DNA of 64,000 bases from Beroe forskalii. Lineage: Eukaryota > Ctenophora > Nuda > Beroida > Beroidae. Where the stretch lies: positions 124,001 to 188,000 of the forward strand of contig WFMF01000077.1 of NCBI GenBank assembly GCA_011033025.1. The letters are read 5' to 3'. Shown piece after piece: positions 1 to 64,000 of the stretch. A program made the translations under genes and the position numbers. Under the pieces are notes generated by a model. It made no database searches and was not told the DNA's origin. It saw nothing but the letters and a program-made list of their open reading frames with translations. Within the stretch, counting starts at the first letter, position 1; each line of letters starts with the position of its first letter.

Positions 1-1220
1 GAGGAGTTGCATGTGTTTGAACGGCCTCATACAATTTTAAGGGGATAATTCAGCGCCGACTCTTTTGAGGTTTTGGGCCTTGTATACTAGTATACTGAGC
101 GGTTACATGTCGAAGTGGTGACCGCAACTTACATGGTCCGCAACTTACATGGTCCGCAACTTACATGGTCGAGGCGACAGCCGAGACTGTATAAGGTGGA
201 TGATGGACGAGGCGTGCAGAGTTCATTATCGTAGGTATACGGTCACAGCTGAGATCATGGAACCGGATTATACCCCGACCGGAAACAGCTGAGACCGTCT
301 ATTAGTATTCTACGGCCAAACAACAGTATATCTTCCCACTCGGGTCTGACGACTCTCGTCCGGATTCAACGCTTAAGTAGATATTTGAGTGCTCCTTTAT
401 AAAATCAAATTTCATTTTAAGCTTTTTTGCACAGTAACTCAGTGGAGACCGTATATCCAAACTTACACGATCGCTAAAACAAGCCTGGGAGGGGTATAAT
501 CAGAGTTACTAAACCTTGCACTTTCTTTGAATTTCTCTGGAAACATCATGATTTTAACCAAAATTAAACCAATGAAAAACGTTTTTTCTTGGTTTATTTT
601 TGGTTTCGTTTCTTTGCTAATTGCTTGTTTATAACGACTTTAACAATATGAATCACACCACACGTACATGATTGATATTTCATGACTTCATGTCTGTTGA
701 CGTTGTTTTGATTCCAAATAATCAAAATTTGTTTTGAATAAGGAGGGGGTTTGGTCAATGCTGACGTCAGCATGGGGGAGGGGGTCAGCCAATGATGACA
801 AGTGAGGACAGACGGGGGGATGGGGTTGAAAATGAGCAAAAAAGTGATGACGTAATATGTGACGGCTCCCTATGTATGTATCTTTTGGAAATGATGAGGT
901 AGTGTGTATGTAGGTCTGCAAAATGATGAGCTCATCACTTAGAGGCGAAATTTTGACATCAACCACTCGTTGTAAAATTGGGCCAATGTTAGAATTTAGA
1001 TGATCTCACTTAAATTTAGTGACTTCACTTCAGCCTTTCATTTTGAATGAGTGACGTAACATAAATCTCGAAATGATGAGATGAGGTTGGGGTATATATG
1101 TATCTTTCCCAAATGATGAGGTATAGTATGTATGTATGTTCAAGAAAACCGATTTTTGATGAGCTCATTTCTGGATGGCCCCTAAATTACTTTATCAGTA
1201 TCTAGTCCAAGTAGAATGAA
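1..1220. other. Gene-free stretch with a short 16-bp tandem repeat
   Basis: I see no exon with support here. Three copies of a 16-bp unit containing CAACTTACATGGT lie at 121-170. The rest is AT-rich, with scattered TGATGAG-type words between about 880 and 1170. Short reading frames on the minus strand have no recognisable similarity. Confidence 0.5.
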
Positions 1221-1224
1221 CTTA

Positions 1225-1475
1225 TGCCCGAAATCATGCCTAGCCTAAGAAAAGATTTTTTCCCTCTCCAATTTATAAAGTGGATCTAGGTCTCCTTGTT
1301 CAGAAACTGAAGAGATGGATTTCATGATAAAATCATTGATTGGATTCAGTCCTTCCTTTCTGACCGGGAGCAAACTGTAGTACTGAATGGTACTCATTCT
1401 GACAGTGCTCTAGTTCTTAGTGGTGTTCCTCAAGGAAGTGTTCTGGGGCCGCTATTATTCATCCTGTTCATTAAT
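1225..1475 (+). mobile_element. CR1/jockey-like LINE reverse transcriptase fragment
   Basis: The plus strand encodes a stretch ending in GVPQGSVLGPLLFILFIN (about 1422-1475). This is the conserved block just before the catalytic DD box of non-LTR retrotransposon reverse transcriptases. It stops at 1475, where an inverted-repeat element begins, so the catalytic aspartates are missing. Upstream residues read WIDSFLSDREQTVVLNG, also typical of this region. The piece is a dead fragment interrupted by a later insertion. Confidence 0.8.
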
Positions 1476-1477
1476 GG

Positions 1478-2138
1478 TGTGCGGACAAAACACCACCCGG
1501 GAAAACCCCACCCGGACATAACCCCACCTTAGAGCACAAATTGCGCGAAAGGGACGCTCGTGCGTAATACTGTGACGCAATGTTACGGTTAGGGTTAGGA
1601 CTTAGGACGTAGGTAGGTAGGTAGGTAAGATGCGCTTCCGCGGAGGCGCTGTGCCATACGACATGGCCCCTCATAGTCTGAGAGGCAACGGTCGCGGTTT
1701 GGCTGATATGTTGGCATAACTAATAGTCTATATAGTTGAGGACAGTACGAAAATTGTTCGCTTAACTATATTCTCCAATTGGGTAATAGACCCCAATGGC
1801 CCCAACTCAAGCAGTTATCTGTCTGTTCAACTTGAGCCGAAAAATACGGTTTGCTTCTTTTTAAGGCGATGAAGCAACCAAATCTTCTCCTCCCATTCTT
1901 CTTTATTTCTTGGACAAGTAATGGGAAAGAATGTCCTGGGGTTTGGGCAAACAGAGTGAATCCCCCTTTTTTGGTTTGTTTATATTTCTTGTTTTATGTG
2001 TATTCCTGCAAGTGAAGCGACTTAGGACGTATGGTTCGCACGAACGTTCCCATCGCGCAATTTGTGATCTAGGGTGGGGTTATGTCCGGGTGGGGTTTTG
2101 TCTGGGTGGGGTTTTGTCCAGGTGGTGTTTTGTCCTAC
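1478..2138. mobile_element. Foldback DNA element with about 70-85 bp terminal inverted repeats
   Basis: The left arm (about 1481-1548) contains GGACAAAACACCACCCGG and ends in ACAAATTGCGCG. The right arm (about 2052-2137) is its reverse complement, with an extra copy of the GGGTGGGGTTTTGTC unit. The element sits directly inside the LINE reverse-transcriptase fragment. No transposase is visible, so it is non-autonomous. Confidence 0.75.
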
Positions 2139-2919
2139 CATCGACTGAGTGAGCTGTGCATATTTGCTGGCCCAATGGGCGTGCTAGTAATAATATATAG
2201 GGCTGCAAATAAGGCCTTTTGAGTCTTGTTAATACAATGGCAGTCTAACTTCTTAACTTGACAGAGTGACCTGTGATTGGATTACCCAATGATGTGCACT
2301 GCTAGATGAGTGCACCTTGTGGCTGGTATTAATCTTATTAATCACGTGACAGGCTGCTTTACAAGACTAGTCGGCGCCCTCTGAGATCGCCATCAACCTT
2401 TTAAATGGTGAATTTGTGATCTACCACCTATTTTTCTTCAATAAAATCAAATGGTGGCGTTGAAATTTTATTAACCTGCAGCGTTAGATTGACGTTAAGA
2501 CTAATACCAATTTCTTGTCAGGAGACAGTGATTAATAAAATCTTTTGTCAAGACTAGATTTATATAAGATAGGACCGTATATTAAAGTATAAATGCAGCT
2601 GTAGATATAGCAATAATGAGGACCCACCGCGGGTTAAGGATGTTAGCTGTGTGCAGCGCAGGGATAGGGGTGAAGCCCAAAAACCAACTGGCCGATTCGG
2701 ACTAGGTTTTCTTAGGTTACATTTTTGGTAATTTCTAGCGCAAAACTTTTCTATTGTTTATGATGTCTACCAATACCATGCGACCGTAAGTTCAGATCCA
2801 CAGGAGCTTGGTATGTATTACCTTATCGGACATAATTATCACTGACTTAAGTTTCACGGACCTAAAATTTCCCGGACATTAATATTCACGCTCGATCCAG
2901 CCACTTCAAATTTAAAATT

Positions 2920-5900
2920 ATCGGTGGACGCTGATTAGCGCCTCGTGGACGCTGATTAGCGCCTCGTGGACGCTGATTAGCGCCTCGTGGACGCTGATTA
3001 GCGCCTTGTGGACGCTGATTAGCGCCTTGTGGTCGCAGATCAGCACCTCGTGGACGCTGATTAGTGCCTCGTGGACACTGATTTGCGCCTCGTGGACACT
3101 GATTAGCGCCTCGTGGACGCTGATCAGCACCTCGTGGACGCTGATCAGCACCTCGTGGACACTGATAAGTGCCTCATGGATGCTGATTAGCGCCTCGTGG
3201 ACGCTGATTAGTGCCTCGTGGACGCTGATTAGTGCCTCGTGGACGCTGATTAGCGCCTCGTGGACGCTGATTAGCGCCTCGTGGACGCTGATTAGCGCCT
3301 CGTGGACGCTGATTAGTGCCTCGCGGACGCTGATTAGCGCCTTGTGGACGCTGATTAGCGCCTCGTGGACGCTGATTAGCGCCTCATGGACGCTGATTAG
3401 TGCCTCGTGGACGCAGATTAGCGCCTCGTGACGCTGATTAGCACCTCGTGGACGCTGATTAGCGCCTCGTTGGCGCTGATTAGCGCCTCGTGGACGCTGA
3501 TTAGCACCTCGCGGACGCTGATTAGCGCCTCGTGGACGTTGATTAGTGCCTTTTGGACGCTGATTAGCACCTCTTGGACGCTGATTAGCGCCTCGTGACG
3601 CTGATTAGCACCTCGTGGACGCTGATTAGCGCCTCGTGGACACTGGTTAGCGCCTCGTGGATGCTGATTAGCGCCTCTTGGACGCTGATTAGCGCCTCGT
3701 GGACGTTGATACGCATCTCTTGGACGCTGATTAGCGCCTTGTTGACGCTGATAAGCGCCTCGTGGACGCCGATTAGCACCTCTTGGACGCTGATTAGCGC
3801 CTCGTGGACGCTGATTAATTCGTGCTGGATCAGCACCTCGTGGACGCTGATTAGCGCCTTTGGACGCTGATTAGCGCCTCGTGGTTGCTGGATTAGCGCC
3901 TTGTGATTAATTCTGATTAGCGCCTCGTGGACATTGATTAGCTGATTAGCGCCTCGTTGACGCTGATTAGCGCCTCGACGCTGATTAGCGCCTCGTTGAC
4001 GCTGATAAGCGCCTCGTGGACGCCGATTAGCACCTCTTGGACGCTGAGATAGGCGCCTCGTGGATTGATTAGCGCCTCCTGATTAGCGCCTCGTGGACGC
4101 TGATTAGCGCCTCGTGGACGCTGATTAGCGCCTCGTGGACGCTGATTAGCGCCTCGTGGACGCTGATTAGCGCCTCGCTGATCACGCCTGATTAGCGCCT
4201 CGTGGACGCTGATTAGCGCCTCTTGGACGCTGATTAGCGCCTCGTGGACGCTGATTAGCGCCTTCTTGACGCTGATTAGCGCCTCGTGGACGCTGATTAG
4301 CACCTCGTGGACGCTGATTAGCGCCTCGTGGACGCTGATTAGCGCCTCGTGGACGCTGATTAGCGCCTCGTGGACGCTGATTAGCGCCTCGTGGACGCTG
4401 ATTAGCGCCTCGTGGACGCTGATAAGTGCACGTGGACGCTGATTAGCGCCTCGTGGACGCTGATTAGCGCCTCGTGGACGCTGATTAGCGCCTCGTGGAC
4501 GCTGATTAGCGCCTCGTGGACGCTGATTAGCGCCTCGTGGACGCTGATTAGCGCCTCGTGGACGCTGATTAGCGCCTCGTGGACGCTGATTAGCGCCTCG
4601 TGGACGCTGATTAGCGCCTCGCGGACGCTGATTAGCGCCTCGTGGATGCTGATTAGCGCTTCGTGGACGCTGATTAGCGCCTCGTGGACGCTGATTAGCG
4701 CCTCGTGGACGCTGATTAGCGCCTCGTGGACGCTGATTAGCGCCTCGTGGACGCTGATTAGCGCCTCGTGGACGCTGATTAGCGCCTCGTGGACGCTGAT
4801 TAGCGCCTCGTGGACGCTGATTAGCGCCTCTTGGACGCTGATTAGCGCCTCGTGGACGCTGATTAGCGCCTCGTGGACGCTGATTAGCGCCTCGTGGACG
4901 CTGATTAGCGCCTCGTGGACGCTGATTAGCGCCTCGTGGACGCTGATTAGCGCCTCGTGGACGCTGATTAGCGCCTCGTGGACGCTGATTAGCGCCTCGT
5001 GGACACTGATTAGCGCCTCGTGGACGCTGATTAGCGCCTCGTGGACGCCGATTAGCACCTCTTGGACGCTGATTAGCGCCTCGTGGACGCTGATCAGCAC
5101 CTCTTGATCGCTGATTAGCGCCTCGTGGACGCTGATTACCGCCTCTTGGACGCTGATGAGCGTGTCGTGGACGCTGATTAGCGCCTCGTGGACGCTGATT
5201 AGCACCTCGCGGACGCTGATTAGCGCCTCGTGGACGTTGATTAGTGCCTTTTGGACGCTGATTAGCACCTCTTGGACGCTGATTAGCGCCTCGTGGACGC
5301 TGATTAGCGCCTCGTGGACGCTGATTAGCGCCTCGTGGACGCTGATTAGCGCCTCGTGGACGCTGATTAGCGCCTCGTGGACGCTGATTAGCGCCTCGTG
5401 GACGCTGATTAGCGCCTCGTGGACGCTAATTAGCGCCTCGCGGACGCTGATTAGTGCTTCGTGGACGCTGATTAGCGCCTCGTGGACGCTAATTAGAGCC
5501 TCGTGGACGCTGATTAGCGCCTCGTGGACTCTGATTAGCGCCTTTTGGACGCTGATTAGCGCCTCGTTGACTTTGATTAGCGCCTTTTGGGCGCTGATAA
5601 GCGCCTCGTGGACGCTGATTAGCGCCTTGTGGACGCTGATTAGCGCCTCGTGGACGCTGATTAGCGCCTCGTGGACGCTGATTAGCACCTCGTGGACGCT
5701 GATTAGCGCCTCGTGGACGCTGATTAGCGCCTCGTGGACGCTGATTAGCGCCTCGTGGACGCTGATTAGCGCCTCGTGGACGCTGATTAGCGCCTCGTGG
5801 ACGCTGATTAGCGCCTCATGGACGCTGATTAGCGCCTCGTGGACGCAGATTAGCGCCTCGTGACGCTGATTAGTGCCTCGTGGACGCTGATTAGCACCTC

Positions 5901-6905
5901 GTTGTCGCTGATTAGCGCCTCGTGGACGCTGATTAGCGCCTCGTGGACGCTGATTAGCGCCTCGTGGACGCTGATTAGCGCCTCGTGGACGCTGATTAGC
6001 GCCTCGTGGACGCTGATTAGCGCCTCGTGGACGCTGATTAGCGCCTCGTGGACGCTGATTAGCGCCTCCGCTGATTAGCGCCTCGTGGACGCTGATTAGC
6101 GCCTCGTGGACGCTGATTAGCGCCTCGTGGACGCTGATTAGCGCCTCGTGGACGCTGATTAGCGCCTCGTGGACGCTGATTAGCGCCTCGTGGACGCTGA
6201 TTAGCGCCTCGTGGACGCTGATTAGCGCCTCGTGGACGCTGATTAGCGCCTCGTGGACGCTGATTAGCGCCTCGTGGACGCTGATTAGCGCCTCGTGGAC
6301 GCTGATTAGCGCGCCTCGTGGACGCTGATTAGCGCCTCGTGGACGCTGATTAGCGCCTCGTGGACGCTGATTAGCGCCTCGTGGACGCTGATTAGCGCCT
6401 CGTGGACGCTGATTAGCGCCTCGTGGACGCTGATTAGCGCCTCGTGGACGCTGATTAGCGCGCCTCGTGGACGCTGATTAGCGCCTCGTGGACGCTGATT
6501 AGCGCCTCGTGGACGCTGATTAGCGCCTCGTGGACGCTGATTAGCGCCTCGTGGACGCTGATTAGCGCCTCGTGGACGCTGATTAGCGCCTCGTGGACGC
6601 TGATTAGCGCCTCGTGGACGCTGATCAGCGCCTCGTGGGCGCTGATTAGTGCCTCGTGGACGCTGATTTGCGCCTCGTGGACGCTGATTAGCGCCTCGTG
6701 GGCGCTGATTAGTGCACTTGGACGCTGATTAACGCCTTGTGGTTGCTGATTAGCGCCTCGTGGACGCTAATTAGCGCCTCGTGGACGCTGATCTGCGCCT
6801 CGTTCTCGCTGATTAGCGCCTCGTGGACGCTGATTAGCTTCTCGTGGTTGCCGATTAGAGCCTAGTGGTAGCTAATTAGCGCCTCGTGGACGCTGATAAG
6901 CACTG
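2920..6905. repeat. 21-bp minisatellite array, about 4 kb
   Basis: About 190 tandem copies of a 21-bp unit (GCCTCGTGGACGCTGATTAGC) run almost without interruption. Copies at 4440-5060 and 5900-6640 are nearly perfect, while the flanks and 3400-4300 are more diverged, with partial units. Because 21 is divisible by 3 and the unit lacks stops in some frames, long heptapeptide-repeat reading frames appear on both strands (for example ISVHEAL on the minus strand). Nothing supports their translation. Confidence 0.95.
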
Positions 6906-7055
6906 GCCTTGTTGATTAAAAAATTTGAGATTCAAATCATTCTTTCTGTCATGCAGCAATAAACTGCAAAGTTTAATCTCCATTTTAAAGAGGAATTGAT
7001 AATTTTAGTTAATATCAGTTGCGTCAAGTTGAAGTATATCTCAACTTGGCTTAAA

Positions 7056-7072
7056 CCCCCCCCCCCCCCCCC
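7056..7072. repeat. Poly-C run
   Basis: Seventeen consecutive C residues, a likely sequencing trouble spot. Confidence 0.95.
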
Positions 7073-7209
7073 GGCCCCCTTAACTAATGAAATATATCAT
7101 TATCAAAGGAAGGGATTGTAGAACACTGGACTTGGTTGGGAGACACACCAGGCACATCCAATTCCAATGAAGTTCAGTCTCACCACTTTCACACTGGGTA
7201 AGTGTGTTT

Positions 7210-7252
7210 GCCAGACATTGTCTGGCCCAAAGTGGGCCAGGCAATGTCTGGC
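7210..7252. repeat. Short perfect hairpin
   Basis: GCCAGACATTG(T)CTGGCCCA is followed after three bases by its near-perfect reverse complement ending in CAATGTCTGGC. It would fold into a roughly 20-bp stem. No wider element was recognised. Confidence 0.7.
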
Positions 7253-7499
7253 AATTACTGTGTTAGGATTTTACAACTTTTGAGGACAATTTTATATGGA
7301 CAATTTTATATGGATTTTATATGGACAATTTTATATGGATGACCGCTCTTTTCTAACGCGGTGTTTGTACTTTCCCTCCCCTAATGCTTCTTGCTTGATC
7401 CAATCTGGTCATAATTTTGATTCGTCGATTCAATAAATTGTCATTAACTCTTCTCAAAGTCAATATTGAATATCATATTATCATTCCAATGAAGCAATG

Positions 7500-7970
7500 A
7501 TGCTATGTTTATTTTCAGCTGTGCTGTGCGTGTTATCACTGATAACAGATATGTTTATTTTCAGCTGTGCTGTGCGTGTTATCACTGATAACAGCTATGT
7601 TTATTTTCAGCTGTGCTGTGCGTGTTATCACTGATAACAGCTATGTTTATTTTCAGCTGTGCTGTGCGTTATCACTGAGGATATGTTTTTTTCAGCTGTG
7701 CTCTCCGTGCCAGCTGAAGGAATGATTTTCAAGGTGCTGTGGCCTTATCACTGAGGACAGCTATGTTTATTTTCAGCTGTGCTGTTGTTTATTTTCAGCT
7801 GTGCGTGTTATCACTGATAACAGGTATGTTTATTTTCAGCGTGCTGTGCGTGTTACTTCAGCTATGTTTATTTTCATTTAGCTGTGTGCTGCGTGTTATC
7901 ACTGATAACAGGACGTTTTATTTTCAATGTGGAGTGCGTGTTATCACTGATAACAGACAGCTATGGAGGC
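7500..7970. repeat. 46-bp tandem repeat with an internal palindrome
   Basis: Unit of about 46 bp containing TATGTTTATTTTCAGCTGTG and TGTTATCACTGATAACA. The second part is a perfect palindrome around ACT. The first three or four copies are clean, and later copies (7680-7965) have deletions. Each unit carries a splice-acceptor-like TTTATTTTCAG on the plus strand. Confidence 0.9.
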
Positions 7971-8099
7971 CTTTCAGAGGCTGTGCGTGTTAACTGAGAG
8001 CTTCAGAGGACGTGATCACTGAGGATATGGTGTTATCCTTAACAGTGGCAGGAGGACCGTTTTTAGCCAAATTCTCCTGCCTGAAGGAATGAGTGAGGA

Positions 8100-8160
8100 G
8101 GTGGAGGAGGCCTTCAGAGGACGCAACGAGGAGGCCTTCAGAGGACGCAACGAGGAAAAA
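8100..8160. repeat. Short 25-27 bp duplication
   Basis: GGAGGCCTTCAGAGGACGCAACGA occurs twice in tandem. It lies between the 46-bp array and unique sequence, and no gene is recognised. Confidence 0.7.
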
Positions 8161-8659
8161 GCTAACCCATCGTGGGGATTGAAGCCACAGAAAGAGGGCT
8201 CTGGTTAAAGTAAACAGGAAGACACTAATCCCTAGGAGTGGTTGGAGAGGGGACAAGTGCAGCGACCCATGGCAATAGGAGGACTCGAGGAATTATGTTC
8301 GAAGGACGATTGGTTTATCGTTATATGGTGATTGCGTGGGTTGATAATAAATATAATGTCTTCTTAGTGCCTGCCAGTATCTGAATGAGTGATAATATAC
8401 TGCGGTATTATATTTGTGCATTTGAAAGTTTTAATACCAAATTTGAGTAATAACTGTTTGGTGTAAATTAGTATTAAACTTTACGCCTCAATGAGTATTT
8501 GACGACTTCATAAAAACTTTCAACCCTACTGAGGCAACTCTGGAGGCACCAACCAACTTGAAACTTTTAGTATACCCCAGCATTTTCAAACCAAACCAAA
8601 AATAAACCAATAATAAACCGGCTGGGTACGGAGTATGGAGATGACATTGACAGTACTGA

Positions 8660-9195
8660 AAGTTTCGAGTCGAGTCGTCGAGTCGAGTCGAGTCGAGTCG
8701 TCGAGTCGTCGAGTCGTCGAGTCGTCGAGTCGTCGAGGTCGTCGAGTCGTCGAGTCGTCGTCGTCGAGTCGTCGAGTCGAGTCGTCGAGGGTCGAGGTCG
8801 TCGTCGAGAGTCGAGTCGTCGAGTCGTCGAGTCGAGTCGTCGAGTCGTCGAGGTCGTCGAGTCGTCGAGTCGTCGAGGTCGTCAGTCGTCGTCGAGTCGT
8901 CGAGTCGAGTCGTCGAGTCGTCGAGTCGTCGAGTCGTCGAGTCGTCGAGTCGTCAGTCGTCGAGTCGTCGAGTCGTCGAGTCGTCGAGAGTCGTCAGTCG
9001 TCGAGTCGTCGAGTCGTCGAGTCGTCGAGTCATCGTCGAGTCGTCGAGGTCGTCGAGTCGTCGTCGTCGAGTCGTCGAGTCGTCGAGTCGTCGAGTCGTC
9101 GAGTCGTCGAGTCGTCGTCGAGGTCGTCGAGTCGTCGAGTCGTCGAGGGTCGAAGTCGTCATCGTCGAGTCGTCGAGTCGTCGAGGTCGAGGTCA
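8660..9195. repeat. GAGTCGTC-type 8-bp satellite
   Basis: About 535 bp made of GAGTCGTC with frequent 2-5 bp slips (GAGTC, GAGGTC, TCGTCG). The Ser/Arg/Val-rich reading frame across it (8635-9237) is a by-product of the repeat. Confidence 0.95.
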
Positions 9196-9387
9196 GTAGG
9201 GGTCGATATTATTCATTTCAAGATACGTAGATTTTGAAGTTCAAATCGACAAAATTGGGTTCAAGGAGGTTTTACGATTAAATTGTGATGTGATCTATGT
9301 ATACAAGTATACAATCAGAAAGGAAAATAACATGTTATTGTGATTTGTGTGCAGTGAATGTTGTATTGAAGTACCGAAGAGATATTT

Positions 9388-9506
9388 CAAAATTTTTAGT
9401 TCTTTCTGTGTAGACTCAATTAGAAGCAGTTTCAAATTACTGAGCTTCATTAAACTGTTTGTATTGAGTCAACTCAGAAAGAATTAACAATTTTGAAATA
9501 TACCTA
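9388..9506. mobile_element. Small inverted-repeat element (MITE-like)
   Basis: The left arm TTTTTAGTTCTTTCTG...GACTCAAT is matched by the reversed arm ATTGAG...CAGAAAGAATT...AATTTTGAAAT, with a loop of about 40 bp. I could not define target-site duplications. Confidence 0.6.
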
Positions 9507-9509
9507 AGT

Positions 9510-11950
9510 TATCATGAGACTCAGAAACAGCGCACTGCTACTAAAGTACTAAGCGTTGAATGGTGATGAAACTTTTCACAAAATCGAAATTATATCTATC
9601 CTGTATGATGAGTAATCAAAACAGAAAATGTGGCCTAGATCTAAATGTCAAAAATACCAAAAAATCTTCAATTTTGGTTGCTATGGGAACGTGTGGTTGC
9701 TATGGATGGTAATGTATACCTATGATATGTGGACAAAACCATGTGATCAGCATGCTTGTATATAGATATACATTTGCTCACCTAGAGTGTATTGTACCTA
9801 TAGCCTGCTCTGTACGTAATCTTATTCATGTGAAATGCCTTGAATGTACCTTCATCACCGCGTTGCTGTTGAAGTCCCATTGGCTCATCGGCACCCCTGC
9901 CTGAAAATGTTACTTTTCATAATTACATCGCATAATTAGTTGTGTACACACTGCTATTGAGTTTTGTGAAAAACATGAATGTTGTACTGAAGTACCGCCA
10001 CACTGTTTAATGTACTAAAGGGTGTTCACTGTACATTACATTCTAAATCTAAGTAGGTACACTGCATCACCATCCAGTGATGACGTGTGCTGTATATGTG
10101 CATATTATATGATAACTTGTTAGTAGTCATTGATAACATAACTTAAAAATGAAATTGACAAAAAAGCATCTACTTCGATTTTATACTCATTGTTAATGTC
10201 ACAGGTACTACTGTTGAAACAAGAATAAGTTTGTTGCTCCTTATCGAATCACTGCCGGTTGCCACACTTGCAGGAAATCTGAAATGGTATCACTGTTAAC
10301 GACGTTGGGGTGGACAAGGGTCTCGCTATTTTGGCAAACAAGAGTCTGGCGTTTTTTAAATTGCGCCGTCCACCCCACGTTGTCCACCCCGCTTGTCCAC
10401 CCACGAAATAGCACAACTGTGTGCTTTTTCCAACAATTGACTGGCAATCCCTAAAGCTCCTACATTTTTTGAGCTATCGACATGGGGGTTTTTGTAATGC
10501 CTAGATAAATCTATTCTACACTGAAAGTCCATCTTCTTTTTTTTTTTTTTTTTAAGAGGCCTCACAAGCTCGTCAATCAATCAATGTTCACGCGCAATTG
10601 GAACTCGACGTTTTTCAACATTTGTACATAATGAGACATTGCGAACGTTGTGATTGGAGTTCCCAGATGATCCTTATATCTCTGGATAGCTGAGACTTTC
10701 CTCTATTGATTCCATGCAAGTTTTAAGAGAAATTTTGACTCTTTTGTCGTTTTTCGAACAGGAACGTTGTTCTAATTGGCGACTCGTCGCTACCTGCGCA
10801 CAAAGTACTAGCAAAGGTGTCCACCCCACGTGCGCAGGGTGCTACAAGTACCCTCAAAATTGGCTAATATTAGTTATCATTTAGCCATAATTAAGATTCA
10901 GCAAGTCAGCAGTAGGTGTATGCCCGTGTATGGTCGGTGACCATGTGTGGGCGTGACTTTGGCGCGTAATGGCTTTTTAACCGGGAGAGATGGTGGCAGG
11001 GTTTCTGAATTTTTGTGTGGTGAGTTGTGCCCGGGGAACGCGGTTTGGTGGTCGGAGTCGGAATTGCTTTTGAGTCATCAGAGGTGGCTGAATGGCGAAA
11101 TATGGCAATTCTGAAGACGTCACAATTGGCATATATTACCATTCGGTCATATCTGGTGGCTTGGAGGTGTTCTGTGGGTGTGGCTTGCTATGCGGGGGTT
11201 CAGGGATTTTGTTGCTGTCTCTTTTGGTTGGGGAGTTATTGCGCGTTGAGGTTATGCTCGTTTGTGGTCGTTGACCGTATGTGGGCATGCAAGGGCTCAA
11301 GGGTTGGCCGTGTCTCGGCCCCTGAGCTGGATAGGGGCGTGGTTCTTTGACCTATGCCCCCATTTTCGTGCATGTGGGGGGCGATGGGCGCGGCGGGGAG
11401 TTGCATGGGCGGGTGGTTTCTGAGTTGATGCACCCAGGGGGTTTGCCTTTGTGATTGGCAGGCGGGGGAGTTTTTGCCGTCTGGCGAGCCCTAAGGAATG
11501 GTTTTTTCCAGGGTTTTTTCGATTTTTGGTTTTCTTGTGTCCTAGGCTGTGTGGGTGTGCCCCGGGCGTTTTGGATTGCCGAGGTCAGGAAATTCTGTTA
11601 CACCCTAATCTTGATTATGTAGCTGACTTACATTTATGTTCACATTTTATCGAACTTTGATAAATTGATCAATTTGAGGTTCAACTTGGATAGATACGAC
11701 CATGGCTCGGTAGTTTAACAGCTTTATGTGGCAAGTAACAAAGATACTTGACATATCGATCCAAATATTAAACATGATTTAATAGGTTAGTGTTGTTAAG
11801 TCTCTCAATGTCTAGCTAGGCTTTCCAAACTTTTTACCATCTAACCAAGTGTGTAAAATTGACTTTCATTTTTATTGAGAGTTATACATGATATTGAAAT
11901 ATTGCGAGGCTTCACACTACAGTTGAAGACAAGAGGAAGTTGGTTTTCAA
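9510..11950. other. Gene-poor stretch
   Basis: No exon is supportable over 2.4 kb. Small items: TGGGGTGGACAA and its reverse complement TTGTCCACCCCA around 10310-10400, with the same GTCCACCCCACG word again near 10818; a T18-type run near 10535; and a G-rich stretch at 10920-11600. Open frames such as the one at 11027-11350 show no recognisable domain. Confidence 0.5.
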
Positions 11951-11954
11951 TAAG

Positions 11955-12922
11955 CCTGGGGGTCCTTTCCGAAACCGAACTTAAGTCAAAAAACGGACTT
12001 AAGTCAAAACTTAAGTAAAAAGTGTTTCCGAAATCGTGCTTAAGTCAGGAAACTTAAGTTTATTTTCATACTTAAGTATTTTCGTTTAAGCCGAACTTAA
12101 GCCAGAAAATTCACTTAAGTACGTACTTAAGTAGGTGATTTTTTACTTAAATTGCAAGTATGGTCCGGAGGTTACTTAAGTAGGAAAAATTACTTATCTC
12201 ATGGTTGATTCTGACACAAGCTAGGGAACTAAGACGTCGCAACTTTTCAAATTGCAATTCCATAGCTTTCAAAGATATCACAGGCACCAAAGCTCACGAT
12301 TTTTTGATTGCCTTCACAATAGTTGAGTTTCTTATTTGAGTAAGAAGCCACACATACTATAGTGCTACAGTCAAGACTGACTGGTGTCAAGCCTGACTGG
12401 TGTCAAGCCCGACTCATTTCAGGCCATACCATACCGCACTTAGTGTTCTAAGCTAAGGTGTGTTGCGCACGCGGCGATGCATGCAACACACTCATTGATG
12501 ACATTACTTGCTTTGTACACAAGCTAACCTCCGCAAGACTTCCTTTTTTCTGCGTGAAACACTAATTGAATAAATGCGCGGCGCGCATAGCGAAAGTAAT
12601 GAATAAATAAGTGGCGTTTTTCATAGTGGTTGCCGATGCGTGATATGAAACGTTGCATAACGTTAAGTGAGGACATGAAATTTCATATGATACAGCTATG
12701 AAATCGTGACGGGGCACACTGCTAAAATCACGGTTGGATCAGCAACACCGTTCCATTCCTTAATCCTTTCGCAAAAAGAATTCCAAAATTCAAGGTGGGC
12801 AGTGACTGGCATCGATCTCATAACCGTTCAATTCAAAATTAACGTCTTTATCCACTACACCAAAGGGGTTTCGGAAATGACTTAAGTAAGAATTTTCGGA
12901 CTTCTTCTTTCGGAAAGAATGA
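11955..12922. mobile_element. ACTTAAGT-rich interspersed element
   Basis: The palindromic word ACTTAAGT or CTTAAGTC recurs more than ten times at 11980-12190 and again near 12880. CTTTCCGAAAC at about 11967 and GTTTCGGAAA at about 12868 are inverted, which suggests terminal repeats of a non-autonomous DNA element of about 0.95 kb. No protein is encoded, and the boundaries are approximate. Confidence 0.5.
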
Positions 12923-13157
12923 TAAATGACTGATTTTTTTTTCAACTTTTTGTTTGTCCCAAATGTCCCAGTTGTCCCAAACAAAAGCTGTTTAAACTTT
13001 AATGAGCAACTTAACCAAAACTGCTTTGTTAGCAAACAAACACATCTTTTGAAAATCATCATATGCACTTTTCCCTCTACATGCATGGCCATGGGGTGTG
13101 CCATACATGATTTGTGATTTTATGTATAAGAGATGATTATATCTATTATATTTTCAG

Positions 13158-13499
13158 GCTTGCACTGACTTCATAACAACTGCTGCAACTCTCCTATCAT
13201 CACCAATTAATGCATTTCTTGCAACCATTGAGGCAATCATCAATTGGACCTGTTATGGAACAATGCCGGAATGTTGTGTCAGACACATCTCAGAGGATAT
13301 CAAACAAATTGCCTGGTATAAAGAAGTCAATGAGGCTATATCTGGCAAATAAAGATACTGAAGCAATACTGTTTAGACCCATTAGGAGTCAAATATTGGC
13401 ACAGTTCTCAGAACTAAGGAAAGTCATTTGGATGAGGAAGATAGGTTTATTATAAATTGCCCATCTGCAGAACAGCTCACTTTGACATTAGATAAATAA
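13158..13499 (+). pseudogene. COG3-like (conserved oligomeric Golgi complex subunit 3) C-terminal fragment
   Basis: After a good acceptor (ATATTTTCAG at 13148-13157) the plus strand reads ACTDFITTAATLLSSPINAF, then in a second frame SMRLYLANKDTEAILFRPIR, then again in the first frame DEEDRFIINCPSAEQLTL and a stop at 13497-13499. This order and spacing match the C-terminus of COG3, a Golgi tethering-complex subunit. Two compensating frameshifts, one between about 13210 and 13245 and one near 13425, break it. It could be a 5'-truncated pseudogene, or a true last exon with consensus errors whose other exons are not in this window. An AATAAA overlaps the stop region. Confidence 0.65.
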
Positions 13500-13599
13500 A
13501 TACTCTATATTTATACATCGCTTTAAAGCCAAATCAGATCCTAACTTAAAGACGCTATGCTTTAAAATAAAATCCAGCCATCTAAAGCGACTCATAAAA

Positions 13600-14440
13600 C
13601 TTATAGTCAATTACTTCTATAACATATCAGTGGGTTTTAAAGGCTATGTCAAAATAATGTGTCTTCAGTTTTCTCTTAAAAACATTAACATTATCACATG
13701 TTCTAAGTACATAAGGCAATTTATTCCACACAATTGGAGCAGCAAAACTAAATGCTCTTTCAGTTCTATGAAGATGTGGGACCTTTGGAATCTCTAGCAA
13801 GAAAAAGTCTTCATTATTCCTCAAAGATAAACTCTGAGACTGAGGTTTCATATGAAGTAGTTCTTTGAGGTATTTGGAACAATGTTGTTGATACATTTGT
13901 ATGCCAGTAGAGCAATTTTATAGTCAATACAGAAGCCTCACTGGAAGAAAATGTGCTTCTTTCAAGAATAGTGTTACATGTTCCCATTTGCCTATTTTCT
14001 TACCAAACAGAAATCTTACTGATGCATTCTGTACTTTCTGAAAGTCTCGAAATAAGACAATCTGGTTGTCCATATAGAGTGCATTGCAGTAGTCCATTTT
14101 TGAGAAAACAAGGCAGTGTACAAGTTGCTTCTTCAAGCTGAAACTCAGTTTGGATCCAATTGCTCTTAGGTTACGAAGGGTAATATAACAAGCTTGAATC
14201 ATAGTATTGATTTGATTTTCAAAAAGTAAGATACTCATCAATAATACACCAAGACTTTTGACAATGGGAAGATAGCCTTGAGCTCCATTGGTTACATTAG
14301 CATCTGGCTAACCACAATTGAGTCAATGACGACAATCAAAATTATTTCTGGCCCTAACAACCAGTGCTTCAGTCTTGTCAGTATTCAGTTATGAAGTAAA
14401 TTACACATCATCCACTCGATTTAATGTCATCAAGGCAGTT
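13600..14440 (-). mobile_element. CR1/L2-like LINE 3' end (reverse transcriptase thumb and tail)
   Basis: Two minus-strand frames (14241-13924 and 13896-13627) together give the C-terminal part of a non-LTR retrotransposon polymerase. The first contains LVHCLVFSKMDYCNALY and VQNASVRFLFG. The second contains ERAFSFAAPIVWNKLP and ends in FKRKLKTHYF. These are hallmark blocks after the catalytic palm in CR1/L2-type elements. The frame break between them marks an inactive copy. The 5' part would lie toward the N gap. Confidence 0.85.
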
Positions 14441-14474
14441 CATTATTCTTGATTCAAGTTCTGAAAATCTTTAA

Positions 14475-14574
14475 NNNNNNNNNNNNNNNNNNNNNNNNNN
14501 NNNNNNNNNNNNNNNNNNNNNNNNNNNNNNNNNNNNNNNNNNNNNNNNNNNNNNNNNNNNNNNNNNNNNNNNNN
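14475..14574. other. Assembly gap (100 N)
   Basis: Exactly 100 N, a conventional placeholder for a gap of unknown length. It lies just 3' of the broken GH35 fragment on the minus strand, so further exons of that gene may be hidden or displaced here. Confidence 1.
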
Positions 14575-14721
14575 ATGACGTTATCAAGGTTGGAAGGCGT
14601 GGTTAAACAGCTCAAGATTATCCCGAATTTGCGAGGGGTACCAGATTTAATTTCTAAACGTAGAAAAACAAATAATTGGCCAAGAAATCAGAATTATCAG
14701 TATTTCTTGAAAAAATCTTAC

Positions 14722-15067
14722 GTTTGGGCGTATTGAATCAGCTCCTTTGAGTTTGAAGTCGATCTTTCCAATAGGCGGGCGGAATTCTGAAAATATAAAA
14801 CTCATTTAATTGTCAATTAATGTCAACAGTTGAAGTGTTTCGGTATATGGATAAAAATTGAGGTCTTCCACCAAGTTTGACGGCTAGGATACCCAACCTG
14901 TAATAGTGCATTGATCCTGAGATGTACTGGAAACATTCGCCATCCTTCCTGAAGCAGTTAGCATCTGGGTCCACTACAAAAGACCTTTCAGCAGCTGAGT
15001 GCTTGGTAATGGTGTAGCAGGTGGTTAGTTGGATGAAGCATAGTGCTAGCAGGATATTCTGTGCCAT
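14722..15067 (-). pseudogene. GH35 beta-galactosidase paralogue, 5' exons only
   Basis: Exon 1 (15067-14898, 170 nt) starts MAQNILLALCFIQL, a likely signal peptide, and continues FVVDPDANCFRKDGECFQYI and SGSMHYYR, the N-terminal signature of GH35 beta-galactosidases. A consensus donor (CAG/GTTGGG) follows. Exon 2 (14786-14722, after TATTTTCAG) resumes in phase with IPPAYWKDRL, the next conserved block. It is four nucleotides shorter than the matching part of the GH35 gene upstream, so it shifts frame and hits a stop. The next exons fall toward the N gap and a LINE and are not seen. It is either a truncated pseudogene or a gene damaged by the gap. Confidence 0.75.
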
Positions 15068-15370
15068 GTTTCTGTAAATGTAAAGCAAAAGTTAAATTTA
15101 CTAAACCTGAGTTGGATCAGAGAAATTTATTGTGTTGAGTACAATAAAGGATACTAAAACAAATGATAACTATAAGTGATACTAGGCATAAAAAGTGAAT
15201 TTATGGATTAAAGCTGAGTCGAATAGTCGAGCAATATGAATAATTTCAATTTTCTTTAAAACACATCAATTCATAAACATCAATTCAAAACATATGATTA
15301 ATATAGCTTCTATTAGTATTATTCTGGAAGTAGGTTCCACCCGTTTCACAAATTTATGAGTGAGCCCGCG

Positions 15371-17557
15371 TCATTTCCTCCAGGAGAACTCCTTCTTGCA
15401 ATAGCCCCTCTTAAAGGTGGGTTCTGCAGGGTAGCCCCGAGCCACCATCCTACACCTGTGAGCCTCTATCCGAGGTGCCATGAAATCCACATCCTTGATG
15501 TACTCCGGACTCCACAGTCTCTCCGCTGGAGCGCTGGCTCGAGGCCAGGTCCTACTCAAGACATTGGTGTTGTCCACATAGAGGCCCCACATGGCGATGG
15601 TACCGCCCAGGACCAGTTGCTGCTCCTCGTAGGTGGCACTGGCGTTGAAAGAGCGGGGGTCACACTGGTAGAACTTGGTCCAGTCACTGCCGTAAGAAAT
15701 CCGGCTGATGTACCAGCAGGATGATAAGATGGACCGGTACCCAGCCCTAGTAGCCCTGCCTAAAACCTTCTGCCAGTCGCCTTTCCAGGCGTGCACGATT
15801 GATTGCGGGGTTATGTCCACGTGATGGTTGAAGACTTCCTCCCAAACGATGTAGTTCCTGTTGAGCGACTTCATGATGTCCAGGACTCTCTGCTCGTAGT
15901 AGTTCTCCAGGGCATCGTAATTACCCGTCATGTTGTGAGCTGCCATCCACGCCGTCACATTCTCATTATGTTGCCAGCACCCGTAATGAACTTCATCCCC
16001 ACCAAGGTGAACGAATGGTGCAGGGAAGAGCCCCGTGACTTCCTTGAAGAGTCGTCCCAGGACCGAGTAGACACCCTCGTTGGTAGGGTCCACAGGCCCA
16101 TAGTCAGCCCCGATGTTGCCGTGTCCGGGGCAGTGGGTGAGGAAGCCGGGCAGGGCCTTGCCCCAGGAGAGGGTGTGTCCGGGGGTGTCGAGCTCCGGAA
16201 TGACGAGGATGCCGTGTCTGTGAGCGAAGAGGACTATGTCCAGCACGTCCTCCTGCAGTACACGTGGTTAGGGGAGAACACCCCGCACACAGTTCCGGGA
16301 ACTCCGTGCTGCACAGGGGAAGGAGGGTCGTCCACGATGTGCCAGTGGAAGACGTTCAGCTTGGACCAGGAGGCGGCAGTGAGGAGGTGCTTGAGAACCC
16401 CCACGCTCAGGTAGTGTCGGGAAGTGTCCAGCATGAGACCCCGGAACTTGTGAAGGGGGTAGTCCGTGATGTCCACTGGGGGCAGGGTGTAGTTGAGCGT
16501 GTTTACCAGCTGAGAGAATGTTTCCAGGCCTCGCATTGCTCCGAACACCGTGTCTGCCTGCAGAGAGGAGGTCAGCACCATCAGCTAGTGTTTGGGGGGG
16601 GGTTAGCACCCTTTTTTATCTCGAAGGTTTTACTTCTATCCCATCAGCTGTACAGCAGATGATAGGAATCGAAGGATCCAAGTAATCAAGCCAGTGACGG
16701 TTATGGAGTTGTAATCCATACTTAATTCGCCCAAGACTTCGCTGCAATGGGCAGCTCCTCATTTACCCTCATTTTCTTTACGCTCGGCTGAGTTAACCGT
16801 CGGGCTGCATAAGCTCGAGATAAATCTTCCAACCTTGACTTAGTGGCGCTGGCCGGGATTCGAACTCCGGATCTTTCGATCCTGTGGCCGAATTGATACC
16901 GCTACACCACTGACCCATCAGCTGGAGTTTGAACCTCCTTCGAGCTAATCTCTACAGCGAGATAATGGAACTAACCTTCAAGAGGGCTGTATCTCGTGTC
17001 ACTGTGAGAGTGTAGTTCTCACTGGTTTCCAACACCAGTTCCTCACTGATGGACTTGACCTCCACCTGGAGGGACGGGAGGGTGGCTGGTAGCTCCTGTA
17101 CGTAGTCATGGAGATTCAGGTACTTGTGGTACCTTCCAAACGCCTGCGGAGTGGTGCTTGTTAATGGGATGAAATAAATGCGAACAAATAAATGTGTCAT
17201 ATGATAGTTGATATGTCACCATGACTGTCCTATGAAAGTAAGAGGGTGAATTAACAGGTGAACAGCAGCTGATTTCAAGGCCTTATAAGCAAATATTCCA
17301 GAAAAAAATCACTACATAAGGTCATCAGTAAACACTGATAAATATAAGAACAATAGAAAAGGACTAACCTCCTGAAGTAGAATACTGTTTGAATGAGAAG
17401 TGAACTTGAAGCGGCGAGGGTCTATGACAGCAGGACTGCCCTCCAGAATATCTAAGTGCTGAGGGTAAGGCACCAAAGGGAGGAGTGGTGGGTTGCTTTG
17501 TAGAGATGTTGTCAATGTTGTCAGAAGACATACTGCCCCTAACAGAGGTATTGTCAT
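15371..17557 (-). pseudogene. GH20 beta-hexosaminidase copy 1, frameshifted
   Basis: Three exons: 17557-17369, 17143-16976 and 16557-15371. It matches copy 2 nearly base for base in exons 1-2 and most of exon 3. Exon 3 is 7 nt shorter than in copy 2. The losses cluster at about 16245-16335 in G or C runs and CG-rich words, so the frame breaks just after the HWHIVDDP block and is regained only with a shift near 16246. The catalytic HLGGDEV is intact. A second difference does not depend on the frameshift: MWGE, whose Glu holds the terminal sugar in this family, reads MWGL here (codon 15581-15583). Intron 2 carries a SINE that copy 2 lacks. The indels could be consensus error, but the Glu-to-Leu change is a clean two-codon-position substitution. 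Confidence 0.85.
16620..16918 (-). mobile_element. tRNA-derived SINE in intron 2 of GH20 copy 1
   Basis: On the minus strand the head contains an A box (TGGTGTAGCGG, 16909-16899) and a B box (AGTTCGAATCC, 16866-16856) spaced as in a tRNA gene, followed by a roughly 230-bp body. The same body occurs at 34178-34475. The corresponding intron of GH20 copy 2 is only 108 bp and lacks it, so the insertion postdates the gene duplication. Confidence 0.85.
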
Positions 17558-17599
17558 CCTAAACTGGTAAACAATCAGTAAACGTAGTCGAAAATTTAA

Positions 17600-19860
17600 A
17601 ATCAGTTTGGTGCTGCTTTGGATATTTTCAATCAGTCAGGTAAGCGCTGAAAAGTGAGGAACAGTTAGGAAACAGTCACGGTTCTCGTTTATATGAACAC
17701 AAACATACTCAAATACAATCTGAATCGATTACATTTACAAACATATACATTATAAAAAATTGCAGCAGAATGTAAGGAATTTGGCTTATATGTCATTTAT
17801 ACACCATCAAAAAGGTTATTATGCCAATTTTTTCTCATGAAAGTTAGTTTGGAGATCTGTAGTGACCGAAAAACTTTCTAGAATATAATGTTCTCTTATT
17901 TGTGGCAGCTGTGAGGTTAAATATGATGCTGTTTTGAGCAAATATGCCCTATTTCACAGCAGCTTTTGGCCATTTAATGCATCAAAGAAGTGTCAAAGTC
18001 CTCCGAAAGTAATTTTATCTTGATCTAGATGTCAAAAACCACATTCTATGTTTCTAGGTCAAAACTAAGGAATTTATGACCTTGCGTTGTCGATTTGAAG
18101 CTAACACAAAGTCGAATTTTTGATAAAATCATGGAGAGGAAGTTACTTTATCTAACCTAAGAGCCACCAATTCACCCTATTGTGTAGAATTTTGGTTTGA
18201 GGTGATCCCAGTTTCAGCTTCATCTTGGTATCAAGAATCTGTTTTCATTGGCTTGTGTTGCTGTCGCAACATCTGAAAAACTGGATTTTACAGTTTTTAG
18301 CCATTTTTAATCCCATTGAAGTGCTTTAGTCCCCCACAAGTAATTTAATATTAATCAAGAGGTCAAATTTGGGAGTTTTTGACCTTGCGTTGGGTGAGGT
18401 ACGGGATTCGTTTTCATCCACAGTAGCCCTGGCAACAGGGACTTTCCAGTGGGAGGTCCCGTGCTGGGGACTCTGTTTGGATCTCTCGTAAGATCCATCC
18501 CCCGTTTAGTAGTAGACCTTGCATTGTCCATTTGAGGCTAAAACAAGGCCAAATTTTAAGATAAAATCCCCGGGAAGAAGTTACTTTACCTCACCTGAGA
18601 GCCACCAATTCATCCCATTGTGTGAATTTTGTGTTTGAGGTGAGCCTAGACAGTTTCAGCTCCATCTTGGTATCAAAAATATGTTTTTAATGGAGTAATG
18701 GGTTGTGTTGTAGCCTTGAGGCTTGATTTGTGTCGCGACATCTTAAAACCAGGTTTTTGGAAAAGGGGCCCACGATTTTACCCTGGGGGACACCGAAAAG
18801 AGGTTGGACCTGTTTAATTCCACTAACTTGCAGCCACCATGGGTACTACAAGTTGGTAAGCCAAATTTAGGTCAGGCCCTCTCCCTCTGGGAAAAATGGT
18901 TCCTCTATGCAGGCATGACGCAGGGACACCACCTCTTTGACCAGACTATGGAAAAAGTAAAGCAGTTAGCCAGGATGTCAACTTGTAGTGGACATGGGTA
19001 CTACAGTTCGGTTTAGGAATGGTTTCTCTTCTGTGTTGGATATTGAAGTGATGAAGGCCAGTCTAAGTGCAAGCATACACTGCCTTCAATAACCTCAACT
19101 GGGACACAAAGGAGTTATCCTTTCATCTTCTTGTGTTGAAATGTCTCAAATTTTTAAGATAGGTGCCAAGGCTGCATCTCTTAACTCTTATAGTTATTGA
19201 GTTATGAGGTCTTTTGTGACAGAAATCGGAGTTGCATATCACAAATTGAAACTGACTTGTTTGTATTGGTGGTTCTACCCTCATAAAATCTCAACAGAAG
19301 GTCCGATTTTGATGATTTTTGCTGCAAATGATAGATATCAATGAGTTCTTTCATATAAGATTGTTTCCAATCACCTGGGATGCCTATCTCTAATATAATT
19401 TCGCAACCTCTGTACTATTTTGTACGTAGTAACGTCTTTTGTCCTTTTGTAGACACATTTTGAAGTGTGCACGTGCAGTATGGATATATGCGCGCGCGTT
19501 GCTATGGTAACATATTGTGCGCGCGCGTTTATTTCTGTTTAATGCTGTTTTGAATACGTTGATCCGTAATAACTTTTGACCTGATTGGAATTTTTTGATG
19601 CGGTAAAAAATATTGAGTTGATTTGAATTTTGCGAACGAGGTGCTGCGTAGCAGCGCCGAGTGAGCTTTGTATTTGCAGGCCTAACGGGCCTGCTAGTAA
19701 AAGTATAAAATGAGAATCAAGATTCTGAAAAAAATGATTGCTGTTATAAATTTTAATCAACTCCGGTGGACCACAATACAAATGAGTCCTCAGACAAACT
19801 CAAACAAAAACTTAAGAAATACAGATGAATCTTTCCAGTTGCAATCTTACCTGATTCAGT
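17600..19860. other. Spacer between the two GH20 genes with an internal direct duplication
   Basis: No exon is supportable. A block around 18065-18220 (GACCTTGCGTTGTC ... GCCACCAATTCA ...) is repeated diverged at about 18515-18650, some 450 bp further on. TTGCAGGCC...GGGCCTGCTAGTAA near 19674 resembles a word near 2168 (GGCCC...GGGCGTGCTAGTAA), suggesting the end of an interspersed repeat. A CG-alternating ATGCGCGCGCG stretch lies near 19488. Confidence 0.5.
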
Positions 19861-19890
19861 GCTTTTGAATTTTGTCATCCTGCAACAGCC

Positions 19891-21766
19891 TCATTTCCTC
19901 CAGGAGAACTCCTTCTTGCAATAGCCCCTCTTAAAGGTTGGTTCTGCAGGGTAGCCCCGAGCCACCATCCTACACCTGTGAGCCTCTATCCGAGGTGCCA
20001 TGAAACCCACATCCTTGATGTAGGCTGCACTCCACAGCCTCTCAGCTGGAGCACTGGCTCGAGGCCAGGTTCTGTGCAGGGCGTTAGTGTTGTCCACGAA
20101 TTCACCCCACATGCAGATAGTTCCACCCAGGACCAGTTGCTGCTCCTCGTAGGTGGCACTGGCGTTGAAAGAGCGGGGGTCACACTGGTAGAACTTGGTC
20201 CAGTCACTGCCATAAGAAATTCTGTTCAGGTACCAACAGGACGATAAGATGGACCGGAAACCTGCTTTGGCAGCATTCGCGAGCACATTGTGCCAGTCGC
20301 CTTTCCAGGCGTGCACGATGGATTGCGGAGTTATGTCCACATGATGGTTGAAGACTTCCTCCCAAACGATGTAGTTCCTGTTGAGCGACTTCATGATGTC
20401 CAGGACTCTCTGCTCGTAGTAGTTCTCCAGGGCATCGTAATTACCAGTCATGTTGTGAGCTGCCATCCACGCGGTCACATTCTCATTATGTTGCCAGCAC
20501 CCGTAATGAACTTCATCCCCACCAAGGTGAACGAACTGGCCAGGGAAGAGCCCCGTGACTTCCTTGAAGAGTCGTCCCAGGACCGAGTAGACACCCTCGT
20601 TGGTAGGGTCCACAGGCCCATAGTCAGCCCCGATGTTGCCGTGTCCGGGGCAGTGGGTGAGGAAGCCGGGCAGGGCCTTGCCCCAGGAGAGGGTGTGTCC
20701 GGGGGTGTCGAGCTCCGGAATGACGAGGATGCCGTGTCTGTGAGCGAAGAGGACGATGTCCAGCACGTCCTCCTGCGAGTACACGTGGTTAGGGGAGAAC
20801 GCGCCCCGCGCACACAGCTCCGGGAACTCGGTGCTGCACAGGGGGAAGGAGGGGTCGTCCACGATGTGCCAGTGGAAGACGTTCAGCTTGGACCAGGAGG
20901 CTGCGGTGAGGAGATGCTTGAGCACCCCCACGCTCAGGTAGTGTCGGGAAGTGTCCAGCATGAGACCCCGGAACTTGTAGCGGGGGTAGTCCGTGATGTC
21001 CACTGGGGGCAGGGTGTAGTTGAGCGTGTTTACCAGCTGGGAGAACGTTTCCAGGCCTCGCATTGCTCCGAACACCGTGTCTGCCTGCAGAGAGGGGGGT
21101 CAGCACCCCACTATCAGCTGGTGTTTGAAGGGGGATCAGCACTATTAGCTGGTGTTTGAACCTAATCTCTACAGCGAGATAATGGAACTGACCTTCAAGA
21201 GGGCTGTATCTCGTGTCACTGTGAGAGTGTAGTTCTCACTGGTTTCCAACACCAGTTCCTCACTGGTGGACTTGACCTCCACCTGGAGGGACGGGAGGGT
21301 GGCTGGTAGCTCCTGTACGTAGTCATGGAGATTCAGGTACTTGTGGTACCTTCCAAACGCCTGCGGAGTGGTGCTTGTTAATGGGATGAAATAAATGTGT
21401 CATATTGATAGCAGATATGTCACCATGACTGTCTTTTGAAAGTAAGAAGGTGAATTAACAGGTGAACAGCAGCTGATTTCAAGGCCTTATAAGCAAATAG
21501 TTCAGAAAAAAATCATTCCATAAGGTTAACAGTAAACACTTATAAATAGAACAATAGAAAAATAGAAAAGGACTAACCTCCTGAAGTAGAATACTGTTTG
21601 AATGAGAAGTGAACTTGAAGCGGCGAGGGTCTATGACAGCAGGACTGCCCTCCAGAATATCTAAGTGCTGAGGGTAAGGCACCAAAGGGAGGAGGGGTGG
21701 GTTGCTTTGTAGAGATGTTGTCAATGTTGTCAGGAGACATACTGCCCCTAACAGAGGTAGTGTCAT
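19891..21766 (-). CDS. GH20 beta-hexosaminidase copy 2 (intact)
   Basis: Family GH20 enzymes remove terminal beta-linked GlcNAc or GalNAc from glycans and glycolipids, in lysosomes or after secretion. Exons: 21766-21578 (63 aa), 21360-21193 (56 aa) and 21084-19891 (397 aa plus TGA). All junctions are phase 0 with GT-AG ends, giving 516 aa, close to animal HEXA/HEXB length. Residues 1-20 form a signal peptide (MTLPLLGAVCLLTT...). A GH20b-type N-terminal domain is followed by the TIM barrel from about residue 120. Family landmarks are GLMLDTSRHYL, FHWHIVDD, the catalytic pair in HLGGDEV (about D309-E310), WEEVFN and MWGEFVDNTN. Three exons is few for this family. It lies tandem to, and is nearly identical with, the damaged copy at 15371-17557, and its start is 405 bp from the end of the GH35 gene on the same strand. 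Confidence 0.93.
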
Positions 21767-22171
21767 CCTAAAGTCCTAAGCAGGTTTATAAGTTTTAGGA
21801 TGTTATTCACTGCTCATAATTATCTCATAACTATCTAAATAGGAAAAAGCAGAAAAATATTTTGTGGAAAATTTTGTGGAACATAACGGGATATAAGTCT
21901 GTTGAATTTGTGGAATCGATGGCCGAAATAAATTGAAAAAGATAAGAACACAAAAATGAGAAACTAAATGAAAAGAAGACATACTGCTAAAAATTATATT
22001 ATGGTCAAAACTTCTAAAACAAAAACATAAACTTCTAAAACATACACAACAAAAACAGGCTTTTCCTTCAAGGGATAAATTCTTCAAATTTCATACAAAG
22101 ATACAAACACATAACTCTTCACACCAATTTCAAACATAACAACCCCCTCTAAATCAACAGCACTCAAATGT

Positions 22172-25100
22172 TTATTGTTGGGATGAATCGTACGGCCCGT
22201 CCACTAGTGGAGTATCAGTCAGGGATATAGTCTGGTTATTAGGAGCTCGTTCCAACTCGAACATCAGGAAATCTGTGGCTCCACCAGATGGCGATTTAGG
22301 GCAGTAGATACGTTTTTGTGGACCAGCCACGGGCCAGTATCTGAAAGTCATATGACTTTGATAATAGCGTCATCTTCGAATCTTGCAATCACACAATCCA
22401 AGGATGAGGAGAATAAAGGAACAATATACGGAAACTCCTGATACAGCGCATGAGAAGGTACTCAACTAACTAACCTGCCTAAGTTGAACCAGTCATCGAA
22501 CAAGACATTGATGTAGCCCTTGCCCCACCCTGGGGTGTCGATGTAGGTGTCATGGGACAGCCCGGACTCCAAAGTGCCGTAGTAGAAGGTGGGGATGTAC
22601 CCGTCAGCTCTAACTCCAGTGATCCTTTCTACAGAAGTACCGTGCTTCTTGAAGAGCTCACTCCAGGTTTCGCTGGAAAACGCGTTGCTGTCGTAGGGCC
22701 CTCGGGGCAGGACTTCGGAAATGAGGAATGCAGTCCAGTCTCTTAGTATCTGGTAGGTAGGAAGGTAGTTGTGATGCTCATAACTGGGGACAGACTTATA
22801 ACCTCAGACATTTTACCTCACGGCACTTCAGCTCTCTCCCCTGACCCTAACCAAAACCCCAACCTAACCCACACCCTTGACTCTAGCACTAACCATTGTC
22901 CTAATCCTGCCCAGTTGAGAATTCCTTTGGGGAAAATCAATGCTCTATGGGAAAAATCAATGTGTATTGAGATTTCCCATAGAAATCTCAATATGCATTG
23001 ATTTTTCCTATGGGAAAAATCAATGCTCTATGGGAAAAATCAATGTGTATTGAGATTTCCCATAGGATATTTCAATATGCATTGGCTTTTCCTATGGAGC
23101 TATGGGGAAAGTTTCAATGCTCTATGGGAAAAATCAATATGCATTGAGATTTCCCGTAGGATATTTCAATATGCATTGATTTTTCCTATGTGGGGAAAAT
23201 TTCAATGCTCTATGGGAAAAATCAATGTGAATTGAGATTTCCCGTAGGATATTTCAATATGCATTGATTTTTCCTATGGGGAAATTTCAATGCTCTATGG
23301 GAAAAATCAATGTGAATTGAGATTTCCCGTAGGATATTTCAATATGCATTGATTTTTCCTATGGGGAAAATTTCAATGCTCTATGGGAAAAATCAATGTG
23401 CATTGAGAATTCCCGTAGCGATATTTCAATATGCATTGATTTTTCCTATGCTTCATGGGAAAAATCAATGTGCATTGAGAATTCCTATAGGATATTTCAA
23501 TATGCAGTGATTTTTCCTGGGAAAATAATCTCATAATCCCCGTTTCTCATAATCAAAACTCCAATCTTTCGAAAATCTGCTCCAGTTCCGAGTTTTTCGT
23601 CTCCTCGACCGCGGAGGCTTCTAGAAAATACATCGACAAACGAAGACAGCGCCAAGAAAAATGAATGTTTCGTGTGGGTGTGTAAATGCTTAAATGTATG
23701 CGTGCCTCTTCCTCAACTGCTGAAATAAACGCGCGCGCAATTCTGCAGTACCAATGCGCCTCTTCCACAAAAACTTGCCTCCGTGCTAGTTAGCAGGTAT
23801 TCAGGAATTCGTCTTTCGTCTGACTTCGTAAATTCCAGTCGCATTTTGCCGTTTTGGTTGTGAGTTTTCCTCAGTTCTATCATATCCGTTAATTACTTAA
23901 TAATTACCAACTTTAACTTAAATTTATTTGTTATTTGATAGATTAAGTTAGAACTCAATCCGCTCCTTATTAAAACGAAGCAATATTTAGGTATATTTCT
24001 ATTAAGTATGGTCGAATAAAGCTTGCGGTCGAATAAATGGCCGCTAATTTATAGTTGCACTGTTGCAGTATCTCAGACCTCAGTATCATCATGGACGCAG
24101 GTATAAAGTAGGTAGGTGCATGGTGATTGGTGACGGTAGCCCAACTCATCACCTCAGACATTTCACCTCACAGCACTTTATCGCTCTCCCCTGACCTAAA
24201 ACATAACCCTAACCTAACCCAAACCTTTGACTCTAGCACTAACTCTTACCATAACACTAACCCAGACCTCAACCAATTCGTCTAAAGTTGAAATATCATA
24301 AGGTTCAGTGTCGTAGGTGAAAAAATTGAGGTGAAATGTCCCTCGGTGACACATATCTGGCCATTGGCAGTGACATTTCCGATAATTCCTTTCTGATAGT
24401 AGTTGTATGCGTATCTCACATGTCCAGTGTTGCTGTGACCTGATCCAAGTTACTTCATTATACCTTATTGGCCTTTATTTAACCGGCCCTTAAGGACAAA
24501 AATGACTTAGAGATTTTTGTCCTAAGGGCCGGTTAAAAAAAGGCCGGTTAAAATGGGGCCGGTCAAATTAAAAAAGGCCAGTCAATTTAGGTCAAATGAA
24601 ACTTTTTTGACTTGCCTTTTATTCTCGTGAACGTCATTATATAACACGATAATGACCTAAATCATCATATAAGATCGGGATTTGGGTCTTTTGGTGCAAT
24701 TTATTAAGTATAAATGGGTTTTATAATGGCCATTTTAGAGCAAAAAATCCTTGGTCTGGTGACCACTAGAAAAAATTTTGTCCAAGGGGCCGGCTAAAAC
24801 GGTTCAAAATTGATTCGATTTTTGTCCATAGGGCCGGTTAAAAAAAGGGCCGGTTAAAAAGGCCGGCTAAATAAAGGCCAATAAGGTAAGTTAGTAAAGT
24901 AGTAAGATTACGTTATAGTTATATTCATTACTGTGCCTAGATAATAATGACTTGATGGATTCTGAAAATTATACAGATTCTCTTATCTTAAAAGCTTGAA
25001 CAGTACAAAACCTCAGACTTTATGATCTATGGCAGGTATTTCAAATTCAAAGGACAATGATTTAAATAAGAGTAACTAAATTTTAAGAGTAACTAAATAA

Positions 25101-28100
25101 GAGTAAATAATTCATTTACCATTGTCTTCGACTAGAATAGTGAGTTCTGCTTCGTTCACAGTGAAAGTTTTGGGGGGTCTGTTTCTCGAGTTCATCTGGA
25201 CCTCGCCGGACTTTGAAATCACGTATATCCTGAGGTTTAATCGATATTCTAACCAAAACTCCTGGATCAATCATATAACTTTTAAACAACATGAGTTGGA
25301 CTGGGATCAAAATATTGCACTCAGTATATTCTTATCCTATTATGACTGTTGAAAGTATGGATGATTACATTTCACAAAGTTTTAGAAGGCCTATTTACTT
25401 ATTTATTATGATTTTTTAAGATTCTTGGAAGTAAAATGCGACCATTTGCAGTTACAATAGTTCAATCTGACCTTATTACATGTTTATCGCTCATTCATAG
25501 TTTAAATTAAGTAGTTATTATTTAGTAAGTTAATGCACCTGTTCTCTCAACAACATCGTAATATTTTATTAAAAATTGAGCCATTTTAAATTACTCTTCT
25601 CATAAATTCTGATAATCATAATATGCTCGTATTTTTGGCGTCTTACTGATGCGAGAATGTTTTACACTTCATAAAAACATCATTGCCTATCATCGTCAAC
25701 TATTACTCTATTAAGTTAATCAATTATTAGTTAACTAATTAACTATCAAGATAGTTTTTCACCTGTCGCCAAACATTTCCACATTAATAGCAGCTGGTAG
25801 TGTGACTTGGTCTGGTAACTTGGTCTGATACAGAACTAATCCGTGGTTCTGAAAAGGGTTTGAATTACCTTATAGTATGTTTTGATCGGAAAATAATCAA
25901 ATATACCATCGACGATTGCTTAGCTGCCACAGTGATCAGTGACTGGCAAATTAATTAATTAGTTAACCACGAAAATGCGGAATTCTTCATCATTCTGTTC
26001 ATCACAAAATTAAAAAAAGAAAGAAGACACTCTTTGGTATTTGATAAAAGGGTACATCTTTAAGAGTCACAGACCTGGCCCATCTGTTCCATTGGCAGGG
26101 GGTAAAGTGTCTTGATGACGGACTCTGGCCACTTCTGAGGCATGATCTCTTCCACCAGAGTGAATATGTCGAAGCTGTGCCCCGTGATCACAGGTCCTGC
26201 TGCTACCTTCGTCGTGTTGGCTGGCACATCGTAAACCTTGCTGTAGTTGCTGAAAATATCATTCGAACGTTGTGATCGTCAATGAACCGTCGACCGATCA
26301 ACGATGCATCTTAAACTCCCCTGAAGCCCTGAAAACACCCTAAATTATAGTTTCCCAGGCGTACCCTCACGTCAAGGGCTTGTTGGGTGATGAAAGTTGA
26401 TACTCCAGACCCGCCTGACACTAGCTGTGAAACGCTTACGGTTCGGAAGGTCGAAGGTCCACCATCAAATCATCGATGGACAAACAGCTTGCATCTATAG
26501 GACTATTGCTTTCTAGCTAGACAAAAATGAGAAATAAATCTTCTTATTTTTACACTCCACGGCAGTGTACAATTATATTTATATTCATCTGTTCAATAAC
26601 TTCATGGTAAATCATACATTTCTAACTACAACTAATCATAGGCTACATATTTCCTGAAGATCTGACAGATAAGTTGTAGTAGGTAGAGTCAACATTGAGC
26701 AGTGTTATTCAAAGGCCAAAGATTGTCATGTAGGTACCCAAATAGCAATAAAAAAGGTAATATAAAGGGTTAGAGGGGCCGGGGGGGGGTGGCTGAACTC
26801 CAAGATTTTCAAAATTAAACTTTTTTAATAATTTTATCTTTTTTAACAAATTATCAGCTCTTTTTGATCATTTTCATTAGCTTTTTTAAAGCTAAAATAT
26901 CAGTCTAAAGCACTAAAACTACTCAATAAGTTTCTGGGGCCTCGCCCCCAGACCCCCAAGCTCCCAAGGAGGTGTCCTTCCACGTATTGGGCTCACGGCG
27001 CTCGCTCAGCTCAGCCCCCAAGTCTGAGAATTAAATTACGGCATTGAACCTTTGAATATGAAGGCATAAAACCCAAATAAAGAAATGTGTCACGTGTGAT
27101 TCAAGTCAAAACGCGAACGTGTTTTTTCAGTTTCTCCGAATTCATTGATGACAGACGATCTCCAGGATATTATAACTTTATAACTTCTCTGAACTTTATG
27201 CTTTTGTGGCAGCATTCAATGATCATAATGATCATAATGAAATTCAGCAGATCACCTTCATTTTATTTCCTTCTTTCCTTGGTTTGTGTGGTAGCTGGTG
27301 GTAGTTTGTACATTAGCTATAGGCACATTAGGTAGCTCTTTTGGCAGATGTTGACTTTGCAATCAGCGCCGATCAGCGCTGATCGGCGCTGATCGGCGGC
27401 ACCGCCAATCAGCGCTGATCAGCGCTGATTTTAGGCCATCAGCGCTGATCGGCGCTGATCATCGCTGATCAGCGCCGATCAGCGCCGACGACCGCCGATG
27501 AGAATTTTAAAATTTCCGATCGGCGCTGATCAGTGCTGATCGGCGGTGTCGCTGATCAGCGCTGATCGGGCCCGATCAACGCTGATCAGCGCCGATCGGC
27601 GGTGCATCGGCGCTGATCAGCGCTGATCGGCGTTGATTGCAAAGTCAACATCTGCCGCTCTTTTTGTAAGTTTGTTGGTTGTGAACCATCTGCGTTTGAT
27701 GCTATGAATGTTTTTCATCTCCAGAAACCCGGGATTAAGGGATCTTGATTCTTGCTTTTGTTAATGGACATATGAACTTATTACTGAATAAAAGAATTTA
27801 TGTCTAATGTATGTACTCTAGTAGCAGAGTGTGTATAATTTTTGAGCGATCGTTTCTATTTTGCGAGTTTGGTATTGCGGTAGAGGTGAGTAGCTGCTCA
27901 CTTATTATTACCTGTGCACAATTCCCATTTCACAGCGCCCGGACGAAAATATTCTCCTCAGTCCTCACAATAACCTGTTGTTAGCCCAGAGTACTTGTGG
28001 TTTTAATCAGGAATCAACCTATCATTAGCATCATTGTTCTCTTTTATTCATTGTAGTAAGTATGTTACTTGTTAATATGAATCTTACATTTTATAATTCT

Positions 28101-31100
28101 ATGAGGCATCACCATGCTTTTGTTGTATTTATTGTGTTAGTATTTACAAGGTAAAATATGAATGCTTATCTGAATGATGATTTTTTAGCTGTTCAGTTAG
28201 GTACTTATCCTTCCTTGCCAGTTGCCATAGAATGATACAATAAAGTTTCTGATTCGACGACGTTGTCCGTCTATTACCTCTGACTCTCTGACATGAGGTT
28301 GATCACCGAAGGTGCAAAGGTGGGGTCCAAATGTGGAACGTCGCACTGTGCGCGCAAGGGTACGGATTTCTGATAAGTGAATAGCTGTGATTACCTAATT
28401 AGGTTTGATTACCTGATAAGGTTTCTGAGCAGCTGGTATTTCCAGGTGGTATTCTACCTGATTAGGTTTCTGAGCAGCTGGTATTTCCAGGTGGTATCTC
28501 TTACCTGATTAGGTTTCTGAGCAGCTGGTATTTCCAGGTGGTATCTCTTACCTGATTAGGTTTCTGAGCAGCTGGTATTTCCAGGTGGTATCTCTTACCT
28601 GATTAGGTTTCTGAGCAGCTGGTATTTCCAGGTGGTATCTCCTACCTGATTAGGTTTCTGAGCAGCTGGTATTTGCAGGTGGTATCTCCTACCTAGTTAG
28701 GTTTTGTTGTGCTGGTATTTCCAGGTATCTCCTACCTGATTAGGTTTCTGAGCAGCTGGTATTTCCAGGTGGTATCTCCTACCTGATTAGGTTTCTGAGC
28801 AGCTGGTATTTCCAGGTGGTATCTCCTACCTGATTAGGTTTCTGAGCAGCTGGTATTTCCAGGTGGTATCTCCTACCTGATAAGGTTTCTGAGCAGCTGG
28901 TATTTCCAGATGTTATCTCCTACCTGATTAGGTTTCTGAGCAGCTGGTATTACCAGGAGGTATGTCTTACCTGATTAGGTTTCTGAGCAGCTGGTATTTC
29001 CAGGTGTTATCTCCTACCTGATTAGGTTTCTGAGCAGCTGGTATTTCCAGGTGGTATCTCCTACCTGATTAGGTTTCTGAGCAGCTGGTATTTCCAGGTG
29101 TTATCTCTTACCTGATTAGGTTTCTGAGCAGCTGGTATTTCCAGGTGGTATCTACTACCTGATTAGGTTTCTGAGCAGCTGGTATTTCCAGGTGGTATCT
29201 CTTACCTGATTAGGTTTCTGAGCAGCTGTATTTCCAGGTGGTATCTCCTACCTGATTAGGTTTTCTGAGCAGCTGGTATTTCCAGGTGGTACCTGATTAG
29301 GTTTCTGAGCACCTGATTAGGTTTCTGAGCAGCTGGTATTTCCAGGTGGTATCTCCTACCTGATTAGGTTTCTGAGCAGCTGGTATTTCCAGGTGGTATC
29401 TCCTACCTGATTAGGTTTCTGAGCAGCTGGTATTTCCAGGTGGTATCTCCTACCTGATTAGGTTTCTGAGCAGCTGGTATTTCCAGGTGGTATCTCCTAC
29501 CTGATTAGGTTTCTGAGCAGCTGGTATTTTCCAGGTATATCCTACCTGATTAGGTTTGAGCAGCTGGTATTTCCCTTTATTTCCCTTCCTGATTAGGTTT
29601 TAATGGTATTTGGGGAATCTCACCCATTTTGGTTTTTGAGATGGGATTTCCCCGGTTTTCCACCCGAAGGTTTCTCGATTTCCGGTGGATTCCTACCTGT
29701 TGGGTTTCGGGCCCCATATTTGGTGTTTTTCCCCTCCCCAGGGTCTGGGCTGGTTTTTAGGGGATTTCATGATTAGGTTTTGAGAGCGGGTTTTCCAGGT
29801 ACCCCCACCATGGGTTTCTGAAAAGGGTACAGGATTCCAGATTGGGGTTTTGGCACCCTTTTTCGGGGGATCCACCTTAGGTCTGAGCAGCGGATTTCCG
29901 GCTCCCACCGGGGTCTGGAGCGGTATGGGTATCTCACCAAAGGGTTTCTGAGCACCCTTTTTCCAGGACCCCCCCGAAAGGGTTTCGGGCGGGGGCCCCG
30001 TGGTTTCCCTCCCCAAGTTTCTGAGCACCCGGGCAACTACCTTCCTAATGCTAAGATAGGATTGCTACAAAAGTACAATGTGTGGATATTCTTAGTTACA
30101 AATCCTTGAGATACATCGGGCTTAATTGCTGAAATCAAGAAATAACTGAGGTTGAAGTCAGGGTGCGTTTGATATTCGTAACATAACCTTGATAAATTGA
30201 TGTGAAATTTTGTCTGATCCGTATCTATAGTTCTCTTGTTGATGTTAAGATGTTTAATTAGTCAAAATAGAATGATCATGATTATGAATCATGACTGCAT
30301 ATTTCATTCTCATTAGTGCATTGGTTCTTGGAAATCAAGAAGATCAGTTGTAGCTTGCTGCTTGCAAATATGCTCGTCAAATAACTCCGACCGCAACGAC
30401 AAATCACTGAAAATTTTCTGTATTTCTTGAAAATTTGCTTATTGTTGGTTCTGAGTCCCATCTGACTTTAAATTTACTTTAATTTGGCTGTTTCTTCTCG
30501 TTTTGCTTGATTTCTTAATACTGAAATCGCCAATTTGTTATAGAGACGATCTAGCATGTTTGGAAGGTCCAGATCAGTGTAACTTATAATCAAAATAATA
30601 ATTACCAGTTAAAGATTTAAATTTTAATGTGATGTATCAGAAAACCAGGCACACCCGCTTATTTGGCAGCCCTCCAGCCTATTTACGTTCAAAACCATTG
30701 TGAAATACATTCACAACCCCATATGTATCTCTCCACCCCCTGTAATTAGCTAATTAAGTGATTAGGAACAGCAGAGTACTTGGTCCATGCATCGGAAGCT
30801 TCTTGATGCCCTCTAATTGTGGTGGCATCTTCCAAAAACCGCTTATCATTGATATTCTGTCCTCGACGGTCCGATTATTTGCCCTATTTGGGTTTAAACG
30901 TTCATACCTGCTAAACGAAAACAAATACCTAAAATGAGTAAATTTGATAATTGAATGTGATGTCGGGCCGAAAATTGTTCTCGAAAAATTTCAATTTCTA
31001 GAAGAATATCTGACGTGATGAGGAGGTGGTTTTTAAGATAACTTGCATTGAGAAGATACCTGCATGTAAGCGAAGTTGGTGCCTCCATGGAACATGTACA

Positions 31101-34100
31101 TGCTGACACTGGCGGTCCGGTCATTGAACTCTAACACATCGTGCAGCCCTGCTGCTAGGTGCTCTGCTTTCGTCTGTAACACATCACCCGGTGTTAAAGC
31201 GTGTGTAGAAGCCAAAAGGGTAACACTATATGAGAATGATAGAATGTGGATGTCTGATTCAAAGTGGATGTTGATTGCTGTTTTTTAGAGCAATGGTCTC
31301 TGCTTATCTGCAGGTGACAAATGCATAATTTCAATAATATGCAGACAACCTACGTTCACTTCCTCTCATGATCTTCCATTGAGTGGTATCACAGAATGGA
31401 TTTTAGCCACTCTGCAAACCTCACCTTCGCGAAGCGGTGGCCCCAGTGGTCCAGCCAGCCACTGAAGAAAGCACTACACACAAAAGGGCCTCTCGGCTCC
31501 TGCTGCCTCTCAACTTTAAAATGATCCGAGACATTGCCACCCGACCCGAAGTTAACAGTCGAGTACAGACCCTCGATATTCCCACACTTTGCCAAAGCGT
31601 GGCTGAAATCAAAATTTTTGTATTAGAGTGGAATCATGCCATATTTCTTCTGCAACTCATACATAGTTAAGGTATGCTTTTATTGGGAATATTGAAGTTG
31701 ATAGGAAGATAGGGATACCATCTGTTCCTGCTCTGTGTTCCCTCTTGCTCTCTTGGCGGCTCACCTGTCTCCATCCACTGTCAAAAGGACAACGTGTTTG
31801 CCGAGATGTTGTCTGTAGATGTCTCGCAGTTGGTACAAGTAGTCGAAGTGAGCCTCGTCACAGGGTCGGTTGCTCCCAAACTCGTTCTCTACCTAAACAC
31901 AAGGAAATATTCCGTGAAGTTATTTTAACTTTCTTTTCTGATTTTAAAGGGGTTTTAAGGTTTTTTATTGGTTTCAGTTGAACGCTTCTTTTAGTCTGTT
32001 TTGATTTGTTCATTTATAATTTTGATTCATTATCAACTTCTCAACTTGTGCTTCTCTGATATGCATTACAGCATTATGAGAAACTCTGCTTGACATGCAG
32101 TATCATGACATACATGAGTATGTAATGTTTTGCAGGATGTACCGCATTTGCTTTACGCTCATTGTGCTAAGTCCATCACTAATTCTTGATACAATGATTC
32201 TGTGTATGCATTCAGAAATCATTTATTTTCGTGTTGCTATCTTTAAAATATTAAATTGTTTTTAGCTTTATAGTGATGATATCTCATGCTCGTATCCCTA
32301 ACCTCACTGTGTTGTAAAGAATAACATTAACCATAATCCTTCTAGTACAGACCTAATTCTCGCCACATCGAGTGTATGAAAGTGTGAAGGGTGATAGGTA
32401 CCTGCATCTTTTAAGCTAGCCCATACTCTTCAGATATTCCCTTTTGGGGGATTCTTGGACAATGGGTTATGGAATACCCTCTCCTTACCCCCCCATTTCA
32501 AGTTATTAAGTGATTGAAGACGCTATCGAGGTGAAATGGCGTTACATGCACTGCAAGGGTGAGGGTGGATATGACTATGAGATGAAGTGGGAGAGTATGC
32601 GAGGTGGAGTGGGGGATGAGGTGGAGTGAGGTGGGTATGCGAGGTGGAGTGGGGGATGAGGTGGAGTGAGGTGGGTATGAGATGGAGTGGGGGATGAGGT
32701 GAAGTGGGGTGGGTATGAGATGGAGTGGGGGATGAGGTGGAGTGAGGTGGGTATGAGATGGAGTGGGGGATGAGGTGGAGTGAGGTGGGTATGAGATGGA
32801 GTGGGAGAGTATGCGAGGTGGAGTGCGTATAAGGTGGAGATCGAGAGGGGTGGGTAATTGGGTATGAGGTGAAGTGGGGTGGGTATGAGGTGAAGTGGGG
32901 TGGGTATGAGATGGAGTGGAGTGGGTATGAGGTGGAGTGAGGTGGAGTGGGGATTAGAGACTGTGTAGGTGTACTCACCTGCACTGCAATGATGGGTCCT
33001 CCCTCGTGGTAAAGGTATGGGACCAGGGTGGGAAGCAGCTTCGCGTACCACTTCCTAACTTCCCCCATGTAAACTGTCTCGTTACGTCTCACGCTGCGAT
33101 AATATAGGGGTGATTTGTTTCTTTAAATTTAAATGAAATCTTAAGATCTTAGCAAGCAGCTGATTGCCAAGAATCAAAGGAGCCATTTCAGTATTTTACT
33201 TGCTTGAATCTTCGCAGTCACTGCAAGAGCAGCTCCTTTAGCTACTGATCAAACCGTAGTATATTGGTTCACTGACTCGCCGTTTGATCAGTTTAGAATC
33301 CTCTGCGTCTGACGGAAATTTAGGTGCATCATTGCACCTCATCGTATTCTTTGACTTTGGCATATTTCTTTCTTCCGTCGTCAGTAATATGAGCTATCGG
33401 TACTGCTAAACTTCAATAGAGGCTCATTTGATAAATTCTGTTAACCTTGTTTAGTCGTTCCATTCCTTCCACGTCACTATTGCATTCTCAGGTTTCGTAC
33501 ATGCTCAAGAGCTACTCTAGTTTATGGCCAAAATCATTTACTATATTCATCGTTTTTGTCCTACAAATTGTATTCTTGTTTATGGACTATATGGTTAACT
33601 CGTGATTTTCGTAGTTTTGCGCGTAAAACGTCGACGTCCAAATTCCCAATCCTATTACCTAAATATCCTGTTCAGTTATGATTATCAACAATTGCGAGTT
33701 TAAAGTTGCAATTGAAAACATTTACAAATTGAGAAATAAAGCAAATTCAACTGTTTGCTGCAATGAATCACAATGCGACTGTTATAAGTAGTATTGGTAA
33801 GAGTGCTGTATACCTTACTCGAGGGTAGGTCTATCTTTGAGGAGCCATCCCGGGAAGCCACCATAGTCCCACTCAGTAGCCAGGAAGGGGCCAGGTCTCA
33901 CAATGACCGTGAGGCCGAGTTTCCAGGCTGTTTCCAGGTACCGGTACACGTCCGCTATCCCTTCAAAGTTGTAAACGTCTTCGCGGGGTACGTGCACATT
34001 CCAGGGGATGTACCTGTAACATTCCTGTAACATTCCACGGTGTGTACCTGTTAGATACCACGATATGTACCTGTAACATTCCTGTTACAAACCTGTAACG

Positions 34101-36353
34101 TACCTGTTACATACCATGGTATGTACCTGTTACATACCTGTAACATACCACGGTATGAACCTGTAACATTGTTTTTTGAAGGTTTTACTTCTATCCCAAC
34201 AGCCGTACAGCCAATGGCAGGAATCGAAGAATCCGAGTGTAATCAAGCCAGTGACGGTTAAGGAAGTGTAATCTATATTATTCCGCCCGAGACTTCGCAG
34301 TATTTGGCAAGCTTCTCATTTAACCGTCCCCTGCACAATTTCCTGTACGCTCGGCTGAGTGGACCGCGTGGCAGCATAGGCTTGAGAAACCTAGGTATCT
34401 TTCACCCTTAGGCAGGGAATAAGCACGGGATCTTCCGATCACGAGTCAGACTTGATACCATTACACAGGCTGACCACTCATACCTGTAACATACCTGTAA
34501 CATTCCACCTGCAGCAATCCTTACGTGTTACAATAATTCCGGGGATCGAAATTTTCGTGGTTCGAAATTTGGGATATTTTCAAGAATATTTCGCATTTGG
34601 ATGAAGACGTCATATTGAAATTTTGTGAGGAATGAAAATATGGGGATTTCAAAAAATAAAAATGTCTCGTGAGGTACCTGACACGACACATATTATTGTG
34701 TTTCACTGTTTCATGCCCCGAAGATCGCATGGGACTCGACTGTACACGGCCCCCTAAATTCTAAGTTTTCAAAGCTTTTCAGAAAAATTTGAGGGGGTGG
34801 CTTCATAGGCCCCTATGCTTCTTTGCACAGAACATCTGTGTAATTGCGTTGATCACGCGTGTAAGGTCTTGAATGTGAGTACTTCAATGTAAATTGAGAT
34901 AGAGCAAAATTTTGATCGCATGCTTTGAGCACGAAATTTAAGCTGAATGTCAAATTCTTTGTAATGCCCCGGCCCCTAAATTGCTGGAAAGTGTAAATTC
35001 CTCAAAGAAGCTATTTCGGCCGCAATTCTGATTACGATAACGTTGTGTCTAGAATGAGGTATATTGAGAAAAAAGTTCAAACTCATAGTTTCTCTACACG
35101 CTCGTAAGTTTTTTCTCTGTTTTGTTCAACAACAGCTGATTATTGCTTCGATTTTACGCGCTGTATAAGGATGTTAAAACACAATAAAAACTTATCGTAT
35201 TGCTACAAAGAATCATCCGAATTGATTCTTTTATTTCTACTACCAACCCTCGATCTCGCAAGACACACTTATACACTCAGACAGTGACTGAGTGTATGTC
35301 ACTCATAGTCCAAGGGCGGTGTCCACGGGCAGAATCCGCGAGCGTCAACCAGTGGACCTTTTTCAGTGCAATGAGCTCCATCAGTAGCTCTGATGCTAGC
35401 CTTGCTAGAAGTCCAAGGGAATCGCTTCTTGCATGCAATTGCCCACGTCTGCACGATATTAGGATAATAGTAATAAATGCCCTGTTGAGACTGATTGGGT
35501 GACTCAGGCAATACTACGGGCCCGTGATATGATCAGGACACAGCAGGATGCATCAGCATGTGATATTTTCAGGACATGCAGCACTACGTCAGCACACTTC
35601 GAGTACGCCTGGGCACTCCGATTCTACGCTTCTTAATTTTTTCCAACACCTAAACCTTGAAAAGTAAACGGCCCTCATATCATGGTGGACTCCGCCTGTG
35701 GAATCCACGAGTGGACCAAAATCCGCTGGAGGAGTCCACTGACTCCGCGGCGAACTTTACTTCATGAAGATCTTAATCTGCGGCGGAATATTTTGGTGCG
35801 CGGCGGACTGTGAGCGGACCCGCAGCAGATCCACCACTCCGCGGCGGACTCTCGAAAACTGCGCTTAAAGTCCGCCAAAAAATTATGGATGACTTTAGTG
35901 GAGTCCGCAGCGGGCTGAAGTCCACCAATTTTTTAGCTTTCTGAAACACTCACGTTTGTACGGTAGTAAAGCCGGCCGCCCTGAGCTTGAGCAGCCTATC
36001 TTCCCAGTACTGAGGGTGTATTCTGAAGTAATGCATCTCTCCGGCTATGTAGCGGTAACATGAGCCGTCCCTCAGGTAGCAGTCTTTCTGGAAGTGGGGG
36101 CAAAGTGGGGTTAAAGTTTAAATGATGGTATTCGCTGTGGGAATAATTAGCTAGAATTGTGATCAAGCTATTGAGAATTCGAAAACCTGACCATTTGAAC
36201 GTATTCTCTCGAAATGGAACATATTTTCTCGTAGTATCTGATCTATCTATCAGCTACCTTGTAGTCTATCTTGAAAGTTGGAGCTTTACCCTCACTCCAA
36301 AGAATAAGGGCTGCCGCAAGTACTATTGCTGACACCAGTCTTGATAGAATCAT
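22172..36353 (-). CDS. GH35 beta-galactosidase homologue, 14 exons, catalytic nucleophile missing
   Basis: Exons (high to low): 36353-36258, 36087-35954, 34013-33819, 33093-32979, 31892-31765, 31602-31425, 31173-31060, 30856-30780, 26249-26075, 25848-25763, 25229-25120, 24439-24357, 22749-22475, 22340-22172. Phases agree at every junction and give 644 aa plus TAA. Residues 1-23 are a signal peptide. GH35 landmarks in order: [54 protein letters not shown] (acid/base Glu, about residue 184), [22 protein letters not shown]-like [12 protein letters not shown], and the C-terminal jelly-roll block [10 protein letters not shown]...FNLGRYW. The nucleophile motif N-S-E-F-Y reads C-S-A-F-F (Ala267, codon 31472-31470). 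The YDYDAPLSEAGD loop reads [11 protein letters not shown] (exon 8). The exon 12 donor lacks GT. The family hydrolyses terminal beta-galactose; I infer this copy cannot do so by the usual mechanism. Exon 8, found by phase and a short match, is the least certain. Confidence 0.88.
22795..22925. mobile_element. Partial copy of a MITE (CACCTCAGACATTT family)
   Basis: ACCTCAGACATTTTACCTCA followed by CTCTCCCCTGACC, AACCTAACCCA and TTGACTCTAGCACTAAC matches 24151-24270 closely. The right end is missing because an 84-bp repeat array starts here. It lies in intron 12 of the GH35 gene. Confidence 0.7.
22925..23525. repeat. Tandem array of about 84 bp made of inverted half-units
   Basis: Each unit has CTATGGGAAAAATCAAT, then ATTGAGATTTCCCGTAGG, then TTCAATATGCATTGATTTTTCC. 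The first and last parts are mutual reverse complements, so each unit can fold on itself. About seven copies are present. The array lies in intron 12 of the GH35 gene. Confidence 0.9.
24147..24350. mobile_element. MITE abutting exon 12 of the GH35 gene
   Basis: The left end TCACCTCAGACATTTCACC and the right end GGTGAAATGTCCCTCGGTGA (24330-24349) are imperfect inverted repeats about 200 bp apart. The inside contains AACCCTAACCTAACCC and matches 22795-22925. Its right end is only about 6 bp from the last base of GH35 exon 12 (24357), where the splice donor should be. Confidence 0.75.
24473..24886. mobile_element. TA-flanked MITE in GH35 intron 11
   Basis: CCTTATTGGCCTTTATTTA at the left end is inverted at the right end (TAAATAAAGGCCAATAAGG), and each end is bordered by TA. 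Inside, GGGCCGGTTAAAA recurs on both arms. The TA duplication fits Tc1/mariner-type transposition, and no transposase is present. Confidence 0.9.
27343..27656. mobile_element. hAT-type MITE with an 8-bp target-site duplication
   Basis: Perfect ends GGCAGATGTTGACTTTGCAA and its reverse complement enclose about 260 bp built from GATCAGCGCT and GATCGGCG decamers, themselves palindromic. The identical octamer GCTCTTTT flanks both ends (27335-27342 and 27657-27664). Eight-bp duplications are typical of hAT elements. It lies in intron 8 of the GH35 gene. Confidence 0.92.
28390..29590. repeat. 47-bp minisatellite in GH35 intron 8
   Basis: About 25 tandem copies of a unit containing TACCTGATTAGGTTTCTGAG and CAGCTGGTATTTCCAGGTGG. 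Copies are highly uniform up to about 29540, with a few short or slipped units. Confidence 0.95.
29590..30035. repeat. Abruptly corrupted tail of the 47-bp array
   Basis: Words of the 47-bp unit (GATTAGGTTT, GGTTTCTGAG, TTTCCAGG) persist at roughly the right spacing, but most bases are replaced by G, C or T runs such as GGGGATTT, CCCCCACC and CCCTTTTTCC. The sudden change suggests poor consensus rather than normal repeat ageing. Confidence 0.6.
30040..30779. other. GH35 intron 8, unique part
   Basis: Between the repeat tail and exon 8 I see AT-rich sequence without exons, repeats or RNA genes. Confidence 0.5.
32560..32955. repeat. Purine-rich 38-bp tandem repeat in GH35 intron 4
   Basis: Units of about 38 bp such as GGGTATGAGATGGAGTGGGG and GATGAGGTGGAGTGAGG run to within about 20 bp of the exon 4 donor (32978). 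The Pro/His/Ser-rich minus-strand frames across it are repeat artefacts continuing from exon 4. Confidence 0.9.
34009..34172. repeat. Repeats derived from a splice-acceptor sequence
   Basis: TACCTGTAACATTCC-like units (also ACCTGTTACATACC) occur about ten times from the exon 3 acceptor outward, and resume at 34480-34510 beyond a SINE. On the minus strand each unit reads GTTACAGGTA, the same word used as the exon 3 acceptor. Confidence 0.85.
34178..34475 (-). mobile_element. tRNA-derived SINE, second copy
   Basis: The body matches 16620-16918 closely: GGTTTTACTTCTATCCCA, AATCAAGCCAGTGACGGTTA, ACGCTCGGCTGAGT. The tRNA-like head (A box about TGTGTAATGGT) is more decayed and the B box is damaged. 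It is inserted within the CCTGTAACAT repeat array in GH35 intron 2. Confidence 0.8.
35680..35940. mobile_element. Inverted-repeat element rich in GGAGTCC / GTCCGC
   Basis: GTGGACTCCGC, CGGCGGACT and AGTGGAGTCCGCAGCGG recur on both strands, and GTCCACC...GTGGACT words face each other across about 250 bp. It is probably a foldback element, with undefined ends, in GH35 intron 2. Confidence 0.5.
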
Positions 36354-36469
36354 TATCTAAGAGAATATGCATGATAAAAAGTAGCGTAATCGTTGTCAAT
36401 AATCTATCATGGTCAAATTGATATTCTTATTATAGTCCTATTTGAGATTCCAAGAATCCAAGGGTGAAG
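36354..36469. promoter_or_regulatory. 116-bp divergent intergenic interval
   Basis: The GH35 start codon (36353, minus) and the first SLC6 start codon (36470, plus) are only 116 bp apart. The AT-rich spacer shows no clear TATA or CpG feature. A possible acceptor (TTATTATAG, ending 36434) leaves open that the SLC6 start exon has an upstream 5' UTR exon, in which case the SLC6 promoter lies inside the GH35 gene. Confidence 0.5.
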
Positions 36470-39400
36470 ATGACAGCTGAAGATTTAGAAGCTGAAATTC
36501 AACAAGAAAGAGAAAAGGGCCGTAAGAATTGGGATCACCCCATATCATTCATTTTAGCTGCTGTTGGCTCAGCCGTTGGGCTTGGAAATGTATGGAGGTT
36601 CCCTTATCTCGTATCTAAGTGAGTAGGATGAAAAAGGTAGAAATATGCTAATATGCATTTTGAATATTATAATCTTCTGAAATTGACGAATAAATTGAGA
36701 TATATTTTTAAAAATTCAAAAGATCACAAATGATTTTATGCTTTGATTTTAAATAGGTTGACCGTCGATAAACTAAAAAACTAGATGACGTACAATATCT
36801 GGTATAGAAGTAGGTTATTGATTATCATTAAACTTATCAAGATGCTTCATTTTCACATGGGACCCCTAAGACCTCATCTTTTAAGTACTCACAATCAGAT
36901 TTTAAGAACCTTTTCTCCAGGTGTACAGCCTCTCAAAATGTTTTGTATTTTCATGAAAACTGCCTCATCGCCTGATCTTGATCAGATCTTGCAGGATTTC
37001 ATTTTCATATCAAGGAATTACTTCTAATACGAAAGTAACATTGGAAAGACTTGTGGGGGGCAAATATTTAGTGGAATAATTCATTCGGTTTCTTTTAGAT
37101 TTGGAGGAGCTCCATTCCTCATTCCTTACTTCCTCATTCTATTCTTTGTTGGAATGCCAATTCTGGGCATGGAACTTTGTATTGGAACATTCTTCCAGGC
37201 TGGGGATGCGGATGCTTTCGGCTCCATGAACCCCAGACTCAGGTTTGAGAGGGATTTACTTCAATCGACAAAATCTCTCTTACTAAATATGATTCTGTTG
37301 GATGACAAATCTCTTCTTGAATCGTAACTAGCTATAACTTTATCACTCACTACATAAAACTTGATCTCCCAAACTCTCAATGACCCATCTTGCAGGGGCA
37401 TAGGATTGGCGAGTATTTTTGCCGGGTATGGCATAACATTCTACTACTGCATCATCCTAGCTTGGGCATTTGTCTACTTCGGGGCGTCATTCCAAGCGAC
37501 ATCGAGCATTCCATGGTTGGAAAACTCTTCTGACTACTTTGACGAAATAAGCATGGGTTAGTGATTCCTAAACTTATAGAAGAAAGCACAGCAAAAATAC
37601 CAGAAAATTCTGCACGTCTCGTGACCAAATCACAAATATCAGTTCCACTTGCTACAACTGCACTTGCAAGATATGATACTGCTGAAATTAAAATACACAG
37701 GAATTGAAAAAAGAAATAAAACGTCTCTTATCAAATATAACCATTCTCAATCTCGTCCTTTTTGGTGTCTAGTTTCAAAATGCTTACTGAGAAAATTAGT
37801 AATTATAGATTGCATATTGATATGAAACGATGTTTTTACTGTACCTGGCATGAAAATTGACCATGTCGGGCCATGTTGGCCTAATTTGGTACTGCAGTTT
37901 GAGTATTAGTGTATCAACTTCGCATGATTTATTTCACAATTCATTAATTCCTTCCCGCAGTGACAGGTCCGGGCGATTTCACGGGTGCTTTTAACTGGAA
38001 AGCCTTCGTGGGCCTGCTTGCTGTGTGGATCATCATCTTCCTGTGTCTCTTTAAGGGTGTCAAGAGCACCGGATGGGTGGTTAAGTTCACAGTTCCTCTG
38101 CCCTTGCTCATCCTCCTCGTCCTGATAATCAGAGGTTTGACAGCTTCAGTGATGCCTTTAAAATAATGTTACAGTGATATTGTGCTGATTTTCTCATCAT
38201 CAGAGGTTTGTCAGATTTATTATAGATGCCTCTAAAGTAATGTTACACTGATATTGTGTTGATGTATTAATTCATTGTTGCATCTATAATTGTTGCATCT
38301 AATTCTAAAGTAGGATTCAATAATTCTGAGTATTTAAATGAAATCAAAATTTCACAGCCGCTTTTCTGGATGGTGCTAAGGATGGAATCATGGCTTATCT
38401 AATCAAATGGGATTCTGAAGTTTTGAGTGACCCTTTCATCTGGTCTGAAGCTATCGGACAAGTCTTTTTCTCGTTGGGTGTTTGTATGGGTGTTATGACT
38501 GCATACAGTTCCCATAACTCTAAAACGAAGACAAATGTGGCGGGATCAGAGAAAGCTATATCCCTCAGGTAATTCCCTACTACGCGATAAAGATATTTGT
38601 GGACCCGTAACTGGTGATAATATGCAGTGCTTATAAATATTTTTTACACATGATCATAATTTCAATGAAATATTGCCCTGAAATATTCAAATCGCAGTGA
38701 CACGGGTATTGCACTTCTTGGAGGATTTGCTATCTACGAAATGCTGGGAAGCATGAGGGCAAAGTGCTACAACGCCGCTGGGGTTGATCGATATACACTT
38801 ACAGAAGATACAGAAATAGAAACTTGTGAGGGCTACCTGAACCAAAAATCGTTCGGTCTTGCATTCATAGCCTATCCAGAAGGTACTAAGTGAATATGAA
38901 TTATAGGGATTTGATGTATCAAAATCTAATGGTTTTCCTCCCTGAGGTATCGTTTTAAAAATTTGATAAATTTCTTTCAATTGATCCAATCAACAAAAAT
39001 ACAATGTAGCCAACATCTTTTTTACTTTAATATGAAGGCTGCCTATAAAGCTATAACAGCTGCTGCTAAATTCTTAAATAATCTCACTGCCTTGCAGGAC
39101 TTGGTACTTTAGAAGCTCCCCAGTTTTGGGGAATTGTTTTCTTCGGTTGCTTGCTCATGTTGGGAATTGACAGTGCTTTCTCTCTGTGCGAATGCATGAT
39201 AACCTTCTTGAAGGTACGTTTGCATTAGTTTCCTTCTCTGCTTCTTGATTATACGTATAGTCATATACCATCGACGGATCGCTCTATTTACCCATCAACA
39301 TAATCTACGAGATAACAATATCTAAATTCTGGTTGTATACTCTATAGTGTATACTGTATAAATTTAAATTCCAAGAGCCCATGCATGGAATAACATTGAT

Positions 39401-41800
39401 GGGACTTATTATAATCTCTCCATGCCCACAGGACTGTTGGATTGGACTTCGTTATCGCCCTAAGACTTGGATAATTGCCATCATGTGTACAGTTGTTGGA
39501 CTTCTAGCTGGACTCCCCTACTGTTTTGACAGGTGAAATCTCATTTAAAATGATATGCCAGCCATATTCAGGATAGATGTAAGCTAGGATCTACAAGTAT
39601 AACCACACCTGATCAAAAGCCTTTCACGAACTGATTTAGCCAGCAGAGTTTTCAATGAATAGCACAAATGGGTCATATGAAAGTATACTGATTTAGCCCC
39701 CCTGCTGACCCCCATGCATGACCCCCTACTGAACCCTTACTGAACCCCTGGTGAGTGATATGCCAGCTATATTCAGGACAGATGTAAGCTAGGATCTAGA
39801 AGTATAACCACACCTGATTAAAAGCCTTTCATTCCTGATTCCTTGTGTCAGAACTGCAGATGAACTGGCTTACCAACTGATTTAGCCAGTAGAGTTTTCA
39901 ATAAGTAAACGCACATGGAGGCAATGTGTCCACTGAATTTTGGAATTAACTTTTTTTCTTTTTTTTCTTCTTTTTTTGAAATTAACTTGAAGTAACAAAT
40001 TTTATGTTTCAGTGGTTTGGTGACTCTCGACATTGTAGATCGATACATCAACAATTGGGGAATGGTTTTAATTGGCACTCTGGAATGTTTCGCAGTTGGA
40101 TGGGTTTACAAGATAGATGATCAGTATCAAAAGGTATATCGATTGCTTTCGACTCAACTTTGCTTATAGGGGACTTTGAAAGACCCTCGTATGTCAATAA
40201 ATCCCAAATATGACATTTTTCTCCCATAGGTACTATGCATTGATGCATGTACCAGAAATCAGTATCGCCTAACAAGTGAAACTTCCCTAGGTTGGAAAAG
40301 TATCCGTGCTAATCTACAACGTGGGTTACCTCGTATCTCTGATTGTTGGTGCAATTCTGGGTATAGCCCTCCCTTACAAACCTGCTGAAGTTGACGGAGC
40401 AGCTTCGGTAAGTATGCAGTGCCCTTGATTTCTTGAGACTGTAAACTCACTAATCAGACTCTTAGGACTTTGTACGGTATTGTACAAGTTCAAACGGAAA
40501 TGAGGACGGATATCAGTTCTCACATACTGAACAGTGGAAACTTCATCTTATAAGTGGATGTTCCTTTCAGTTAGGAGTGGGTCTCGCTGTTTTTCCTCAT
40601 GGGCTGGATTGGCTCCACTGGAGTTGCTATTGTGCTTGCTAAATCAAAACCCGAAGTGACCGTGCTATCGAAACTGTGGGCGATCATGGGGTTTGTACTG
40701 CTTTTATTTCTACAAGTTGTGTCGGACTGCAAATTGTCGCACTGCAAATTTATTTTCGTTTTGTTATGTATTTGGTTAATTATCAAATTGATGAGATGAT
40801 TTATCTGGGAGAATAATATTTGCAGGTGGCACGGAGCTGATGACTTAAGGAACAAGGCTAATAACTGTGTTCGTGACACGGAAAAGGACGGTGTGTGGAC
40901 TCCCTACTCCTGGAAGATGGAGCTCCAGGCCCTCTACAGACATGACTGTTTCTGTGCAGCTTTCGGGTTTCTGATAAAGTACCTGTCTTACACGCTCCTT
41001 CTGGTCATCACTGTCATTAACATTAAAGTGAGTAATAAAAAGTGGCTAATATCATTTTTCATGAATTTTTGTTGGCCTTTGCTACAGAATATGTCCTCTA
41101 TCCGGCATAAACCTTTACCTAATAATAGTATTATATATTGCTGAAATGAACCCAGTACATTTCATGATAGCCTCATAGTTGCCACCGCTTTTTCCTGTTT
41201 AATTTTCTTTATAGAGCTAATTATTTGTTCAACACGAAGAAACAAAAAAACCTAACGATTTTCTGATGTTTCAGAATGATATTGTGTCGCCGTATGAGGG
41301 CTACCCTGAGCATTTGCTGGTTATCGGCCAACTAATTTTCGTCTTCATGCTGTTCCTTGTGGTGATCGTAGCCATTTTCCCGAGGATAATGTACGATCCT
41401 TTCAAGTATGCGGATGAACAGACGCATAAAGGCAGACTCATCTGGTATGATACCGTTAATGTTTCTGTTTTCCGATCAACCCTTGTGGGCGTGACCCCCA
41501 ATAAAATATTGACCTCTTGATGGTTTTAGGTTTAATAATAAAGTAATTACTGACATGTATGATAGTTAATGCAGCAAATGGGTCTGATGATTTGATTATA
41601 AGCTCTTACAGTATTTTGTCGTAATTATTGCTATAAATTGATTCCTTGATAAGAATCAATTATCATGCCAATTAATGCTTATAATGCTTATCCTCAGGAT
41701 GTTTACGCCGAAACCTTTTGTTCTGAGGAACAGAGACCTTCCACCAGCTTACCCTGGACTTCCAGCTGCTGACACCAAGATGCCAGATACTGACATCTAA
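36470..41800 (+). CDS. SLC6-family sodium symporter, gene A (14 exons)
   Basis: Exons: 36470-36618, 37099-37242, 37396-37556, 37961-38134, 38358-38568, 38698-38882, 39098-39213, 39432-39532, 40013-40133, 40291-40407, 40571-40690, 40826-41027, 41275-41444, 41698-41800. All phases agree, giving 690 aa once one extra T in the run 40590-40594 is discounted. SLC6 proteins are 12-helix plasma-membrane carriers that couple uptake to the sodium gradient. TM1 reads [18 protein letters not shown], with Gly where monoamine carriers have Asp, pointing to an amino-acid-like substrate. TM6 has [12 protein letters not shown] and TM8 LGIDSAF. The loop between TM3 and TM4 is very short and lacks the usual Cys pair, as in bacterial relatives. 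In TM7 the two chloride-ligand positions appear as Asp281 and Ala285. AATAAA at 41998 could serve polyadenylation. The substrate is unknown. Confidence 0.92.
39540..39900. repeat. Direct duplication in SLC6-A intron 8
   Basis: ATGCCAGCCATATTCAGGAT...GTATAACCACACCTGAT...GATTTAGCCAG.AGAGTTTTCAAT occurs twice, about 213 bp apart. Between them, GAAAGTATACTGATTTAG and CCCCCTGCTGACCCCC resemble the right end of the large element at 59.3-61.9 kb read in reverse. Confidence 0.75.
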
Positions 41801-43197
41801 ATACCTACTGCTAGTACCAAGATGCCAGATACTAACATTCAAAAACCAGCAATTCGCTTATTTTAATGATTATTTGACTAAAACAACTCTACAGACTAGT
41901 AAAGCCCTTTATATCTCTATATAATATACAGAACCCTATATTATCTATGTTCTATTACATTTTCTAACGAAGATTGTAGGAACCTAAGCAGATTAAATAA
42001 TAAATAGATTATTGATTTCTTTTCCAGCATTTTGTGCAATATATTCAGGTTTAACTTTCAGCTTTTGTCACATGAATGATTCCTGTTTACGCCAGCTTCA
42101 ACTTTTTTTTGAAAAAGCACGTCTTTGAAAAATAACATCGGTTTAGAGTTGATATCTTAATTTCGCACAATTATGTTTTTTTTTTTTGTGTTTTTGAAAA
42201 AAGGGGATTTTCCTCAAAGAATAGAGATTGAAGCTGGCTTAAATATTTTTTATAACATATAGCAATCTTTATTCTTTTACTTAAAGAAAAGTGATATGTG
42301 ATGGTTGAAGATCTAAGCCTTGATTACATTACACCAATTATAACACATCTTATAACTTTATAAAGTTAAAAGGTTTATAGATTAAACTATTAAACATAAG
42401 ATTGTTAAAGCAAAGTGGACAAAGCTCGTTTTTTTGATAATTTTTTGAAGTTGATATTGTTATTTTCCGGTGTTTGTACCCAACTTAGTTGTATAGTTTA
42501 ATTTATCCAATCTGTGTGGTGTTTGAACCATTATATAGCATTAATTTGCCTGATCCGTAGTAGGATATCTTTGCAAGATTTCTTTGATTTTATACTTATA
42601 GACAATTTCCTCCAGACACTGTCACGTAAGATAAGTCTCGAAGGACTTGCGATGACATTTCATTCGTACGTTATCTTTCTGCTATATTGTTAAACCGACA
42701 CATTATTAACTTATATTATTACCAAAATATGCATGGGATATGACAATGTGTATAACACTTAATATTATATTCCTGGTTATCAGGGATGTATCACTTCCAA
42801 AGCTTCACTGCTGCTCACTGCAGCTGCTGCTCACTGCATACCATGCTCTGCAGCCACAATTGCTGAGGAAGAAGACTGTCAATGCAGCATTGCTGCCCGT
42901 AATACGACACACGCATTAGCCGAGGGATGAAGGGTTTCTGCACTGCTTAGTAGGGGCTCCTCTGCTCCCACATGTCAGAGGTAATTCCTACTTTCGCTTT
43001 CGAATTCTAATCTTCTCGAAGATCTCCTCAGACGTATGGGTTGGTTTAATGAAATATTTCAATATTTTACCTGTAAATACTAAATTATCGGTTTGGTTGG
43101 GATCACATGGCGGTGGTCGTTTAATGATTTTTTGGATTTTTGCATATTTCTGAAGGTGAAAGTCTAAATATTGTTTCTAGTAGCTCTATGATGTAAT
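41801..43197. other. SLC6-A 3' flank and intergenic DNA
   Basis: AT-rich, with likely 3' UTR up to about 42020. A CTGCTGCTCACTGCA repeat lies near 42810. No further exon is seen. The duplicated segment of the next locus begins at about 43198. Confidence 0.5.
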
Positions 43198-43656
43198 GAG
43201 TTCGGTATTTTTGCAACAGTGCTTTTGAGACTTCCCTATAAATTTGCCGAACAATAATTGCTAAAGTCCCTTCTTAGCACGGCTTCGGTTATAACTTCAT
43301 AATACTAACTCATCTTTCTACTCCTGTAATTATGATATTCATCTTATAATAATCTACTGAACTTATCTGTTTGACGTTATTTCTTAACGTTGAGTAATGT
43401 GAAGGCTAACGTTGCAGTCAACCCCAGTATAATTTACGTATTTGCTCTATCATTGAACTTCTGTACTTCTTATCTTATTCTCTTATCTGCACATCTTATC
43501 CGTACCACTATCAGTCACTCAGTCACAATTGGAACCGTCTTTGAAATTGGGGTTTATTCATATTTGATTCTTTGAAATTACCATATTGTGTCTATTTGAT
43601 TTTTCTTATTTGACTTATGTTCGTGCTACAACATAATCTTTGTACTTGCAGTGGGC

Positions 43657-46600
43657 ATGTCGGGTAACGATTTGGAAGCTGAGATTCAAGAGGAAAGAGA
43701 AAAGGGCCGTAAGAAATGGGATCACCCCATATCATTCATTTTAGCTGCTGTTGGTTCTGCTGTCGGGCTTGGAAATGTGTGGAGGTTCCCCTATCTCGTA
43801 TCTAAGTGAGTCAATAATGGTTTTATTATTTACTCTCAAGACATATCAAACAATATTGGACATTTCCACACAGCAAATGTTTAGTTGCTGCTGATTTACA
43901 CTCTCTCATTTTCCTGTTCGCTGCTCGGCGAATTGTAACCTTATGGGAATAATCAGTGCCAATATATATCATATATAATCATATAACCAGGTTTCTTCAG
44001 ATTTGGAGGAGCTCCATTCCTCATTCCTTACTTCCTCATTCTATTCTTTGTTGGAATGCCAATTCTGGGAGTGGAACTTTGCATTGGAACATTCTTCCAG
44101 GCTGGGGATGCGGATGCTTTCGGCTCCATGAACCCCAGACTCAGGTTTGGAAGTAGTTTTTAAATTGCAAGGTACTTAATTCATATAATGGTAAGGTTCA
44201 ACTCATATTGCAATTGGTTCAGCATCTGCACTACTTCACTCCTCATGAACCATCACTTTTTCACTTCTGCTATCAGTTCAAAAGGCAGAAGGAAAGTAAT
44301 GAATTGGACTTCATCCCTCAACTTCAATGCACCATCGAATGGATGATATGCTCATGTTAACATCGGCTGGGCTATGGAATATCAATGATCTACCACCATA
44401 ATACCTAATTTGCAGGGGTATAGGGTTGGCAAGTGTTTTTGCTGGTTACGCTATAACCTTCTACTACTGCATCATCCTGGCTTGGGCATTTGTATACTTT
44501 GGGGAGTCGTTCCAAGCGACATCAAACATCCCCTGGTTGGAAAACACTGGCGAATATTTCAGTGAAGTTAGCATGAGTGAGTTACGCGTATATTTTCTTT
44601 TGTAATTTTAAGGATGATAATTACTATTAGTATTAGTAATGAATTGCTGTGAAATTTGTCTCAAAGCTTGCAGCAGCTGCGACTTCAGTTCATAACGATA
44701 ATGTTTCTTTATACATTGTGTCTATGAAGCACGCATATTGTGCCTGAATTTCACAATCCTGGTTCATGATTCATTCATTCAGGTACTGGAAACATAACTG
44801 GAGCATTCAACTGGAGGACATTCGTCTGTTTGATTGCTGTCTGGGTGATAATATTCCTGTGCTTGTTCAAGGGAGTGAAAACCACGGGGTGGGTGGTAAA
44901 GTTCACTGTTCCCTTGCCCCTACTGATCCTCCTCATCCTCATAATCAGAGGTAAATAGCTGATGTTGAGGATGTTAACTTTTTCTGGCATAACTTCGTTC
45001 ATCATGAATGAAGTTTAGTACAGTCAAATCCTATTTTTTTCAGGAACAAACTCTACACCAAGCGATTTTGACTGTTTTCTATAGTTTTTCGCCCAAAAAA
45101 TCGATCTAGCAACTTTCCGGGACTTTCCGGGGTGGGGAAAGTGCCGAAAAATCGATTTTAACCGAGGCGCAGCCGACTGACCTGTGAAAAATCGTAACTT
45201 GGCCCAGGAAGGTCGTAGAGACTTCGTTTTAGGCTTTAAAGAAGCGCAATGGCCATGTTTATATACGACTTGTTAATAAACATATGCCCTAAAATGCTCA
45301 GGAACAGAGTTATGGGCGAAAACTGATTTTTTGGGCACCTGCGAGACATTGTGGAAGCGATTTTTGGTTTTCGGCCCAGGAAGGTCGTAGAGACTCCGTT
45401 TTAGGCTTAAAAGAAGTGCAATGGCCATGTTTATATACGACTTGTTAATAAACATATGCCCTAAAATGCTCAGGAACCGAGTTATGGGCGAAAACTGATT
45501 TTTTGGCACCCACGAGACATTGTGGAAGCAATTTTTGTATCTCGCCCAAGAGTCTTGAGTAGAGATTTCATTGTGTGCTTAAAATACGCGCAATGGGCGT
45601 GTGTATTATATACTACTTGTTATCAAAGATATGTCCTAAAATGCTTTAGAACAAAGTTATGTAATTTTAGTTTTCTTGTTTTCTTCTGAGTAGAGGCAAT
45701 TTTCCTGGGCGGTATCTCAGCCTAGGAAGGTCATTGAAACTTAGTAAAATAATGCAATGGCCATGTTTATCTACATACTTGTATGGATTTGATGAAACTG
45801 ATATGGGGCTCCCTACTTAGGCAAACACAATTTTCGTATCACAGCTTTGCCCCAAGAAGGGCTTAAAACTTAAAAAGAACCGCAACCGTGTAGACTATTA
45901 GGGGCTAATGTAAAGATGATGATTGATGATGATTCATTGAATCAATGAATCATCAATCATCATCAATGAATCATTTATTACACCTAGCTCTACGACCTGT
46001 ATGTGTAGCAATACCTAAAACTTAGTCCATAGTGCTTTGCTGAGGTAGGATTATATAAAATTGCTTCAGCCATGTCTAATGAGTCATGCCCCATGATTGA
46101 CCAAAGTCCAAACATCGGGTTTTTGCCAATAACCTGAGGTCTACAATGAAATCTACAAGCCTCTTGGGCAGATATGCAGAAATAGCATTGGCCTTGTCTT
46201 AAAATGCCCAAAACACCAAAAAATCAGTGTTTCGACCATAACTTTGTTTCGGAGCATTTGAGGACATATGTTTATTCACAAGTCGTACAAGTCCAAAATC
46301 AAGCTTCTATGACCTTCCTGGGCCGAAAACAGGTGCCTAAAAACAGTTTTTCGCCCATAACTCGGTTCCTCAGCATTTTAGGGCATATAATTATTAGCAA
46401 GCCGTATATAAACAAAGACCATTTCACTTCTTTTAAGTCCATTAAACGAAGTCTCTACGACCTTCATAGGCCAAGATACATAAATCGCTTCCACAATGTC
46501 TTGTGAGTGCCCAAAAAAAAGTTTTTCGCCCATAACTCTGTTCATGAACATTTTAGGGCACATGTTTATTAAAAAGTCCTACATAAACATGGCCATTGCG

Positions 46601-48326
46601 TTTCTTTTAAGCCTAATTTAACGAAGTCTCTACGACCTTCCTGGGCCGAGATACAAAATCGCTTCCACAATGTCTCGCGAGTGCCCAAAAAATCAGTTTT
46701 TCGCCCAAAACTCGGTTCCTCACCATTTTGGGGCATATTTTTTTTAACAAGTCGTATATTAACAAGGCCATTGCGCTTCTTTTAAGCCTAAAACGAAGTC
46801 TCTACGACCTTCCTGGGCCGAGATAAAAAAATCGCTTCCACAATGTCTCGCAGGTGCCCAAAAACAGTTTTTCGCCCATAACTCTGTTCCTGAGCATTTT
46901 AGGGCATGTGTTTATTAACAAGTCGTATGTAAACATGGCCATTGCACTTCTTTTAAGCCTAAAACGAAGTCTCTACGACCTTCCTGGGCCGAGATACAAA
47001 ATCGCTTCCACAATGTCTTGCGGGTGCCCAAAAAACAGTTTTTCGCCCATAACTCTGTTCCTGAGCATTTTAGGGCATATGTTTATTAACAAGTCGTATA
47101 TAAACATGGCCATTGCGCTTATTTTAAGCTTAAAACGAAGTCTCTACGACCTTCCTGGGCCGAAATACAAAAATCGCTTCCACAATGTCTCGTGGGTGTC
47201 CAAAAACGGTTTTTCGCCCATAACTCTGTTCCTGAGCATTTTAGGGCATATGTTTATTTACAAGTCGTATATAAACATGGCCATTGCTCTTCTTTTAAGC
47301 CTAAAACGAAGTCTCTACGACCTTCCTGGGCCAAATTACGAATTTTCACTAACCAGTCGGTTGCGCTCAACTAAAATCGATTTTTCGGCACTTTCCCACC
47401 CCGGAAAGTCTCGAAAGTTGCTAGATCGATTTTGGGCAAAAAACTATAGAAAACAGTCAAAATCGCATGGTGTAGAATTTGTTCCGATTTTGGGCCATAT
47501 TCGGCCAGATTTGACTGTACTAGTTCGCCTTCTGTACAAAATAAGTTAATCGATTAAAATCTACCTGTTTGATAGTTAATGCTGTTGCGAACTTGCATCA
47601 GGAAATAATAACTTATTTCCTTTTTAGGTTTTTACTCTGTATAGCCGAATGCATTTAATTTTATTAAATACATAGACATGTGTCATTAAGTCCATTTTGG
47701 GATACTTCCTCAGGGATGTATCCGCTCTTGGCCCGAGTTCGTGGGGCGAGGGTCTAAACCAATATTATGCATACTTCCCCAGGGCGTATGAAGCCCAAGG
47801 TATGTATCCGCTTGAGGCAAGTGTCTATGTATGATGGACCCGCATCAAAACGTCAGAGGGTTCTATAACGTAACAAATTCTACTTATACAAATTCCTCCT
47901 TTTTTCAGCTTTTCTGGATGGCTCTAAAGATGGGATCATGGCTTATCTAATCAAATGGGATTCTGAAGTTTTGAGTGACCCTTTCATCTGGTCTGGAGCC
48001 ATTGGCCAGGTAATCCATCACGACATTAGAATAACACTTATTGCCAAATAGGTATGCTTTTCATGAACCGAAAAAATGTACATGTGACCTTTGGCCAGCT
48101 TATCTTTGTACCCCCTGGGATAAAGATAAAACGCACTGTGAATCGTCTTTAATTATACGCTGTGAACTTAAATCATGTACCAATAATCAGATGATTATCA
48201 GATGCTTATCAGATGTGTTTCAGGTATTTTTTTCTCATGAGGATTTGCATGGGTGTCATGACCACGTACAGTTCTAACCAAAGACAAAACAAAATGTTGT
48301 TGCTTCCGAGAAAGCCATATCACTGA
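43657..48326 (+). pseudogene. SLC6 gene B: 5' half (exons 1-6), duplicated segment
   Basis: Exons 43657-43805, 44001-44144, 44416-44576, 44783-44950 and 47909-48009 are intact and in phase. They encode [10 protein letters not shown], the TM1 block [15 protein letters not shown] and helices 2-5. Exon 6 (48224-about 48326) has extra T residues and internal losses, then runs without a splice site into a second copy of the upstream flank (TGAGTTC.GTATTTTTGC, also at 43197). The segment 43198-48326 is therefore the first half of a tandem duplication, and exons 7-15 exist only once, in copy C. Exon 5 ends in the same phase as exon 6 of copy C begins (50822), so splicing B exons 1-5 to C exons 6-15 would give a complete 681-aa carrier. 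The start exon follows an acceptor (TACTTGCAG), implying a 5' UTR exon or trans-splicing. Confidence 0.85.
45021..47517. mobile_element. 2.5-kb foldback element with internal 171-bp repeats
   Basis: The ends CAGTCAAATC (45021) and GATTTGACTG (47517) are inverted and flanked by TA on both sides. The terminal arms (about 45020-45200 and 47340-47517) are reverse complements over more than 150 bp, including AAAATCGAT, GCAACTTTC.GGACTTTCCGG and AACTATAGAAAACAGTC. Inside, a 171-bp unit (CCATAACTCTGTTCCTGAGC ... ACGAAGTCTCTACGACCTTC) repeats forward at 46200-47340 and reversed at 45190-45560. The central palindrome is near 45940. No transposase is seen. It lies in intron 4 of SLC6-B and is absent from the equivalent intron of copy C. 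Confidence 0.88.
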
Positions 48327-48772
48327 GTTCAGTATTTTTGCAACAGTGCTTTTGAGACTTCCTATAAATTTGCCGAACAATAATTGCTAAAGTCCTTTCT
48401 TAGCACGGCTTCGGTTATAACTTCATAATACTAACTCATCTTTCTACTCCTGTAATTATTATATTCATCTTATAATAATCTACTGAACTTATCTGTTTGA
48501 CGTTATTTCTTAACGTTGAGCAATGTGAAGGCTACCGTTGCAGTCAACCCCAGTGTATTTTTCGAATTTGCTCTATCATTGAACTTCTGTACTTCTTATC
48601 TTATTCTCTTATCTGCACGTCTTATCCGTACCACTATCACTTACTTGGAACCGTCTTTGAAATTGGGGTTTATTCATATTTGATTCTTTGAAATTACCAT
48701 ATTGTGTCTATTTGATTTTTCTTATTTGACTTATGTTCGTGCTACAACATAATCTTTGTACTTGCAGTGGGC
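48326..48772. repeat. Second copy of the SLC6-B upstream flank
   Basis: About 450 bp nearly identical to 43198-43656 (for example TTGAGACTTCC.TATAAATTTGCC and GACGTTATTTCTTAACGTTGAG). It marks the tandem-duplication junction. Differences are mainly one-base losses. Confidence 0.9.
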
Positions 48773-51700
48773 ATGGGGTAACGATTTGGAAGCTGAGATT
48801 CAAGAGGAAAGAAAAGGGCCGTAAAATGGGATCACCCATATCGTTCATTTTAGCTGCTGTTGGTTCTGCTGTCAGGCTTGGAAATGTGGAGGTTCCCTAT
48901 CTCGTATCTAAGTGAGGTCATGGTTTATTATTTACTCTCAAGACATATCAAACAATATTGGACATTTCCACACAGCAATGTTTAGTTACTGCTTTGATTT
49001 ACACTCTCATTTTCCTGTTCGCTTTTAACTCGAATTGTAACCCTTATAGAAAATTTCCAATATATTATATATAATCAAAAACCCAGGTTTCTTGGGGGGG
49101 GCTCCATTCTCATTCCTTACTTTCTCATTCTATTCTTTGTTGGAATGCCAATTCTGGGAGTGGAACTTTGCATTGGAACATTCTTCCAGGCTGGGGATGC
49201 GGATGCTTTCGGATCCATGAACCCCAGACTCAGGTTTGGAAGTAGTTTTTGATTTGCAAGGTATCACATTAAATGAGATAATGGTAGATTCAACTCATAT
49301 TGTAATTGGTTCAGCATCTGCACTACTTCACTTCTCTTGAACCATCACTTTTTCACTTCTGCTATCTGTTCAAAAGGCAGAAGGAAAGTAATGAATTGGA
49401 CTTCATCCCTCAACTTCAATGCAACATCGAATGGATGATATGCTCATGTTAACATCGGCTGGGCTATTATATGGAATATCAATGATCTATCATGAACCAT
49501 AATAGTGTGAATAATTTGGCCGGGGACTGGACCTACAATCTGTAACTCAATATCAAATCATCATAGCATGAACCATAATACCTAATTTGCAGGGGTATAG
49601 GGTTGGCAAGTGTCTTTGCTGGTTACGCAATAACATTCTACTACTGCATCATCCTGGCTTGGGCATTTGTATACTTTGGGGAGTCGTTCCAAGCGACATC
49701 AAACATCCCCTGGTTGGAAAACACTGGCGAATATTTCAGTGAAGTTAGCATGAGTGAGTCACGCATTATCCTATATGATTAGTACTGAATTGCTATGAAA
49801 CTGGTTTCAAAATCAGTCGCCTGCAGCAGCTGCGACTTCAGTTCATAACGATAATGTTTCTTTATACATTGTGTCTATGAAGCACGCATATTGTGCCTGA
49901 ATTTCACAATCCTGGTTCATGATTCATTCATTCAGGTACTGGAAACATAACTGGAGCATTCAACTGGCGGACATTCGTCTGTTTGATTGCTGTCTGGGTG
50001 ATAATATTCCTGTGCTTGTTCAAGGGAGTGAAAACCACGGGGTGGGTGGTGAAGTTCACTGTTCCCTTGCCCCTACTGATCCTCCTCATCCTCATAATCA
50101 GAGGTAAATAGCTGATGTTGAGGATGTTAACTTTTTCTGGCATAATCGATTAAAATCTACCTGTTTGATAGTTAATGCTGTTGCGAACTTGCATCAGGAA
50201 ATAATAACTTATTTCCTTTTTAGGTTTTTACTCTGTATAGCCGAATGCATTTAATTTTATTAAATACATAGACATGTGTCATTAAGTCCATTTTGGGATA
50301 CTTCCTCAGGGATGTATCCGCTCTTGGCCCGAGTTCGTGGGGCGAGGGTCTAAACCAATATTATGCATACTTCCCCAGGGCGTATGAAGCCCAAGGTATG
50401 TATCCGCTTGAGGCAAGTGTCTATGTATGATGGACCCGCATCAAAACGTCAGAGGGTTCTATAACGTAACAAATTCTACTTATACAAATTCTCCTTTTTT
50501 CAGCCGCTTTTCTGGATGGCTCTAAAGATGGGATCATGGCTTATCTAATCAAATGGGATTCTGAAGTTTTGAGTGACCCTTTCATCTGGTCTGGAGCCAT
50601 TGGCCAGGTAATCCATCACGACATTAGAATAACACTTATTGCCAAATAGGTATGCTTTTCATGAACCGAAAAAATGTACATGCGACCTTTGGCCAGCTGA
50701 TCTTTGTACCCCCTGGGATAAAGATAAAACGCACTGTGAATCGTCTTTAATTATACGCTGTGAACTTAAATCATGCACCAATAATCAGATGATTATCAGA
50801 TGCTTATCAGATATGTTTCAGGTATTTTTCTCCTTGGGGATTTGCATGGGTGTCATGACCACGTACAGTTCCCACAACTCAAAGACCAAAACAAATGTTG
50901 CTGCTTCCGAGAAAGCCATATCACTCAGGTATGATTTTGCTTTAGGTTAATAATATATTCATTAAATGGAAAGGAAAATACTGGGCATTATTAGCAGTAA
51001 ATACTTGACATCAGTATTTTAGAACAGGCATCCCATGAATATATTAATATAGCTATGTAGATTGTTAGAAATAAACTCCGTCTGCAGTGACACGGGTATT
51101 GCACTTCTTGGAGGATTTGCTATCTACGAAATGCTGGGAAGCATGAGGGCAAAGTGCTATAACGCCGCTGGAGTTGACCGATACAATGAAACAGCTGTTC
51201 TGGAATTCAACGCTACAGATCCAGATAAACGGAAACAGTGTGAGAGCTACCTCGACCAGAAATCTTTTGGTCTTGCATTCATAGCCTACCCAGAAGGTAT
51301 TTATTGTGCAGGCATACAAAAAGGACCTATGTCATGAGCATTGGTGAACATATCCGTCCATTGGACTTCCATCAATTGAAATAAATCAGATGAACTGTTA
51401 TTAATTCCCGTGATCCTTGAGGTTGATTAAGAATTATTAAAGGTGATTCTCACTGCGATACGAGGGTTTATCTTTTTAAATAGCACAAAATTCTGGATTC
51501 TTGTCTTGAAACGTGAAACTTAGCTTCGCACATAAAAATATATATAATTTTATGTTTAAATGTAGAACTATAGCGTGAGCTTCTGTTGAACCAACTCGAT
51601 AGGGATTTGAATGCTCTATCTATAGATCTATCATGGTATAATCACCGAATTAACCTTGCAGGACTTGGAACTTTAGAAGCTCCCCAGTTTTGGGGAATTG

Positions 51701-54700
51701 TTTTCTTCGGTTGCTTGCTCATGTTAGGAATTGACAGTGCTTTCTCTCTGTGCGAATGCATGATAACCTTCTTGAAGGTATGGACTATGGACTTCTAATC
51801 AGCTATGATATTGGCACAAGATTTTATTTATTGGTAATATTCAATATTCCGGTGAACGGCAACCATTCCACGGGAAATTAAAGTATCCTTACCATCAACA
51901 TTATAGTCATTATACACTTTACAGGACTGTTGGATTGGGCTTCGGTATCGCCCTAAGACTTGGATTATTACAATCATATGTACAGTTGTTGGGTTACTTG
52001 CAGGACTTCCTTACTGTTTTGACAGGTACTAAGAGTTACTGCTATGGAGTATCATCGTGATGGGTTCTCGGCACCAATTTTCCGATCCACAGGAAACGTT
52101 CCGTCAAGGGTCCCGGACTCTAGGGTCCGGGACCCTGGATTCGGGACCCTCGGTAAGAGGGTCCGTCCGGGCGTCCGGAAACCTTTTATAGGCTAAACCC
52201 TGATATAGAAGCCGAAAGGCAGTGGTATACTGGTAAGAGGGTCCGGGAACCTCGATAAGAGGGTCACCGAGGGTACGTGAAGAACCGTGAAGGATCCGTC
52301 AGGGAACCGTGAAGGGTCCGTCAGGGAACCGTGAAGGATCCGTCAGGGAACCGTGAAGGGTCCGTCAGGGAACCGTGAAGGATCCGTCAGGGAACCGTGA
52401 AGGGTCCGTCAGGGAACCGTGAAGGGTCCGTCAGGGGACCGTGAAGGGTCCAGGACCCTTCAACAGAGGGTCCGGGACCCTTCAATCGAGGGTCCGGGAC
52501 CCTTCAATCGAGGTTCCGGGACCCTCTATGAGCGGGTCCGTCAAGGAACCGTGAGGGTCCGTCAAGGAACCGTGAGGGTCCGTCAAGGAACCGTGAGGGT
52601 CCGTCAAGGAACCGTGAGGGTCCGTCAAGGAACCGTGAGGGTCCGTCAAGGAACCGTGAAGGGTCCGTCAGAGATCCATGAAGGGTCCGTCAAAGAACCG
52701 TGAGGGTCCGTCAAGGAACCGTCTAGGGTCCGTCAAGGAACCATCAAGGGTCCGTCAAGGAACCGTCAAGGGTCCGGGACCCTGCCAGCCAGGGTCCCGG
52801 ACCCTCCGTAGGAGGGTCCGTGAAGGGTCCGTGAAGGGTCCGGGACCCTCCGTCGGCAGAGTACCAAGTTGCCGAGTTAGAAATTCCAAAAATGCTCCAC
52901 TAGATTCCATAACTACTCTATAATAGCATCGACTATTAAGCCAAAAAGAACTTAGCATTGTTGCATTGGTTTCAGCTGTCAGTCGCATAGTTAAGGACCA
53001 GATTCACAATCATTTGGCCACCCTTGAGACCTCTCGGTCGGTTGAAGGGTCAAAAAGGCCGTTTTTAGCCCAAATAAAATTAAACGCGACTCTTCTTCCT
53101 CATGAAAGATTTTGGACATCTGATGAAAGTTTTGTCTCACTTATGTCTTTCAAAAATTGCCCGCAAAGTTTCAGCTCAATCGGCCAAACTTGAAATTTCA
53201 GCTCTAAAACCTTAAAAAGCTAACTGACCAACGTTTTGATAGGGTTTTTGGATTTTAGTTGGTACAGGCAAGGTATCGAAAACTGACAAATATCATATAA
53301 ATGACAACCAATATCTGCCTCATATTAAAGTAGGTATACCTACTTTAATATGAGGCAGATATTGGTTGTCATTTATATTATAGTTGTCATTTATATTATA
53401 GACAAATAAGCTCCTTCACGAATCTAATAGGCTAACATAAGTATACTTATGTTAGCATATTAGATTCGTGAAGGAGCTTATTTGTCTGACGTTGACAGAC
53501 CCTCTCGAGACGCCAGCCGCTTCGCGGCTGGCGTCAGCGGGTCATACATCGTACAAGTACGACAAGAGCTGATAAATTTATAAAAGCTTGAAAGCAATGA
53601 AAGAATTAATTTGTTGCCATTTCAGTGGTCTGATGACTCTCGACATCGTAGATAACTACATCAATAATTGGGGGATGATTTTAATTGGCACTCTGGAATG
53701 TCTTGCAGTTGGGTGGATCTACAAGATAGATGAACAGTATCAAAAGGTATGATTTTAAAACGTATTACTGTAAATGAGGACCCAAACCGATGGACAGTTT
53801 GTCCGTGAGATTGGAAGTGGCCACTCTATTTTCCCCGTACTCACATGATCTGAGTCCACACGTAAAGTGTCTTTCTCCTAGGTGGGAAGGTTGTCTGTCT
53901 TAGTCTACAACTCTGGCTATCTCGTGTCTCTGATTCTTGGCGCGATCTTGGGCGTGGCTCTTCCTATCCAACCTGCAACTTCAGTAAGTATGACAATGCT
54001 CGATAAACTGCAACTACATTGATTTTATGAGGATAAAAATTTACATTGGATTATTTCGAGGATCGACGATAATATTTCTAACTTGACAGGTCTACCAGAT
54101 TATCATGCGAACCTGCAATAATTATTTGCCATCCTCAGCTTGGGATTGGTCTTGCACTTTTCATCGGTGGTTGGGCGGCTTCAACTTGTCTTGCGTTGTT
54201 CCTGGCAGAGAACAAGGACAGTCAACCTATCCTATCGCAATTATGGTCAATCATGGGGTATGTAAGCAGATTTCTCTCATCACGGCTGTGTCCAGTAGTA
54301 CAGTTCGTCAGTTCTTATAATAATTAAGTCGTGAACTAATCTAAAAACCAGACATGTGACTTTTGGATCTAGTAGTCTAGGGCGGAGTAGTGTACGGCGT
54401 AGTAGTCTACGGCGGACCCTGAACCAGGGTGGTAGGCTTCGGCGGAGTTGGTGACCAAGGTAGTAGCCTACGGCGGACTTCCCTTCCCGAATTGGAAAGG
54501 GGATATTACCGAGTAACACGTGCTCGTATATTTCAGTTAACTTCATTCTTTCTATGACAGCGTGTTCGCCTTTCATGCTTGTGTGAAGACTAACTCATTG
54601 CTTCATCAAGTCGATCACATCGTTTCGTATAGGCATTAAGGCATTAGGCTCATTAGAGCATTAGACGCTTGACAAATGACACTGGGTGCCAAGTAACATA

Positions 54701-56989
54701 ATATATTGTGTGATGAGTCGGCGACATAACAACATGTAATTTGTAAAGATTTCTACTTTGGTTTCCAATTAAGATCGAAATGTCGCATAACTGTTTCATA
54801 AAAAAACAACGACTGGTACCTAGCTAAATTCCTAATTTGCAAGCTACTCAGAACAATCCCATCAACGGTAGACCCCATTAAATATGGCATGAATTGCAAT
54901 GTGACTAGCACAATTAGCTAGCACTCGACACATCTCCATGCTTGGCGCCCGTCAGCTGTCTCCTTTCCATCCTTGGAACTTAGAGTAGCGAAATGCCTGG
55001 AAAGCAGGAAGGTCACGTTAGTGCTGTTCTGCCTCCGACTTCTCATGAACTTGACTCGCTGGTCAGGTGGAAACTAGAAAACTTATGGTAATAGTATTAC
55101 CATGAGGATGGAAAGGGAACAGCTGACGGGCGCCAAGCATGGAGATGTGTCGAGAAGAACCAGCTTTGAACCGGGAGGATCTACACACACGGTGATGCCG
55201 TCCTCAAGCAAACCAAGCTACACATACACGAGTCTGACTTCACGGAGTGATAGGTGAAAGAGTCAAGAGATATATTCTGAGTCCAAAAACATCGCTGCAA
55301 CCTCTCGAGAAACCATCCTCTATGGGGTACTCTATCGTGTTACCTGCCTAGCTGTGCAGTGTGCTCTCTATTCCAATGTTATCTAAAGCCCTAAAGGGGT
55401 ATCGCCCTTATAAGCAATTGGTTGGGAAAGGCAGATATGCTGTAACAGAGGATGAAATATACGAGCATGTGTTGCTCGGTAATATCCCTTTCCAATTCGT
55501 AAGGGAAGTCCGCCGTAGGCTACTACCTTGGTCACCAACTCCGCCGTAGCCTACCACCCTGGTTCAGGGTCCGCCGTAGACTACTACGCCGTACACTACT
55601 CCGCCCTAGACTACGGAAACCGTGACTTTTAGGATGGGGTGAGAGGGTTACTGCTATCTGTGCTCGTCGACGAAAAGCAGACATTAAAACTAAAAAGGGT
55701 TGTAGGAAGGGTAATGATTGAAAACTCTGTTATTGGATTTGAAGTTGTCGAAATTTTCCAAATAGATAGTGAGGAGTTTCCTGATGTTGAAAGTAAAAAC
55801 TGTCAAAGGTTGTGCCTCACAACCCTTTTTACCCTTTTGAATTTTACAAATTTTACAATTTTGACTGATGAGCACACATTTGTCAATGTGTTAGAATGAA
55901 TTTTGTTGATTGTACCCTTTTGAGCTTTTGCAGGAGATTTGTTGCACTTTTTTGTTGCTCTATTTTGGCCTTATTTCAATTTTGAATTTAGGGCCAATTA
56001 AGTTTTGGCAAGGTTTAGGGAGTTCCCCTTATACAAACATATAACTTTGGCTCACGCATCCTTCCCGAAAAGGGAGGTGTAATAGAAAATAGCACACTCC
56101 AATGTTGAATGAGCGGCAGTTTATAGATGACAGTTAGTCACATTATCCCTAAATCACTGACAACTGTGTTCTGCAGGTGGCACGGAGCTGATGACTTGAG
56201 GAACAAGGCTAATAACTGTGTTCGTGACACGGAAAAGGACGGTGTGTGGACTCCCTACTCATTGAAGATGGAGCTCCAGGCCCTGTACAGACATGACTGT
56301 TTCTGTGCAGCTTTCGGGTTTCTGATAAAGTACCTGTCTTACACACTGCTTCTGGTCATCACTGTCATTAACATTAGGGTCAGTACTTTAGTAGCCGGTC
56401 CCCTGAACTTTGTATCTGGTTTGTTTGCTATGAAGTTCACACAAAACAGTTTAAATGTGAAAATGAGATCATATTATTGATAACTAATTTGTGGAATATC
56501 AATAATTAATTGCGGTCATTTATCAGCCATTACAATATGTTTCAGTCAAACAATTCATTAATCATTCGATAAGTCAATATCATCCTTTCAGAATGATATT
56601 GTGTCGCCCTATGGTGGCTATCCTAAAGATATGCTGGCAATCGGCCAACTAATTTTCGTCTTCATGCTGTTCCTTGTGGTGATCGTAGCCATTTTCCCGA
56701 GGATAATGTACGATCCTTTCAAGTATGCGGATGAACAGACGCATAAAGGCAGACTCATCTGGTTAGTAACTTACCGTCTTCTAATTTTGAATGTAAAATC
56801 ACCATGCACCATGGTCTCATGGTATGATTTATATAATTATAAGCTAAAGCTGTTCCCAACATTTTCCCTATTGAAATTTTAAAAAAAAGCCTTCTCCATT
56901 CCCCTCTTTGCAGGATGCTCACACCAACACCAGTCGAGCTGGGATCCGACCGTCAAGCTAGTGCTCCGAAAGAGATCGCTCTAGAATGA
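48773..56989 (+). CDS. SLC6-family sodium symporter, gene C (15 exons, first two damaged)
   Basis: Intact exons: 49593-49753, 49936-50103, 50504-50607, 50822-50928, 51088-51296, 51662-51777, 51925-52025, 53626-53746, 53882-53983, 54139-54257, 56177-56378, 56592-56761, 56914-56989 (TGA). Exon 1 (48773-about 48911) has several 1-2 nt losses relative to B. Exon 2 (about 49092-49233) has lost its acceptor, with a G run replacing CAGATTTGGAGGA. From exon 3 on, the frame is clean. Compared with gene A, exon 5 is split by an extra intron between GAIGQ and VFFSLG, and the TM7-TM8 loop is eight codons longer. Otherwise the intron positions match. Either the 5' damage is consensus error or the transcript begins in copy B. 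AATAAA at 57175 is a candidate polyadenylation signal. The substrate is unknown. Confidence 0.85.
52070..52870. repeat. 21-22 bp tandem repeat with GGGTCC...GGACCC palindromes
   Basis: Units AGGGTCCGTCAAGGAACCGTG (21 bp, written in two variants) repeat about 25 times. AGGGTCCGGGACCCT palindromes punctuate both ends. It fills part of SLC6-C intron 9. Confidence 0.9.
53295..53378. repeat. Perfect 84-bp palindrome without a spacer
   Basis: Arms 53295-53336 and 53337-53378 are exact reverse complements (42 nt each), centred on AGGTA/TACCT. It lies in intron 9 of SLC6-C. Confidence 0.95.
53400..53487. repeat. Near-perfect 88-bp palindrome without a spacer
   Basis: Arms 53400-53443 and 53444-53487 match with one mismatch, centred on AAGTA/TACTT. 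It begins 22 bp after the previous palindrome. Confidence 0.95.
53509..53535. repeat. GC-rich hairpin
   Basis: GACGCCAGCCGC, loop TTC, GCGGCTGGCGTC: a perfect 12-bp stem that could form a very stable hairpin, 21 bp after the second palindrome. Confidence 0.9.
54372..55614. mobile_element. Foldback element with nested inverted repeats in SLC6-C intron 12
   Basis: Left arm about 54372-54560 (GTAGTCTAGGGCGGAGTAG ... GGGATATTACCGAG) and right arm about 55430-55614 are reverse complements. An inner pair, CATCTCCATGCTTGGCGCCC (about 54932) and its reverse complement (about 55127-55147), is nested inside. No coding capacity is seen. Confidence 0.85.
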
Positions 56990-59276
56990 TGATGTCAATG
57001 ATTAGGATCACAATCTGAGGAAGTCGCTCTGATGGGATCATGAATTTTGAAAAAAATGAATCATTGATTGGAAACTGCCCACTATTATATAGTACCATTG
57101 TAAATATGATAATTTAGCTTAAAAGTTAAAAGGTCCAATATGTTATTCTGAACACTTCACCTTTCTTGAGTACCAATAAATAGTACCTAGGAGACTATTA
57201 GATGCTTATTGGGACTGGATTAGGGACTATACTGCATAATTTCAACGATAGAATTTTTTGAATTTTTCTTAATAATTTAAATTTCTTATTGTGGTACTAC
57301 CGCACTTTTCTTTCAAATTTTTTTACCAATTTTATGGAATTGTATTTGTATTTATATTTTATACTTATAAGGGAAATTTTCAGGATAGCTACCAATATTA
57401 ACAATTTTTCTATTGACTCAATTTGAATTTTGATCAATTTGATGATGATGGACCCGAATGTGCACGTCGAAAAGGCAATTATCGGGGCAACTTGAAATTT
57501 TGCAGTTTATGGGGCTATACTTTTCTGGTAAGGTACCACGAAATTATCATCATTACCTGGAATGGCACCATTTTATCATCAATTTATTAAGAGTAACAGG
57601 AGGTTCACCCTCATATTTTTGAAAGCACGAATTTGACAGTTGGCCTGGATGACCTACAATTTGACTGTGGTCTTCAGTCCATGGGTCCAACATTGCCCAT
57701 GTGCAGACTCAGGGCAAGAGATAGAGAAGCCTCCAAAAGTCCACAAAATTCCAATCCTGCCCAATACAAATGAACTTCACTATTTAAAAAACTCCTTCGC
57801 TATTTTCCATGAAATTTCCTGGATCGCTAGATATAGGTGGATTAAGCAAAGAAAGTGCGACATTTGACCCCCCCTGACAATACATCCCCGACACTACTTC
57901 CCCACATTTTCCCCCTTTTTGGACAAACTTCCCCCCTGAGATTACCGAAAATGCTCCTTAACCTGGACATCAGTCACTTGCACAAGTGGAAGAAGCAACC
58001 TTCTGGTCCAATCCCAGGAAACACTTCCAGAACAGCCTGAAATTGAAAAGCACCTTACCTTGCTCATAGTCCGACAGGAAGGCCTCGAACAACCATATCA
58101 CAAGCAAGGGCGAGGTCAGTGGTCACCAGTCCTCAGCTCAGTCGATGGTGCGACACCTGAACCCCCGTTCCCAAGCTCAGTTGCATGGGCGTTTACAGTG
58201 CCTATAGAGGGATGTGACATGGGGGGGGTCAAATGTCAAGCTTATGATAACCACCTTGGTCAAGACGTGGATCAGTGCGTTTAATCTGTGTTTCTTCATC
58301 GGGGGAATATATTCATTGACCATAATTTTGATTGAGTACTCAAAAAACATCTTGGGCCAAAAGCCGCTGTATATTTTGGGTGCTTTGGCCCAAAACTTTT
58401 TTGGAGACCTGAAGTTGGGTAAAAATTGTGTAAAATTGAAAAGAAAATAAAAATGCCATTTTTTGTTTGGAAACCTTGGTCATTTTTGAAATGTTAACTG
58501 GAAAGTTTAAAATCTGAAGTTGAAATGGAGTCCAATGAAAATTGCGAAACATGATTCATAATTCTTGGTGGTTTATCGGGTTAGATCCCTTGGTTATACT
58601 TTCAGAAACTAGTGTCTTAAAATAATTGGCGTTTTCGGCCATATAACGTGCTACACGTGTGCACCTGACTAATTTCAAGAGTCCCATCTTTCGCCTTCGA
58701 GTTGCAACTAATTAACTAATTAGGATTTAAGTCATGATCACGCAGCAGATCAAGCTTCTGATAACCACACCTCATTATCAAATTATAGATTCATAAAGTG
58801 ATTATATTGGAACTCTGGTTTCACCACTTTGTTATTTATATCTCCTATGATTGCATGATATTTCATTAAAATTTAACCACGATGGCCGTTAAAATTTTAA
58901 TTGACAGACAAGATTTTTCATTTAACTTCATTATGGACATGATACAATCGTTTATTATATAAATTGTTGATATCTTCAACCTTTTGAGTTGTCAGGCGTT
59001 GCCTTACATAATGGGTCTGACGACGTCAGACAACTTTTGAGTTGGCTATATATTATGATTGATCATTGATCAAGTTTATCTCCTTAATTTGCAACTGTTA
59101 TCATTGATTGTGAGCATTGTCATATCAATTCTCTGTGCCCTAAATTTTAATTTGGTGAATTTGATCTTAATACTTATAAGTTAAATAATGATAAATTTGT
59201 TCTAAAATATTTTATTTTCTGTAACTCGGCATTTTTCTTGGATTTGATCATGAAAAAACAAATTGGAAATTGGGAC
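56990..59276. other. SLC6-C 3' flank and intergenic DNA
   Basis: Likely 3' UTR to about 57200, then AT-rich sequence. No exon, RNA gene or repeat array could be supported. Confidence 0.5.
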
Positions 59277-61900
59277 GTATGAAAGTATACCCGTACTGAC
59301 CACTTCCTGATCATTATTCTAACATTTATCATGACTTTTTTTAACATTTGAGAGCACTTTAAATATCACTCAGCCTAATAATGAGCTTTACTGGTCAATG
59401 AACCGTCGGTCACTGCACCCTAAACGCACCACAAGACCATAAACGCACTCTAAGTTTAGTTAGTTATGTAAGCCAAGTTAGTTAAGTCAGTCAGGTTAGT
59501 CAAGTCAGTCACTTTAGTCAAGTAAGTCAAGTCAAGACTGACTTGACTGACTGACTAACTTGACTAACTTGACTTCATTGACTTGACTAACTTGATTGGC
59601 TGTCTTGACTTGACTAAATTGACTATCTTGAATCACTCAAATTGACTAAATTGACTTGACTGACTTGAATTAATTGACTAACTTGACTTGACTAACTCGA
59701 CTTGACTAACTCGACTTGACTAACTCGACTTGACTAACTTGACTGACCTGACGTGACTAACTTGACTGACTTGACTTAATTGACCTGACTAACTTGACTA
59801 ACTTGACTGACTTGACTTGACTAACTCGATTGACTTGACTGACTTGAATTACTTGACTCGACTAACTTGACTGATTTGACTTACCTAACTTTGAAGGCGT
59901 GTATGTTCAGGTCAGTCAACTTAGTCAAGTGAGTGAAGTCATTTCAAGACTGACTTGACTAACTGACCTGATTGACTTGACTAACTCAACTTGACTTACT
60001 TGACTTGACTAACCTGACTAACTCGACTTGACTAACTTGACTAACTTGATTGACTTGAATAACATAACTAACTTAGCTTGGACTGCGATTATGGTCAGGC
60101 CAGTAAAGTTAGTCAACTTAGTAAGTGTGTCAACTCAAGTCAAAACTGACTTGACTGACTTGACGTAACTTACTTGACTTGACTGACTTAACTAAACCTG
60201 ACTGACTTGACTATTTTAACTATCTTGACTAACTCGACTTGAATAAATTGACTAACTTGACTTGACTGTCTTGACTTGACTAACTTGACTATCTTGACTC
60301 CTTCGACTTGACTAAATTGACTTGACTGACTTTAATTAATTGAATAACTTGACTGGACTAACTCGACCAACTTGACTGAATAGACTCAACTAACTTGACT
60401 GACTTGACTAACTCGATTTGACTAACTCGACTTGACTAACTCGACTTGACTAAATCGACTTGACTAACTTGACTTGACTAACTTGACTAACTTTGACTTG
60501 AATAACTTTGACTGACTTGAATTACTTGAATAACTTGACTTCACTAATTTGACTGAGTTTACTGACTTGACTAACCTAACTTTGAAGGCGTGAATTTTCA
60601 GGTCAGTCAACTTAGTCAAGTGAGTCAAGTCATTTCAAGACTGACTTGACTGACTTGACTGACTTGAAATATTGACCAACTTGACTTGACTAACTTGACT
60701 AAATTGATTGACTTGACTAACATAACTAACTTAGCTTGGACTGCGATTATGGTCAGGTCAGTCAAATCAGTCAACTTAGTTAAGTGAGTCAACTCAAGTC
60801 AAAACTGACTTGATTTGACTAACCTGACTGACTTGACGATCTTGACTAAATCGACTTGACTAACTTGACTTACTTGACTTGACTGTCTTGACTTGACTAA
60901 CTTGACTATCTTGACTCACTCGACTTGACTAAATTGCCTTGAATTAATCGACTAACTTGACTGGACTAACTCGACCAACTTGACTGAATAGACTCGACTA
61001 TCTCGACTGACTTGACTAACTCAACTAACCTGACTGACTTGACTTACTCGACTTGATTAACTCGACTTGACTAACTTGACTGACTTAACGTGACTAACTT
61101 GACTTGACGAACTTGACTTAACTAATTTGACTTTACTAACTTGACTGACTTTGAATTACTTGACTAACTTGACTTCACTAACTTGACTGAGTTTACTGAC
61201 TTGACTAACCTAACTTTGAAGGCGTGAATTTTCAGGTCAGTCAACTTAGTCAAGTGAGTCAAGTCATTTCAAGACTGACTTGACTGACTTGAAATATTGA
61301 CCAACTTGACTTGACTAACTTGACTAACTTGATTGACTTGACTAACATAACTAACTTAGCTTGGACTGCGATTATTATGGTCAGGTCAGTCAAATCAGTC
61401 AACTTAGTTAAGTGAGTCAACTAAAGTCAAAACTGACTTGATTTGACTAACCTGACTGACTTGACGATCTTGACTAAATCGACTTGACTAACTTGACTTG
61501 AAAGACTTGAATAAATTGACTAACTTGACTTCACTAACTCGACTAAATTGACTGACCTGGCTAGTGGCTAACTTGACTAAATTGAATGACTTGACTAACA
61601 TAACTATCTTGACTGTCTTGACTAACATACCTAACTTAGCTTTGAGTGCATTTATGGTCTCATGGTGCGTTTAGGAGGCATTGATTGACTCGACTGGTCA
61701 TTGACCATAAAGTGTCATCATAATTATGATGACGCTCAATGATATTCATTAAAGTGATTTTATTTAATGATAAGTGTTAAAATAATGAACAGGAAGTGGT
61801 CAGTAGGGGGCCAGTACTTTGTATGGGTTCACCAAGAGGTCAGTACTCAGTCAGGGTTCACCAGGGGGTCATTGGTACTTTGGTATACTTCATACTTTCA
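59277..61900. mobile_element. 2.6-kb inverted-repeat element filled with TTGACT-type repeats
   Basis: The outer ends TATGAAAGTATAC and GTATACTTCATACTTTCA are inverted. So are inner blocks GTACTGACCACTTCCTGATC / GAACAGGAAGTGGTCAGTA, and CTAAACGCACCA...GACCATAAACGCACTC against its reverse complement near 61630-61672. The interior (59460-61625) is a degenerate array of TTGACTTGACTAAC-like words. Anchor words recur as a higher-order repeat: GAAGGCGTG...TTCAGGTCAGTCAA at 59893, 60584 and 61218, and TTAGCTTGGACTGCGATTAT near 60073, 60731 and 61357. No transposase is visible. Confidence 0.85.
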
Positions 61901-63283
61901 AATATCTTGTTGGAACTCACTGTTTTTTAGTTCTTGGTGATTGATTGCCTATCATTAATTAGTATAACTATATGGCCTATCGTTAATTATATCTATCTAC
62001 AATGATATTATTTTGATACCAACATCAACGAAAATACCTTTTTGAGTGTGCATGTTGATCTAATGGAACTCTGGGAGTCTGCGAGATCAATTAATGTGGA
62101 TGTCACACTTTGACTTATTAGACAAGTCAACAAATAGCATGTAAATTATGCGTATCAAATATAGATGGTAATTGATTAGAGGGCTGCATATTCGCTCGAA
62201 GTCTTGAGTAGACTGGTGGAGGTGGAACCCAATCCTCAAAAGGGGGTACATTTTCCATTTATCGCATGCAACTTAGAGTTAAATATATTGGTACTACTTG
62301 TAAGTTTTCACTAATATGATACGGGTATATATATTATAGCCAATCAGTCACAGACACAATTTGTTAATTCCCATAGCTTTTGGGTAATGACAAAAAGCTC
62401 CCAAATTGACAGTATGATCTCCGGTTTCACTCTGGTTTTGATGGAGGATTGAGTGTCAATTAGTTAATTAGCGGTGATTAATGTAGCTGAGCTATTGCAG
62501 TATCTGGATAAAGGTGTGGATATTATACGTGATAATATTACCAGCTTCTGCTGCTGATCTAGATGCTGATAAGCTGATGAGACGGACTCATCATGCTCAT
62601 TTACCCATCCCTTATAACACAGTGTGTGAAATAAGACTCCCGCACGTGGCTCCTCTCCCAACGTGAGTTTCAATTAGTTTTACAGTCACATCTTACCTGA
62701 CCGAACACTAATACTTGCCGTTATACCTCCGTGTTTTTCGCTTGTGTGCAGCACCTGACATATATTACACAGCTGCTGCAACTTTCAGTTAAAGTTCGAC
62801 CGTTACATATGTGTTCGTAGCGCGGTATAATGTGTTCAGTATATTCGGATAGATGTGCATTATTTAGCCAGTGCAGTATAACTCTTGATTAAACGAGAAA
62901 ACTTCAGCTTTATTACGAGTCCTCGCACTGTCGCATAAAGCCATTGAGTACTCCGCGGTGCTATCACTTTCAGTCCATCACGGACGATATCATTGGACCC
63001 TTGGGCCTTGGGAAGAGTCTTATCGAAGGATGATTCAGCGGATCCTGCCCTTTGTCAAAAACTCCATGCAATGGGTCCATAGCGATCATTAAGCACGTTC
63101 AATGGGCATGATGATTAATGGTGTCCATCAGATCGACCAATTCCATTCGATCGACCGATGAGTTAGTTATACATGCCCCATACTTTATCTACTTTTCAAT
63201 TTTGGGGATTTTCTTAATTCATATAAAATTGAACAAGGAGCAATAAAATCTGTATTTTTCAGCGATTATACTAGGAACCCAAT
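61901..63283. other. Upstream region of the DMRT gene
   Basis: AT-rich and unique, without an array. A TATTTTTCAG acceptor ends at 63262, 21 bp before the DMRT start codon, so a 5' UTR exon may lie in this interval. Confidence 0.5.
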
Positions 63284-64000
63284 ATGTCTCGAGCCCCAAC
63301 ATGCGCAAGGTGCAGGAACCATGGACAGTTCAACCCTCTCAAAGGTACGTCAGCAACTGCAAATGCCATGGCATGGAATATGGCACACGTTCTATTCGTC
63401 TCTTGAGCTACCCCATGTGTCCACGATTTCAACACGGATTTTGGGGTAGCCACTTCTAAAATTCTTGATATTTCAGCTCAGTAATGTGAAACTCGTATGA
63501 CTATTAATAACATACTTGACAAATTATTTCTGATACGGATGTTTAGTCCCATCTATCTGCACAGGACACAAGAGGTGGTGTCAGTGGACTAACTGCCAGT
63601 GCAGCAAGTGCTCCCTGATCTCAGAGCGGCGGCGGGTCATGGCGGCGCAGGTGGCTCTCAAGCGCCAGGAGGAGGAGGCGGCTACGGGGGAGCTGGTGAT
63701 GGGCGGCGCCGCCCACCACAGAGAACAGGCTATCGGTTAGTGTGAGTGTGACTTATGAGTGTGATTCTCACAAAGAGAGTAAGCTCATGTTGGATTGACG
63801 GATTGTTGAGTTCTGTTATGCATGGCAGGGCATACATTTAATTTGAAATTATGCATATATTGGATCCACTTATTGGAAAAAAATCTTGAATTGGATCGAT
63901 CCAGAAGTATTAAGTGTAGATAGAATCACCAAATTACGATGAATTGGAATGATGGATCAAGTTTATAGGATAATGAGCTCTATTTGCAGGAAACGCCATG
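63284..64000 (+). CDS. DM-domain (DMRT) transcription factor, 5' part
   Basis: Exon 1 is 63284-63344 ([20 protein letters not shown]), exon 2 is 63565-63735, and exon 3 starts at 63990 (GNAM...) and leaves the window. All junctions are phase 1 with GT-AG ends. Together exons 1-2 form a complete DM domain, the intertwined zinc module by which Dmrt/doublesex proteins bind DNA in the minor groove, usually in sex determination or neural patterning. Zinc ligands are present in CARCRNH, HKRWC and CQCSKC, followed by the helix [19 protein letters not shown]. Two features depart from the common pattern: Trp after HKR, and ERRRVMA instead of ERQRVMA. Exon 2 is markedly GC-rich. Which DMRT subfamily it belongs to cannot be decided from this part. 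Confidence 0.93.

Follow-up and report, generated by a model that had tools for sequence, protein, structure and literature searches.

In the retaining hydrolysis carried out by GH35 enzymes, a nucleophile is required to form the galactosyl-enzyme. For human β-galactosidase (GLB1), an excerpt of PMC7504770 gives Glu268 as this nucleophile and also names Glu129, Asn187 and Glu188. There, Asn187 holds the 2-OH of the ligand, as does Glu268, and Glu129 holds the 4-OH and 6-OH; the human numbering used in our analysis (129, 187, 188, 268) agrees with these residues. A GH35-derived protein that does not cleave is also on record: part of PMC2959015 describes the elastin-binding protein (EBP), which is spliced from GLB1, has no enzyme activity and contains a galactolectin domain. 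Here we describe two genes of the ctenophore Beroe forskalii in which the nucleophile of a GLB1-like protein is replaced by alanine in the genomic sequence itself.

The window, by which we mean the whole 64,000-nucleotide stretch analysed (contig WFMF01000077.1, positions 124,001 to 188,000), contains a GH35 gene on the minus strand, running from an ATG at 36353 to a stop codon ending at 22172. Thirteen of the 14 expected exons could be placed (Table 1). All are open, and they join in matching phase across introns that begin with gt and end with ag; exon 6, which carries the substitution, is flanked by ag and gtgagg and connects to exons 5 and 7 without a break in phase. Homology of the product to GLB1 is full-length (E about 1e-120 to 1e-128 in a search of solved sequences). 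A second gene, on another contig of the same genome (C577; L013 3803-7543), consists of three exons with gt/ag borders and encodes 683 aa with no stops. Both proteins contain all the GH35-type Pfam domains, with PF01301 catalytic-domain matches of 301 bits for the window protein and 319 bits for C577 (cut-off 27), and with PF21317 (all-beta) and PF21467 (galactose-binding domain) above their cut-offs. The window protein also fits the PROSITE pattern PS01182, quoted in a section of PMC3103743 as G-G-P-[LIVM](2)-x(2)-Q-x-E-N-E-[FY], and the C577 protein mismatches it at the final position. Directly downstream of the window gene and on the same strand lies a GH20 β-hexosaminidase (19894-21099, minus; PF00728, E 6e-83); the two neighbouring genes both encode glycosidases of lysosomal type.

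Table 1. Placed exons of the window GH35 gene and the repeat features in its introns (positions are those of the window)
Feature	Position	Strand	Remarks
Exon 1	36258..36353	-	Start codon; hydrophobic N-terminus, signal-peptide-like by eye; open frame, donor gtagct
Exon 2	35954..36087	-	ag/gt borders; alignment to GLB1
Exon 3	33819..34013	-	Glu129 kept; Ile126->Leu, Cys127->Ala; GLB1 alignment
Exon 4	32979..33093	-	Borders and GLB1 alignment
Exon 5	31765..31892	-	VENE with acid/base Glu (human Glu188)
Exon 6	31425..31602	-	Ala codon GCT at 31472-31470 in place of nucleophile Glu268
Exon 7	31060..31173	-	Borders and GLB1 alignment
47-bp minisatellite	28410..29574		Intronic array; minus-strand unit ends in gtagga donor and resembles exon 8 3' end
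Garbled continuation of 47-bp array	29575..30046		Read by eye
Exon 9	26075..26249	-	Borders and GLB1 alignment
Exon 10	25763..25848	-	Borders and GLB1 alignment
Exon 11	25120..25229	-	Borders and GLB1 alignment
Exon 12	24351..24439	-	Weak donor gtcacc; border picked to preserve phase
Exon 13	22475..22749	-	Borders and GLB1 alignment
Exon 14	22172..22340	-	Includes stop codon

Ala267 of the spliced window product aligns with Glu268 of human lysosomal GLB1 (PDB entry 3thc). The alignment thus confirms what the first-pass annotation had read from the sequence, namely that the nucleophile is lost, that the acid/base Glu is kept and that the neighbouring Asn and Tyr are altered (Asn266->Cys and Tyr270->Phe). 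All ten other sequences aligned have Glu at the nucleophile position, whereas the window gene and C577 have Ala, and both of these retain the acid/base Glu. A hidden alternative exon that would restore the Glu was sought by a six-frame scan of the whole window, in which exon 6 was the sole match of GH35 nucleophile type; in C577 such an exon is rejected because the nucleophile region is one uninterrupted open frame.

The two genes share the substitution but have otherwise moved far apart. Alanine is encoded by GCT in the window gene and by GCC in C577, and the proteins are 54% identical across 610 aligned residues, with 16 of the 17 residues around the nucleophile site the same in both. Fourfold sites agree at only 36% of 151 positions and the same codon is used at 48% of 314 conserved residues (Met and Trp left out) against 39% expected from codon usage, suggesting that synonymous change is near saturation. 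A codon model nevertheless rejects omega=1 for the pair (2 delta lnL 283). This test is pairwise and does not apportion constraint to each separate branch, and because dS runs to its boundary the point estimate of omega is meaningless.

DNA identity in the nucleophile motif is 88%, compared with 63-64% in the flanks, and gene conversion was considered as the source of the shared motif. The longest identical nucleotide run between the genes is 17 nt, and the motif's codon identity of 10/14 is attained in 23 of 301 windows. Conversion thus has little support from these comparisons, though a short tract may have been converted. Both introns of C577 interrupt stretches that are continuous in the window gene, and by eye C577 has no intron at any site where the window gene has one; by this inspection C577 looks like a retrocopy with later intron gain.

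To place the pair among its relatives, the genome was searched with PF01301, giving 36 matches, which we assign to some twelve GH35 loci. At ten of these we saw the nucleophile exon, with Ala in the window gene and C577 and Glu in the other eight; it was not found at the C314 and C164:325k loci. Searches with window exons 6-7 (12 matches) and with the C577 stretch (11 matches) returned only loci already seen, and again Ala occurred only in C577 and the window gene. Solved sequences gave 27 matches, and each of the five alignments seen (7kdv, 3wez, 3thc, 3wf3 and 4mad) has Glu. An unrooted tree (LG+G4 with ultrafast bootstrap) was built from 12 sequences, of which C880:15k is partial, with 171 positions aligned to human. 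In it the window gene and C577 fall on one side of a split with 98% support, all eight own-genome and both solved comparators having Glu. C200, one of these own-genome comparators, carries the nucleophile exon in two forms, both with Glu, of which one entered the tree.

This comparison of GH35 genes covers one genome plus solved structures. Beyond it, a narrow pattern for the Ala form gave no stretches in the prokaryote set (genome_contigs) or in viral_contigs. A broader pattern gave nine stretches in genome_contigs, none of them GH35-like when their translations were read by eye; the genome_contigs scans had no positive control, and the 4mad motif fits the frame of the broad pattern with Glu replacing Ala. 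In viral_contigs the broader pattern and a Glu-form control both gave 0, so the viral scans say nothing. Among the matches listed in a search of the open-licence literature, we found no nucleophile-less GH35 gene.

The other GH35 loci of the genome show variation of their own. C200 (L011 5216-3932) carries two consecutive versions of both the nucleophile exon (NSEYY, NSELY) and the next exon (GGTNF, GGSTF), which are perhaps alternative exons. Glu268 is kept at C447 (L012), where Glu129 is replaced by Gly, and at C268 (L010), with Trp273->Lys and Asn313->Thr. C425 (L017) holds three near-identical tandem GH35 genes, each an uninterrupted frame of about 650 aa, although others in the genome have many introns.

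The mitochondrial contig of the same genome (C1134, 13,339 bp) was also inspected. Its cox1 reads through under table 4 and under three other mitochondrial tables tried. Among eight other frames, four match the cob, nad1, cox2 and nad4-like families and four, including frames of 313 and 368 aa, have no Pfam match; none of the eight matched atp6, and no tRNA was detected on the contig by ARAGORN under the bacterial code. According to an excerpt of PMC6991124, sequenced ctenophore mitochondria are without tRNAs, atp6 and atp8; in the mitochondrial genome of Beroe forskalii it notes two large unidentified frames. Taken by themselves, these features point to a probable ctenophore host, perhaps one close to Beroe.

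How far the sugar pocket has been kept bears on what these proteins might do. Tyr83, Glu129, Asn187, Glu188, Trp273 and Tyr306 are kept in both the window protein and C577, and Tyr331 and Tyr333 are kept in C577. Altered in both are Ile126 (to Leu), Cys127 (to Ala in the window protein, Asp in C577), Tyr189 (to Phe and Ala, respectively), Asn266, Glu268 and Tyr270. At columns invariant in the other sequences, changes number 10/49 in the window protein and 8/53 in C577. Leave-one-out counts for the eight own-genome comparators are 0/53 for each C425 copy, which have near-twins in the set, and 1/24, 3/56, 5/58, 7/59 and 7/60 for the others, with 3/56 for human and 10/63 for 4mad. The pair has thus diverged somewhat further than its Glu-bearing paralogues, with several of the changes at the active site. 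Since two of the three sugar anchors remain, it is plausible that galactosides are bound without being cleaved. Given the drift at Ile126, Cys127, Tyr189 and Tyr270, galactose may no longer be accommodated in the pocket.

The exon that could not be placed is exon 8. Human GLB1, 4mad and the GH35 proteins of this genome carry SYDYDAP, or something close to it, in this stretch (Tyr331/333), and a six-frame motif scan of the window found no exon of this type. Nor was a detached piece found in the assembly, all six matches of the C577 stretch being C577 itself and five other GH35 genes. The 47-bp minisatellite offers a trace of it. When compared with the exon 8 end of three GH35 references, the repeat unit scored 47 (C577), 42 (human) and 36 (C880:15k), with maxima of 28, 23 and 32 in 400 dinucleotide shuffles per reference, so that 0/400 reached the match each time. 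Because the unit beats all shuffles for all three references, the array probably arose by amplification of the 3' end of exon 8 together with its splice donor, and the phase of this donor would be the one that exon 9 requires. The garbled continuation of the array is probably poor consensus sequence, and the beginning of exon 8 may have disappeared within it. A draft product of 646 aa had used 30856-30780 as exon 8; this was rejected as its translation is unlike GH35, whereas the 47-bp unit resembles it. With exon 8 absent from the assembly, the window copy cannot be called intact, and the intact 644-aa product of the first-pass annotation is not established. An intron of the gene also contains, at 27362-27637, some 275 bp of short GATCGGCGCTGATC-like repeats that on inspection look mostly self-complementary.

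These observations can be accounted for in several ways. The missing exon, its seemingly amplified 3' end and the weak exon 12 donor would all suit a window copy that is a decaying pseudogene, its exon 8 destroyed by the minisatellite and C577 alone still working. Yet the remaining 13 exons are all open, keep phase and have gt/ag borders, and because the sequence next to the array looks garbled, a fault of assembly may underlie the gap; we consider decay unlikely. The same garbled sequence, 1.4 kb from the Ala codon, might raise the suspicion that the codon itself is a sequencing or assembly error. Two base changes would be required, however, and a second gene on another contig has the same Ala by a different codon, which excludes error in practice and leaves it a negligible probability.

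Other readings accept the substitution and differ over function. The same genome has at least eight GH35 genes that carry Glu268, and part of PMC6549527 reports that inactive GH28 proteins of beetles share a pathway with active ones; the Ala proteins could likewise be partners or decoys of the active paralogues (as stabiliser, dimer partner or substrate sink), with sugar binding secondary. Against this, the distance of the pair to its other paralogues in this genome is about the same as its distance to human GLB1, and such a role seems to us doubtful. It is very improbable that catalysis persists by another route, relying on a different residue, on the substrate or on water within the Ala cavity. 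Glu188 and Asn187 are kept in both genes and the nucleophile site is nearly identical between them, which speaks for such a route, but the sole new nucleophilic side chain nearby is Cys266. It was rejected as a replacement nucleophile because 4mad, also a GH35 protein, has Cys there beside a normal Glu, so Cys266 represents no special gain. We give a similarly slight chance to new chemistry in the old pocket, for which an ancient animal GH35 lineage would have given up its nucleophile: a transfer or an inverting reaction that acts on galactosides, needs no nucleophile and is served by the retained acid/base Glu and a motif strand that has hardly changed.

The reading that we favour, with some confidence, is that the window gene and C577 form a GLB1-like GH35 pseudoenzyme lineage that lost its nucleophile once, has since been under purifying selection and is likely to bind galactosides. 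Its parts are of unequal strength. That a maintained, nucleophile-less GH35 lineage exists is very likely. The shared Ala, the 98% grouping, the Glu elsewhere and the constraint together point to a loss that probably happened once and long ago, with purifying selection acting since. Glu268 would have changed to Ala once, before the window and C577 genes separated, and both genes would have been retained under purifying selection since. With Ala in place of the nucleophile, two-step retaining hydrolysis of β-galactosides should fail, and catalytic activity on these substrates would be lost. The protein, secreted or lysosomal, would then most likely hold terminal β-galactosides uncut, in the manner of a lectin, chaperone or cofactor. 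The pseudoenzyme reading of the first-pass annotation is in this way backed, at the level of sequence, by C577, which is uninterrupted, deeply diverged and has the same Ala, and by the pairwise purifying selection. The annotation is thereby partly supported; secretion remains putative, suggested by the N-terminus that looks hydrophobic by eye, and a lectin-like nature likewise, suggested by the sugar-pocket residues retained. If true, an early-branching animal encodes in its genome, and has long maintained, a GH35 protein that has no nucleophile; its genome, with two diverged Ala copies alongside Glu paralogues, then offers a case in which the turning of an enzyme into a binding or regulatory protein can be tested.

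In comparison with known systems, the proteins resemble GLB1 (3thc, 7kdv) in full-length homology, the acid/base Glu and several sugar-contact residues, and differ from it in the Ala at Glu268 and in the changes at Ile126, Cys127, Tyr189, Asn266 and Tyr270. Should nucleophile-free GH35 chemistry occur here after all, it would be a natural counterpart of engineered glycosynthases. Heparanase 2, Klotho and the chitinase-like lectins are likewise GH relatives retained without catalysis, belonging to other GH families and having different roles. The beetle GH28 pseudoenzymes, as presented in part of PMC6549527, share with the present pair the retention of non-catalytic GH relatives, again in another family and with different roles. 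EBP is the closer likeness, being both GH35-derived and inactive, as the window and C577 proteins are predicted to be. It arises from an active GLB1 gene when exons 3, 4 and 6 are skipped, whereas here the loss is encoded in the gene: the substitution lies within a genomic exon, and in C577 the corresponding region is a single uninterrupted frame.
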